IMG/VR virus record: IMGVR_UViG_3300027525_000009
Span: 1 to 43,134 of that record
Origin: a virus
Length of the DNA: 43,134 nucleotides
Direction: 5' to 3' (one strand)
Made by a program: the position numbers and the translations under genes. This document shows positions 1 through 43,134 of this stretch, piece after piece (the stretch's first letter is position 1; every line of letters begins with the position of its first letter). The notes under the pieces were generated by a model, which saw only the letters and a list, made by a program, of their open reading frames with translations, did not search any database and was not told the DNA's origin.

Positions 1-83
1 ATATTGCAGATGCACTACTTACTTGTGATATAGAAGTGGTTTACGATAGAGTAGTAGAATTTATTAAAGAATTAAACAAATAA
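1..83 (+). CDS. C-terminal end of a truncated hypothetical protein
   Basis: An open frame runs from the window edge (codons in phase with position 3) to a TAA at 81-83, giving about 26 residues that end in EFIKELNK. It is followed after 3 bases by the next start codon, the same close packing as the rest of this arm. The start and most of the protein lie outside the window, so no function can be assigned. Confidence 0.5.
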   Translation, partial: IADALLTCDIEVVYDRVVEFIKELNK

Positions 84-86
84 GAT

Positions 87-350
87 ATGAAAGTAAGAAT
101 TTTACAACGTAGTGTATACTACAAAACGGCAGAGTTAGAGATAGAAATCCCTAACGACATTGATGAGTTTGATATTCAGCAGTATGTCAATGACAACGAG
201 GACCTTTGGGTTGATGAGATAGACCACAAGATAAACGAGTCTGAATTTATCTTCGGACTTGGAATGGATAGTGGAGACTGGACAGACCAAGACCAAGACT
301 CCGAATGGAGATACGAATGTGACGAACTAAAAATAGGAGGACACTTATGA
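87..350 (+). CDS. Small acidic hypothetical protein (87 aa)
   Basis: Not recognised. The protein is rich in Asp and Glu, with an Asp-rich stretch (SGDWTDQDQDSEW) near its C-terminus and a single Cys. Its stop overlaps the next start by 4 bases (ATGA at 347-350), typical of translational coupling. Small acidic proteins in phage early regions are sometimes DNA mimics or host-takeover factors, but nothing here shows this directly. Confidence 0.75.
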   Translation: MKVRILQRSVYYKTAELEIEIPNDIDEFDIQQYVNDNEDLWVDEIDHKINESEFIFGLGMDSGDWTDQDQDSEWRYECDELKIGGHL

Positions 351-574
351 ATATAAATAGCAAGGGTACATACACCCTAAAAGATGACCACTATGTAATG
401 AGTATAGAATACTCATATTACTACAACACAGGAACATACGAGCAGCCCCCAGAAGAGGACATGGAGATTGAATCCGTAGACTTAAATGGAATGGATATCA
501 CAGATTTCTTTTGGGAATTTGTAGAAGACAAAGTGTATCAACAATTAATAGAATACGCAAGAGAAAATAATTAA
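347..574 (+). CDS. Small acidic hypothetical protein (75 aa)
   Basis: Not recognised. It is acidic and Tyr-rich, with YSYYYNTGTYEQPPEEDMEIE near the middle followed by a probable amphipathic helix (DFFWEFVEDKVYQQLIEYAREN). It overlaps the preceding gene by 4 bases and lies 14 bases before the next, so it belongs to the same early transcript. Confidence 0.75.
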   Translation: MNINSKGTYTLKDDHYVMSIEYSYYYNTGTYEQPPEEDMEIESVDLNGMDITDFFWEFVEDKVYQQLIEYARENN

Positions 575-588
575 ATAACAATTAAATT

Positions 589-786
589 ATGAAACTATAC
601 GATGTACCTAGAAACAGTAGAATAAGAGTAAAGACCAAAGATAAAGTGCCACCTGACGCTCCTGAGATTGAATCAGGCGAAGAGCTTAACTTTAGATCCA
701 TAGACGGAATGTATAGCTATTGCACCAGAGACAATGGTGAAGTAGTACATTTAGCAGCATGGACAGACGTAGAAGTTGTACAGTAA
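589..786 (+). CDS. Small hypothetical protein (65 aa), beta-rich
   Basis: Not recognised by name. The sequence alternates charged turns and short beta-like stretches (RIRVKT, GEELNFRSIDGMYSYC, EVVHLAAWTDVEVV), which suggests a small beta-barrel or beta-sandwich. The start ATG follows AACAATTAAATT, the AT-rich initiation context seen throughout this arm. A structured gap of 111 bases follows it. Confidence 0.7.
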   Translation: MKLYDVPRNSRIRVKTKDKVPPDAPEIESGEELNFRSIDGMYSYCTRDNGEVVHLAAWTDVEVVQ

Positions 787-787
787 A

Positions 788-842
788 GGCAATTTATTGC
801 TTATTTTGTACAGAAGTAAGGGTTAAAAGGCAAGTAATTGCC
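788..842 (+). repeat. Imperfect inverted repeat in a 111-base intergenic gap
   Basis: GGCAATT (788-794) pairs with AATTGCC (836-842). Inside it TTGC (797-800) pairs with GCAA (830-833) and TTTT (804-807) with AAAA (825-828), so a long interrupted hairpin is possible. A second small hairpin follows, ACACG (861-865) with CGTGT (872-876). Together they fill most of the gap 787-897. A 5'-leader or processing structure is an inference; there is no U-run to make it a clear terminator. Confidence 0.45.
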
Positions 843-897
843 ATCATTAATAACAATAACACACGTTAATGCGTGTAAAAACAAACAATTAGAAATT

Positions 898-1242
898 ATG
901 GGAAGATATTATGACGGAGACATAAACGGAAAGTTTATGTTCGCAGTACAATCAAGTAGTGCAGCAGACAGATTTGGTTCAGAAGGACACAACAATTATT
1001 TAGAGTATTACTTTGACGAGGAACACCTACCTACAATAAAGGAAGAGTTGTCAATATTAAAACCTGCATGGGAAAAAGTAACAGAGTTTTTTAAGGATAG
1101 AAACTCATGGACTAATGAAGAACAAGAAGAGGCAGGAATAAGTACTAAAGAAATGAGTGACTTTGCCGACTATCGCTTAGGTAAACAGATAGAGGAATGT
1201 ATAAAAGAGGAGGGACAATGTTCGTTTCAAGCAGAGCTTTAA
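898..1242 (+). CDS. Hypothetical protein (114 aa)
   Basis: Not recognised. I chose the ATG at 898, preceded by AGAAATT, because the only upstream alternative is a TTG at 838 inside an inverted repeat and the extra residues look non-coding. The N-terminal half is beta-rich (GRYYDGDINGKFMFAVQSSS) and the C-terminal half helical and acidic. It overlaps the following 3D-domain gene by 25 bases. Confidence 0.7.
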   Translation: MGRYYDGDINGKFMFAVQSSSAADRFGSEGHNNYLEYYFDEEHLPTIKEELSILKPAWEKVTEFFKDRNSWTNEEQEEAGISTKEMSDFADYRLGKQIEECIKEEGQCSFQAEL

Positions 1243-1619
1243 TAGTATTGTTCACACTCATCATAGGGGTAGGTGCTACCCCTGTTGATGAGGTGTTGGT
1301 TACTGCAACAGTATACAACGCAGATCCAAGACAATGCAACGCAGACTATCTAACGACTGCGAGTGGTAAAAAGATAAACGAAAGCAACCCCCAGGGACAC
1401 AGATGGATAGCTGTGTCAAGGGATCTAGAGCCATTGGGTTTTACTTTCGGAACTAAGGTATTAATAAGTAACGCAGGCGAAATGAATGGAGTCTGGACCG
1501 TAGAAGATAGAATGAATAAAAGATGGGTACATAGGGTAGATTTCCTTGTAAACAACGATATAAGATTAGGTAAATGGAATAACGTAAAATTAGAAATATG
1601 GATACCAAAGAAGAATTAA
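1218..1619 (+). CDS. Secreted 3D-domain (double-psi beta-barrel) protein
   Basis: Starting at 1218, the 133-aa product begins with a Sec-type signal peptide: one Arg, then the hydrophobic core LIVLFTLIIGVGA, with probable cleavage before TPVDEV. The mature part matches the 3D (Asp-Asp-Asp) family found at the end of MltA-type transglycosylases and related wall proteins: VTATVYNADP, TTASGKK, WIAVSRDL, FGTKVLIS, VEDRMNKRWVHRVDF. The Asp residues in ADP, VEDRM and RVDF fit the family's acidic cluster. An upstream in-frame ATG at 1197 is possible, but 1218 gives a clean signal peptide and follows an unusual AGGAGGG (1208-1214). A role in peptidoglycan processing or lysis is inferred. Confidence 0.75.
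   Translation: MFVSSRALIVLFTLIIGVGATPVDEVLVTATVYNADPRQCNADYLTTASGKKINESNPQGHRWIAVSRDLEPLGFTFGTKVLISNAGEMNGVWTVEDRMNKRWVHRVDFLVNNDIRLGKWNNVKLEIWIPKKN
1248..1264 (+). repeat. Dispersed DnaA-box-like motif, copy 1 (17 bp)
   Basis: TTGTTCACACTCATCAT begins 5 bases after the stop codon of the 898-1242 gene and inside the coding region of the 3D-domain gene. It is identical over 17 bases to 5074-5090, over 16 to the reverse complement of 8621-8636, and over 14 to 16653-16666. Its end (CATCA, 1259-1263) forms the base of a hairpin with TGATG (1286-1290), enclosing AGGGGTA (1265-1271) paired with TACCCCT (1277-1283). The first nine bases resemble a DnaA box. Confidence 0.7.
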
Positions 1620-1942
1620 GAAATGGATTAGAGTTAGTTTTAGCACTTCAACTAACGTTAGAGTTAATGGACGAATATAGATTAAAAGGATTGCCAAAGA
1701 AGTATGGTAATATGTTTAAGAACTCAATAGAGAAGTCAATGTCTCAGACATACGATAGGCTTTACAAAAATGATCCAGAATTTATGACCAACTCAATGAA
1801 TATAAAGAATGAGATGATATCCTCAATAGCTTCTTTAAACGAAGTAGATGCTATTCTTTTTGCATCATTTACTCAGCACTATATGGACAACATAGATGTT
1901 GCCAGAGAGAAGGGAACTGTGTTCTTTTCTAAACTATTATAA
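1598..1942 (+). CDS. Hypothetical helical protein (114 aa)
   Basis: Not recognised. It is predicted largely alpha-helical (LRNGLELVLALQLTLELMDEYRL and a C-terminal DAILFASFTQHYMDN). It overlaps the end of the 3D-domain gene by 22 bases, so the two may be translated together. There is no signal peptide or clear membrane segment. A lysis-accessory role is possible from the neighbourhood only. Confidence 0.7.
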   Translation: MDTKEELRNGLELVLALQLTLELMDEYRLKGLPKKYGNMFKNSIEKSMSQTYDRLYKNDPEFMTNSMNIKNEMISSIASLNEVDAILFASFTQHYMDNIDVAREKGTVFFSKLL

Positions 1943-2104
1943 GCCACAAGATTATTTAATCCTTAGTTGTCGCTAATGTAGGCCGCTATAATGCTTTACA
2001 TGATGTTCTTGTGGTGTATTATATATGACATCATAAATTATAGTAAGACTGACAGGACGGAAAGACGCCCCTCTATTGAGGTAACTAAAATAAATAAAAT
2101 AGAT
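1943..2104 (+). ncRNA. Structured intergenic region, candidate non-coding RNA or leader
   Basis: About 160 bases without a convincing protein. A perfect 8-bp stem, CCACAAGA (1944-1951) with TCTTGTGG (2007-2014), encloses a second stem ATGTA (1976-1980) with TACAT (1997-2001). TGATGT (2001-2006) can instead pair with ACATCA (2029-2034), giving two exclusive folds. A short hairpin CCTC-TATT-GAGG lies at 2070-2081. Bases 2051-2066 read GACAGGACGGAAAGAC, which from memory matches a conserved stretch of bacterial 23S rRNA near the peptidyl-transferase centre. A TATAAT occurs at 1987-1992. Function is unknown. Confidence 0.4.
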
Positions 2105-2257
2105 ATGAAGTTACAAATTTTTACAGTCCATTTATATTACGGACAACATACAAGATATGAAACAAAACAAACACCTTCTATAGAAGAGGCAAGAAGGTGG
2201 GTATCAGGAGCTGCAAAAGGCAGAATTATTAACAAGCAAAACATATATGTACAATGA
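2105..2257 (+). CDS. Small hypothetical protein (50 aa)
   Basis: Not recognised. The frame is open upstream to an ATG at 1991, but those residues come from the structured gap and look non-coding, so I start at ATG 2105, preceded by AATAGAT. The product has a beta strand (KLQIFTVHLYYG), a helix (SIEEARRWVSGAA) and a final strand, like a compact alpha-beta fold. It overlaps the next gene by 4 bases (ATGA). Confidence 0.6.
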   Translation: MKLQIFTVHLYYGQHTRYETKQTPSIEEARRWVSGAAKGRIINKQNIYVQ

Positions 2258-2859
2258 ATTTACTAACACAAAACAGTAAGCTTAAAAAGACAAGTAAGAA
2301 TCTTAATTTAAGGGTATTTAATTTTGGAATACCTGCATACAAATCGGCAAGTGGCAAGCTTACCTGCCCTATGGCTGACGAGTGTGTTGAGTTTTGCTAT
2401 GCAAAGAAAGGTGCTTATGTATGGAGCAATGTTCAACCTGCATTCGAGAAGAGATACCAACTCAGTAAGACATTAGAATTTATTGACGCAATGAATTCAG
2501 AGATAAAAAAGAAACGACCTGAGTATGTAAGAGTACATGATAGTGGTGACTATTATTCAAGAAGCTACTTAGCTAAGTGGATCACGATTGCAAATGAAAA
2601 TCCAAGCGTAAAATTCTACAGCTATACAAACATGGTTGACATGATTAAAAACACCAAGCTTCCTGATAACTATGACATTATATTTAGTGATTCTGGCAAA
2701 CAAAAGCACATGATAGACCAAAGTGCTGACAGACACACTAAAATATTTAAGAGTAAGGAAGACCTGTTAAGCAAGGGGTACGTAGATGCCTCAGACACAG
2801 ACCTTTATGCAACTAAATGGTTTAATAAAACCAATAGAGTCGGTTTAATATTTCATTAA
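2254..2859 (+). CDS. Gp88-like phage protein with Cys cluster
   Basis: The 201-aa product resembles the phage Gene-product-88 family (named after mycobacteriophage gp88), whose biochemical role is not established. Visible hallmarks are an N-terminal Cys cluster, TCPMADECVEFCYAKKG (spacing C-x5-C-x4-C), then VRVHDSGDYYS, a helix, and FYSYTNM, alternating like a TIM-barrel. The three Cys suggest iron-sulfur or zinc binding, possibly distantly like radical-SAM enzymes; that is inference. It is the last gene before a clear promoter at 2874-2904, so it may end the first early transcription unit, though I see no strong terminator. Confidence 0.65.
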   Translation: MNLLTQNSKLKKTSKNLNLRVFNFGIPAYKSASGKLTCPMADECVEFCYAKKGAYVWSNVQPAFEKRYQLSKTLEFIDAMNSEIKKKRPEYVRVHDSGDYYSRSYLAKWITIANENPSVKFYSYTNMVDMIKNTKLPDNYDIIFSDSGKQKHMIDQSADRHTKIFKSKEDLLSKGYVDASDTDLYATKWFNKTNRVGLIFH

Positions 2860-2873
2860 AAAACAAATAAAAG

Positions 2874-2904
2874 TTGCGTAATAAATAAATAATTAGTAAA
2901 TTTG
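2874..2904 (+). promoter_or_regulatory. Bacteroidota-type promoter (TTG-N20-TAnnTTTG)
   Basis: TTG (2874-2876) lies 20 bases before TAAATTTG (2897-2904), an exact fit to the Bacteroidota housekeeping promoter: TTG near -33 and TAnnTTTG near -7. It sits in the only gap between the Gp88-like gene and the replication block, with transcription expected to start near 2909-2912 and the first start codon at 2929. It is the best promoter in the window. Confidence 0.75.
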
Positions 2905-2928
2905 TAAAACACAATTTAATTTAAAAAC

Positions 2929-3081
2929 ATGGGAAAATCAAGCGAAGAATTTATGAAACAAAGAGAGAGGTTTGAAGATTCAATACCTCTACTAACATCA
3001 TCATTTAATTGGGATCAATACTTTTTATCCTTACATACTAACAATTTAAATACAATCAAAAATGAAGAGGGGAATATTTAA
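2929..3081 (+). CDS. Small hypothetical protein (50 aa)
   Basis: ATG at 2929 opens a frame to TAA at 3079-3081, giving a 50-aa product that begins MGKSSEEFMKQRERFEDS. It is the first gene after the 2874-2904 promoter. The start context TTTAAAAACATGG is typical, and the end overlaps the DnaA-domain-like gene by 20 bases. Not recognised; a short charged helix followed by a Trp/Tyr/Phe-containing segment. It could be a leader peptide for the next gene. Confidence 0.55.
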   Translation: MGKSSEEFMKQRERFEDSIPLLTSSFNWDQYFLSLHTNNLNTIKNEEGNI

Positions 3082-3373
3082 TCAATACGTTGAATTCGTA
3101 TGTGAAGAATGCGGAATAACAAAAGAAGAACTTTTTACTAAAAGTAGAAAGACTAAGTTAGCAATGTCGAGGTACTTGCTTTATTCTATATGCTATCAAA
3201 GACCTATGACAATAGTACAGATTGTTGATTTAATGTCTGAGAATGGATATGATACGTCTAGAACAAATATTGAATACGGAATAGCTAAGATAAAAGAAAT
3301 GAACGATGGAGACATTAACCGTTTAATTTCAATAGCCGTAAACCATATTTCAAAAGAAGAGTCGTTATGTTAG
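3062..3373 (+). CDS. DnaA domain-IV-like DNA-binding protein (divergent)
   Basis: The 103-aa product aligns by eye with the DnaA C-terminal DNA-binding domain: CEECGITKEELFTKSRKTKLAMSRYLLYS corresponds to the helix with the LxxKRR / ARQIAMYL pattern, and YDTSRTNIEYGIAKI (63-77) to the signature GRDHTTVxHAxxKI. There is no AAA+ ATPase domain, so it cannot be a full initiator. The recognition helix differs from DnaA (SRTNI where E. coli has DHTTV), suggesting altered specificity. It heads the recombination/replication block. It may bind DnaA-box-like sites in the phage genome, compete with host DnaA, or act as a repressor. Confidence 0.6.
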   Translation: MKRGIFNQYVEFVCEECGITKEELFTKSRKTKLAMSRYLLYSICYQRPMTIVQIVDLMSENGYDTSRTNIEYGIAKIKEMNDGDINRLISIAVNHISKEESLC

Positions 3374-3750
3374 AAGATTCTATGACAATTCTTTGGCAAG
3401 AGGTTAAGGATAATAGGAAATCTGTTTGTCTTAATACAAGCAGAGAAGAAGCCTACATATATAGAGGTGTTAAGTTTTCAAAGTTAGATGGAGTAACAAG
3501 AATATATAACACCACTAAAGTTGGACTTAGTTACAGAGAAGTAACTAAAGATGAGTATGATTTCTTAATTGAAAATGGATTAAAGATTGGGGTTAAAAAC
3601 ATTCTCCAGAACACCTATAGAGGTCAGATAGAAAGTATAAATGAAAAGATACATGGAGAAGTCAATACTCGTAACAACAAGAAGCATTATGAGTCATTGA
3701 AACAAAAAAGAGAAACATTAATAAATAAATACAGTAAACTAAACAATTAA
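3367..3750 (+). CDS. Hypothetical protein (127 aa) with C-terminal coiled coil
   Basis: Not recognised. It overlaps the preceding gene by 7 bases and ends 2 bases before the annealing-protein gene, so it is embedded in the recombination operon. The N-terminal half is beta-rich (EAYIYRGVKFSKLDGVTRIYN). The C-terminal 45 residues are charged and helical (KIHGEVNTRNNKKHYESLKQ). A DNA-metabolism accessory role is inferred only from context. Confidence 0.7.
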   Translation: MLEDSMTILWQEVKDNRKSVCLNTSREEAYIYRGVKFSKLDGVTRIYNTTKVGLSYREVTKDEYDFLIENGLKIGVKNILQNTYRGQIESINEKIHGEVNTRNNKKHYESLKQKRETLINKYSKLNN

Positions 3751-3752
3751 TT

Positions 3753-4343
3753 ATGGGAGAAACAAAATCAACATTCAAAACATTAGCAGCGGTTAATGTT
3801 AAGGACAGAGTAGAAAAGAAAGGTAGATTCGATTACTTATCTTGGGCATATGCCTGGGCTATGATTAAAGATCAATACCCTGATGCAAATCGTAAGGTAT
3901 ATGAATCAGAATCCAATGAACTAAATTACTTTTCAGATGGAAGAACAGGCTATGTAAAGGTAGGTGTAACAATAAATGATGTAGAACACATTGATTATCT
4001 GCCTATTATGGGACACAACAATCAATCGTTAACATTAGATAAGATTACTTCATTCGCAGTAAACAAGACTATACAACGTAGTACAGTTAAAGCTATAGCT
4101 ATGCATGGATTGGGATTATCTTTATGGGCAGGAGAAGACTTAGTAGATATCAGTGAGGCAGCACCTGCTGTTAAGCAAGAAGCTAAACCAACTCTAAAGA
4201 AGACAAGTGAGAAGTGGAATGATGTAGTTAATTACGTTAAGGCAAACAAGACAAATCCATTCGCTTCTACGATTAAAACATTAGAGACTAAGTATATTAT
4301 TTCATCAGCAATTAAAAAAGAATTAGGAGTTTATGTCAAGTAA
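3753..4343 (+). CDS. Single-strand annealing protein, DUF1071/Sak-like
   Basis: A 196-aa protein with the pattern of the DUF1071 group of phage annealing recombinases related to Sak/RAD52: FKTLAAVNVKDRVEKKGRFD, the strong motif YLSWAYAWAMIKDQYPDA, YVKVGVTIN, LPIMGHNNQSL, TIQRSTVKAIAMHGLGLSLWAGEDL. These proteins coat single-stranded DNA and anneal complementary strands in phage recombination and replication. The next gene encodes a RecE/lambda-exo-like nuclease, the usual partner, and the following one an SSB-like protein. Residues after about 135 (EAAPAVKQEAKPTLKK) form a charged linker, then a small C-terminal domain. Confidence 0.85.
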   Translation: MGETKSTFKTLAAVNVKDRVEKKGRFDYLSWAYAWAMIKDQYPDANRKVYESESNELNYFSDGRTGYVKVGVTINDVEHIDYLPIMGHNNQSLTLDKITSFAVNKTIQRSTVKAIAMHGLGLSLWAGEDLVDISEAAPAVKQEAKPTLKKTSEKWNDVVNYVKANKTNPFASTIKTLETKYIISSAIKKELGVYVK

Positions 4344-5070
4344 TATAATAGAGTCGCTAAGAGACGACTCAAAGTACTATGGTGACTTTGGTAAAAAGTA
4401 TCTATCTAATTCAGATATCTATAGTTTACTAAACAATCCTAAGAACTTCAGGATTAGCCAAAAGGGATTACCTTTATTAAAAGGTGGTTACTTTCACACA
4501 GCTATGTTAGAGCCACAGAAGATAGGAGACTATCCTGTTATAGATGCTTCAACAAGAAGCACTAAAGCTTTCAAAGAACATATATTAGAGAACAATTTAT
4601 ATCCATATGACGTCTTACTATCTAAGGAGGTAGATGAGATAACAACATGGGTTAATGCAATGAAGTCTAACTTCGTAATGTATAGCGACATATATGCTCA
4701 AGGTAATATATACGAACAGCCTGCAATAGCTACCATATTTGGGATAGAGTGGAAAGGTAAGGCAGATATAATTACAGCTGATAAAGTTATAGACATAAAG
4801 ACCACAGGTAACATAGATAAGTTTAAGTGGAGTGCAAATGATTATAACTATGATAGTCAGGCTTATATATACGAGCAGCTATTCGGTAAGCCAGTTGAAT
4901 TCTATATAATAGACAAGACCACATTGAAACTAAAGATAGCTAAACCATCAGAAGAAACTCTACTAAGGGGTCGTGATAAGGTTTTAAGGGCTATAGAAGT
5001 ATACAATAAGTTCTTTGCTGAGGACTCAGTAGAGGACGTTACACAGTACATAGAGTATGAACAGTTTTAG
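4333..5070 (+). CDS. RecE/lambda-exonuclease-like PD-(D/E)XK nuclease
   Basis: The 245-aa product has the core of phage exonucleases of the RecE/YqaJ type: an early helix with SNSDIYSLLNNPKNF, GGYFHTAMLEP (51-61, His55), Glu128, then the active-site strand pair KGKADIITADKVIDIKTTG with Asp145, Asp154 and Lys156, followed by YNYDSQAYIYEQL (Tyr173, Gln176), the helix that completes the site. Such enzymes resect double-stranded ends and hand single strands to the annealing protein encoded just upstream (11-base overlap). Length is in the normal range for compact phage versions. Confidence 0.85.
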   Translation: MSSNIIESLRDDSKYYGDFGKKYLSNSDIYSLLNNPKNFRISQKGLPLLKGGYFHTAMLEPQKIGDYPVIDASTRSTKAFKEHILENNLYPYDVLLSKEVDEITTWVNAMKSNFVMYSDIYAQGNIYEQPAIATIFGIEWKGKADIITADKVIDIKTTGNIDKFKWSANDYNYDSQAYIYEQLFGKPVEFYIIDKTTLKLKIAKPSEETLLRGRDKVLRAIEVYNKFFAEDSVEDVTQYIEYEQF

Positions 5071-5073
5071 TAT

Positions 5074-5090
5074 TTGTTCACACTCATCAT
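5074..5090 (+). repeat. Dispersed DnaA-box-like motif, copy 2 (17 bp)
   Basis: TTGTTCACACTCATCAT lies 3 bases after the nuclease stop codon, in the 75-base gap before the SSB-like gene. It is identical over 17 bases to 1248-1264, and both copies are preceded by TAGTATT-like sequence and followed by a hairpin with GGTGCT. This is the only copy outside coding sequence and so the most likely to be a functional site. Confidence 0.75.
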
Positions 5091-5096
5091 TTTAAA

Positions 5097-5127
5097 GGAG
5101 TCAGCGGTGCTTCTCCAACTAAGCACC
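5097..5127 (+). promoter_or_regulatory. Hairpin with potential H-type pseudoknot in the SSB-like gene leader
   Basis: GGTGCTT (5106-5112) pairs perfectly with AAGCACC (5121-5127) around the loop CTCCAACT. The loop's CTCC (5113-5116) is complementary to GGAG (5097-5100) upstream, giving the order S1a-S2a-S1b-S2b of an H-type pseudoknot with connecting loops of 5, 0 and 4 nt. It ends 18 bases before the start codon at 5146. T4 gene 32 mRNA is known to use a leader pseudoknot for SSB autoregulation; the same job here is an inference. Confidence 0.5.
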
Positions 5128-5145
5128 CATTAAATACCATTAATT

Positions 5146-5421
5146 ATGTCAAACGACAAAATATTTGCAGACGGATTTATCTTCAAGAGAAGAGAGAACG
5201 CACCAGAATTTGTAATCGGTAACATCAGCGTAAAAGTTGAAGATGCTGTTGCTTTTTTAAATGCCAACCAAAAAAATGGATGGGTTAACCTAAATGTACT
5301 TAACAGTCAGGCAGGTAAACCATACATTGAACTTGACACTTTTGTACCTAAGAAGAAGGCTAATGGGGTGGACACAGCACCTAACCAAGCACCTGTACAA
5401 GAGGCAGATTTACCCTTCTAA
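5146..5421 (+). CDS. SSB-like single-stranded-DNA-binding protein with acidic tip
   Basis: A 91-aa protein with a beta-rich core (DGFIFKRRENAPEFVIGNISVKV, WVNLNVLNSQAGKPYIELDTFVPKK), then a flexible Pro/Gln/Ala linker and the C-terminal end EADLPF. This closely copies the acidic tip of bacterial SSB (…DDIPF), which recruits partner proteins. The core is shorter than a classical OB-fold SSB (about 110 aa). Position after an annealing protein and nuclease and before the primase-helicase supports the call. A terminator follows at 5440-5468, and the leader carries a hairpin or pseudoknot. Confidence 0.7.
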   Translation: MSNDKIFADGFIFKRRENAPEFVIGNISVKVEDAVAFLNANQKNGWVNLNVLNSQAGKPYIELDTFVPKKKANGVDTAPNQAPVQEADLPF

Positions 5422-5439
5422 TTAACTAACTAAAAGAAG

Positions 5440-5468
5440 ACAAGGGGTTTAATTATCCCTTGTTTTTT
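5440..5468 (+). terminator. Rho-independent terminator after the SSB-like gene
   Basis: ACAAGGG (5440-5446) pairs with CCCTTGT (5457-5463) around a 10-base loop, followed by a T-run to 5468. It ends the 2929-5421 transcription unit. The rest of the 154-base gap to 5576 holds an inverted repeat, TTTCCC (5497-5502) with GGGAAA (5511-5516), and an A-rich leader. I see no consensus TAnnTTTG promoter there, so read-through may feed the primase gene. Confidence 0.8.
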
Positions 5469-5575
5469 CTTTAGTAAATGTTGAAAATGTTAATTTTTTC
5501 CCTTAGAAATGGGAAATAAAAAAAATACAATTAAATAAACGCTATAAAGATATATAGAACTATAAAATCAACATA

Positions 5576-8008
5576 ATGAGCAATAACGTAACAATATTTA
5601 GAAACATAAAAGACACATCTACTCCGTTCTTTAAAGATATGGCATCTATTCTTGATAGAATGAAAGATGGCAAGTCTAAGGATTTGATTAAGCAGATTAG
5701 GTCAGAGAAGAATAAAGAGGTTCGACAGGAACTAAAAAAGAATTTACCAGCAATTTGTTTTTCTGGAACATTTAATAAAAGAAATGATGATAGTATCATT
5801 GAACACAGTGGATTCATTTGCTTAGACTTTGATGGATACAAGACTAAGAAGGATATGTTAGCCGAAAAGGAAAGGTTATCAAAAGATAGATTCACATATT
5901 CTGTATTTGTATCGCCAAGTGGTAACGGATTAAAGTCTTTAGTAAAGATACCTGCAGATATTGAGAATCACAAGAACTACTTTACATCATTAGAAAAACA
6001 TTATAACTCAGAATATTTCGATAAGACAAGTAAGAACATATCAAGAGTATGTTACGAGTCTTACGATCCATTAATATTTATTAACTTAAACTCAAATGTT
6101 TGGGATAAGATTGAGGAACAGGAATACAAGGTTGTAGATAAATACTCTTCAAGACCAACTATACCAATAACAAACGAGAATAAGATAGTAGAAATACTTA
6201 TGACTTGGTGGACAAGAAAGTATGGATTAGTAGATGGTGAAAGAAACAATAACGTTTATATACTCGCTGCTGCATTTAATGACTATGGAATTAGCAAATC
6301 ATTAGCAGAGTATATCATGTCTCAGTTTGAATCAAAAACATTTACTTCACAAGAGATAAAGACCACTATAGCATCAGCATACAGTCAAACACAAAACTTT
6401 GGGTCTAAGTATTATGAGGATGAGGATCAAGTTAATTCTGTTAAGATGAAACTAAAACGTGGAGTATCAAAAAAGGAAATTCGTCTTCAGTTAGCTGAAT
6501 CCAATATTGAAGACGCTGTAGTTGAAGCTGTATTAACTTCTATTGAAGAAGATGAAAGCGACAAGAGATTCTGGAGTAAGAATGAGAAAGGTGTTATAAC
6601 AATGATACACTACTTGTTTAGGGATTTTCTTGAGGACAATGGATTCAAGAAGTTTTGTCCAGAGGGAAGTAAGAACTTTATATTTGTTAGAGTTACCAAT
6701 AACCTTATAGACCACACTACAGAAGAAGAAATAAAAGACTTTGTACTGGGTTATCTTGAAAAGTTAGATGATATGTCTGTATATAATTTCTTTGCAGACA
6801 AAACTAGATTCTTTAGAGAAGAATTTCTTTCCCTGTTAGGTACTGTTGACGTTTACTTTGTAGAGGACGACAGGGACACAGCATATCTTTATTATAGAAA
6901 TTGTGCTGTAAAAGTAACAAAGGATGGAAAGACTGCTATAGACTATCTAGACTTAGGTGGACACGTTTGGAAGGACCAGGTTATTGATAGAGACTTCCAA
7001 GTATGTGAGTCTTTTGAATGTGATTACAAAACATTCATAAAGAATATATCAGGAGATGATAAGCATAACATGAAGTCAATGAGAAGTACTATCGGATTTA
7101 TGTTACACGCATATAAAAATTTAGCATACTGTCCTGCAATAATATTAAATGATGAATCAGTATCGGAAGATCCTGAAGGAGGGACAGGTAAAGGTTTGTT
7201 TATCAATGCACTATCTCAAATGAAGAAGTTAGTTGTTATAGATGGTAAGGCTTTTAATTTTGAGAAAAGCTTTGCCTATCAATTAGTTTCAGCAGATACA
7301 CAGATACTTTGTTTTGATGATGTAAAGAAGCATTTTGATTTTGAAAGATTATTTAGTGTAGTCACAGAAGGAATGACTCTTGAAAAGAAAAATAAAGATG
7401 CTATCAAGATACCATTTAGCAGGTCTCCAAAGGTAGCTATAACAACAAACTACGCAATAAAGGGAAGAGGTAATTCATTTGAAAGACGAAAGTGGGAATT
7501 AGAGTTTAGACAATTCTATACAAAAGATTTTACCCCATTAGTAGAATTTGGAAAGTTATTATTTTCAGATTGGTCAGTAGAAGAATGGTGTGCATTTGAT
7601 AATTATATGATTGAGAATGTTATGTTCTACCTGAACAATGGCTTGATAAAAGGTAATTGGAAAAACTCAAGTATAAAGACATTAGGTTCTAATACGTCAC
7701 AAGACTTTATTGAGTGGTGTGATTTAACTTCTTCAGAGGTAACTAATGGAGTTATAAGACTTGACGAAAAACTATACACTAATGACCTTTATAATGAATT
7801 TGTTCAGGATAACCCTGACTTTTCAAGAACAGGAAAGAGAACTGTATCAAGAACTGAATTTAATAAGTGGTTAAGATACTACGGAAAGTATAAGACAGGA
7901 AATGAGCCTAAGACCAATAGAGATATGCAGGGTAAATGGATTATGTTTATAACAAATAATACAGTAAAAAATGAAGAAGAAAAAGACGGAACTAGACTTC
8001 CATTCTGA
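5576..8008 (+). CDS. Primase-helicase fusion: VirE-N-type primase plus SF3 helicase
   Basis: An 810-aa protein. Residues 1-170 match the VirE N-terminal (BT4734-like) archaeo-eukaryotic primase type: GFICLDFDGY (79-88, metal ligands Asp84 and Asp86), SPSGNGLK (113-120) and a final TSKNISRVCYESYDP. Residues about 200-280 are a helical linker like PriCT domains. Residues about 500-700 are a superfamily-3/D5-type helicase: Walker A EGGTGKGL (534-541), Walker B QILCFDD (576-582), motif C KVAITTNY (619-626) and GNSFERRKW with a likely Arg finger (637/638). It should prime and unwind DNA at the fork; no DNA polymerase is in the window, so the host enzyme or a gene outside it must extend. The last 38 bases overlap the next gene. 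Confidence 0.9.
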   Translation: MSNNVTIFRNIKDTSTPFFKDMASILDRMKDGKSKDLIKQIRSEKNKEVRQELKKNLPAICFSGTFNKRNDDSIIEHSGFICLDFDGYKTKKDMLAEKERLSKDRFTYSVFVSPSGNGLKSLVKIPADIENHKNYFTSLEKHYNSEYFDKTSKNISRVCYESYDPLIFINLNSNVWDKIEEQEYKVVDKYSSRPTIPITNENKIVEILMTWWTRKYGLVDGERNNNVYILAAAFNDYGISKSLAEYIMSQFESKTFTSQEIKTTIASAYSQTQNFGSKYYEDEDQVNSVKMKLKRGVSKKEIRLQLAESNIEDAVVEAVLTSIEEDESDKRFWSKNEKGVITMIHYLFRDFLEDNGFKKFCPEGSKNFIFVRVTNNLIDHTTEEEIKDFVLGYLEKLDDMSVYNFFADKTRFFREEFLSLLGTVDVYFVEDDRDTAYLYYRNCAVKVTKDGKTAIDYLDLGGHVWKDQVIDRDFQVCESFECDYKTFIKNISGDDKHNMKSMRSTIGFMLHAYKNLAYCPAIILNDESVSEDPEGGTGKGLFINALSQMKKLVVIDGKAFNFEKSFAYQLVSADTQILCFDDVKKHFDFERLFSVVTEGMTLEKKNKDAIKIPFSRSPKVAITTNYAIKGRGNSFERRKWELEFRQFYTKDFTPLVEFGKLLFSDWSVEEWCAFDNYMIENVMFYLNNGLIKGNWKNSSIKTLGSNTSQDFIEWCDLTSSEVTNGVIRLDEKLYTNDLYNEFVQDNPDFSRTGKRTVSRTEFNKWLRYYGKYKTGNEPKTNRDMQGKWIMFITNNTVKNEEEKDGTRLPF

Positions 8009-8261
8009 TTTTAATTGGTGTGTTGATAATGACTTCCAGGTTTATATAAAGCCAATGGAATTAACTGGTCATTGTAGAATTGCAGTAAGAAAAGGAGGTA
8101 TATCTACTCAAGGTAAGCCTTCTCTGTACTGTAAGGAAAAAGACATAACAATTTATAGCAAAGAAACATTAGGATCTGTATTGTATAAGAATCAAAACAA
8201 AGCTGCTGAAAAATTGCCAGAGGTGTTAAACTATTTAAGAAATTTATATGGAAAAGTTTGA
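7971..8261 (+). CDS. Hypothetical protein (96 aa)
   Basis: Not recognised. It starts inside the end of the primase-helicase gene (38-base overlap, different frame) and overlaps the next gene by 14 bases, consistent with a coupled series. It starts with a Lys-rich MKKKKTELDF, then beta-type segments (DFQVYIKPMELTGHCRIAVRKGG) and a C-terminal helix (AAEKLPEVLNYLRNLY). A small helicase accessory is possible but not shown. Confidence 0.65.
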   Translation: MKKKKTELDFHSDFNWCVDNDFQVYIKPMELTGHCRIAVRKGGISTQGKPSLYCKEKDITIYSKETLGSVLYKNQNKAAEKLPEVLNYLRNLYGKV

Positions 8262-8499
8262 AGGTTATTATGAGTATGATGAAGTTTATTATGGTATGTT
8301 GAATTCATATGAAATGGTAGTTTACAACGTTCCTTTATCAGATATACTTGTTAGAGATGTGGAGTTTTTTATACATGATATAACTAAGCCTATTACTGTA
8401 GATGTTGTAGACGATCTTATTCAGTATTTTGAAGACATAGAAGACTATGAGAAATGTAAGATTTTATTGGAAAAAAGAAAAGAATATGATACAATTTAG
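8248..8499 (+). CDS. Small acidic hypothetical protein (83 aa)
   Basis: Not recognised. It is strongly acidic and Tyr-rich at its N-terminus (MEKFEGYYEYDEVYYGM). The C-terminal half has helices (DVVDDLIQYFEDIEDYEKCKILLEKRKEY). It overlaps both neighbours by 14 bases and sits between replication proteins, so a partner or inhibitor role in replication is possible. Confidence 0.65.
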   Translation: MEKFEGYYEYDEVYYGMLNSYEMVVYNVPLSDILVRDVEFFIHDITKPITVDVVDDLIQYFEDIEDYEKCKILLEKRKEYDTI

Positions 8500-9724
8500 A
8501 GATTATCAACAAAACATTATAGATAAGGGAACAGAAGTTTTATTAACTAAGAAATTTCTGTACCTGTCTATGGAGGTGAGAACAGGTAAGACACTTACCT
8601 CTCTAGGTATTCTAGATAAGATGATGAGTGTGAACAGAGTATTGTTCATCACGAAGAAGAGAGCAATAAGCTCGATAGAATCAGATTACAATCTGCTTGA
8701 TCCAGACTATGAACTGCAAGTTATAAACTATGAATCACTTCACAAGATCGACCAAGTAGGTTGGGATGCTGTAGTTTGTGATGAAGCACATGGTATGGGA
8801 GCTTTTCCAAAGCCAAGTAAAAGAGCCAAAGCTGTATCTGAACTTATTAGAAAAAACAAACCATATGTTATATTACTTTCAGGCACACCAACGCCTGAGT
8901 CTTATAGTCAAATGTATCATCAAGTATATTCAATTCCAAACAATCCATTTAATAAATATTCTAACTTTTATAAATTTGCTAGTGACTACGTAACAGTTAC
9001 CACTAAAAGAATAGGTGGATTTATGGTGAATGATTATTCTGATGCCAAGGAAACCATAATTGATGACATGAATCCTTATACTATTTCATACACACAAAAA
9101 GAAGCAGGATTTGAATCTTCTATAAAAGAAAAAATTTTGTTTGTCGATGCTCCTGAAAGTTTAATGGTTATGTGTTCTAAGTTAAAGAAGCTGCTTGTTC
9201 TGGAAGGTGAAGATGAAGTTATACTAGCTGATACAAGTGTAAAGCTTATGCAGAAGCTGCATCAAATGTATAGTGGTACTGTTAAGTTTGAAAGTGGAAA
9301 TTCCATGGTCCTTGATTTGTTTAAAGCTGAATACATATACGATAATTTTTGTTGTAATAAAATAGGAATATTCTATAAGTTTAAGGAAGAGCTTAACGCA
9401 ATTAAGAAAGTCTATGGAGATAGTATATGCACTGATTTAGATGAGTTTAACAGCACAGATAAGTCTATAGCCTTGCAAATTGTCAGTGGAAGAGAAGGAA
9501 TATCTTTGCGTAATGCTAAATATTTAGTATATTACAACATAGATTTTAGTGCTACAAGTTACTGGCAATCAAGAGATAGAATGACCACCAAAGAAAGACT
9601 TGAAAACGAAGTGTTTTGGATTTTCACAGAAGGAGGAATAGAAAGTAAAATATATAAAGCAGTAAGCAAAAAGAAAAATTATACTCTAAATCATTTCAAA
9701 AGAGATTTATTAACTTTAAATTAA
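8486..9724 (+). CDS. Superfamily-2 DNA helicase
   Basis: Starting at ATG 8486, the product has 412 aa with SF2 motifs in order: Q-like FRDYQQ (4-9), motif I VRTGKT (31-36), motif II CDEAH (98-102), motif III SGTPT (132-136), motif V-like SGREGISLRNAKYLVYYNID and motif VI QSRDR (361-365). This is the compact two-RecA-domain helicase common in phages (SNF2/UvsW-like organisation). It may remodel forks or recombination intermediates with the annealing protein and nuclease. An upstream in-frame ATG at 8447 lies inside the previous gene and adds 13 residues unlike the family. One dispersed motif copy (8621-8636) is inside it. Confidence 0.88.
   Translation: MIQFRDYQQNIIDKGTEVLLTKKFLYLSMEVRTGKTLTSLGILDKMMSVNRVLFITKKRAISSIESDYNLLDPDYELQVINYESLHKIDQVGWDAVVCDEAHGMGAFPKPSKRAKAVSELIRKNKPYVILLSGTPTPESYSQMYHQVYSIPNNPFNKYSNFYKFASDYVTVTTKRIGGFMVNDYSDAKETIIDDMNPYTISYTQKEAGFESSIKEKILFVDAPESLMVMCSKLKKLLVLEGEDEVILADTSVKLMQKLHQMYSGTVKFESGNSMVLDLFKAEYIYDNFCCNKIGIFYKFKEELNAIKKVYGDSICTDLDEFNSTDKSIALQIVSGREGISLRNAKYLVYYNIDFSATSYWQSRDRMTTKERLENEVFWIFTEGGIESKIYKAVSKKKNYTLNHFKRDLLTLN
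8621..8636 (-). repeat. Dispersed DnaA-box-like motif, copy 3 (16 bp, reverse orientation)
   Basis: The plus strand reads ATGATGAGTGTGAACA, the exact reverse complement of 16 of the 17 bases at 1248-1264 and 5074-5090. It lies in the helicase gene, coding for residues 46-50 (MMSVN) between motifs I and Ia. Coding constraint may explain part of the match. Confidence 0.6.
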
Positions 9725-9729
9725 ATATA

Positions 9730-9825
9730 ATGGTAGAAGCAATTGGTTGGCTATGTTTAGCCTGGGTAGTAATGATAGTAGGAAAGGAAATAGCTAAGAA
9801 GTTATGGCCAGAAGACTGGAAATAA
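9730..9825 (+). CDS. Small single-span membrane protein (31 aa)
   Basis: An ATG at 9730 opens a 31-aa frame: MVEAIGWLCLAWVVMIVGKE, then a positively charged end (IAKKLWPEDWK). It has one hydrophobic span of about 15-17 residues followed by Lys residues, so N-out/C-in insertion is likely. Its TAA shares a base with the next ATG (TAATG at 9823-9827), supporting translation of both. Function unknown; a small phage membrane effector is possible. Confidence 0.55.
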   Translation: MVEAIGWLCLAWVVMIVGKEIAKKLWPEDWK

Positions 9826-10064
9826 TGACAGAACAACAAATACAAGCGAAGAGAATCAAACAATTAGAAGCTGAAGGGTACTATGTTATCAAGCTTATTA
9901 AGACTAATAAGAATGGTATACCTGATCTTGTTGCTATACCTCCTAACTGTGGGGTTATATTTTCAGAAGTAAAAAAGCCAAAGGGCAGGGTGTCTGCCTT
10001 ACAAGAATTTAGATTAAAAGAATTAGAAAAACATGGAGTCAGAACAGAAATATATAGAGGATGA
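9825..10064 (+). CDS. VRR-NUC domain nuclease
   Basis: A 79-aa protein that is essentially a minimal VRR-NUC (PD-(D/E)XK) domain: helix EQQIQAKRIKQLEAEGYY, NGIPDLVAIPP (30-40, catalytic Asp34), VIFSEVKKPKGRVSALQ (44-60, Glu48 and Lys50) and Gln60 before a final helix and strand. Stand-alone phage VRR-NUC proteins are thought to act as structure-specific nucleases such as Holliday-junction resolvases. I start at 9825 (TAATG overlap); an upstream ATG at 9804 would lie inside the previous small gene. It would complete the recombination set with the SF2 helicase and annealing protein. Confidence 0.85.
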   Translation: MTEQQIQAKRIKQLEAEGYYVIKLIKTNKNGIPDLVAIPPNCGVIFSEVKKPKGRVSALQEFRLKELEKHGVRTEIYRG

Positions 10065-10347
10065 ATTTGAATTGGACGAGTACTTTCTAAAACAAATGCA
10101 TACATTTGAATTGGATGTAAAAAATAAAATAGCATCTAAAATAGATGAGCTAATAGGGTTAAAAAGCACAGCTGGAAAAATACAAAGCATAGCTGGTTAT
10201 ATTAATTTAAAAAAAGATATTGATATATTTTTTGTTTTAGATTACTATAGAGAAGCTGATTGCGCTCCTACTGTACTAATAGACGTTAACGAAATAGAAG
10301 TAGACAGATACCTAGACTATATAAACTCTAATAAATATATTAAATGA
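10033..10347 (+). CDS. Hypothetical protein (104 aa)
   Basis: Not recognised. It overlaps the VRR-NUC gene by 32 bases and the next gene by 4. The N-terminus is acidic (ESEQKYIEDEFELDEYF), then a helix (KNKIASKIDELIG) and a beta strand (DIDIFFVLDYYR). No enzyme motifs are visible. Confidence 0.65.
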   Translation: MESEQKYIEDEFELDEYFLKQMHTFELDVKNKIASKIDELIGLKSTAGKIQSIAGYINLKKDIDIFFVLDYYREADCAPTVLIDVNEIEVDRYLDYINSNKYIK

Positions 10348-10712
10348 AAAATTCAGAAAAATTAATAATAGAAGCTGTAGAGTCAGCAACTGGTGTTTTG
10401 GATATAATGAAAAAGACTAGAAAAAGAGAGCATGTTGATGCCAGACGAATAGCTTACATGATATTCAGGGAAACACGGTTTTACACGTTTGAAAAAATAG
10501 GTGAATTGTTTAATAGAAATCATGCAACTGTATTGTTTGGAATTAGATCAGGTCAATCACTTATAGATTTTGACCCAAAGTTTAAAGAAAACTATTTACA
10601 ATGCCTTGCTGAGATTAGGACTATAAACACTGAAAAAGAACAGATAAGACAAAAAATATTAGATTTAAAAAGAAAGTTATTAACACTAGAAAAAATAGAA
10701 AATGGATTATAA
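10344..10712 (+). CDS. DnaA domain-IV-like DNA-binding protein (close match)
   Basis: The 122-aa product has a clear DnaA C-terminal domain at residues about 5-70: TRKREHVDARRIAYMIFRET corresponds to the KRR / ARQxAMYLxRE helix, and FYTFEKIGELFNRNHATVLFGIRSG (46-70) to SLxxIGxxFGGRDHTTVxHAxxKI. Asn-His-Ala-Thr-Val replaces E. coli Asp-His-Thr-Thr-Val, keeping the His and second Thr. A helical, charged tail follows. There is no ATPase domain. It should bind DnaA-box-like DNA. The genome carries a repeated motif containing TTGTTCACA, a plausible target. It is the second such protein here (see 3062-3373). Confidence 0.8.
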   Translation: MKNSEKLIIEAVESATGVLDIMKKTRKREHVDARRIAYMIFRETRFYTFEKIGELFNRNHATVLFGIRSGQSLIDFDPKFKENYLQCLAEIRTINTEKEQIRQKILDLKRKLLTLEKIENGL

Positions 10713-10935
10713 ATTTGAAGACATACAGAAGATAATAGACTTTAAAAGTTGGGCAGATAAAAAGAAGATTGATGAGCTTCTTAGAATTGATTGTACGATG
10801 TACACTAACCTGGGACTAGATAGTTTAAAGAAAGATCGTGAAGAAACAAAAAGAAGATCAAAAGTCATTTACAAAGCTATATCTAAGATAGATGAGGCTT
10901 TTGGTAAAAGCCTAATATACCAAATGGATAGTTAA
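10702..10935 (+). CDS. Small hypothetical helical protein (77 aa)
   Basis: Not recognised. It overlaps the DnaA-domain gene by 11 bases. It is charged and helical throughout (FEDIQKIIDFKSWADKKKIDELLR, LKKDREETKRRSKVIYKAISK), with no motifs. Translational coupling suggests it may work with the preceding DNA-binding protein. Confidence 0.65.
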   Translation: MDYKFEDIQKIIDFKSWADKKKIDELLRIDCTMYTNLGLDSLKKDREETKRRSKVIYKAISKIDEAFGKSLIYQMDS

Positions 10936-10990
10936 TAACTATTTTGTTTTTTATTGTTTTTTTATGTTAAATTTAGGAAACAATTATAAA

Positions 10991-11179
10991 ATGGCAATAC
11001 AAATACACAACCATAATTCCATAAATTTTATAAATCTTTTAATGGAAAGAATAAATTCACTTAGTGACGATATTTACGAATCACTAATGGATGAAGATAC
11101 TGAATCTCTAAAGTCCTCAATAAGGGAGTTGCAAATAGTTTTACGAGAAACACAAAAAACAACTGAAGATGAGTACTAA
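10991..11179 (+). CDS. Small hypothetical helical protein (62 aa)
   Basis: Not recognised. The frame can start at 10964 or 10991; I prefer 10991 because of its AT-rich context ATTATAAAATGG, while the first lies in a T-rich tract after the preceding stop. The product is acidic and helical (LLMERINSLSDDIYESLMDEDTESLKSSIREL). It overlaps the phosphoesterase gene by 11 bases. The short gap before it contains a weak promoter-like TAAATTTA (10968-10975). Confidence 0.55.
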   Translation: MAIQIHNHNSINFINLLMERINSLSDDIYESLMDEDTESLKSSIRELQIVLRETQKTTEDEY

Positions 11180-12203
11180 TAAAGACGCAGGATACAGACC
11201 AAGACTTACTGATGAAGAAAGTGAAATGGTAAAAAACCATAGAGCATTAAAAATAGAATGCGAAACCAACGGAATACCAATGAGCGATGTAAATCATTAT
11301 TGGTATAAGGGTAAAAGCTTCTCTCTTCATGTGAAAAATAATGGAGTAAGTCTTGACAAAGTGAGACAGGACATAATCAAGGCTATGAATAGTCATTCTC
11401 CTTCATATCCTAAGATAAAAAGAACTAAGTCAGAGACTGGTCACTTATTAGTTATAGATCCTGCTGATATACACATAGGAAAGCTTGCAACCAGCTTTGA
11501 AACAGGCGAAGACTATAACTCTCAGATAGCAGTAAAAAGGGTTAAGAAAGGCGTAAAAGGAATTTTACAAAAATCAAATGGATTTAATATAGATAAAATT
11601 CTTTTTGTTGGTGGTAACGATATACTTCATATAGACGAACCTCATAGAAAAACTACTGCAGGAACACCTCAAGATACTGATGGGATGTGGTATGAAAACT
11701 TTATGACTGCTAAAAAACTTTACATAGATGTCCTAGAGACATTGATGTCTGTAGCTGATGTTCATTTTGTATACAATCCTAGTAACCACGATTATATATC
11801 TGGATTTATGTTATCCGATTCTATACAGTCTTGGTTTAGAAAGTCTAAGAATATAACATTTGATTGTAGTATAGCTCATAGAAAGGGATTTAAGTATGGT
11901 CAAAATTTAATTGGAACTACACATGGAGATGGAGCAAAGCTAGCTGACCTTCCGTTAATAATGGCTAATGAGTTTTCAAGAGAATGGGCTGATACAAAAC
12001 ATAGATATGTTTATACTCACCACATACACCACAAAAGTTCAAAAGACTATCATGGAATTACAGTTGAATCATTGAGGTCTCCAAGCGGATCAGATTCCTG
12101 GCATCATAGAAAAGGATATGGAGTTGGTGGCATAAAAGCAGTAGAAGGTTTTATACATTCAAAAGACCATGGTCAAGTAGCAAGGTTAACTCATATCTTT
12201 TAA
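11169..12203 (+). CDS. Calcineurin-like metallophosphoesterase
   Basis: A 344-aa protein with all the metal-binding motifs in order: DPADIHIGK (98-105, Asp100 and His102), VGGND (147-151), YNPSNHDY (202-209, the GNHD motif), GTTHGD (249-254) and YTHHIHH (282-288). The first 85 residues (RPRLTDEESEMVKNHRALK… HYWYKGKSFSLHV) look like a separate small domain of the kind found at the N-terminus of phage phosphoesterases. These enzymes act on nucleotides or DNA ends (the SbcD/Mre11 nuclease is one branch). No SbcC partner is visible, so the substrate is open. Confidence 0.85.
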   Translation: MSTNKDAGYRPRLTDEESEMVKNHRALKIECETNGIPMSDVNHYWYKGKSFSLHVKNNGVSLDKVRQDIIKAMNSHSPSYPKIKRTKSETGHLLVIDPADIHIGKLATSFETGEDYNSQIAVKRVKKGVKGILQKSNGFNIDKILFVGGNDILHIDEPHRKTTAGTPQDTDGMWYENFMTAKKLYIDVLETLMSVADVHFVYNPSNHDYISGFMLSDSIQSWFRKSKNITFDCSIAHRKGFKYGQNLIGTTHGDGAKLADLPLIMANEFSREWADTKHRYVYTHHIHHKSSKDYHGITVESLRSPSGSDSWHHRKGYGVGGIKAVEGFIHSKDHGQVARLTHIF

Positions 12204-12205
12204 TT

Positions 12206-12301
12206 ATGAAAGATAAATATTTTACAAAAATATTTGCATGGATAATTATATTGATAGTAACTTTTTTTATTTGGTATAGTTTCTATATATGGATATTTTA
12301 A
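12206..12301 (+). CDS. Small single-span membrane protein (31 aa)
   Basis: ATG at 12206, in the context TTTTAATTATG, opens a 31-aa frame: MKDKYFTKIFAW, then a strongly hydrophobic span (IIILIVTFFIWYSFYIWIF) to the end. Basic residues precede one transmembrane segment, so N-in orientation is expected. Its TAA shares a base with the next ATG (TAATG at 12299-12303). It could be holin-like or a superinfection-exclusion peptide; neither is shown. Confidence 0.6.
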   Translation: MKDKYFTKIFAWIIILIVTFFIWYSFYIWIF

Positions 12302-12618
12302 TGATTAAAAAAGAATGGCACTTTATGGATAAGGCTAAACAAAGAAAACAAACTCCAGTTTATACAGGAGTATTAATGTATTTCCCTGATGCTATAAGAG
12401 AAATAGCTCAATGCAGTTACGCAGGACAACAACAACACAACCCTGACCTTCCATTACATTGGGACAGAGATAAGTCAGGAGACGAATTAGATGCCCTTAC
12501 AAGGCACTTAATGGAATGTGGTACTGTAGATGCAGATGGAATAAGACACTCGGCTAAGGTAGCTTGGAGAGCCTTAGCTAACCTGCAAAAAGAAATAGAA
12601 AATGAAGGATCAAATTAA
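12301..12618 (+). CDS. dATP/dGTP diphosphohydrolase N-terminal-like protein (DUF5664 type)
   Basis: Starting at 12301 (TAATG overlap; 12289 is an alternative), the 105-aa product resembles phage proteins with the dATP/dGTP-diphosphohydrolase N-terminal/DUF5664 fold: RKQTPVYTGVLMYFPDAIREIAQCSYAGQQQHNP, then PLHWDRDKSGDELDALTRHLMECG and DGIRHSAKVAWRALANLQKEIE. The conserved Trp-Asp-Arg, Glu, His and Asp residues and the all-helical pattern recall MazG-like NTP pyrophosphohydrolases. A role in adjusting the dNTP pool for phage replication is inferred from the family name. Activity of the isolated domain is uncertain. Confidence 0.6.
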   Translation: MIKKEWHFMDKAKQRKQTPVYTGVLMYFPDAIREIAQCSYAGQQQHNPDLPLHWDRDKSGDELDALTRHLMECGTVDADGIRHSAKVAWRALANLQKEIENEGSN

Positions 12619-12724
12619 CGAACAGATACTAAGAGAAAAGTTAAAATCTAATCCAGATTATAAGTTAATAAGAAAGCTTCAGCAATTGTTAGACGAGCCT
12701 GAAAAAAAATCATCAGAAGTCTAA
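12602..12724 (+). CDS. Small hypothetical protein (40 aa), last gene of the plus-strand arm
   Basis: ATG at 12602 opens a 40-aa frame ending at TAA 12722-12724. It overlaps the preceding gene by 17 bases, and its last 12 bases overlap, on the opposite strand, the end of the giant 2570-aa gene. The product is charged and helical (MKDQINEQILREKLKSN, LIRKLQQLLDEPEKK). Not recognised. Confidence 0.5.
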   Translation: MKDQINEQILREKLKSNPDYKLIRKLQQLLDEPEKKSSEV

Positions 12725-15700
12725 ATTTTTAAGTTCATCTTCTAGTTTTTTTATTTTTCTACCAGCAGGCGAATTTTTCTGTTGTTTTCTAGCTTTAGAT
12801 TTTCTATCTTTTCTTTTTTTAAGTTCTCTTTCTCCGTAGATTATTTTAAAGTCTTCATCACTTAATTTTAAATCTTGCTGTTTAGAATCTTTTATGTCAG
12901 ACCAATTCTGAGCCATCATATATCTTCTTATATCCTTGTATAGTGGTAATGGTACTCCTGTAAACTGACTAGCCTCTAAGGCAGTTCTTAATGTCATAAA
13001 CTCAGCTGCTGCTCTGTCGGCAACTTTTTTATTTTTGCTTCCCATTTTAGCAAGTAAATCACCCATTCTTAATAAACTACTAGCTTGTGGAGCTAAAGGC
13101 CCTGCACCAATTCTTATTGCCGACTCAGCTACACCTTCTTTCTCTAGTTTTTGTTGGTTTATTACACTAAATATAAGAGAATGTATATATGGATTATATC
13201 CTTTGCCATCTTTGTCTGACCATAAACCTAATTCTTCTCCATATTCCTCGTTTAATTTTTCAATAGCTAAATTTACTCCAATCATAGGAAAGTTTCCTGT
13301 AGTACCTCTTGTTATTAAAGAAACTCCTGCACCTGCTAATTGTCTAGTGGTTAACTCTTCATAATCTATGTCATCTTCATCATCAAGTCCTAACACTCCA
13401 TTGAACATAGAAGCTAGTGCTTTGTACATAACAACGTATAAACTCATTCTAGTCATGATTCCTGCTAATGTAGCACCTCCTTTTATAGCACCCATTTCTC
13501 CTTGTCCAACCATAGAAGCAACAGCTTGTCTTGCTGTTACAAATTCATTGATAGTAAACCGAGCCATATAGGAGTTTATTGACTTATATAATATCATTCT
13601 AGCACCATCTTGATCTGAGAGTTGATTTTTCAACACGCCACTAAAGGGGTCATTAGATGTTGCCGCTTGAGTAACTTTAGCATCAGCTGCTCTCTTGGCA
13701 GCTTGAATAGCATCTGCATACTTAGTCATGTATGCTTCGTCATTTTTTGATATTTTATCTGCGTCCATGTCTTGACCAGTTTCCTGTTTAAAAACCTTAG
13801 CAAAAGTTCCAAAAAACAAAGGTCTTGAAATCATTTTATCAGGAGTACTTAATAAATTATCTGCCAAAAACTCTGAACCATCTGCAAACTTTTTACCAAA
13901 TCGAGCTGCGTATTGAACAGTACTTTTAGCATTACTACCACTAGCTCGTTTACTTCCTTTTTTGTTTCTAACTACACCAGCGTTTTCTGATTTAGAACCT
14001 CCTAGTATTTCTGAACCCCAATTTTTAGTTACAGTTGTAGACCCTACATTTTCTGCAAAAGACAATCCGTTTTGCATTAAAGATAAATTTGAATATTTTC
14101 CTAACCCTAATGCTAATTCTTTAGGAGCTGACATCAATCCAAATGTCAAGTTACTTCCAAGTTCTGCCACAGCTCTTGGAGCAGATGCTAGCGTACTATA
14201 ATAACCAATTTTTCTTGCTGAATCAAACCACTTTCCTCCTATAACGTCTGTACTAAAATTACTAGACAAAACCTTATTAATAGATTCATCATATGCTCTT
14301 GACAAAGAAACAGTTGCTTCTATTACTTCTTTTGTAGCATTGTCTTGTTCAGAAAGTTTAGTTAATTGAGTTAAAGCTTTTCTAGATGTTTGTATTTCAT
14401 TAGTTAAATAGTAATCCATACCTGCCATTCTTAAAGCTCTTAGTGCTGTAGCTACAGGATCAAAATCAATTGCCTTTGCTCCTGGAGTTCTACTTATAGA
14501 TGTTTTAGATTCAGTACTTGTTTGTGGATTTATGTAGTTTTTCTGTGATATTAATTGTTGGTCTAATTTGTCAGTTGTAGCATCAACTTTGTGATGAACA
14601 TAATTGTTCAATAAGTCTAATTTATTACCTCTCACAATAGTTGTGGCATAGGCTTGCTTGTCGCCTAAAGCGCCATAAATTTCCTGCATTATACCTATCG
14701 CTTTCATTACTTGTGGAGATAAATTTTGTTTCATCTTCTTAGTTGTAATGACTCCTCCTTCGCTGTTTTTTGCTTTTATATCAAGTAATATATCTATGTC
14801 AGCTTGAGTATAATTGCTTTTTGTTCTAGAATTGTTAAAGTTTTCTATAGTCTTGTCTATAAATTCATTTGCTTCTGCAACCCCTTTATTACCTACGTTT
14901 GATTCGCTTTCTAAAGCTAGTAAGTATGTTTGTATTTCAAACCTTCTTCTTACTGCAGGATTAGTTCCTTCTTTATAAGTAGGAGCTATTATCTGTTCTA
15001 CAGCATCAAGCTTATCTGTTAGTCTTCCTGACCAAGTTTTAAACTGACTGTACTTTGTGGCTATTGGTTCAAAACTATTATTTCTTATAGTATTATTTTT
15101 ATAGTTTCCAAAAGCATTATCTACTGCAGATAAAGGATTAGTCCTCAGCAGCTCTAATGATGTTGTGGAATTTGCTCCCCTTTTTGTGGCGTTTTTTAAA
15201 CCAGCTTTTAAGGAAGCTTCGGCCCTGCTTTTAACCATAGCTATTTTATTTTTAGTAGTTCCATATTTGTCTACCAAAGGACGCATGTCATAAGCCCTAC
15301 TATTTATTGACTGACCAAGTTTGTTTGCAGCGTGTGTATAATGACCATTATTAATGTTTTCAAGACTAACTTCTAATAAATCTAATTGCTTGCCTGTTAA
15401 CCCAATTAGGTCGCTGTCTTTAATGTTTTGAAACACTTGAACACCACCTGCTTCTTTAGTTGTATTGTCAAGGCTTTTTAAACTTATACCCCTAGACCTA
15501 GATTTTATTTTTGTTATAATGGCCTGTCTATTCTCAGCAAATTTATTAGCAGCTTCTACAAGCTCTTGATTTTCATCAGTCTCTGCTGAGTTAATTTTAT
15601 CTATAAGAGTTTGTAATGTAAATGAATCTAGTTTATCTAAGTCGTTTTCAATAAACTTAGAATCTTCTGATATTAAAGTTTCACCATCTACATCTTCATT

Positions 15701-18700
15701 AATAATTTTATCTACTATAGTTTTTAAAGTTTTATTTTCTTTAGTTTCAGTCTCTTCATCTGTATCTTGAATGTTTTCATTATACAAAGAATCAGCCATG
15801 TTCTGAGAATCTATTACTAGCTGATCATCTAACTTTAAATTTTGTTTTTGCTTTAGAAGATTACTTAAAAAATCATTATAACCATCTATGTTTTCACTAG
15901 TAAGATTTTTAGTTGGAGTATTTAGTATAGTTCCTAACCTAGATATAAGGTCTGGATTTAATCCATAGTCTCCTTTATTTAATCTTGTGGTTACTCTATT
16001 ATTAAGCTTTTCTGCTTTCAAAAGTTTTGCTGCGTAATCAGCATCATTAAATACCTTTTCTGAATACTCTATTAATTCTTGTACAGCAACCTGATTATCA
16101 AGATTAACACTATTAACTTTATTTATAACAGCTTTGGTTTGTGCTGCAGTAATAGTTCCCTTTTTACCTTTAGAATATATCTTTATCTGTTTATTAAGGT
16201 CTTTTCTTTTGGTTTTTAAATCTTGTTTACCTTCTCTGTTGGCCTTGTTCCACGCTTTCCAAAATCTTTTACGCTGAGTATTTTCTCCTTCTTGCTTTGC
16301 CTTATCAGTTCTAGTGGTACTCTTTATAGATTGTAAAATACCTTTATATGTATCAGCCGTTACAGTTTGACTATTTGTTTTAGCAATAGCTTCTACCTCA
16401 GCCTTAACCTCAGCTTCATTAGCAGCATATAAATCTATTTGCTCATTTGAAAAATTAGTCTCTCCATTAGCTATCTTAGTAGCTAGTCTTCTTGTTTTAG
16501 ATTTATCTTTAGGAGTATCTTTTCTTTTCTTTGTAACTAATGCATCAATTTCTGCTTGATTCTCCGCATAAAACTGTTGAGCTTCATCACTAAACTCCTG
16601 ATTAGATTCACCATCTACTAATCTATTAGCAAATGATTCAACCTTATTATCATTGTTCACACTCATACCTTTCTTTGCTGAGGAAGGTTGAGTAGATGTC
16701 TGATTAGTTTTAGCTGCGTCATTTGCTGCAATCTTTTCTGCATAAGCTTTAGCTTCTTTAGAAGTTTTAAAGCTTTTAGTTAAAGCATTGCTTCTAGTCA
16801 TTTGACCACCTTGATTTGTATTAACTCTTACCTCAAATCTATAATCAGTATTTTTTCTGGCAGAAGGTTGACCTTGGTCGTTTTGAGCCGAAATATTAAC
16901 CTCTACTTTATCAGAAGAATAGTTTTCATATCTACCTGCTGAGTCAGGGGAATTTGGTTTTAAGAGTTCAGTATCTGTCTGCGTAGTAGTGTCGGCAGTT
17001 TGGTCTGTTTGCGTTTCACTTTCGGTTTCAGTCTGTTGGGTAGTGTCTGACTCAACGTCTCCTTCTCCCACTTCAGTCAGTCCCACTTCGGTTTCTTTCC
17101 CAACAGTTTTGCTTTCCTTATCTTTTTCTAAAGCAGCATTATTAGCTGTTTCAACAGGAAAAGCTAAGGCTTGCTTTTCTTCCATTGATAACTTATTAAA
17201 GTTTTGTACAGCTCTACTTCTAATTTCGGTGTTATTTATTTTATAGTTTTGTTCACCTGCAGCTTCTTTTTCAGCAACTAACTCTCTGCCTGCATCATCC
17301 ATTAGTTTTTGTTTTGATTTGTTATTTACAAAATCAAAGTTGCTGTTTTGAATTATGTTGTTTTTTAAATCCTGAATCTGAACATCAAGATAAGGTGAGA
17401 AAACTTCAGATACTTTTTTTTCTGATTCTAATTCCTTAATTTTATTTAAGTCACTCATCACCTGTAAAGATGTTTCAGCACTTAAATTTGATGGTAAACC
17501 ATTAATGGTTTCATTAAATATTTTAACATCACTCATTAAGTTATCAGCTTGCTGTTGCGTATAAATACCTCTCTTTACTTGTGAATCTAAAAGTGATTGT
17601 GTTTTTTTTACATTACTAGCTAATAAAGCTAAAGATTTCATTTGATCAATAGCTTTACCACCTCGTCCAGTCATACTAAAAGACCTAGTTGTATTTGCTT
17701 TTACATCTCCTGCAACAGGCATTAAGATACCTGCACTTAAAGATATAATAGAGGTGTTAGCAAAGTCATCTAAACTAATAGTCTCCTTCATTATTTGTTC
17801 ACCTGCTTGTTCGTTTATGTCTGAACCAATGATATAAGCTTGTGCGCCTTGTTGAATGTTTTCTTGAAAAAATTCTTTTCCACCTTCAGTTAAATATACA
17901 GGAACATTTCTTATAACTCCATCTAATGTTTTTCGTAAATAAGACCTAGATGCTTCAATCCCTGCTCCTTGCGCATATCTGTTAATTGTATTCTCAACAA
18001 TTTTTTGTTTTACTTTTGTTCCAAATATCTTATCCATAGCAACACGCTGTGTAGATATTGGAGCTGTTAAAACACCTAATGCATATCCCTGAGTCGCTGC
18101 TTCAGAAGCTAATAAATCTGCTTCCTCGTTTGATAAACCTGCATCTAGAGCTGACTTTCTAACTTGTGACGATAATGAGCTACTCATTAAAGTACCCTGA
18201 GCAATCATAGCCGAAGCTGTTGAAGCTCTCATAGGTACTTTTTCTAACAAAGAAACAACTTGTCTACCTTGCTTGTATTTAGATGCAAATGCAATTCCTC
18301 TTGCACTTTGACCTGCTATTCCAACACCCCTAGTAAGAGCTATCTGAAGTAGCATATCTGAAGCCACACCTGCAGTTGTTACTGTTGCCCCTGTGCCACT
18401 AAAACTACTTACATCAACTCCATTTAACTGAACTTGTTTTCTTATTTCTTTTATTTGTTCTGGCTCTAATACGCTGCTTACTCTTATCTTTAAATCTAAA
18501 TCATATATTTCTCCGTTGTCATCAATCATATACTCTCTACCATTTGCAAAAGCGCTTTTACCACTTGCATAGGTATATCTAAGCATATCATCTCTGTTAA
18601 GTTCTGTTTCAGCTTGATTCATTTGAATTTCATCAGTAACAGATTCCATGCCTAGCCAATCATAAGTCCAATCAGAAAAACTATTTATCCTATCATTTAC

Positions 18701-20425
18701 AGAACGACCCCCTTGAGATCCTGCATCGAGCAACCATTGAGTATTTGAACCACCTGCACCACCTTCTAATTCTCTTTGATAATTTTCTTTTGTTTCGGCT
18801 TTTTGTTTTTTTACTGCAAATGACAAAGTAGGAAATTCTTCTTCCATATAATTCCTAAGCTCATCTATTGCAATAGCAGGTTTTAAATCTATTTTATCTA
18901 CATCACCATTTAAAAAAGGATTCTTTCCTTCATTCTTAATTTCGTATTCAAGAACTTGTTTGTTTACATTTTGCAAATCAACTTCAGCTAAATAGTTTTT
19001 TAGGTAATCATACTTTAATTTCTCAGCTGCCAAAGTTGGATTATAGTTTCCAGAATAGTCGTAATATCTTCCATCTTCAGATATTGTTTCGTTTTCTAGC
19101 AACTTAGCATATCTTTCTTTAAATCCGTTTTCTATTAAATAGCCATTAAATCCAGATATGTCAATTTTATTACCATCACCTGATAGCTTTTTTAAAGTTT
19201 GCTGGTCATACATTTTTCCTAAAACATCATCTTCAAAACCTGTTGGTTCATAATCTGAGTTTTCAAAAATCTCAAACTCTTCATCAGTATAAGCTCCATC
19301 TTCTCTTTGAAATATAGACTGAAGTTTTTCAACGCTAGCATCAGGGCCTGCTAATTCTACAAGCCTTGCCGTTTCTGCATCAAAGTCTTTAACTTTTTTA
19401 ATTATAGCATTTCTTTTTTCTTTTTCTTCAGGAGTGTAACTAAAGTTTTTTACATCAGAATATTGAGAATATTCTTTTTGTTTTTCTTCTTGCAGTTTTA
19501 ATGCATTGTCTTTAATTGACTTTACAGAAACTTCTTGTAGTTTTTCAATAGATTTTTTATTTCCTTTTAATGCAGAGTTTATATCTGATTGCTTTACATA
19601 TCCTATAGCTAATGCTTTTTGAATATTAGGATCAGCTTCTATTTTTAATTTTAATTGTTCATCTATAGGTAAATCTAAAAACTCACCTTTAGTTTCAATA
19701 GCTCTGTCTGTTTTTGTGAATGTTATACTTCCCTCTCCTCTTTCTCGATTGGGATTTGTTGCTTTTTCAAACAAAGAACTAAGGTCATCTTTTAATAGAT
19801 TTTTGTTTTTTCTAGAATCATATCTTTCTTTCCATGAACCTTCACCATAGGCAAATGCAGATTCTTTATCTGTTCCAAAATCAGCAACCTCTCCTCTTTT
19901 TTTAGCTTCTTCGTAAACAGATTCCCAATCTGATTCTGCCTGCTCAGACATGTCAACAAATTCTCCGTCTTCATTTTGAAATACTGTAGGGAAAGAAAAC
20001 CAATTTTCTCCATCAAAAGTTTCGGTTTTCATTTTGTGCGTAGATACACTTCCATCGTCATTTAATTGAACACCTTTTCTATTTGGTGCGTCAATGTTTA
20101 TATTGAATTCTTCCTCAACTTCTACTTCTAAACCATCCGAAAATCCAGGAGTTGTTTCCGTCTCTGTAGTGGATTCCGTAACGACCTCGTTTGAAGTGGA
20201 AGGAGTATCGACTTGATTTTTTTTTTCAGAAGTAGCTATTCCAACATTTGTTCTCCAAGTTTCAATGTCGCTTTTTGTATACTTCTTATCTGTAAGATAA
20301 GCATGCACATTGTCTTGTATTTCTTCACTACCTGAAAAATTTGATTTCCAAGTTTCAAAATCACTTTTGGTTGCGCCATCATTAGTTAGCGTGTTCCATA
20401 TGTTTTTAAGAATTTCTTCGTCCAT
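12713..20425 (-). CDS. Giant internal-virion/ejection-type protein (2570 aa)
   Basis: Two short N-terminal repeats (TKSDFETWKSNF at 19-30, TKSDIETWRTNV at 50-61) and an adjacent module with RKGVQLNDDGSVSTHKM and FSFPTVFQNEDGEFVD (residues about 115-190) are features I know from giant phage virion proteins. Residues about 690-800 are weakly hydrophobic and Ala/Gly-rich. A Thr/Gln/Glu low-complexity linker lies near 1125-1155, and long helical, Lys/Glu/Asn-rich stretches follow. The C-terminal 500 residues (LLSTPDKMISRPLFFGTFAKVF, SLYVVMYKALASMFNGVLG) resemble the LPD38 domain of polyvalent proteins. I see no protease, lysozyme or polymerase motif. Last gene of the structural arm, after two other ejection-type proteins, like the T7 gp14-15-16 order. 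Function is inferred. Confidence 0.7.
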   Translation of the reverse strand: MDEEILKNIWNTLTNDGATKSDFETWKSNFSGSEEIQDNVHAYLTDKKYTKSDIETWRTNVGIATSEKKNQVDTPSTSNEVVTESTTETETTPGFSDGLEVEVEEEFNINIDAPNRKGVQLNDDGSVSTHKMKTETFDGENWFSFPTVFQNEDGEFVDMSEQAESDWESVYEEAKKRGEVADFGTDKESAFAYGEGSWKERYDSRKNKNLLKDDLSSLFEKATNPNRERGEGSITFTKTDRAIETKGEFLDLPIDEQLKLKIEADPNIQKALAIGYVKQSDINSALKGNKKSIEKLQEVSVKSIKDNALKLQEEKQKEYSQYSDVKNFSYTPEEKEKRNAIIKKVKDFDAETARLVELAGPDASVEKLQSIFQREDGAYTDEEFEIFENSDYEPTGFEDDVLGKMYDQQTLKKLSGDGNKIDISGFNGYLIENGFKERYAKLLENETISEDGRYYDYSGNYNPTLAAEKLKYDYLKNYLAEVDLQNVNKQVLEYEIKNEGKNPFLNGDVDKIDLKPAIAIDELRNYMEEEFPTLSFAVKKQKAETKENYQRELEGGAGGSNTQWLLDAGSQGGRSVNDRINSFSDWTYDWLGMESVTDEIQMNQAETELNRDDMLRYTYASGKSAFANGREYMIDDNGEIYDLDLKIRVSSVLEPEQIKEIRKQVQLNGVDVSSFSGTGATVTTAGVASDMLLQIALTRGVGIAGQSARGIAFASKYKQGRQVVSLLEKVPMRASTASAMIAQGTLMSSSLSSQVRKSALDAGLSNEEADLLASEAATQGYALGVLTAPISTQRVAMDKIFGTKVKQKIVENTINRYAQGAGIEASRSYLRKTLDGVIRNVPVYLTEGGKEFFQENIQQGAQAYIIGSDINEQAGEQIMKETISLDDFANTSIISLSAGILMPVAGDVKANTTRSFSMTGRGGKAIDQMKSLALLASNVKKTQSLLDSQVKRGIYTQQQADNLMSDVKIFNETINGLPSNLSAETSLQVMSDLNKIKELESEKKVSEVFSPYLDVQIQDLKNNIIQNSNFDFVNNKSKQKLMDDAGRELVAEKEAAGEQNYKINNTEIRSRAVQNFNKLSMEEKQALAFPVETANNAALEKDKESKTVGKETEVGLTEVGEGDVESDTTQQTETESETQTDQTADTTTQTDTELLKPNSPDSAGRYENYSSDKVEVNISAQNDQGQPSARKNTDYRFEVRVNTNQGGQMTRSNALTKSFKTSKEAKAYAEKIAANDAAKTNQTSTQPSSAKKGMSVNNDNKVESFANRLVDGESNQEFSDEAQQFYAENQAEIDALVTKKRKDTPKDKSKTRRLATKIANGETNFSNEQIDLYAANEAEVKAEVEAIAKTNSQTVTADTYKGILQSIKSTTRTDKAKQEGENTQRKRFWKAWNKANREGKQDLKTKRKDLNKQIKIYSKGKKGTITAAQTKAVINKVNSVNLDNQVAVQELIEYSEKVFNDADYAAKLLKAEKLNNRVTTRLNKGDYGLNPDLISRLGTILNTPTKNLTSENIDGYNDFLSNLLKQKQNLKLDDQLVIDSQNMADSLYNENIQDTDEETETKENKTLKTIVDKIINEDVDGETLISEDSKFIENDLDKLDSFTLQTLIDKINSAETDENQELVEAANKFAENRQAIITKIKSRSRGISLKSLDNTTKEAGGVQVFQNIKDSDLIGLTGKQLDLLEVSLENINNGHYTHAANKLGQSINSRAYDMRPLVDKYGTTKNKIAMVKSRAEASLKAGLKNATKRGANSTTSLELLRTNPLSAVDNAFGNYKNNTIRNNSFEPIATKYSQFKTWSGRLTDKLDAVEQIIAPTYKEGTNPAVRRRFEIQTYLLALESESNVGNKGVAEANEFIDKTIENFNNSRTKSNYTQADIDILLDIKAKNSEGGVITTKKMKQNLSPQVMKAIGIMQEIYGALGDKQAYATTIVRGNKLDLLNNYVHHKVDATTDKLDQQLISQKNYINPQTSTESKTSISRTPGAKAIDFDPVATALRALRMAGMDYYLTNEIQTSRKALTQLTKLSEQDNATKEVIEATVSLSRAYDESINKVLSSNFSTDVIGGKWFDSARKIGYYSTLASAPRAVAELGSNLTFGLMSAPKELALGLGKYSNLSLMQNGLSFAENVGSTTVTKNWGSEILGGSKSENAGVVRNKKGSKRASGSNAKSTVQYAARFGKKFADGSEFLADNLLSTPDKMISRPLFFGTFAKVFKQETGQDMDADKISKNDEAYMTKYADAIQAAKRAADAKVTQAATSNDPFSGVLKNQLSDQDGARMILYKSINSYMARFTINEFVTARQAVASMVGQGEMGAIKGGATLAGIMTRMSLYVVMYKALASMFNGVLGLDDEDDIDYEELTTRQLAGAGVSLITRGTTGNFPMIGVNLAIEKLNEEYGEELGLWSDKDGKGYNPYIHSLIFSVINQQKLEKEGVAESAIRIGAGPLAPQASSLLRMGDLLAKMGSKNKKVADRAAAEFMTLRTALEASQFTGVPLPLYKDIRRYMMAQNWSDIKDSKQQDLKLSDEDFKIIYGERELKKRKDRKSKARKQQKNSPAGRKIKKLEDELKNLDF
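12715..12743. terminator. Candidate bidirectional terminator between converging arms
   Basis: AGAAG (12715-12719) pairs with CTTCT (12739-12743); inside, TAAA and TTTA can also pair. An A-run lies just left (12702-12709, U-run for minus transcripts) and a T-run just right (12746-12752, for plus transcripts). The stem is weak, but the symmetrical placement at the end of both arms suggests shared termination. Confidence 0.4.
16653..16666 (+). repeat. Dispersed DnaA-box-like motif, copy 4 (14 bp)
   Basis: TTGTTCACACTCAT matches the first 14 bases of the 17-bp motif at 1248 and 5074. It lies inside the giant minus-strand gene, where it reads in frame as ATG AGT GTG AAC AA (residues about 1254-1258, MSVNN), between two charged modules. 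It is the shortest copy and could be coincidental. Confidence 0.4.
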
Positions 20426-20437
20426 TATAAAAGTTAT

Positions 20438-22369
20438 TTATCCAACATTTGGTGTTGATTCTGTTGTGCCTTGAGGCTTCTCACCTCTCAATACTTTATC
20501 CATATTTTCTTCAAGCCATGCGTGATTTTTCCTGCTTATTTGTCCTGGACTTGCGTAATCTACACCATCTACTGTAATTATATATCTGTCAAATATACTG
20601 TTATCAACATCATCAAATCGTACTGATATATTTGAGTCAATATCATATTCTTGTACGGCTTTTTGTATTATAGTATTTGCTACACCAACAACTTCATTTT
20701 CTTCAGGATTATTCTTTATTGCATTAGCAAAAGTTTCAGCAGCAGTACCTGCTCTTTTTATACCATTCTCTTCCGAAACTCCTATATTAAAAGCACCTAA
20801 GCCTCCATACTCTTTTGTTACGGTTTTATACTTACCTTCTGTACCGCCTGCTTTTTTGTTAGTACCCTTTAATTTAGATTTATCAAAATATCTTTGAGCT
20901 TTTAATTGTAGTTGTGCCGCAATTTGCTTACCTGCATCTACACCTAAACCTGATAATGGTATAGGGGCCATGTTGTTTCCATCAGCATCTATAAACACTA
21001 ATTCCATATCTTCTCCTGCACCTATAATATTATAAGCTGATATTTTGTCTGAATTCTCAGCAACTAAAGCCTTTAAACTTGAGGCATCACCTGTAGCTGC
21101 AAGGTCGATAAGATCTACTGAGGCTTGGAAGTCTTTTTCTTCATCACCTGACTTAATTGAAGCAGCACTTCTTTGGAACTCACTTTTTTTATCTCCTTTT
21201 TTTATTTTTCTTTGCAATCCTGCAACTAAACTTCTTCTATTATAACCTTTAACAGCTTCTATTTGTTCTTCTGTCATTTCTGGAACAATAGCATTGTTTG
21301 AGTTTGCAGCTGCAATCCTAGAATATTTAGGAACAGTAACTTTTTTTGCTTCTAGATTCTCATCTAATATATCAACTGTAAATGTCTCCTTTTTTTGAGC
21401 ATCTGTTAAATTATCGTAGTCAGTAAAAGAAACTAGCTTACCTCCCATTCCGTTTTCACTAGTGAACAAACTGGCTACATGCTCTATATTTGTTGTGTTG
21501 GCTGCTACTTGATTATTGACGCTTGCTTTTATATCTGGATTATTTCTAGAGTCAGTAATAACATTTCCTACCATTAGTCCATCCTTAACCATTATCTCAT
21601 AATTAGTTCCAACTGCACTATTAGCAAAATCCTGAACTTGGTCAGTAATATATATCCTATCAGCTCTTGTATTTGCTTTGTGCTTAAGAGCCAAAACACT
21701 CATTCCACTTTGTCCGTCTATATAAATTGGGTTACCGTCTTTATCTAATTTACGAACTAAAGTTTTAGTTTTCTCGTCAACTTCCATTTTATAAAAATCA
21801 ACTATACCCATGCCTTTATCATCAAAATTAACATCAACACCAGCTAACGTACCTATTTGAGTTTGTATCTGTTGCTTAATAGCTTCTAATTCACCAGATT
21901 GTGGCTTAACAAAAATTTGTTCTCCTTTATCATTAGTAATATATTTTCCTTTTGCTCTTTCTTCAGTAATATCTATTTCATCTCCAAATGTTTTAACAAA
22001 ATCAGATAAAATTTCAAAAGTTTGTTTTCCGTTTTCTTGGAATATTAAATTTTCTTCAGGAGGAACATTTCCATTTCTTACAAGTTTTTCGCTTATAAAT
22101 GCATCCTCTTTAAATTTAGCCAAAGATTCAACCATTTTAGCTGCAGCTGTATCATTACTAGGCATGTTCTCGGCAGCATACTTCTCAGCTTCACGAATTG
22201 ATTTTGCAGTGGTTTTTTTAAGGTCAAGACGTTGCTTATCTATATTAGCTTTCCAATCTTGTACATCTTTTATTCCTTTATCTATAGCCGCAAACTTTGA
22301 TTCAAGTGGATTTCCTCCAATTAAACCCTTGTCTAATGCCGCTATAGTTCCTTGTAATGCGTTACCCAT
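20438..22369 (-). CDS. Internal-virion-type structural protein (643 aa)
   Basis: Not matched to a named family. It is hydrophilic and mostly helical at the N-terminus (VQDWKANIDKQRLDLKKTTAKSIREAEKYAAEN), with a mixed alpha-beta middle and a C-terminal domain with NISVRFDDVDNSIFDRYIITVDGVDYASPG. It lies between an Ala-rich 309-aa protein and the 2570-aa giant, all packed within 12 bases, the arrangement of podovirus ejection proteins (compare T7 gp14, gp15, gp16). That role is inferred from position, size and composition. Confidence 0.6.
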   Translation of the reverse strand: MGNALQGTIAALDKGLIGGNPLESKFAAIDKGIKDVQDWKANIDKQRLDLKKTTAKSIREAEKYAAENMPSNDTAAAKMVESLAKFKEDAFISEKLVRNGNVPPEENLIFQENGKQTFEILSDFVKTFGDEIDITEERAKGKYITNDKGEQIFVKPQSGELEAIKQQIQTQIGTLAGVDVNFDDKGMGIVDFYKMEVDEKTKTLVRKLDKDGNPIYIDGQSGMSVLALKHKANTRADRIYITDQVQDFANSAVGTNYEIMVKDGLMVGNVITDSRNNPDIKASVNNQVAANTTNIEHVASLFTSENGMGGKLVSFTDYDNLTDAQKKETFTVDILDENLEAKKVTVPKYSRIAAANSNNAIVPEMTEEQIEAVKGYNRRSLVAGLQRKIKKGDKKSEFQRSAASIKSGDEEKDFQASVDLIDLAATGDASSLKALVAENSDKISAYNIIGAGEDMELVFIDADGNNMAPIPLSGLGVDAGKQIAAQLQLKAQRYFDKSKLKGTNKKAGGTEGKYKTVTKEYGGLGAFNIGVSEENGIKRAGTAAETFANAIKNNPEENEVVGVANTIIQKAVQEYDIDSNISVRFDDVDNSIFDRYIITVDGVDYASPGQISRKNHAWLEENMDKVLRGEKPQGTTESTPNVG

Positions 22370-22380
22370 AATTTAATGCT

Positions 22381-23310
22381 TTATTTACCTACCTTAATTT
22401 GTCCTGCTGCGACTGCTGCTGCTATCTCTTCTGGAGTCATATTTGCTATCTGCTCTGGAGTTAAACCTGAAGCCGCTTGAGGCTGTCCAAATGAAGCTAT
22501 ATCTCCAGCTGCTGATTTTATACCTCCAAGAGCAGTAGTCAGAGCGCCTCCAACAGCGGTAAGACCCTCTCCAAATGAAGTTTTACCATACCCTTCAGTT
22601 CCAAAACCTTCCAAAGTTCCTGCTCTACCTATTTGTCTCATTTGTTTACCTGAAAGCTCACCTCCAGGTTGTGTTGCTTTAAAAGAGTCAAATAATTTTT
22701 GACCTTCTTTACCGCCTCCTAGTCCTTCAACTGCCTTTCCTTCTGCGCCTCCAAAAGCACCTATCCCTGCGGTTAAAGCGCTAGTTCCTGCACTTATAAA
22801 AGCGCCTGTTGCTGCTGCCTCTAATTGATTTGCTTCATTTCTCTTAGCGTCAGCTTCTAATCCTGCTGCTGCTGCCCTATCATCTTGTAAAGCTGAAATT
22901 CTAGCTGCATCCATTTCAGACGCTGCCGCACGTTTCATATCAATGTCTAATTTTTGCACCGCAAATTTATCAGCAATTTGTCCTGTCCCAATATCCTGGA
23001 CTTGTTTTACTTTTCCTGCAGTTGCCGCAACACCTCTTTGATCCCCTTCTTGAGCTGCTTCTAATATCTGAGAACCCTGCACATTTGAAAGCTGAAGTTG
23101 TTTATCGTAAATATCTGTAGTTGCTCTAATTGCATCATAGAAATTTTGCTCTAATCTAGCTACGGACTCTTGCTCTAATTCTTCCTGCTTAATTTCTAAT
23201 CTACCTGCTTCTCTTGCTGCTTCTTTGGCTGCGCTCTGTGCCATGAAACCTTTTGCTGCTTGACCTCCTACAGCTATTGTTGCTGCTGCTATTGATGTAA
23301 ATGCTGCCAT
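22381..23310 (-). CDS. Ala-rich internal-virion-type protein (309 aa)
   Basis: The N-terminus is hydrophobic and small-residue-rich (MAAFTSIAAATIAVGGQAAKGFMA), followed by a long Ala/Gln/Glu coiled-coil-like segment (residues about 25-165). Two Gly/Ala hydrophobic stretches (ATGAFISAGTSALTAGIGAFGG and TAVGGALTTALGGI) come next, then the end LTPEQIANMTPEEIAAAVAAGQIKVGK. This composition is typical of phage internal-core/ejection proteins such as T7 gp14 that enter the host envelope. Sequence identity to a named family was not recognised. Confidence 0.6.
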   Translation of the reverse strand: MAAFTSIAAATIAVGGQAAKGFMAQSAAKEAAREAGRLEIKQEELEQESVARLEQNFYDAIRATTDIYDKQLQLSNVQGSQILEAAQEGDQRGVAATAGKVKQVQDIGTGQIADKFAVQKLDIDMKRAAASEMDAARISALQDDRAAAAGLEADAKRNEANQLEAAATGAFISAGTSALTAGIGAFGGAEGKAVEGLGGGKEGQKLFDSFKATQPGGELSGKQMRQIGRAGTLEGFGTEGYGKTSFGEGLTAVGGALTTALGGIKSAAGDIASFGQPQAASGLTPEQIANMTPEEIAAAVAAGQIKVGK

Positions 23311-23311
23311 A

Positions 23312-23722
23312 TTATAATGTTTTTATCATTTCTGTGTTGTAACTATCTCCTTTTATATACCCATTTTTTTTATAAATATCAATAAGAGAGTCTGACTTTA
23401 ATAAAGCATAAGAATATTTACACCCATTTAGCTTTAATGTTTCCGTTAAAACTTCAATTAAAAAAGACAAAGCTTCTCTCCTTTCGGTTTTTTTATCATA
23501 TTCAAAGTTAGATATAATCCAATCACACCACCCTACCTTTGAATTAGTTATATATACATAACCTGCACAAACAGGTATTTCTCCATCATAAACCACTACG
23601 CCACCTTTTCCATCTTTTGGTAGAAAATCTCTTGGAGGTGGTGTCCATCTCCAATCTTTCCACCATTTAGTTAAAATGGTATCGTAGTCGTTTTCATTTA
23701 ATTCTCTTATAGTAAATTTCAT
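23312..23722 (-). CDS. GNAT-family acetyltransferase
   Basis: A 136-aa protein with a GNAT outline: IRELNENDYDTILTKWWKDW at the N-terminus, GGVVVYDGEIPVCAGYVYIT, strand GWCDWIISN, FEYDKKTERREALSFLIEVLTETLKLNGC and a final KSDSLIDIYKKNGYIKGD. The acetyl-CoA loop (R/Q-x-x-G-x-G/A) is degenerate (KKTERREAL). The WWKDWRWTPPPRDFLPKDG segment is, to my recollection, a signature of a small GNAT type found beside structural genes in marine phages. The substrate is unknown; a virion protein or host protein is possible. A promoter-like element lies just upstream (23728-23735). Confidence 0.75.
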   Translation of the reverse strand: MKFTIRELNENDYDTILTKWWKDWRWTPPPRDFLPKDGKGGVVVYDGEIPVCAGYVYITNSKVGWCDWIISNFEYDKKTERREALSFLIEVLTETLKLNGCKYSYALLKSDSLIDIYKKNGYIKGDSYNTEMIKTL

Positions 23723-23727
23723 TTACG

Positions 23728-23735
23728 CAAAGATA
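23728..23735 (-). promoter_or_regulatory. Bacteroidota -7 element before the GNAT gene
   Basis: On the minus strand the 20-base gap reads GTTTTTTGTATCTTTGCG, containing TATCTTTG, an exact TAnnTTTG. No good TTG box lies at the expected distance. With the start codon at 23722, a transcript from here would have almost no leader. Confidence 0.5.
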
Positions 23736-23742
23736 CAAAAAA

Positions 23743-24525
23743 CTAAGGATTACTTTTGAATACTTGAGAATCTACAGTAAACAGTTCTACAGCAGATGTG
23801 TTGTCGTTTGTTACTTTAAATTCCATGTAATATCCTGTAGCTCCATAAGACTCAGCAACAGGGTCTTTAAGCACTAATATATATGCATTATTAGGTATTG
23901 TAGATCCAATAGGCAAGAAATTTGATGCATCAACCGTTAACGTTTTTCTATCACTACTAATTGAAGTTATAGGACCTACAGCTACAGGTGAGCTGAAGTT
24001 GTTAGGAGCAGAAATAAGAGTACTAAAATTTAACTCATCACCTATAGATATTATTCTAGATATTGGAGTGCTAAATTCAACCGTAATTATACCAGTTGAC
24101 GCACCTGTTGAAGAAAGTAATTTACCTATTCCTTGTGTAGATCTTAACGCTAAGTTCTCTGTACCTGATATTCTTTTAATGTAAGCAAAGAAGCTACCCT
24201 CTTTCTTTACGAAATCTGCCTGAGGCATAAAACCTGCTCCCAAATCAGTTACTAAACTTATATCCCATGAGTCGTCACTCTCTAATTCAATTGTTTTAAA
24301 AACTTTAACAGTAGTAGGTTCTTGATTAAAAACACCTGTAAGGGTTGTATCATAATCAACTCCATAATAGTTGTTACGTCTTTCATTGGTGTTATGTCTG
24401 TATAAATTTCCACCTTTAAAGGTATATAAATACTGATTCATTCCTAATATAAAATCAGGGAAGTAGCTATAAAAAGAAGGCCATCCCTTTACTGATTCAC
24501 TATATGTTACTGTGTAATTTTCCAT
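23743..24525 (-). CDS. Tail/virion structural protein (260 aa)
   Basis: The N-terminus is the most distinctive part: YSESVKGWPSFYSYFPDFIL (residues 8-27), then GMNQYLYTFKGGNLYRHN and NNYYGVDY. I recall this pattern from the C-terminal portion of large tail-stabilisation proteins of Bacteroidota and marine podoviruses; here it is a separate gene two positions downstream of the 1524-aa protein. The rest is beta-rich (ISLVTDLG, IGDELNFSTLIS, FKVTNDNTSAVELFTVDS). It is likely part of the tail hub or nozzle. Confidence 0.6.
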   Translation of the reverse strand: MENYTVTYSESVKGWPSFYSYFPDFILGMNQYLYTFKGGNLYRHNTNERRNNYYGVDYDTTLTGVFNQEPTTVKVFKTIELESDDSWDISLVTDLGAGFMPQADFVKKEGSFFAYIKRISGTENLALRSTQGIGKLLSSTGASTGIITVEFSTPISRIISIGDELNFSTLISAPNNFSSPVAVGPITSISSDRKTLTVDASNFLPIGSTIPNNAYILVLKDPVAESYGATGYYMEFKVTNDNTSAVELFTVDSQVFKSNP

Positions 24526-24535
24526 ATTTTATTTT

Positions 24536-26242
24536 TTAAGTTGGTGGTGCGCAAGTTGTTATAGCGCTCACAACTCCGTTTGTTACTGTAATATATTGAC
24601 CGTTATCCATTATATAGTTTTGGTCTGTAGCTCTAGTCACTCCATCATGGTCTAAGAAAATAGGATTGTTTAGAGCAGGATAAACATTGACTGCATTCTG
24701 AAATCTTGCAAAGAAAAAAGTTCCTGTTGCAGATTGACAGAAAGTACTAGAACCAATAGCATTAGACGTAAAGCTAGGTAAAGCCGCAGGACATTCTACT
24801 GACAAGTTCCATCCTGTACTTGCACATGGACCTAAAACCTCTATAGAGACAGTACCTGGTGATGCGTTTGGCTTAGGTATAACCATAAGGTTAAATTGAG
24901 ATTGACCTCCTCTAATATCATCTCCTGTATTAATTGTTATACTTCGAGTAGAAGGGGTGTCTGCTATCCATCCATTTGAGTCATAGCCATTAAAAGCGTT
25001 ATAAACAGATGTATTAGGTGTAGCTGGAACACAGTTGTCTGTAGGGTCTCCTAGTATAGTAAAGGCATTTGCCACACCACTAGTAGACTGTAAGTTTCCA
25101 TCTGAAACGCTTGATAGTCTATTGTAAAAAACACCATCATATAATACTCTTATTCCGTCAGGAATACTAGCAGGGTTAAAATAAATAAGAATAGCTCCAG
25201 TATCTGACACTGTAGTTCCTGCATCTATATCTAATTGATATACACCTCTTGAACCTGCAGGTGGTGTCAAAGTTCCTCCACATGGAAGTCCTGCTGGAGT
25301 ACATGTTCCAGTAGCTATAACAATACCATACTGTATTTCAATATATGTATTGTCAGCTAATATTACAAACTGACTAGTTGCAGTATTGTTTATCGCATTT
25401 ACAGCTCCACCATCTAGGAATACATAGTTCCCAATCCCTGGAGTAGTAAGTGTTTCAGGCACAAACACAGTTGGTAGAATTGATGTAACGGTTGCATTTT
25501 GTGCAAAATAATAAGTTACTGTGGCATCAGCGCATGTGTCATCTATCTGAACTGGAGACCCTAAAAAACTATCTAGCTGAATAGGACAGTCTGTTTGAAA
25601 AGAAAAAAATGTTCCTTGTATAGGAGCATAATAATCAATATTAAGAACACTAGCGCTTGATATGTCTTTAGGTATAACCTGAGTATACACTCTTGTTCCA
25701 CCGCCTCTTAAATCAAGCTGATTAGAGTTGACTGTAATAGCTTGAGAAGTTCCAGAAGACACATATGTTCCATCTGTTTGTATGTTATAAACAAGAATTG
25801 GTGGCGTGGTCGATGGTGTACTATTAGGTGATCCATAATAGGTTGGTTGACCAGATGGGGTATTAAGTCCAACAGGGCCTTGGTTATTTCCTATATATGT
25901 AAGTTGATTATATGTCTGTCCGTTATATGTAGATAGAACGCCATCTGGAATTTGACCTCCAACAATAGAATAAACAATTACAGCTCCAACATCTGTACCT
26001 CCACTTATTTCTGCTAAAAAAGTGCCTCTTATATCTGAAGATTCTCCTGCGATTTCTCCACAAGGCAAAGAACAAGTAGGGCATATTACTTCAGGTGAAA
26101 GAAACCCTCCTACTTGCTCTCTATATATACCATTAAACTGATAGAACCCATCTGGAGATTTAATCAATAAATTAACATCATCGTAAACAGATATTGCTGT
26201 TGCGAAGTTTTCAGAATCAATAAATTTATTTACTACACTCAT
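24536..26242 (-). CDS. Internally duplicated beta-rich tail protein (568 aa)
   Basis: After a 50-residue N-terminal piece the protein consists of two related halves, about 51-312 and 313-568. Both share LPCG, then RG, IPDG, YNGQ/YDGV plus YN-L, I(T)(V/I)N…D(L)RGG, VIPK and a closing strand before GIVIATGTC/GVVSAITTC. Each half contains paired Cys. The composition (Ser, Thr, Gly, Asn, Ile, few charges) is that of beta-sandwich tail or receptor-binding proteins. It lies directly downstream of the 1524-aa tail protein. Host-surface binding is inferred; no chaperone or depolymerase motif is visible. Confidence 0.6.
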   Translation of the reverse strand: MSVVNKFIDSENFATAISVYDDVNLLIKSPDGFYQFNGIYREQVGGFLSPEVICPTCSLPCGEIAGESSDIRGTFLAEISGGTDVGAVIVYSIVGGQIPDGVLSTYNGQTYNQLTYIGNNQGPVGLNTPSGQPTYYGSPNSTPSTTPPILVYNIQTDGTYVSSGTSQAITVNSNQLDLRGGGTRVYTQVIPKDISSASVLNIDYYAPIQGTFFSFQTDCPIQLDSFLGSPVQIDDTCADATVTYYFAQNATVTSILPTVFVPETLTTPGIGNYVFLDGGAVNAINNTATSQFVILADNTYIEIQYGIVIATGTCTPAGLPCGGTLTPPAGSRGVYQLDIDAGTTVSDTGAILIYFNPASIPDGIRVLYDGVFYNRLSSVSDGNLQSTSGVANAFTILGDPTDNCVPATPNTSVYNAFNGYDSNGWIADTPSTRSITINTGDDIRGGQSQFNLMVIPKPNASPGTVSIEVLGPCASTGWNLSVECPAALPSFTSNAIGSSTFCQSATGTFFFARFQNAVNVYPALNNPIFLDHDGVTRATDQNYIMDNGQYITVTNGVVSAITTCAPPT

Positions 26243-26264
26243 TTTTTTTAATTAATTTTAATAT

Positions 26265-29200
26265 TTAACACGTACCTAAATCGTTTAGCGTTTCATTTGT
26301 TGATATTATTTCTATAGCACAAAACTCTTCACCTTGACAAATTGGGCTGCTGCATTGACGAAATATAGTTTGCTGGTCTCCATCACAATCAATATATGTA
26401 ATTTGTAAAGTACTGTCATAAGGTATACTTCTATATCTATTACAAACTGGTGGAGGCGGTGGACCTCCAGTACATCCACAACAAGAATCTAAAGCGGTAA
26501 CATCATAACATAACTCTATAGGTGTAGGGGTTTTTAAATCCCAAACTAAATACAAATAAGTATTAGCTGTGTTATAAATGAATTGAGCCTCGTAATTTTC
26601 AGGACCTCCTGAAATTGGAGTTGCTGTATTTAATAATGGAAGTAATACATCAATATCTACTTCATCGTAATTTGTATTAGTTGATAGGTATTTTAGTTTT
26701 CCTGCATTAGGATTAAACTCATAAGTTTGACCTGCATTTTGTCTAATCTGCATAATAACAGTAGATCCTTCAGGAGGTAAAGCTCCAAAAGAAGCAGGGC
26801 CAGTTGACTCTGTAAATAAAGAAACACCATCTGATTCTAAAACAACAGAATTAGTGCTGTAAGGACTTAAATAAGATCCTTGTGTCCACCTGTATCTTAC
26901 ATCTGTAGTTAAAGTAGCGTCTCCTTCAAAATTTACAACTATTTCTTTAACTGTTACGTCTGGAGCTATTGGACATTCAAAATTAATATCATAGTCAGAA
27001 ACAACAATTGGTGTAGTGGTCACTTCCACATATCTAGGGCTGTTTTGTGTTTTATTAAAAGAAACACTACCTATCCCTGAGACATCTTGATTTATAACTT
27101 CAGTTCCATTCCATATAGCAGTTATATTTACTTGACCATTTACGTTATATGAAAAAGGTATTGTACCTATTACAGTAGTACAATCAAGGTTTAGTGTATA
27201 AGGATCTTCTCCATTTGTTACTGTTAACACATATCCGCACTGTTTTTCTTCTGGTGGCTGAGGTATAATTTGTGTATTAGAGCTTAAAACATATTCATTC
27301 ATGTATGGATCGTATCCACCTAGTTTTTGAGTTTCAAAAGAAGTTGTAAATAAGTCTCTAAACCAAGAACGCATTCCTACTGTAGATATTACATTTAATT
27401 GGTCTGTTTTAGCAGATCCTCCTTTTAATTCTATTACTGAACTTCTTTTTGAGTCCGTAAAATAAACATTATAACCATAAGAAGTAAAACTCTCTGGATT
27501 ACTACTTATTCCATACTCTTCAATTCTAGCTAATTGAGTACCAAGAACCTCAGGTACTGATGTTATAGCTCCACCTGCTGCTGCATCAGAAAGTAAGTTT
27601 TTACCTACTAACAAATAAGATATCTTATCTTCTTGAAGAGTTAAGATGTCTGTCTGTCTTGAATGCATTTTTCTAATCGGTCCGTATGATGTTTCTAATG
27701 TTTTAAAATTAGCTAAAGCCAGGTTAAATTGATTTAACTTATTTAAGTTAGTTTCTTGATTAAAAACTCCACTATAAGTTACATCAGCAAACCTATGACT
27801 TTCTTTGTATTGTTCTTCTGAAACAGATGTTACTTTTTCTCCAAGTTGTATAAATGGTTTTGTAAGTCCAGATAAAACATGATTCTCTTCCGCTCCATTT
27901 CCAAAAGAATAAGAATTAAAAAAAGTTAAATCAACAATAGCAGGGTTTGTTAAAGTTTGGTCTTGGTCAGCATCTGAGTTTCCTGACAAATGAAGTCCAT
28001 TTACAATGTCAAATGTCTGTTCATTTTCATAATACAATTCATCATTTGCATCTAATGGCTCAGTTTCAAAAATAGTTAAAGTAGATGCTCTTTCTACTTG
28101 AAGATTAATGCTAGCATAAGAATTTCTTGGTCTAAAACCACCACATCTAGGAGTTCCTGATTGATAGCAAAATCTTAAAGGCGATGTTGGAGTAGCTTGC
28201 TGAAATCCTACATAACTATTACCTGTTGTTGCTAATCGATCCTCAAAAATCTTTATATCATCATACTGAATTTGATTATTTTGAGCATCATCATCACTAC
28301 CTGATGAAATTCCATTTGTAAAATCAATATTATCTCCTAACACCCAATCATGTAAACTATCATAATCATTTGAAGATATAAATTTTTTGCTCCAATCATA
28401 ATATCTACTTCCACATCCTCCACCTCGACTATATCTAGTAGCATTAATGGTTATCTCTATAAGAGAACCTGCTGGAACAGTCCATGGAATATAGTCCCCA
28501 GGATTATCCTCATCTTCAATAGAGCATGAAACATTAACTAAAGGCTTATCTCTGCTGCCTCCATCACTAGACTCTTCTATTCTAGAATTTGGCGGTTTAT
28601 TTGCCGCAAAGTTAGAGGGCTTTACTAACATGTAAGTCCCTGTTGGCTGACCACATTCTTGTGATCCTGGCAAAATATCTCCGTCAATATTTTTTTCACA
28701 AAGAAAATCTTTAGCCTCAGATCCAAAACCTAAAACTTTTGTTGTAGCGCAATTTAAAACAGGGCCATTTGTATCTGCTTTGATGTATAACACATCGTTA
28801 TCTTTTACCTTGTCCCTATTGTCTCCCTGAAGCAAATAGTAAGCGTCTCCTGTCTCTTCTTCTCTAAAGAATATATTGCTGTATATTGTTCTGTAAAGTC
28901 CCTTAGACTCTTTAATTACGAATTTATATTTTGTAGCCCAATAAGGAGGGTAGCTATTCATTTGAACCCTAATACTGTTTTTGTCAACTGAATTAAAGCA
29001 GGGAATAAAAATAGTATTATCTCTATCAACTAGGGCAGTACTACTTCTTCCATAGTCATCCATATATACAACACCTATTTCATAATCTCTGTTACTGTGT
29101 AAACTTTGCTTTGATCCATCTAATGCATAAAAACCTTCTGCAGAAACACAGCTTATATATTCATAAGCAAAATTTCCTAATGGAGCTGGAGGCTGTACTG

Positions 29201-30839
29201 TTTGGTCATATTCTTCAAATTTTAATGCAGGCGCAATAAATGAAATTACATCACTTCCAAAAGAAGATTCAATAATAAACCCCTGAGGTGTTCCACTTAT
29301 TCCAAAACCAACTTTTTCCCAGTTTTGTTTAGCTACTGACGAACAAATAAACGAATCAGTAACAGACGTTCCTGTTTCTGTTCCTCCTGAAATAGGAATA
29401 CAAGTGTTATTAGCTATAGGAATAAAAGAACTAACAGCATTAATAAATTCTGGGCTAGTAGCCATTTCATGAACGCTACCAAAATCTGTTTGAAGATTAA
29501 ATATGAAATTATATTGAAAAATGTTCTCTGGTTGACTTTGATCGTCATATGATGGGTCTCCACTATAAACAGATCCATTGTAATCAAAATCAATTCCAAT
29601 TTGCGCTCCTTCAACTAACTGTATATTATCGCCTCCAAAATCAATTGATACTTTTGAATTTACAACATTAACAGCTCCGTCAATAGTGTATTGAAAACCT
29701 TCTCTATCTCCTGCTATACTATCAGATTCTTGAAGCTCAGATATAAGTTGTAAATCATAATCAAGGTAAATAGAAGCTCCATCTTTATCGACTATGTCGT
29801 AACCATCAATGTAATTACCGTACATCAATCTATTTCCCATAATAGTTTGTGCTTGAGCAACTCTAGGAACATTGTCAAACAATCTTAATAATTGAGCTTC
29901 AGGTAATGTTGTGAATATTTTTTGATTTGTAAAAGTTATTGTTTGATCTGTACTGTCTAACCAACCCTCATTTTCTTTATTAAATCTTTCAACAACATTT
30001 ATGCTTTGACTAGTGCTAAATTTAAATAAAACATCTAAATCTTTTACATTTCTACCTCCAGTGTCAAAAGTTACTTTTACTGAATTAAATATATTTCTCA
30101 TCCCTTCTTGATTATAATTGCTATAATCAAATCGAAAAGGACCAGGTGTAAAAGCATATTCGCTAAATGGAGACATCGCTGAGTACTCACCATCTTCATA
30201 TTGCCATCTATAGGCAAAACTAAGTAGTATTTCCTCCATAAAGTTCTCTCCCCCACCTATTTGAAATTGTTCTATTTCAGGTGCGTTTAATGGTGGAGCG
30301 ACAATAACTCCAATATCTTGCTCTGTTATTTGGTCAATTGTTGTACCAGGGTCTGGATTTAGATAAGTTCTTTCAACATTTATCTTTCTAGGAGCATTTA
30401 AGTTGTCTGTAAAAAATAAAAATTCACCTATTAAGTTTATTCCATTAACTAAAAAGTCTTTGTCAAAATTTAAAATTGAAGTAGAAATTACATGATAATC
30501 TAAAACAAATGTTCTTGTATTATATGATGTTATTAAATCTACTTTACCTGTTGAAGAAACAGGGTTAGATTCATCACTAACAAACCAATATATTGTTTCA
30601 TTTGCCCCATCTTCATAAGCTCCAATACATTTAGCACCAGAACTTAATGGCTGACCATTAAAATTAAGTTGAGCAATTAAATCGTTACCTTTTGAATTTT
30701 CAACAGCTCCTATTTCAGTGCCTTCTGTAGAACCCAATCTAACATTTAAAGCATCAATGTATTCACCTTGAGGTACAAGGCGCTCATCAACACTTTTATT
30801 CATTCTCCCTTTTATGAAATTTTTTGAAATATTAGGCAT
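26265..30839 (-). CDS. Large tail protein, P22 gp10-like stabilisation/nozzle type (1524 aa)
   Basis: The N-terminus (NFIKGRMNKSVDERLVPQGEYIDALNVRLGSTEGTEIGAVENSKGNDL) is the pattern I associate with P22 gp10-like tail-stabilisation proteins of many podoviruses. In crAss-like phages a large protein of this kind builds the tail nozzle ('muzzle'). The body is beta-rich with segments such as AYRWQYEDGEYSAMSPFSEYAF, and a later block with SSNPESFTSYGYNVYFTDSKRSSVIELKGG. The C-terminal 70 residues are Cys-rich and contain CCGCTGGPPPPPVC, unusual for a cytoplasm-assembled virion protein. It lies 1 base after the 308-aa connector gene. Confidence 0.75.
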   Translation of the reverse strand: MPNISKNFIKGRMNKSVDERLVPQGEYIDALNVRLGSTEGTEIGAVENSKGNDLIAQLNFNGQPLSSGAKCIGAYEDGANETIYWFVSDESNPVSSTGKVDLITSYNTRTFVLDYHVISTSILNFDKDFLVNGINLIGEFLFFTDNLNAPRKINVERTYLNPDPGTTIDQITEQDIGVIVAPPLNAPEIEQFQIGGGENFMEEILLSFAYRWQYEDGEYSAMSPFSEYAFTPGPFRFDYSNYNQEGMRNIFNSVKVTFDTGGRNVKDLDVLFKFSTSQSINVVERFNKENEGWLDSTDQTITFTNQKIFTTLPEAQLLRLFDNVPRVAQAQTIMGNRLMYGNYIDGYDIVDKDGASIYLDYDLQLISELQESDSIAGDREGFQYTIDGAVNVVNSKVSIDFGGDNIQLVEGAQIGIDFDYNGSVYSGDPSYDDQSQPENIFQYNFIFNLQTDFGSVHEMATSPEFINAVSSFIPIANNTCIPISGGTETGTSVTDSFICSSVAKQNWEKVGFGISGTPQGFIIESSFGSDVISFIAPALKFEEYDQTVQPPAPLGNFAYEYISCVSAEGFYALDGSKQSLHSNRDYEIGVVYMDDYGRSSTALVDRDNTIFIPCFNSVDKNSIRVQMNSYPPYWATKYKFVIKESKGLYRTIYSNIFFREEETGDAYYLLQGDNRDKVKDNDVLYIKADTNGPVLNCATTKVLGFGSEAKDFLCEKNIDGDILPGSQECGQPTGTYMLVKPSNFAANKPPNSRIEESSDGGSRDKPLVNVSCSIEDEDNPGDYIPWTVPAGSLIEITINATRYSRGGGCGSRYYDWSKKFISSNDYDSLHDWVLGDNIDFTNGISSGSDDDAQNNQIQYDDIKIFEDRLATTGNSYVGFQQATPTSPLRFCYQSGTPRCGGFRPRNSYASINLQVERASTLTIFETEPLDANDELYYENEQTFDIVNGLHLSGNSDADQDQTLTNPAIVDLTFFNSYSFGNGAEENHVLSGLTKPFIQLGEKVTSVSEEQYKESHRFADVTYSGVFNQETNLNKLNQFNLALANFKTLETSYGPIRKMHSRQTDILTLQEDKISYLLVGKNLLSDAAAGGAITSVPEVLGTQLARIEEYGISSNPESFTSYGYNVYFTDSKRSSVIELKGGSAKTDQLNVISTVGMRSWFRDLFTTSFETQKLGGYDPYMNEYVLSSNTQIIPQPPEEKQCGYVLTVTNGEDPYTLNLDCTTVIGTIPFSYNVNGQVNITAIWNGTEVINQDVSGIGSVSFNKTQNSPRYVEVTTTPIVVSDYDINFECPIAPDVTVKEIVVNFEGDATLTTDVRYRWTQGSYLSPYSTNSVVLESDGVSLFTESTGPASFGALPPEGSTVIMQIRQNAGQTYEFNPNAGKLKYLSTNTNYDEVDIDVLLPLLNTATPISGGPENYEAQFIYNTANTYLYLVWDLKTPTPIELCYDVTALDSCCGCTGGPPPPPVCNRYRSIPYDSTLQITYIDCDGDQQTIFRQCSSPICQGEEFCAIEIISTNETLNDLGTC

Positions 30840-30840
30840 A

Positions 30841-31767
30841 TTATTTTATCCATTTATTTTGACCCCTTAAATTCATTAATAATCTACTAGGGTGTATATT
30901 GCTTAATCTTAATTTTGCATTTCTTAAAAGAGCTGATTTTTCTTTTTTAAGTCTAGTTACTATATATTCTTGAACTCCAATCTTATTGTTTAATATTGTG
31001 TATCTCATATATGCGTAAACAAATTCTTCAAACAGTTTATTTACACTAATTAAAGAGTCATCTCCTTTTTCCATTCCATCTGAAACATATTCCAAAACAC
31101 AAAGCTCATCTGCCATGTCTGAGCTGAAATTAATAACTCCACCTGATTTATTTATACTAAACGTAGGGTTTTGATTAGCAGTCTCTGTGTTAAGTCCATA
31201 TCTTCCACCTATTGGATATTCAAAATACCATACACCGTTAGAAAAATAACCTTCTTGTCCGTTATAAGGGCTTTGCTGGTTTAAATATATTGATTTTTTA
31301 CCTCCTGTAATTCTTTGTAAATCTATTGTAGAAGTAGAAGGTTTAAGTATATTCCCATCATGATCAAATAATATTCTACAATTATTGTCCTGCAAATAAG
31401 CATCACTCCAATTTGTTTGAATATTTTCACTAAGAGGCATTAGTGTACCATTCTTGTACAAAGATATTCTTACCCAATTTACATAATCAGAAGGCAACAC
31501 AAATCTTAATGTGTCACATACTTGTAATTCAAGTATTTTTATTTCTTTTAAAGAATCGTAATTTAATTCTTGTATAGCTCTTTTTGCGTGAAAAAGTATA
31601 TTATATCTTTCAACATTATTTATAAGTTTATCGTTACCAACATACATCAACATGAAGTTGTTTACAATATCCTCTAATGGTATATATTGATATGAACCCC
31701 AATTCTCATCTTCTGTGTTTGGGTTTCCTGTATTCTCGTAGTAAGTATAATCGTTTATATATGCCAT
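30841..31767 (-). CDS. Neck/tail connector protein (308 aa)
   Basis: Residues about 50-100 hold a helix and strand pattern typical of tail-adaptor proteins: ERYNILFHAKRAIQELNYDS followed by KILELQVCDTLRFVLPSDYVNWVRISLYKNG. The remainder is beta-rich with a helical C-terminus (FEEFVYAYMRYTILNNKIGVQEY) rich in basic residues. It lies between the 329-aa protein and the 1524-aa tail protein, with gaps of 1-2 bases, as expected for a ring or tubular protein between portal and nozzle. I associate this pattern with crAss-like and related Bacteroidota podoviruses, from memory and not checked. Confidence 0.6.
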   Translation of the reverse strand: MAYINDYTYYENTGNPNTEDENWGSYQYIPLEDIVNNFMLMYVGNDKLINNVERYNILFHAKRAIQELNYDSLKEIKILELQVCDTLRFVLPSDYVNWVRISLYKNGTLMPLSENIQTNWSDAYLQDNNCRILFDHDGNILKPSTSTIDLQRITGGKKSIYLNQQSPYNGQEGYFSNGVWYFEYPIGGRYGLNTETANQNPTFSINKSGGVINFSSDMADELCVLEYVSDGMEKGDDSLISVNKLFEEFVYAYMRYTILNNKIGVQEYIVTRLKKEKSALLRNAKLRLSNIHPSRLLMNLRGQNKWIK

Positions 31768-31769
31768 AA

Positions 31770-32759
31770 TTATTGTCCTTCTTGGTTATTTGCTTCCTGT
31801 TCTTCTACTTTCCCAAATTTAGCTACATCCATCTCTCTAACTGAAACCCCTGCATACTGAAGTATTTTGTTTATCAAGTTTGTCTCATCTGAAGCAGGTA
31901 GCTCAAAATCTTGGTAATCCGCAGCTGTCTCATCAAACGATGGCTCACCTCCAGGGAATTGAGCATATGTCCAATTAGGATCATTGGGGTATCTTACATA
32001 TTGAGAAACAACTGTTCCTGTGTTGTTTATTGATTCAGGATAAACTGTAATTGTGTTTCCTGTATTTATATTATTTGCACCACCTAAAACATAAGCTGGA
32101 TAGATTAAACTTGGAGATGTAAGATGTGAAGAGTTTAAATAAAATATTTTATTTTGAGAAACTCTTTCTATTTCTTTTATTCCTTTTGTACTTGAAATAG
32201 AATAAGAAGAACCTACATATCCTCCTGTAAAAAAATCATTAGTTGATATTGTCAATTGAGTCTCACTATCTACACTTACTACAAAAGCACTTCCTCCAGA
32301 ATATAACTCTCCTCCTGTAGTATTTACTATTAACTGACCTGCAGCTACTTGACCTCCAGATACAAAATTTGCAGAAGTATCTATTAAAGTGTTTCCTATC
32401 GAACCAAAAGTTAATGTACCTGTTGCTGTGATATTTGGATAATAGTTTATTTTATCTATTAAATAGTAATCATTAGGTAAATCAAATAAATTTATACCTA
32501 CATTAATTAATCCTTTAGTAGAAGAAAAACTATCTATTACTTCAATTAAACCTTTTACTAGATCAGCATATTCGCTTCCAGAAATTCTTTTGTTTTGTTT
32601 TACTATCTGTGAATTATATTGATAGAAGTAATCTTCAAATAAATCTAACTGTGCTTGTTTTGCGTATAGGTTGAAATCATTTGGAGTAATATATCCAAAA
32701 TTATTTTTATTTACAATAGAAAGAACAGTTGCTCTGACTGTATTTATTAATGATGCCAT
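31770..32759 (-). CDS. Neck/ring structural protein (329 aa)
   Basis: The N-terminal 90 residues are helical: MASLINTVRATVLSIVNKNNFG, then YITPNDFNLYAKQAQLDLFEDYFYQYN, a recognisable connector-like segment. Residues about 105-195 form an inserted beta domain (TLTFGSIGNTLIDTSANFVSG, TQLTISTNDFFTGGYVG). Toward the C-terminus come YPESINNTGTVVSQYVRYPNDPNW and a helix ending with an acidic/Gln-rich tail. It is the first gene after the 32787-32821 terminator and has a -7 element upstream, so it probably starts the tail transcription unit. Confidence 0.6.
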   Translation of the reverse strand: MASLINTVRATVLSIVNKNNFGYITPNDFNLYAKQAQLDLFEDYFYQYNSQIVKQNKRISGSEYADLVKGLIEVIDSFSSTKGLINVGINLFDLPNDYYLIDKINYYPNITATGTLTFGSIGNTLIDTSANFVSGGQVAAGQLIVNTTGGELYSGGSAFVVSVDSETQLTISTNDFFTGGYVGSSYSISSTKGIKEIERVSQNKIFYLNSSHLTSPSLIYPAYVLGGANNINTGNTITVYPESINNTGTVVSQYVRYPNDPNWTYAQFPGGEPSFDETAADYQDFELPASDETNLINKILQYAGVSVREMDVAKFGKVEEQEANNQEGQ

Positions 32760-32777
32760 TCTTTATTTTTCTTTGAA

Positions 32778-32785
32778 CAAAGATA
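32778..32785 (-). promoter_or_regulatory. Bacteroidota -7 element starting the tail unit
   Basis: Minus strand TTTTTGTATCTTTGTTC contains TATCTTTG (exact TAnnTTTG), 18 bases before the start codon at 32759 and immediately after the terminator U-run. The same TATCTTTG occurs at 23728-23735. There is no convincing TTG box at the usual distance. Placement supports a promoter. Confidence 0.6.
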
Positions 32786-32786
32786 C

Positions 32787-32821
32787 AAAAAAAAAAGAGG
32801 CCTCATTTCTGAAAGCCTCTT
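32787..32821 (-). terminator. Rho-independent terminator ending the head-gene unit
   Basis: On the minus strand AAGAGGC (32821-32815) and GCCTCTT (32801-32795) form a perfect 7-bp stem around a 13-base loop, followed by about ten U residues (plus-strand A-run 32787-32796). It lies after the 248-aa gene and just before the -7 element of the tail unit. Confidence 0.88.
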
Positions 32822-32849
32822 CTTGTTTAACACCTATTTAGGTTTGTTT

Positions 32850-33596
32850 TTAATCTATTTTATCTTCTAATATTCTTAGAACTTCTAAGCCTTCATCACT
32901 TTGAAGAAATGATGCTAAAATAAATAAAGGATCTTCACCATAAGGAACTGTAAGTAATTTCTTTTTGTTTCCTTTTAAGTTATAATAAACATCTTTTTTA
33001 TTTTTTAACAATAATAAACCTTCGCTAAAAAATTTAGAACATTTGTTTTGAAGAGATAATAAAGGGTCGTTAATAGACTCTAAAAAATCCTCAGGATATC
33101 TACTCGCAAACAATCTAACATCACGCTTTAATTCTGCAGATGTCATTCTATCTACTTTCACGCCCATTACTACTCTAGCTATTGTTTCTAACATTTCAAT
33201 ATCTAATTCTTTAGCTGCAATCATTGCGTCTAAAGCTAAATCCATGCTATCTACATCTACACTAGCGTCTTTTTCTTTATCAACTTCAATAAAATCATTT
33301 CCATTTCCAGGATGATGTGCTAGAAATTTTTGTAAAATTTGGTTTTGTTTTGGAACTCTTAAAAATCCATCTTCAAAAATAATTGGTTCTAAAAGAACAT
33401 TTCCATCTTGCTCATCTTCAAAAATAGTTTTTTGATTCTTAGCATATCGCATAGATCTGTTTTGTCCAGTTTCTTCGTCAAAATAAAGTAAACTACTTCT
33501 TTTAGTATTTCTTGATGGAATTGTGTAGCTCAATGGAGCTTTGTCTCTGGTGAGTTTGTAGCTTTTGTCAACAAAAGCCTCTTTGTTTTTTTTCAT
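32850..33596 (-). CDS. Head-region hypothetical protein (248 aa)
   Basis: Not recognised by family. It begins with a basic segment (MKKNKEAFVDKSYKLTRDK), then LLYFDEETGQNRSMRYAKNQ, EPIIFEDGFLRVPKQNQILQKFLAHHPGNG (residues about 69-98), which seem conserved-looking, and a helical C-terminal half. It is flanked by terminators on both sides, after the capsid gene (33625-33663) and at 32787-32821, so it may be expressed at a level different from the capsid protein. A head-completion or decoration role is a guess from position. Confidence 0.6.
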   Translation of the reverse strand: MKKNKEAFVDKSYKLTRDKAPLSYTIPSRNTKRSSLLYFDEETGQNRSMRYAKNQKTIFEDEQDGNVLLEPIIFEDGFLRVPKQNQILQKFLAHHPGNGNDFIEVDKEKDASVDVDSMDLALDAMIAAKELDIEMLETIARVVMGVKVDRMTSAELKRDVRLFASRYPEDFLESINDPLLSLQNKCSKFFSEGLLLLKNKKDVYYNLKGNKKKLLTVPYGEDPLFILASFLQSDEGLEVLRILEDKID

Positions 33597-33624
33597 TTGA
33601 TATAATTTAAATTTAATAAATATA

Positions 33625-33663
33625 AAAGAGAGTAAGTCAGGTTGCAGCTGACCTACCCTCTTT
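33625..33663 (-). terminator. Strong hairpin terminator after the major capsid gene
   Basis: A 16-bp stem (33663-33648 with 33640-33625 on the minus strand) has only two G-U pairs and no mismatch, around the 7-base loop CTGCAAC. A U-rich tail follows (TTTATATTTATT). It begins 14 bases after the capsid stop codon and may end the abundant capsid transcript or protect its 3' end. Confidence 0.85.
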
Positions 33664-33677
33664 AATTAATCCTTTAT

Positions 33678-35096
33678 CTATTTAAAGATAAAGAAGTTGT
33701 TAGCACCTAAAGTACATAAAGCTCTTTCAGATAAGAAGTTTACTTCCATAGCATCTAAGCTAGAAGTAGAAGCTCCACCTGCTGAACCTGTAATCCAAGT
33801 CTTATAACGTCTGTCTTCAGTTTCTGAAGCTCTATAACGAACGTGTAAGAATGGTCTCTTAGCATTTTTGCCAAGAACTTGATCGTAAACTGTAGTAGAA
33901 CCTGCTGGAACTAATACTCCGTTTACAGCACCACCTACAATATCACCACGCATAGTTGGATCGTTTAAGTATTTCCAGTCTGTTTTGTAGAAGTCATAAC
34001 CTCTTCGGAATCCAGAGAATCCTAAGTTTAAAGCCATTTCTTCATCATTGTCAAAAAGACCAAATGAAGTACCACCTGCATATCCTGCATTTTGAGCAGC
34101 TAACATATCGTCAATATCAAATCCAAACTCACGATTCACAAAAAGAACATTCTCTTCAATAGAACCTTGCTTGTCTAATCTTTGAATGATAGCGTCAAAA
34201 TCTCCAAGAGTTGTTGGGTTACCACCACTCCATACATTTCCTCGCTCTTCAACAACATAGAAAAGACCTTCTGATCCTTTGTTACCTACGCCTGATGCAA
34301 TTCCTTCAACAATTGCTGCTGCTCCTGAACCACCTTCTGCTGGTACTGCTTCAACCATTGCTGTTTCTAAGTAATCTTCAAAACGTAAACGAGTTTCATG
34401 CTCTGATTTTAAATACCATAAGAAACCAGTTGCTCCGTTTTCAGTAGTAACCTCAATCCATCCAATTTGAGCCATGTCAGAACCACTTACTGCGTAGTGA
34501 TCTTTAATGATAATTGGTGAGTTAGAGAAAATGCTATCATCAGCTTCTAACTGCCCTTGCATTCCAACAGATCCCTTTTGGAATTCTGAACCATAAATAA
34601 ATAGAGAACATACTACTCCTGCGGCAACACCTTGACCTGCAAATTCATAATAAGCAACATCAATTGTTCCGTTAACAATATCAACTGCAGTAACAATAGC
34701 TTTGTTACTAAGAGTTGAACCTGCTGTACTGTCAGAAATCATAATTGTTTGACCAATTCTAATTGCAATACCGCCAGCTCCTGGAACTAAAACATCTCCA
34801 ATTGTTAAAGTAGCAACTCCTGCTCCTGCTATTGCTGCTGAAGTAACATCTGTATACTTCGTGTGTAGTCTTCCTTGCTCTGCCCATTTGATAAGGTCTG
34901 AGTTAGAAGGCATTTCAGCGCCTACCATTCTTAAGAATGATGCTACTGTTCTGTTTCCATAACGTTCGAATTCTTTTTCATAAGTATCTGGAAGATACTG
35001 ATTTAAGAAATCAAAGTTAGTAATGTAATTTGTCTGTAATAAAACCTGTTCTGAACTTGGTTGTAAGTCAAACCCAGGTACTGCATCTACTGCCAT
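33678..35096 (-). CDS. Major capsid protein (472 aa)
   Basis: Position after terminase, portal and scaffold, and a 472-aa mixed alpha-beta product, identify it as the probable HK97-fold capsid protein. An N-terminal arm (NYITNFDFLNQYLPDTYEKEFERYGNRTVASFL) leads to a beta domain (residues about 90-170, GAGVATLTIGDVLVPGAGG). The central WYLKSEHETRLRFEDYLETAM helix fits the spine helix. The C-terminal half contains GNVWSGGNPTTLGDFDAIIQRLDKQG and RPFLHVRYRASETEDRRYKTWITGS. I associate this type with Bacteroidota podoviruses, including crAss-like phages; the comparison was not run. A perfect palindrome precedes it and a strong terminator follows. Confidence 0.8.
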   Translation of the reverse strand: MAVDAVPGFDLQPSSEQVLLQTNYITNFDFLNQYLPDTYEKEFERYGNRTVASFLRMVGAEMPSNSDLIKWAEQGRLHTKYTDVTSAAIAGAGVATLTIGDVLVPGAGGIAIRIGQTIMISDSTAGSTLSNKAIVTAVDIVNGTIDVAYYEFAGQGVAAGVVCSLFIYGSEFQKGSVGMQGQLEADDSIFSNSPIIIKDHYAVSGSDMAQIGWIEVTTENGATGFLWYLKSEHETRLRFEDYLETAMVEAVPAEGGSGAAAIVEGIASGVGNKGSEGLFYVVEERGNVWSGGNPTTLGDFDAIIQRLDKQGSIEENVLFVNREFGFDIDDMLAAQNAGYAGGTSFGLFDNDEEMALNLGFSGFRRGYDFYKTDWKYLNDPTMRGDIVGGAVNGVLVPAGSTTVYDQVLGKNAKRPFLHVRYRASETEDRRYKTWITGSAGGASTSSLDAMEVNFLSERALCTLGANNFFIFK

Positions 35097-35113
35097 AATT
35101 TTTGTTTTTTAGA

Positions 35114-35128
35114 TAACACTGAGTGTTA
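35114..35128. promoter_or_regulatory. Perfect 15-base palindrome before the capsid gene
   Basis: TAACACT-G-AGTGTTA lies in the 39-base gap between the scaffold-like and capsid genes, 17 bases before the capsid start codon. No U-run follows on the minus strand, so it is unlikely to terminate transcription there. An operator or a 5'-leader hairpin that stabilises the capsid mRNA is inferred. On the plus strand a T-rich tract follows, but no gene needs termination there. Confidence 0.5.
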
Positions 35129-35135
35129 ATTATTT

Positions 35136-36230
35136 TTATTTTTTACTTCTAATTTTCAATCCTCTACCACTTGAGTCTGAAACTTGACGAGCCTTAAAGC
35201 CTGTATCTCCAATCGCTTGAGGAGCTTGCCTAGTCGACATGTTAATGTTTTTACTTTTTTTAGAAACATCACTTATCGCATCTGCTTTCCCTTGGTCATA
35301 AAAATAACTAGCAAACTTTTGAGGATTCATTGCAGCACTTAAAGCTGTATGCCATCCCTTTGCATCACTTATTAAACCATCTTCACCAACATACCTGCCG
35401 ACTAGATTATTTAAATCACTTTGCTTTGTCTTCATTTCAGTAACATCACCATAAGAATAATTTACAATTTTATCTCCAACATTAAACTCAAAACCTTTGA
35501 ATTCTGGATTAAAAACTTCATTTGTCTTTTTTACAAAAAAATCATTTTTCTTTGCATTGGCTTCTTCAGCTGATTTAGAATTTTTAATATAACTTCTATA
35601 TGCTTCAACTTCTCTCTCCTGTTCTTCAGAAAAAGAACTCCCACTTGACTCAAGAGGAACTCTGTATTTTTCTTTTAAATCGTTAAGATATGTTTTAGCT
35701 TTTGAAAGTTCTCTTTTTTTAGCAATGTTCTTTTTCTTTATTTCTTTTTCATCATCAATGTCTTCATCATATGAAAACTTTTCATCCATTAAATAATGAA
35801 TGTCTTCACTATCTAAATCAGATTCAGTTAAAGAATAGTACTCTGCTAACACTTGTTCGTCATCTAAATCATCGTATTGTTTATTTACTTTTACGAAATC
35901 TTCAAAACCACGCCCTGTGTTCTTTTTATAATCTAAATATTTAGATACCTCTTCTGGCAAATCATTTGTCTCTTCTCTTTGAGCAAACAAATCATCAACA
36001 GATGAAATATCTTTATTATATCTATTTTTAATATATGAAAGAACGTCTTCGTCTTTTATAGTTGGACTTTCAACTGCCAATTCTTCGGCTTCTTGTTCTA
36101 AAGGTTGCTCTTCAACAACATCATTAGGTTTATCGTTAAACTCAGCTTCATGCTTTTGTAATAACTTCTCTTCTACTTCCTGTACAGATTTTTCAGCTAC
36201 AGAATCTAGTGATTTTACTTTAATTTCCAT
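35136..36230 (-). CDS. Scaffold-like protein (364 aa)
   Basis: Acidic and helical over most of its length: an N-terminal Glu-rich coiled coil (SVAEKSVQEVEEKLLQKHEAEF), Asp/Glu-rich middle (YSLTESDLDSEDIHYLMDEKF), a charged helix near 160-200 and a basic C-terminus (KARQVSDSSGRGLKIRSKK). An acidic, coiled-coil-rich body with a basic C-terminal tail, placed between portal and capsid genes, is the classic profile of a scaffolding protein, whose basic tail binds the capsid. No protease motif is visible. The call rests on composition and position. Confidence 0.65.
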   Translation of the reverse strand: MEIKVKSLDSVAEKSVQEVEEKLLQKHEAEFNDKPNDVVEEQPLEQEAEELAVESPTIKDEDVLSYIKNRYNKDISSVDDLFAQREETNDLPEEVSKYLDYKKNTGRGFEDFVKVNKQYDDLDDEQVLAEYYSLTESDLDSEDIHYLMDEKFSYDEDIDDEKEIKKKNIAKKRELSKAKTYLNDLKEKYRVPLESSGSSFSEEQEREVEAYRSYIKNSKSAEEANAKKNDFFVKKTNEVFNPEFKGFEFNVGDKIVNYSYGDVTEMKTKQSDLNNLVGRYVGEDGLISDAKGWHTALSAAMNPQKFASYFYDQGKADAISDVSKKSKNINMSTRQAPQAIGDTGFKARQVSDSSGRGLKIRSKK

Positions 36231-36246
36231 TTGATTTAATTTTTTA

Positions 36247-36254
36247 CAAAGTTA
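36247..36254 (-). promoter_or_regulatory. Possible -7 element before the scaffold-like gene
   Basis: TAACTTTG on the minus strand (exact TAnnTTTG) lies in the 52-base gap between the portal and scaffold-like genes, 17 bases before the start codon at 36230. The upstream box is at best TTA at 22 bases. A head-gene promoter here would match the elements before other unit starts. Confidence 0.4.
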
Positions 36255-36282
36255 ATATTTAATTTAATAAAGTATTTAAGGT

Positions 36283-38718
36283 TTATCTAGGTTCAAATTC
36301 AGCTAAATCAAAACCATCTAAACTATCTTCATTTGATTCAAAACTAACTGATGGTAAATTGTTTTTTCTTTGCTCTATTAATTTTGATTGCTCTGTGTTA
36401 GCTTGACTTATTCTTTTAGACTTAGCTTCTTCACGTTGATTTTCTCTCATTTTCAACCCATCAATTTCAACACCTTTTAATTGCATTTGTAACTCAAACT
36501 CTAGTTGCATTAACTCAGCTTTTATAGCAGCCTCTCCCTTCATTTTTTCTATTGAAAAAGTTGCTTTTCCTTTCTCAATTTCCATAGAAGCTTGAGTTTC
36601 CATTTGTAATTTTTGCATTGCTGTTTGAGCTGCCAGTTGTTGTGACTGCATATTTATCTGACCTTGTTGTTGGGCAGCAGCAGCTTTTGCTTGTTTCTCA
36701 GAATCTTCTTTTGCTTTACGCCTAACCTTAAGCATCTGATTAGCAAGTTTAACATTTCTTATTTCTCTAATGTCAATTGCATCTTCTAAGTTTATACTAT
36801 CCCTACTTAAAGCGGTTTGTATATTTTGCTCTAAAAGTCTTTGTTGCTCTTCATCTGGAGCTACTTCTATGAAGATACCAAAATCACTTAAATATAATTC
36901 AGATATTTCTTCTAAAATTCCAACATTATACTTACCTACCTGATTAATAAATTCTTCTCTAAAATCTGCATACTCTAACAAATCAGCTACTCTACTAGAT
37001 AATGCTGTACAAAGCCTTTCTGTCATTCCTATTCCAGAGTCTAATATGTGTCTAGTTGCAGTATTACTGCTTAAAGCTGCTAGTTTTTGAAGACCGACTA
37101 AAGAATAAGAATCTGGTGTTGCTCCATCTCTAGCTTCATTTAAACCTGTTACATCTCTAAGCATGGACATATAATGATTATACGTACCTACAAGACTTTG
37201 TATTTTTCCTTGCCCTGAACTACTGTTCAATTGTTGAATAGGTACTTTTGCTTGATTATAATCTCCATCTTGAGTATAACTTCTACCAATAACACTTCCT
37301 GTTTGGAAAAACATTCTAAGTGCATCTTCTGGATTGTATGCTTGACCTGTTCCTAAATCTACTTCACTTAATCCATCAGCATCTATGTAAACACCATCTG
37401 GTACAACTCTTGAAATAACTTGTTGTAATTTTAAATGGGTCATTTGAATTAGATCAGCAAATGTAATCATTCTTCGTACTAAAGATTCTAAAACTCCTTT
37501 ATACATTCTTGGAGCAGCAGCTAAAAACTCTGGATACACTTCTTGTGATGCAGAAGCTGGTCTAGCCATGTTCTCAGCCATCTCCCATTTAAGCATAATA
37601 CTTGTACCCATAATCATAACCCCCTCATACCAAACATCAATTGTTTTAGATACTTTTTCATAATTACCTTCATCTTGCATTTCTGGAGTTGGATTAAAGC
37701 TGTCATCTTTTTCAATAACCTTTGAAGCTCCTGATGAATTTGTTTTTTTCTTATAAGTAAATGTATGGGTTGTTTTATAATTAAAGAATAAAACAGTGGC
37801 ACTGTCTTTACTGAATAAACTATTATTGTAATACTGTGCTGTATTATTGTAATCATACCAACTTTGACTATATTTTGATATTTCTTCCATATCAACCCTA
37901 GTTAAACTTGTGTCAATTTTAAGCAATTCACTTATTGGTAAAGTTTTAATTTCACCCCAATAAAAACAATCTTTAAAATAAGGGTCTTCTGTATAACTAT
38001 AAACTACATTTGCAGGATCAACATATTCAACTTCAATTCCTGAACCAGGTTTAAAACTATGTTTGCACATTTGAATACCTAAGACCATTTGGTCATAGTA
38101 AAGTCTTTTTTGCAAATCATGGTATCTGCTTTCAGCTAAAACGGTATTTATTGCTTCTTCCTCTGCAATTTCAATAGATGGCTTGTATTTTAATTGCATA
38201 TGCAAAGCAAGCTGCTCATCGTTTTCAGGAACTTCTTCAGGACTCATTCGAAAAGTATTTACATTAAAATCTTTTTGAACTTGCTTCATTAGATCTTTAG
38301 AGATCATATCTTTTTCTAGTTGTCTTTGATATTTACTTTTTTTATCAAGAGACATACCATCCTGGGCATAAGCGTTAATTTTAAATACTCTGTCAGCCAT
38401 TCCATTAACAACTATGTCCACAAACTTTGGTATAATTGGGACAGGAGTCCAGTCTAAATTTAAATAACTTAAATCCCCATCAATTGCTAATTCATTTTTA
38501 TATTTAGCTATTGACTGCTCTCCACGAGCATATAATCGAAGTCTATGAAAGTCAGCCCATTGATTATAAAACCTACTTTGTCCTCCGTCTTTTCTGAACC
38601 ACTCATATTGAATGGCTTGTCCTATTTGCAATCCAAACTCAACGCTGTCTTTTTCTTTGTCAGACACGAATTGACTTGGGAAACCCTGAGGGTTTATTGC
38701 TATTTTTACATCCTCCAT
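36283..38718 (-). CDS. Portal protein (811 aa)
   Basis: Placed between the large terminase (adjacent, no gap) and the scaffold-like and capsid genes, with the length and layout of podovirus portals. The N-terminal part includes QSRFYNQWADFHRLRLYARGEQSIAKY, WTPVPIIPKFVDIVVNGMADRVF and EYVDPANVVYSYTEDPYF, a wing-like pattern of portals. The centre holds LLKWEMAENMARP and LRDVTGLNEARDGATPD, the region of the stem helix. Residues about 660-770 form a long Gln/Lys/Glu coiled coil (MQSQQLAAQTAMQKLQMETQ), probably the internal barrel. The portal ring is the DNA entry channel and binds the terminase. Confidence 0.85.
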   Translation of the reverse strand: MEDVKIAINPQGFPSQFVSDKEKDSVEFGLQIGQAIQYEWFRKDGGQSRFYNQWADFHRLRLYARGEQSIAKYKNELAIDGDLSYLNLDWTPVPIIPKFVDIVVNGMADRVFKINAYAQDGMSLDKKSKYQRQLEKDMISKDLMKQVQKDFNVNTFRMSPEEVPENDEQLALHMQLKYKPSIEIAEEEAINTVLAESRYHDLQKRLYYDQMVLGIQMCKHSFKPGSGIEVEYVDPANVVYSYTEDPYFKDCFYWGEIKTLPISELLKIDTSLTRVDMEEISKYSQSWYDYNNTAQYYNNSLFSKDSATVLFFNYKTTHTFTYKKKTNSSGASKVIEKDDSFNPTPEMQDEGNYEKVSKTIDVWYEGVMIMGTSIMLKWEMAENMARPASASQEVYPEFLAAAPRMYKGVLESLVRRMITFADLIQMTHLKLQQVISRVVPDGVYIDADGLSEVDLGTGQAYNPEDALRMFFQTGSVIGRSYTQDGDYNQAKVPIQQLNSSSGQGKIQSLVGTYNHYMSMLRDVTGLNEARDGATPDSYSLVGLQKLAALSSNTATRHILDSGIGMTERLCTALSSRVADLLEYADFREEFINQVGKYNVGILEEISELYLSDFGIFIEVAPDEEQQRLLEQNIQTALSRDSINLEDAIDIREIRNVKLANQMLKVRRKAKEDSEKQAKAAAAQQQGQINMQSQQLAAQTAMQKLQMETQASMEIEKGKATFSIEKMKGEAAIKAELMQLEFELQMQLKGVEIDGLKMRENQREEAKSKRISQANTEQSKLIEQRKNNLPSVSFESNEDSLDGFDLAEFEPR

Positions 38719-40944
38719 TTATTTTATAATTTGGCTATAACTTCCCTTATTGTCATATCTTGCAAAGTTAAGTTTTATTTTTGATTTATTTTTAATGGGC
38801 TGGTAAAGGTTCTTCTGTATAGCCATGATAGCTAAACCAGAACTAATTGAAGCATCAAACTTTGTTCTTTTGTTTATATCAAACCTAGCCCAGTCTTCTA
38901 AAGTTCTAATAAAATACATCGAACCTATAAGATCTTTCTCTCTAAAAGTACCTGATAAATCAAATCCAACATTCTTTTCAATATAAGATTCTATTGCGGC
39001 TGCATGAGCTTGTTTTATATCTTCAGAGCTATTAGGCATACCTCCTAATTCTTTTTCAGTTTGTGACAATTTATTATAAACCTTATCAGGCCTATTCATT
39101 GAAAAACCTCTATACCCTCTGTTTTTAAAATGATATAACAATCTTGGTTTATTATTTTCTATTAATATTGGCATACCATAAAACACACAAGCCATTAATA
39201 CATCTTCAAAAAACATTTCTGCTGTTTGTGGTCTAGCAATATATTCTAAAAAAAATTCATTAGTAGGTCCTTCATCCATGTGAAACTTAGTAACGCCATG
39301 TAAAGCACCATTAGATCCTCCACCTCCTACAGTCCCAGATATATCATAACTATCACATCCAAAAGCACCTATGTGATCGTTTTTTGGATATTTAACTCCG
39401 TTCTTTAAATAGTGTTGATTTTGTAATTGTTTTTTTGGTGTCCATGTTACATAAAATCGTCCTCTATCATTTGGAGAAAAAATAACTTCTGTATCTTTAA
39501 TTCCATTTTTCCATGAAAACGAACCTCTTGTTACAAATCTATCTTTTATTAATGAATCATTGTAATCTATTTGCTGATAAAGTTTTTGAAGATTAAATAA
39601 CGATTGTTTACTTTCATCTCTAAAAGCGTGAGATTCTGTACGAGGGAACTGTCTGTAATACTCGTTTAATCCATCAGGATCTGATTTAAGACCCTCAACC
39701 TCATTGTTCCAGTGATTGATAACACCTTGATCGATTACATCTCCTAAAGGCCCTTCTATCTCTTCCCCTGGATCATCAAATACAGGATATCCGTAAACAT
39801 CTATAAATCCTTCATAATTCCATTCCATAGGGATGAAAAGTGAATATAGTCCACTTTTAGTTTGACCATTCTTGTTTCTTTTGTTTACATTAGAATCTGA
39901 ATATAATTTTTTAAAATTACCACCTCCTTTTTCAATAGAATTAGAAGTACTTCCCATCATACATTTTCCAATAATTTTAGATCCTAATCTAAGACAGGTC
40001 TTAGTTACTCGCCAATTGTTTAATATGTTATCAGGTCTTTCCCATTTCCCACTTTCATCATGAGCTAATATTTTTAATTTTTCTCCATCGTAAGAGTTGT
40101 CACCTGTGTTTTTCCAATCTATTGTCGTGTCAAGCCCTTCAAGTTCTGTAGCGGCTTCATTGGCATCAAGCTTTTTTCTGGTAAGCTTGGAGGCTGGTAC
40201 TCTATAGGCAAGTTCGGTCTTGGGCCTGTCCATACCATCCTGGATCGGTTTGAAAAAGAAGGGGTAGTTGAGCGATATTGGTACGACTTTATCGGTAAAC
40301 ATCTTCTTAGCATCTGATCCAGTTTTTGACAATATTCCAAAACGTGAATCTCGTGATGTGGTAGCTTCATGCACGAGTTCTGATGAGGACATAAACGAAA
40401 AGCCTGATCGTCTGTTCTTAAGATAACACATTCCATATGACCGTCTGTCTGCTTTGCAAGCTTCCCAGAATATGTAGAATAATCTATTTGATTCCCTAAA
40501 GTTTGGCTGCCCAACATCAATTTTGGTCCAGCACAAGTACATGTAGTGAGAACCAGTAATAAAAGTAGAAACCCCTTTGTTATTAAACCAAAAACCTTTT
40601 TCACGTCTTTCAAATTCTTTGTCAATATAGTCATACCATTTCTCTTTAAAGTTATCTGGATGTTTGTCCCAATCAAATACATTTTTAATTTTACTTAATT
40701 CTTTTGGATAATCTAATTTACCCCAGTAATTTTTTTTAAATTTATAAACATCTTCTTCTTTTGGTAAAGCTATTTTTAAATTTTGTATTTCATATATATC
40801 ACCAATCATACCACTTTTGGATATAACAACAATATCATATTCTTTATTATACCCATAATCCCACAATCTTTTTTTATTATTGGATTTTAGAACCTTTTCA
40901 GGAACAATGTTATTTAGTATTTTATATAAAGTTTGTTCGTACAT
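38719..40944 (-). CDS. Terminase large subunit (741 aa), deviant Walker A
   Basis: The order of ATPase and nuclease motifs identifies it. YLKNRRSGFSFM (174-185) is the Walker A region, but with Phe where the usual Lys of GK(S/T) stands; Lys176 may act as the displaced lysine. Walker B is ILAHDES (292-298). The nuclease domain has DHIGAFGCDSYD (523-534, Asp531), MPILIENNK (591-599, Glu596) and KFDASISSGLA (695-705, Asp697), the three acidic ligands of the RNase H-like fold. It cuts and pumps concatemeric DNA into the prohead through the portal. Length above the usual 450-600 aa comes from a 120-residue N-terminal extension. Confidence 0.88.
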   Translation of the reverse strand: MYEQTLYKILNNIVPEKVLKSNNKKRLWDYGYNKEYDIVVISKSGMIGDIYEIQNLKIALPKEEDVYKFKKNYWGKLDYPKELSKIKNVFDWDKHPDNFKEKWYDYIDKEFERREKGFWFNNKGVSTFITGSHYMYLCWTKIDVGQPNFRESNRLFYIFWEACKADRRSYGMCYLKNRRSGFSFMSSSELVHEATTSRDSRFGILSKTGSDAKKMFTDKVVPISLNYPFFFKPIQDGMDRPKTELAYRVPASKLTRKKLDANEAATELEGLDTTIDWKNTGDNSYDGEKLKILAHDESGKWERPDNILNNWRVTKTCLRLGSKIIGKCMMGSTSNSIEKGGGNFKKLYSDSNVNKRNKNGQTKSGLYSLFIPMEWNYEGFIDVYGYPVFDDPGEEIEGPLGDVIDQGVINHWNNEVEGLKSDPDGLNEYYRQFPRTESHAFRDESKQSLFNLQKLYQQIDYNDSLIKDRFVTRGSFSWKNGIKDTEVIFSPNDRGRFYVTWTPKKQLQNQHYLKNGVKYPKNDHIGAFGCDSYDISGTVGGGGSNGALHGVTKFHMDEGPTNEFFLEYIARPQTAEMFFEDVLMACVFYGMPILIENNKPRLLYHFKNRGYRGFSMNRPDKVYNKLSQTEKELGGMPNSSEDIKQAHAAAIESYIEKNVGFDLSGTFREKDLIGSMYFIRTLEDWARFDINKRTKFDASISSGLAIMAIQKNLYQPIKNKSKIKLNFARYDNKGSYSQIIK

Positions 40945-41231
40945 TATTTTGATCTACCTTCAGCAAAACCTTTAAATGATGCTGCTTTTGTTTCTACATT
41001 ACTTTTGTCTATCATATTGTTTTCTTCTTCAATTTTGCTTAAAATTTCAAACGCATCAAATATAGCTAACTTCTTAGATGCTGCTGCATTTTTTAATCTA
41101 TCAGCTGCAATATCAGGAGACAATCCATCAAGGTCTTTTTTTAAAATACCTTCATTAGCAACTTTTATAAGCTCTTGAACAGCTTTTTTACCTGCCTTAA
41201 TTATTTCTAATTTTAATTCAATATTGTTCAT
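40944..41231 (-). CDS. Small helical protein, possible small terminase subunit (95 aa)
   Basis: Not recognised by sequence. The product is helical (ELKLEIIKAGKKAVQELIKVANEGILKKDL, PDIAADRLKNAAASKKLAIFDAFEILSKIEEE). It lies directly upstream of the large terminase, sharing one base with its start, the usual place of the small subunit. The 95-aa length is short for that family and no helix-turn-helix is obvious. Confidence 0.45.
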   Translation of the reverse strand: MNNIELKLEIIKAGKKAVQELIKVANEGILKKDLDGLSPDIAADRLKNAAASKKLAIFDAFEILSKIEEENNMIDKSNVETKAASFKGFAEGRSK

Positions 41232-41706
41232 AGGCAGTATTTTTTTTTAAAAAACAAACATGTATTAATCTTGATTCATTATCTTCATCACCAAAATTTT
41301 CAAAAATATTTCTTGAATGTTCTAAATGAGAAGGAAAAACAATTAACCTATTTAGTTTTGATTTTAATATACAACTTTTTTCTCCTTTATAATATAAAGT
41401 AGTTCCATCTTCTTTTGGTGGATTATAATTTAAATAAAGAATTGCAGTCAAATCACCCATCATTTCATCTGTATGAATAAAATTAGGTTCTATTTGATGT
41501 TCTGGAGATTTTCTTACAAAATTTAAAGATGAATAAAAATTAGGGTATTTTTCCAAAAGAAAACGAACCAACTCATCTTCACCTCTTTGTCTAACATTTT
41601 TAAATAAATCTTCACCAATTTGAATGTCTTCAAAACCTTTGTTAATTACATCACAAACATAACTATCAATATCTTTTATTACATTTTCATATAAGCTTAC
41701 ATTCAT
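41218..41706 (-). CDS. 2OG-Fe(II) oxygenase (prolyl-hydroxylase-like)
   Basis: The 162-aa product has the double-stranded beta-helix signature: FIHTDEMMGDLTAILYLNYN (77-96, iron ligands His78 and Asp80), GGTTLYY-like EDGTTLYYKG (99-108), LNRLIVFPSHLEHSRN (118-133, distal His127 or His130) and SRLIHVCF (145-152, Arg146 for 2-oxoglutarate). The motif HxD…H…R is intact, so activity is likely. Such enzymes are frequent in marine phages; substrates (protein prolines, nucleobases) are not known here. It overlaps the next gene by 14 bases, within the morphogenesis arm. Confidence 0.8.
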   Translation of the reverse strand: MNVSLYENVIKDIDSYVCDVINKGFEDIQIGEDLFKNVRQRGEDELVRFLLEKYPNFYSSLNFVRKSPEHQIEPNFIHTDEMMGDLTAILYLNYNPPKEDGTTLYYKGEKSCILKSKLNRLIVFPSHLEHSRNIFENFGDEDNESRLIHVCFLKKNTAYEQY

Positions 41707-42266
41707 AAAGTCATTGTTATGTTTTTATCAAACATTCGATAAAGTTTTTCACCATCTATAGTATACTCATATTCACTGTCTGGTTGGAAATAAACAACAG
41801 TTCCTTTAATAATACCTTTACTAATTAAGTATTCATTAGGATACTTAACTAAACCCATTAATGGTTCTTCTTCTTGGTGGGTCTTAAGATAATGATTTTT
41901 TTTAGAAATAGGCTTTATCATGCAATATTTAGAATGACAAAACCATTCATCATTCTGTTTATACATATAAAACTGATCGTAATCAATAAAAAACAAGTCA
42001 TCTTGAAAGAAACTTTTACCGCTTCTTTCTTTTCCTTTCATGTCATTATAATATTTAAAAACATTATGATGAACCAGCAAGGTATCTCCTGGTTTAATAT
42101 TACCCTTGTAATTTATAGGGGTTTGTTGTACAATTGCGTACCTATTGGAAACGGTATGATCTTCTTTGGAGTTGCTTACTATAAAATCAACATCTCCAAT
42201 TTTTTTTGTATTATCATACCTTTTTCCATTGCAAGGTTTTACAATGAAGTAAAAAGGTGATTTCAT
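41703..42266 (-). CDS. GroES/Cpn10-like beta-barrel protein (187 aa)
   Basis: Central segments recall the co-chaperonin fold: AIVQQTPINYKGNIKPGDTLLVHHNVFKYYN (residues about 44-74), followed by FQDDLFFIDYDQFYMY, and at the end GTVVYFQPDSEYEYTIDGEKLYRMFDKNI (155-183), which mirrors the GroES C-terminus (GxEYxVDGExxxxxxExDI). It is longer than host GroES (about 95 aa), so two barrel-like repeats or an insertion may be present. Phage GroES homologues (T4 gp31 is the known case) replace the host co-chaperonin during capsid folding, which fits its place upstream of head genes. Homology is by eye only. Confidence 0.5.
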   Translation of the reverse strand: MKSPFYFIVKPCNGKRYDNTKKIGDVDFIVSNSKEDHTVSNRYAIVQQTPINYKGNIKPGDTLLVHHNVFKYYNDMKGKERSGKSFFQDDLFFIDYDQFYMYKQNDEWFCHSKYCMIKPISKKNHYLKTHQEEEPLMGLVKYPNEYLISKGIIKGTVVYFQPDSEYEYTIDGEKLYRMFDKNITMTL

Positions 42267-42493
42267 TCAAAATTTATATTATATTCAATTGATACTGGCA
42301 TATTAGAATTGAATTCTTTCCAAAGAAATATTTCTCCTTGTTTATTTTCAATCCAAACTTTTATAGAGTTGCTTTCGCTTATATGCTTTATTAAATGAAT
42401 ATAATAATTTCCGTTAAAAATTTCCTGATTTACTATGTAGTGCATGGCGCTGGATTTATAATCAGCGCCAACTGATATTTTTCTTATATCCAT
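42263..42493 (-). CDS. Small hypothetical protein (76 aa)
   Basis: Not recognised. A beta-rich pattern (MHYIVNQEIFNGNYYIHLIKHI, SIKVWIENKQGEIFLWKEF) with alternating hydrophobic residues suggests a small sandwich or barrel. It overlaps the GroES-like gene by 4 bases and lies 23 bases after the partial FISUMP-like gene, so it is in the same transcript. Confidence 0.65.
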   Translation of the reverse strand: MDIRKISVGADYKSSAMHYIVNQEIFNGNYYIHLIKHISESNSIKVWIENKQGEIFLWKEFNSNMPVSIEYNINFE

Positions 42494-42516
42494 TATATTT
42501 AATTTTATTTATATTT

Positions 42517-43134
42517 TTATACGTCTTTAAGAAATCTAATGTACGCAGCACGTTGTGCACCATTAGAACCGTCAAAACCTGAAAGTAGGAAAGGGTCTAC
42601 TGCACCAACAGACCAATATCTTAGAATATCCCAGTTTCCTGATTGTGATATAGTGCTTGTCCAGATGTATTCTCTAGCTGTATCTTCAACGAAGAAAACT
42701 TGATTAGATGCTAACGTGACACCCCCATATCCATTAAGGTTGAAATCAGCATCTCCTAATTCGGTTGTATCGGTTAATCCAGCCCAATTTCCTGGGTTAG
42801 AACCATATCTATTTTGATTAGGAGAACTATCATTACATGGGTTGTTTGATATTAAGGTCCACTCTGGCGAAGTCGGACGTCTAAATCCTGTTGGTGGCTG
42901 TATTTGTCTTGCTGCAAATTGATTATATAAAAGACCTCTTTCGCTGTTATTAGAATCAAAGTCCCAGTATGCAGCTACTGGAAGTCCAGCGTTATGCTGA
43001 GCATAGAATTCAGCAGCATTTGTAGCAATAGGAATAGTCCCACCTGATATTGTATCGGTTATAGTTGAATTTTCATCAGTAAATACAAAATCACAAACTG
43101 TAGTTTCACCTGGCCCTTGGTCTTGCTGAATTTC
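42517..43134 (-). CDS. FISUMP-like (C-type-lectin-fold) protein, C-terminal part only
   Basis: A 205-codon open frame enters from the right edge and stops at TAA (plus-strand 42517-42519). Features match the Fibrobacter-succinogenes major paralogous domain: RGLLYNQFAARQIQPPTGFRRPTSPEW (compare LYNWYAA…PxGWxxPTxxEW), then NPGNWAGL, GYGGVTL, YIWTSTIS, and the end YIRFLKDV. The N-terminal part is outside the window. These domains are abundant in Bacteroidota and have a C-type-lectin/FGE-like fold; in phages they occur on tail-surface or adhesion proteins. Upstream residues (CDFVFTDENSTITDTISGG) may be a separate domain. A receptor-binding role is inferred. Confidence 0.7.
   Translation of the reverse strand, partial: EIQQDQGPGETTVCDFVFTDENSTITDTISGGTIPIATNAAEFYAQHNAGLPVAAYWDFDSNNSERGLLYNQFAARQIQPPTGFRRPTSPEWTLISNNPCNDSSPNQNRYGSNPGNWAGLTDTTELGDADFNLNGYGGVTLASNQVFFVEDTAREYIWTSTISQSGNWDILRYWSVGAVDPFLLSGFDGSNGAQRAAYIRFLKDV

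Follow-up and report, generated by a model that had tools for sequence, protein, structure and literature searches.

A conserved H-type pseudoknot, read as RNA in the sense direction, very probably precedes the gene for an SSB-like protein in the viral genome analysed here, as judged from comparisons between related leaders. The window, i.e. the whole stretch of 43,134 nucleotides (IMG/VR record IMGVR_UViG_3300027525_000009), contains a single copy of it, as does each of the relatives' leaders that were read. The pseudoknot is likely to act in cis on the translation of the SSB-like gene, and we lean towards the product of that gene as the repressor, given the gene specificity of the element and the precedent of bacteriophage T4 gp32. 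In our preferred explanation, which we put forward with moderate confidence, the SSB-like protein represses its own synthesis and the pseudoknot is the translational operator.

The SSB-like gene and its leader

The element lies in an operon whose genes code for a Sak annealing protein (3753-4343), a PDDEXK exonuclease (DUF3799/exonuclease VIII-like; 4333..5070, plus strand, stop codon TAG at 5068-5070) and the SSB-like protein (5146..5421, plus strand), which is probably both the product of the regulated gene and the repressor. An intrinsic-terminator-like hairpin, ACAAGGG/CCCTTGT with a T run (5440..5468, plus strand), was read from the sequence 3' of the SSB-like gene and also came up in a scan for compact pseudoknots (5436-5475); the primase gene follows (5576-8008). 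This primase has relatives in named isolates whose hosts are Flavobacterium, Polaribacter, Nonlabens, Cellulophaga, Maribacter and Bacteroides, and the host of the phage analysed here is therefore likely to belong to the Bacteroidota, in support of the original prediction of a Bacteroidota phage. The window also has a 2570-aa open reading frame on the minus strand (12713-20425), opposite to the replication genes.

The SSB-like protein has 91 residues and ends in DLPF. Its C-terminal residues P90 and F91 are invariant in 28 homologues, whose tails are DLPF-like and acidic, and a PF tip is the typical C-terminal end of bacterial SSBs. No match was found to a Pfam, PHROG or NCBIfam family or to a PDB sequence. 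The AlphaFold2 model has a b-b-a-b-b core (pLDDT 80), and searches of the PDB gave no match with E<=0.001 (best VIA, Z 2.2), an absence that proves nothing about the fold. Because no family match and no convincing PDB match was obtained, and an SSB identity is suggested by the gene context and the PF tip, we use the name 'SSB-like'. The location of the pseudoknot before an SSB-like gene, as first proposed, is thus borne out by gene context and by the invariant PF, but not by a match to a known SSB fold or family. Short proteins ending in DDLPF or DVPF recur in Bacteroidota phages, including L185 (MW202828.1) and Maribacter phage Panino (L378, 3682-3864); the Panino protein is annotated as an SSB and gives at best a very weak profile match (E 0.17). 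The DLPF-ended short proteins of the isolate phages elemoF and Panino do not belong to the SSB-like family, and no comparable leader was found at the genes checked. In cellular genomes, the one pattern used retrieved no homologues.

A 75-nt gap separates the exonuclease stop (5070) from the ATG of the SSB-like gene (5146). It houses the pseudoknot and a linker, all described here on the plus strand. The first stem, S1, pairs GGAG (5097..5100) with CTCC (5113..5116) over 4 bp, and the second, S2, pairs GGTGCTT (5106..5112) with AAGCACC (5121..5127) over 7 bp. Loop 1, TCAGC (5101..5105), and loop 3, AACT (5117..5120), give loop lengths of 5, 0 and 4 nt. The pseudoknot ends 18 nt before the ATG, leaving an A/T-rich unstructured linker (5128..5145) with one TTAAAT and one TTAATT, the putative ribosome landing region. 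A finder of H-type pseudoknots that was not given the position selected the same fold in the leader (4 bp, 7 bp, 5/0/4), and the coordinates, pairings and loops of the original prediction were all correct.

The hairpin alone is far more stable than its shuffled versions (z -4.6 over 26 nt; 0/200 shuffles as stable). When the whole 75-nt gap was randomised 2000 times by dinucleotide shuffling, no version equalled the score of the pseudoknot. By a crude compact-pseudoknot score, the leader ranks about fifth genome-wide, with a handful of other stretches scoring similarly. As several such stretches are present in the 43-kb window, the single sequence is not conclusive, and comparative evidence carries the case.

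Several other readings of the region were rejected. An upstream mini-ORF with a GTG start at 5107 and GGAG as its Shine-Dalgarno sequence lacks the start codon in relatives L002, L004 and L024, and the same GGAG is 45 nt away from the ATG of ssb, which discounts it as the Shine-Dalgarno sequence of that gene. No T run follows the pseudoknot hairpin, as would befit an intrinsic terminator. A frameshift stimulator for the exonuclease is contradicted by the location of the element after the stop codon, at a variable distance, with a tRNA in the gap in L049 and L057. Finally, a known riboswitch or RNA family was dismissed: at the gathering score, a tRNA was the sole Rfam match among the window and 15 relatives, and two sub-threshold matches were snoRNA noise. 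A search for Bacteroidota -33/-7 promoters found none at the leader, and the four matches in the window correspond to the chance level.

Conservation and gene specificity

Homologues of the SSB-like protein were collected by protein similarity, independently of the RNA element. The element is present in every homologue of at least 67% amino acid identity with enough upstream DNA, and the pseudoknot is kept in all 21 distinct leaders of the window's clade. In this set, four of the seven S2 pairs show changes on both sides (26 cells, 0/500 shuffles), and S2 is 94.8% paired in register, against 35-58% for slid versions. S1 is GGAG/CTCC throughout, both arms being unchanged and fully complementary in 21/21 leaders. 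As it does not vary, covariation within this clade neither supports nor refutes it, yet the comparison indicates that S1 is under strong constraint: the 15 positions of GGAGTCAG, CTCC and ACT are all invariant, as opposed to 4 of 17 four-fold codon sites in the same genes. The loops partake in this conservation, with an invariant TCAG in loop 1 and W-ACT in loop 3. A search in which S1 was left free returned contigs of the window's own clade only. In the closest relative, L001, an insert of ~41-48 nt with its own CGGCA/TGCCG hairpin separates the exonuclease stop from the pseudoknot (at about 5088-5093 of the window), and the pseudoknot is intact.

A pattern scan of 2.9 million viral contigs matched at least 119 stretches. 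Among the matches listed, all 35 stretches whose S2 helix has 5 bp or more share an identical spacer, of 8, and those with any other spacer form no S2 helix. All 33 S2-forming stretches with readable downstream DNA, again among the matches listed, precede an SSB-like gene, and comparison shows both the fixed place of the predicted element and its specificity for that gene. In L049 and L057 a tRNA lies upstream in place of a directly adjoining exonuclease, and the pseudoknot is still found with ssb.

Pseudoknots of the sister clades

At a greater distance (about 50-66% identity), the leaders of the homologues are unrelated in sequence to that of the window, and many of them fold as H-type pseudoknots in the same place. 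We computed p values from 500 dinucleotide shuffles per leader. Among 127 leaders, a pseudoknot was obtained at p<=0.01 in 37 and at p<=0.05 in 66, and a further set of 46 leaders gave 17 and 24, respectively. The controls at the same two thresholds were 0 and 1 of 124 for coding DNA inside ssb, 1 and 8 of 118 for exonuclease coding DNA, and 4 and 6 of 118 for leaders of other genes in the same loci. A stricter intergenic filter on the latter comparison left just 8 ssb leaders and was not relied upon.

The distance from the end of the pseudoknot to the ATG is mostly 13-24 nt in sister-clade leaders. In a set of 72 non-redundant leaders, a pseudoknot ending 10-26 nt before the ATG was found in 29 of the 50 with a gap longer than 40 nt and in 1 of the 21 whose gap is at most 40 nt, the gap estimate being crude and some of the leaders counted overlapping short upstream genes. 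Approximately half of all homologues are without a detectable pseudoknot, and in most of these ssb comes straight after another gene. L248 lacks the whole pseudoknot (about 30 nt), and its close relatives L265 and L357 have the element, so that nature itself supplies a comparison here. The top-scoring folds of some leaders, e.g. L402, L403 and L446, are off the usual position and are probably not real.

Both helices covary in the sister clades. In alignment A9, with 32 sister-group leaders, the 3'-proximal B helix is 100% paired and all seven pairs are double-changed (76 cells, 0/500 shuffles); the A helix, whose presence creates the pseudoknot, scores better than versions with a shuffled 5' A arm in 20 of the 32 leaders, with 31 distinct arm pairs. 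In an 11-member subset, five of eight A pairs and five of seven B pairs are double-changed. All these covariation counts include related sequences and are not independent events, and the slide controls collapse. The loop before the 3' B arm carries a shared motif with a consensus around AAAYAGA. Thus the element is conserved, S2 covaries in the window's clade and both helices covary in its sisters, in keeping with what had been predicted from one sequence; at this comparative level, a predicted pseudoknotted structure is shown.

These data bear on the idea that, in the window's clade, the 7-bp hairpin alone is real, with a GGAG/CTCC pairing due to coincidence and invariant blocks that are protein contacts. 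S1 is devoid of any variation there, and the window has a few more compact pseudoknots that score similarly, as this idea would have it. We nevertheless consider it distinctly improbable, in view of the failure of 2000 shuffles to match the leader, the full complementarity of S1 in 21 of 21 leaders, and the same topology in sister clades with different, covarying sequences. As the 4-bp helix of the original prediction does not vary in its own clade, it has indirect support.

The strand was judged from mismatch types, as a comparison of sense and antisense energies is biased by selection on sense scores. The helices contain 13 G-U cells and 2 A-C cells, an excess indicative of a sense-strand RNA read in the direction of ssb; comparison shows the strand in this respect. 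The same ratio argues against a function as single-stranded DNA, for example at a replication or recombination site opened close to the replication genes, with the element only happening to precede ssb. The region is rich in replication and recombination genes, and the authors of the STAXI study contemplated that a pseudoknot close to Ssbp genes might act as ssDNA (PMC2864571). However, with the spacing to the start codon fixed and the element following ssb when the upstream genes change, we regard such a function as highly unlikely.

Other potential structures were observed around the sister-clade elements. A covarying hairpin, GTGTCC-UYRA-GGACAC, is found just upstream of the pseudoknot in L048, L057, L228, L247, L250 and L260 and is common in relatives, with GTGTCT..AGACAC variants and TCGA, TTAA, TTGA or TCAA loops. 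In L241 and L253, significant pseudoknots (p 0.002) 33-37 nt ahead of the ATG apparently fall within the 3'-terminal part of the upstream coding sequence; they showed no covariation and may be codon-driven. In L036-L039, L061-L063, L225 and similar loci, a short gene precedes ssb, and its ..EVP.. and ..LE.. codons give GTTCCAA/TTGGAAC complementarity at the usual distance, which either arises by chance from the coding or reflects an RNA fold within the coding sequence.

A putative operator for autogenous control

On the model of T4 gp32, which works in this manner with a leader pseudoknot, we infer an action on translation initiation, a repressive effect, and the SSB-like protein as the ligand. 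In T4, gp32 in excess over ssDNA binds the leader pseudoknot, and from this nucleation point it cooperatively covers an A/U-rich tract (PMC535899, PMC3014915). By analogy, the RNA between the exonuclease and SSB-like genes would fold into the compact pseudoknot ending 18 nt before the start codon, leaving the A/U-rich single-stranded tract free as a ribosome landing site. SSB-like protein in excess over available ssDNA would most likely bind the pseudoknot and cover the linker or sterically block the 30S subunit, switching off its own translation. Replication of the phage would then expose ssDNA and draw the protein away, and its synthesis would resume.

The linker is also what a cis-acting RNA without a protein ligand might need, if the pseudoknot insulated, stabilised or positioned the ribosome landing site as an mRNA stability element or a translation enhancer. 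In 60 leaders whose pseudoknot is well placed, the linker averages 87% A+T, compared with 53% in the pseudoknot. The constant distance from the ATG, the unstructured A/U linker and the end of the structure just beyond the expected 30S footprint agree with such a role, as does the terminator-like hairpin after the gene, which makes a stable short mRNA plausible. In contrast, the invariant loop nucleotides and the shared AAAYAGA-like loop motif suggest specific recognition, and a passive insulator needs neither a pseudoknot nor restriction to one gene. We consider a role without ligand rather unlikely.

Riboswitches and ribosomal protein operators include small pseudoknots with conserved loops. 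Together with the conservation of loop bases within clades, this precedent makes it conceivable that the ligand is a protein of the host, a different replication protein of the phage or, if the element is a riboswitch, a small molecule. Such a ligand appears improbable, with the element found only before the SSB-like gene among the matches listed, the Rfam search devoid of riboswitches, and the conserved bases differing between clades, as expected if RNA and protein co-diverge and not if there is one fixed ligand.

The preferred reading, autogenous repression by the SSB-like protein, has its closest parallel in the gene 32 operators of T4 and RB69 (PMC535899, PMC3014915). There too, a leader pseudoknot before a phage gene for an ssDNA-binding protein is followed by an A/U-rich unstructured tract up to the start codon, and the operator sequence diverges between relatives as the architecture persists. 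T4-type phage RB49 has no pseudoknot, like some homologues here. The differences are the protein family, the host phylum, the location of the operator inside an exo-ssb intergenic gap, and the distance between pseudoknot and AUG, 18 nt here and about 40-67 nt there. The tract of the gp32 operator has several UUAAA/UAAA repeats; that of the window has one TTAAAT and one TTAATT, and such motifs do not recur consistently in relatives. In our proposal, the leader is a putative operator that would work like that of gp32, and the protein is not placed as a gp32 relative.

The nearest named RNA, the STAXI motif, is also a pseudoknot; it occurs in bacteria and phages close to genes whose products bind ssDNA or otherwise handle DNA (PMC2864571). 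It comes as two or three tandem repeats, often with UUCG tetraloops, near several kinds of genes, unlike the single copy directly before one gene described here, which has no Rfam match. In the case of the S15 (rpsO) operators (PMC4137082, PMC5100602), different RNA structures in different clades, including a pseudoknot before the start codon, are reported to regulate homologues of one gene; S15 is a ribosomal protein, not an SSB, and its function in regulation has been experimentally proven. The rapid turnover of the RNA between clades resembles that reported for the T4/RB69 operators and for the S15 operators.

According to PMC535899, it is not known if specific mRNAs are regulated by any SSB protein other than T4 gp32 and M13 gp5, and wider study of gp32 autocontrol has been called for (PMC3014915). 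The literature within reach of our search, which most subscription papers were not, describes no such leaders outside T4-like phages. On a broader proposition our judgement is evenly balanced: a superfamily of Bacteroidota phages may control an uncharacterised SSB family via leader pseudoknots that have kept their topology and their distance to the start codon through a complete turnover of sequence from clade to clade, gp32-style control having evolved independently with an unrelated protein. If true, these phages would offer a natural series of co-diverging RNA-protein pairs, and the dozens of sequence-divergent leaders make the idea amenable to direct tests, cross-regulation from one clade to another among them. 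Leader pseudoknots in a second SSB family, apparently unrelated to the first and from an AT-rich, Shine-Dalgarno-poor host phylum, would suggest that coupling the level of SSB to free ssDNA via an RNA decoy is a general solution.
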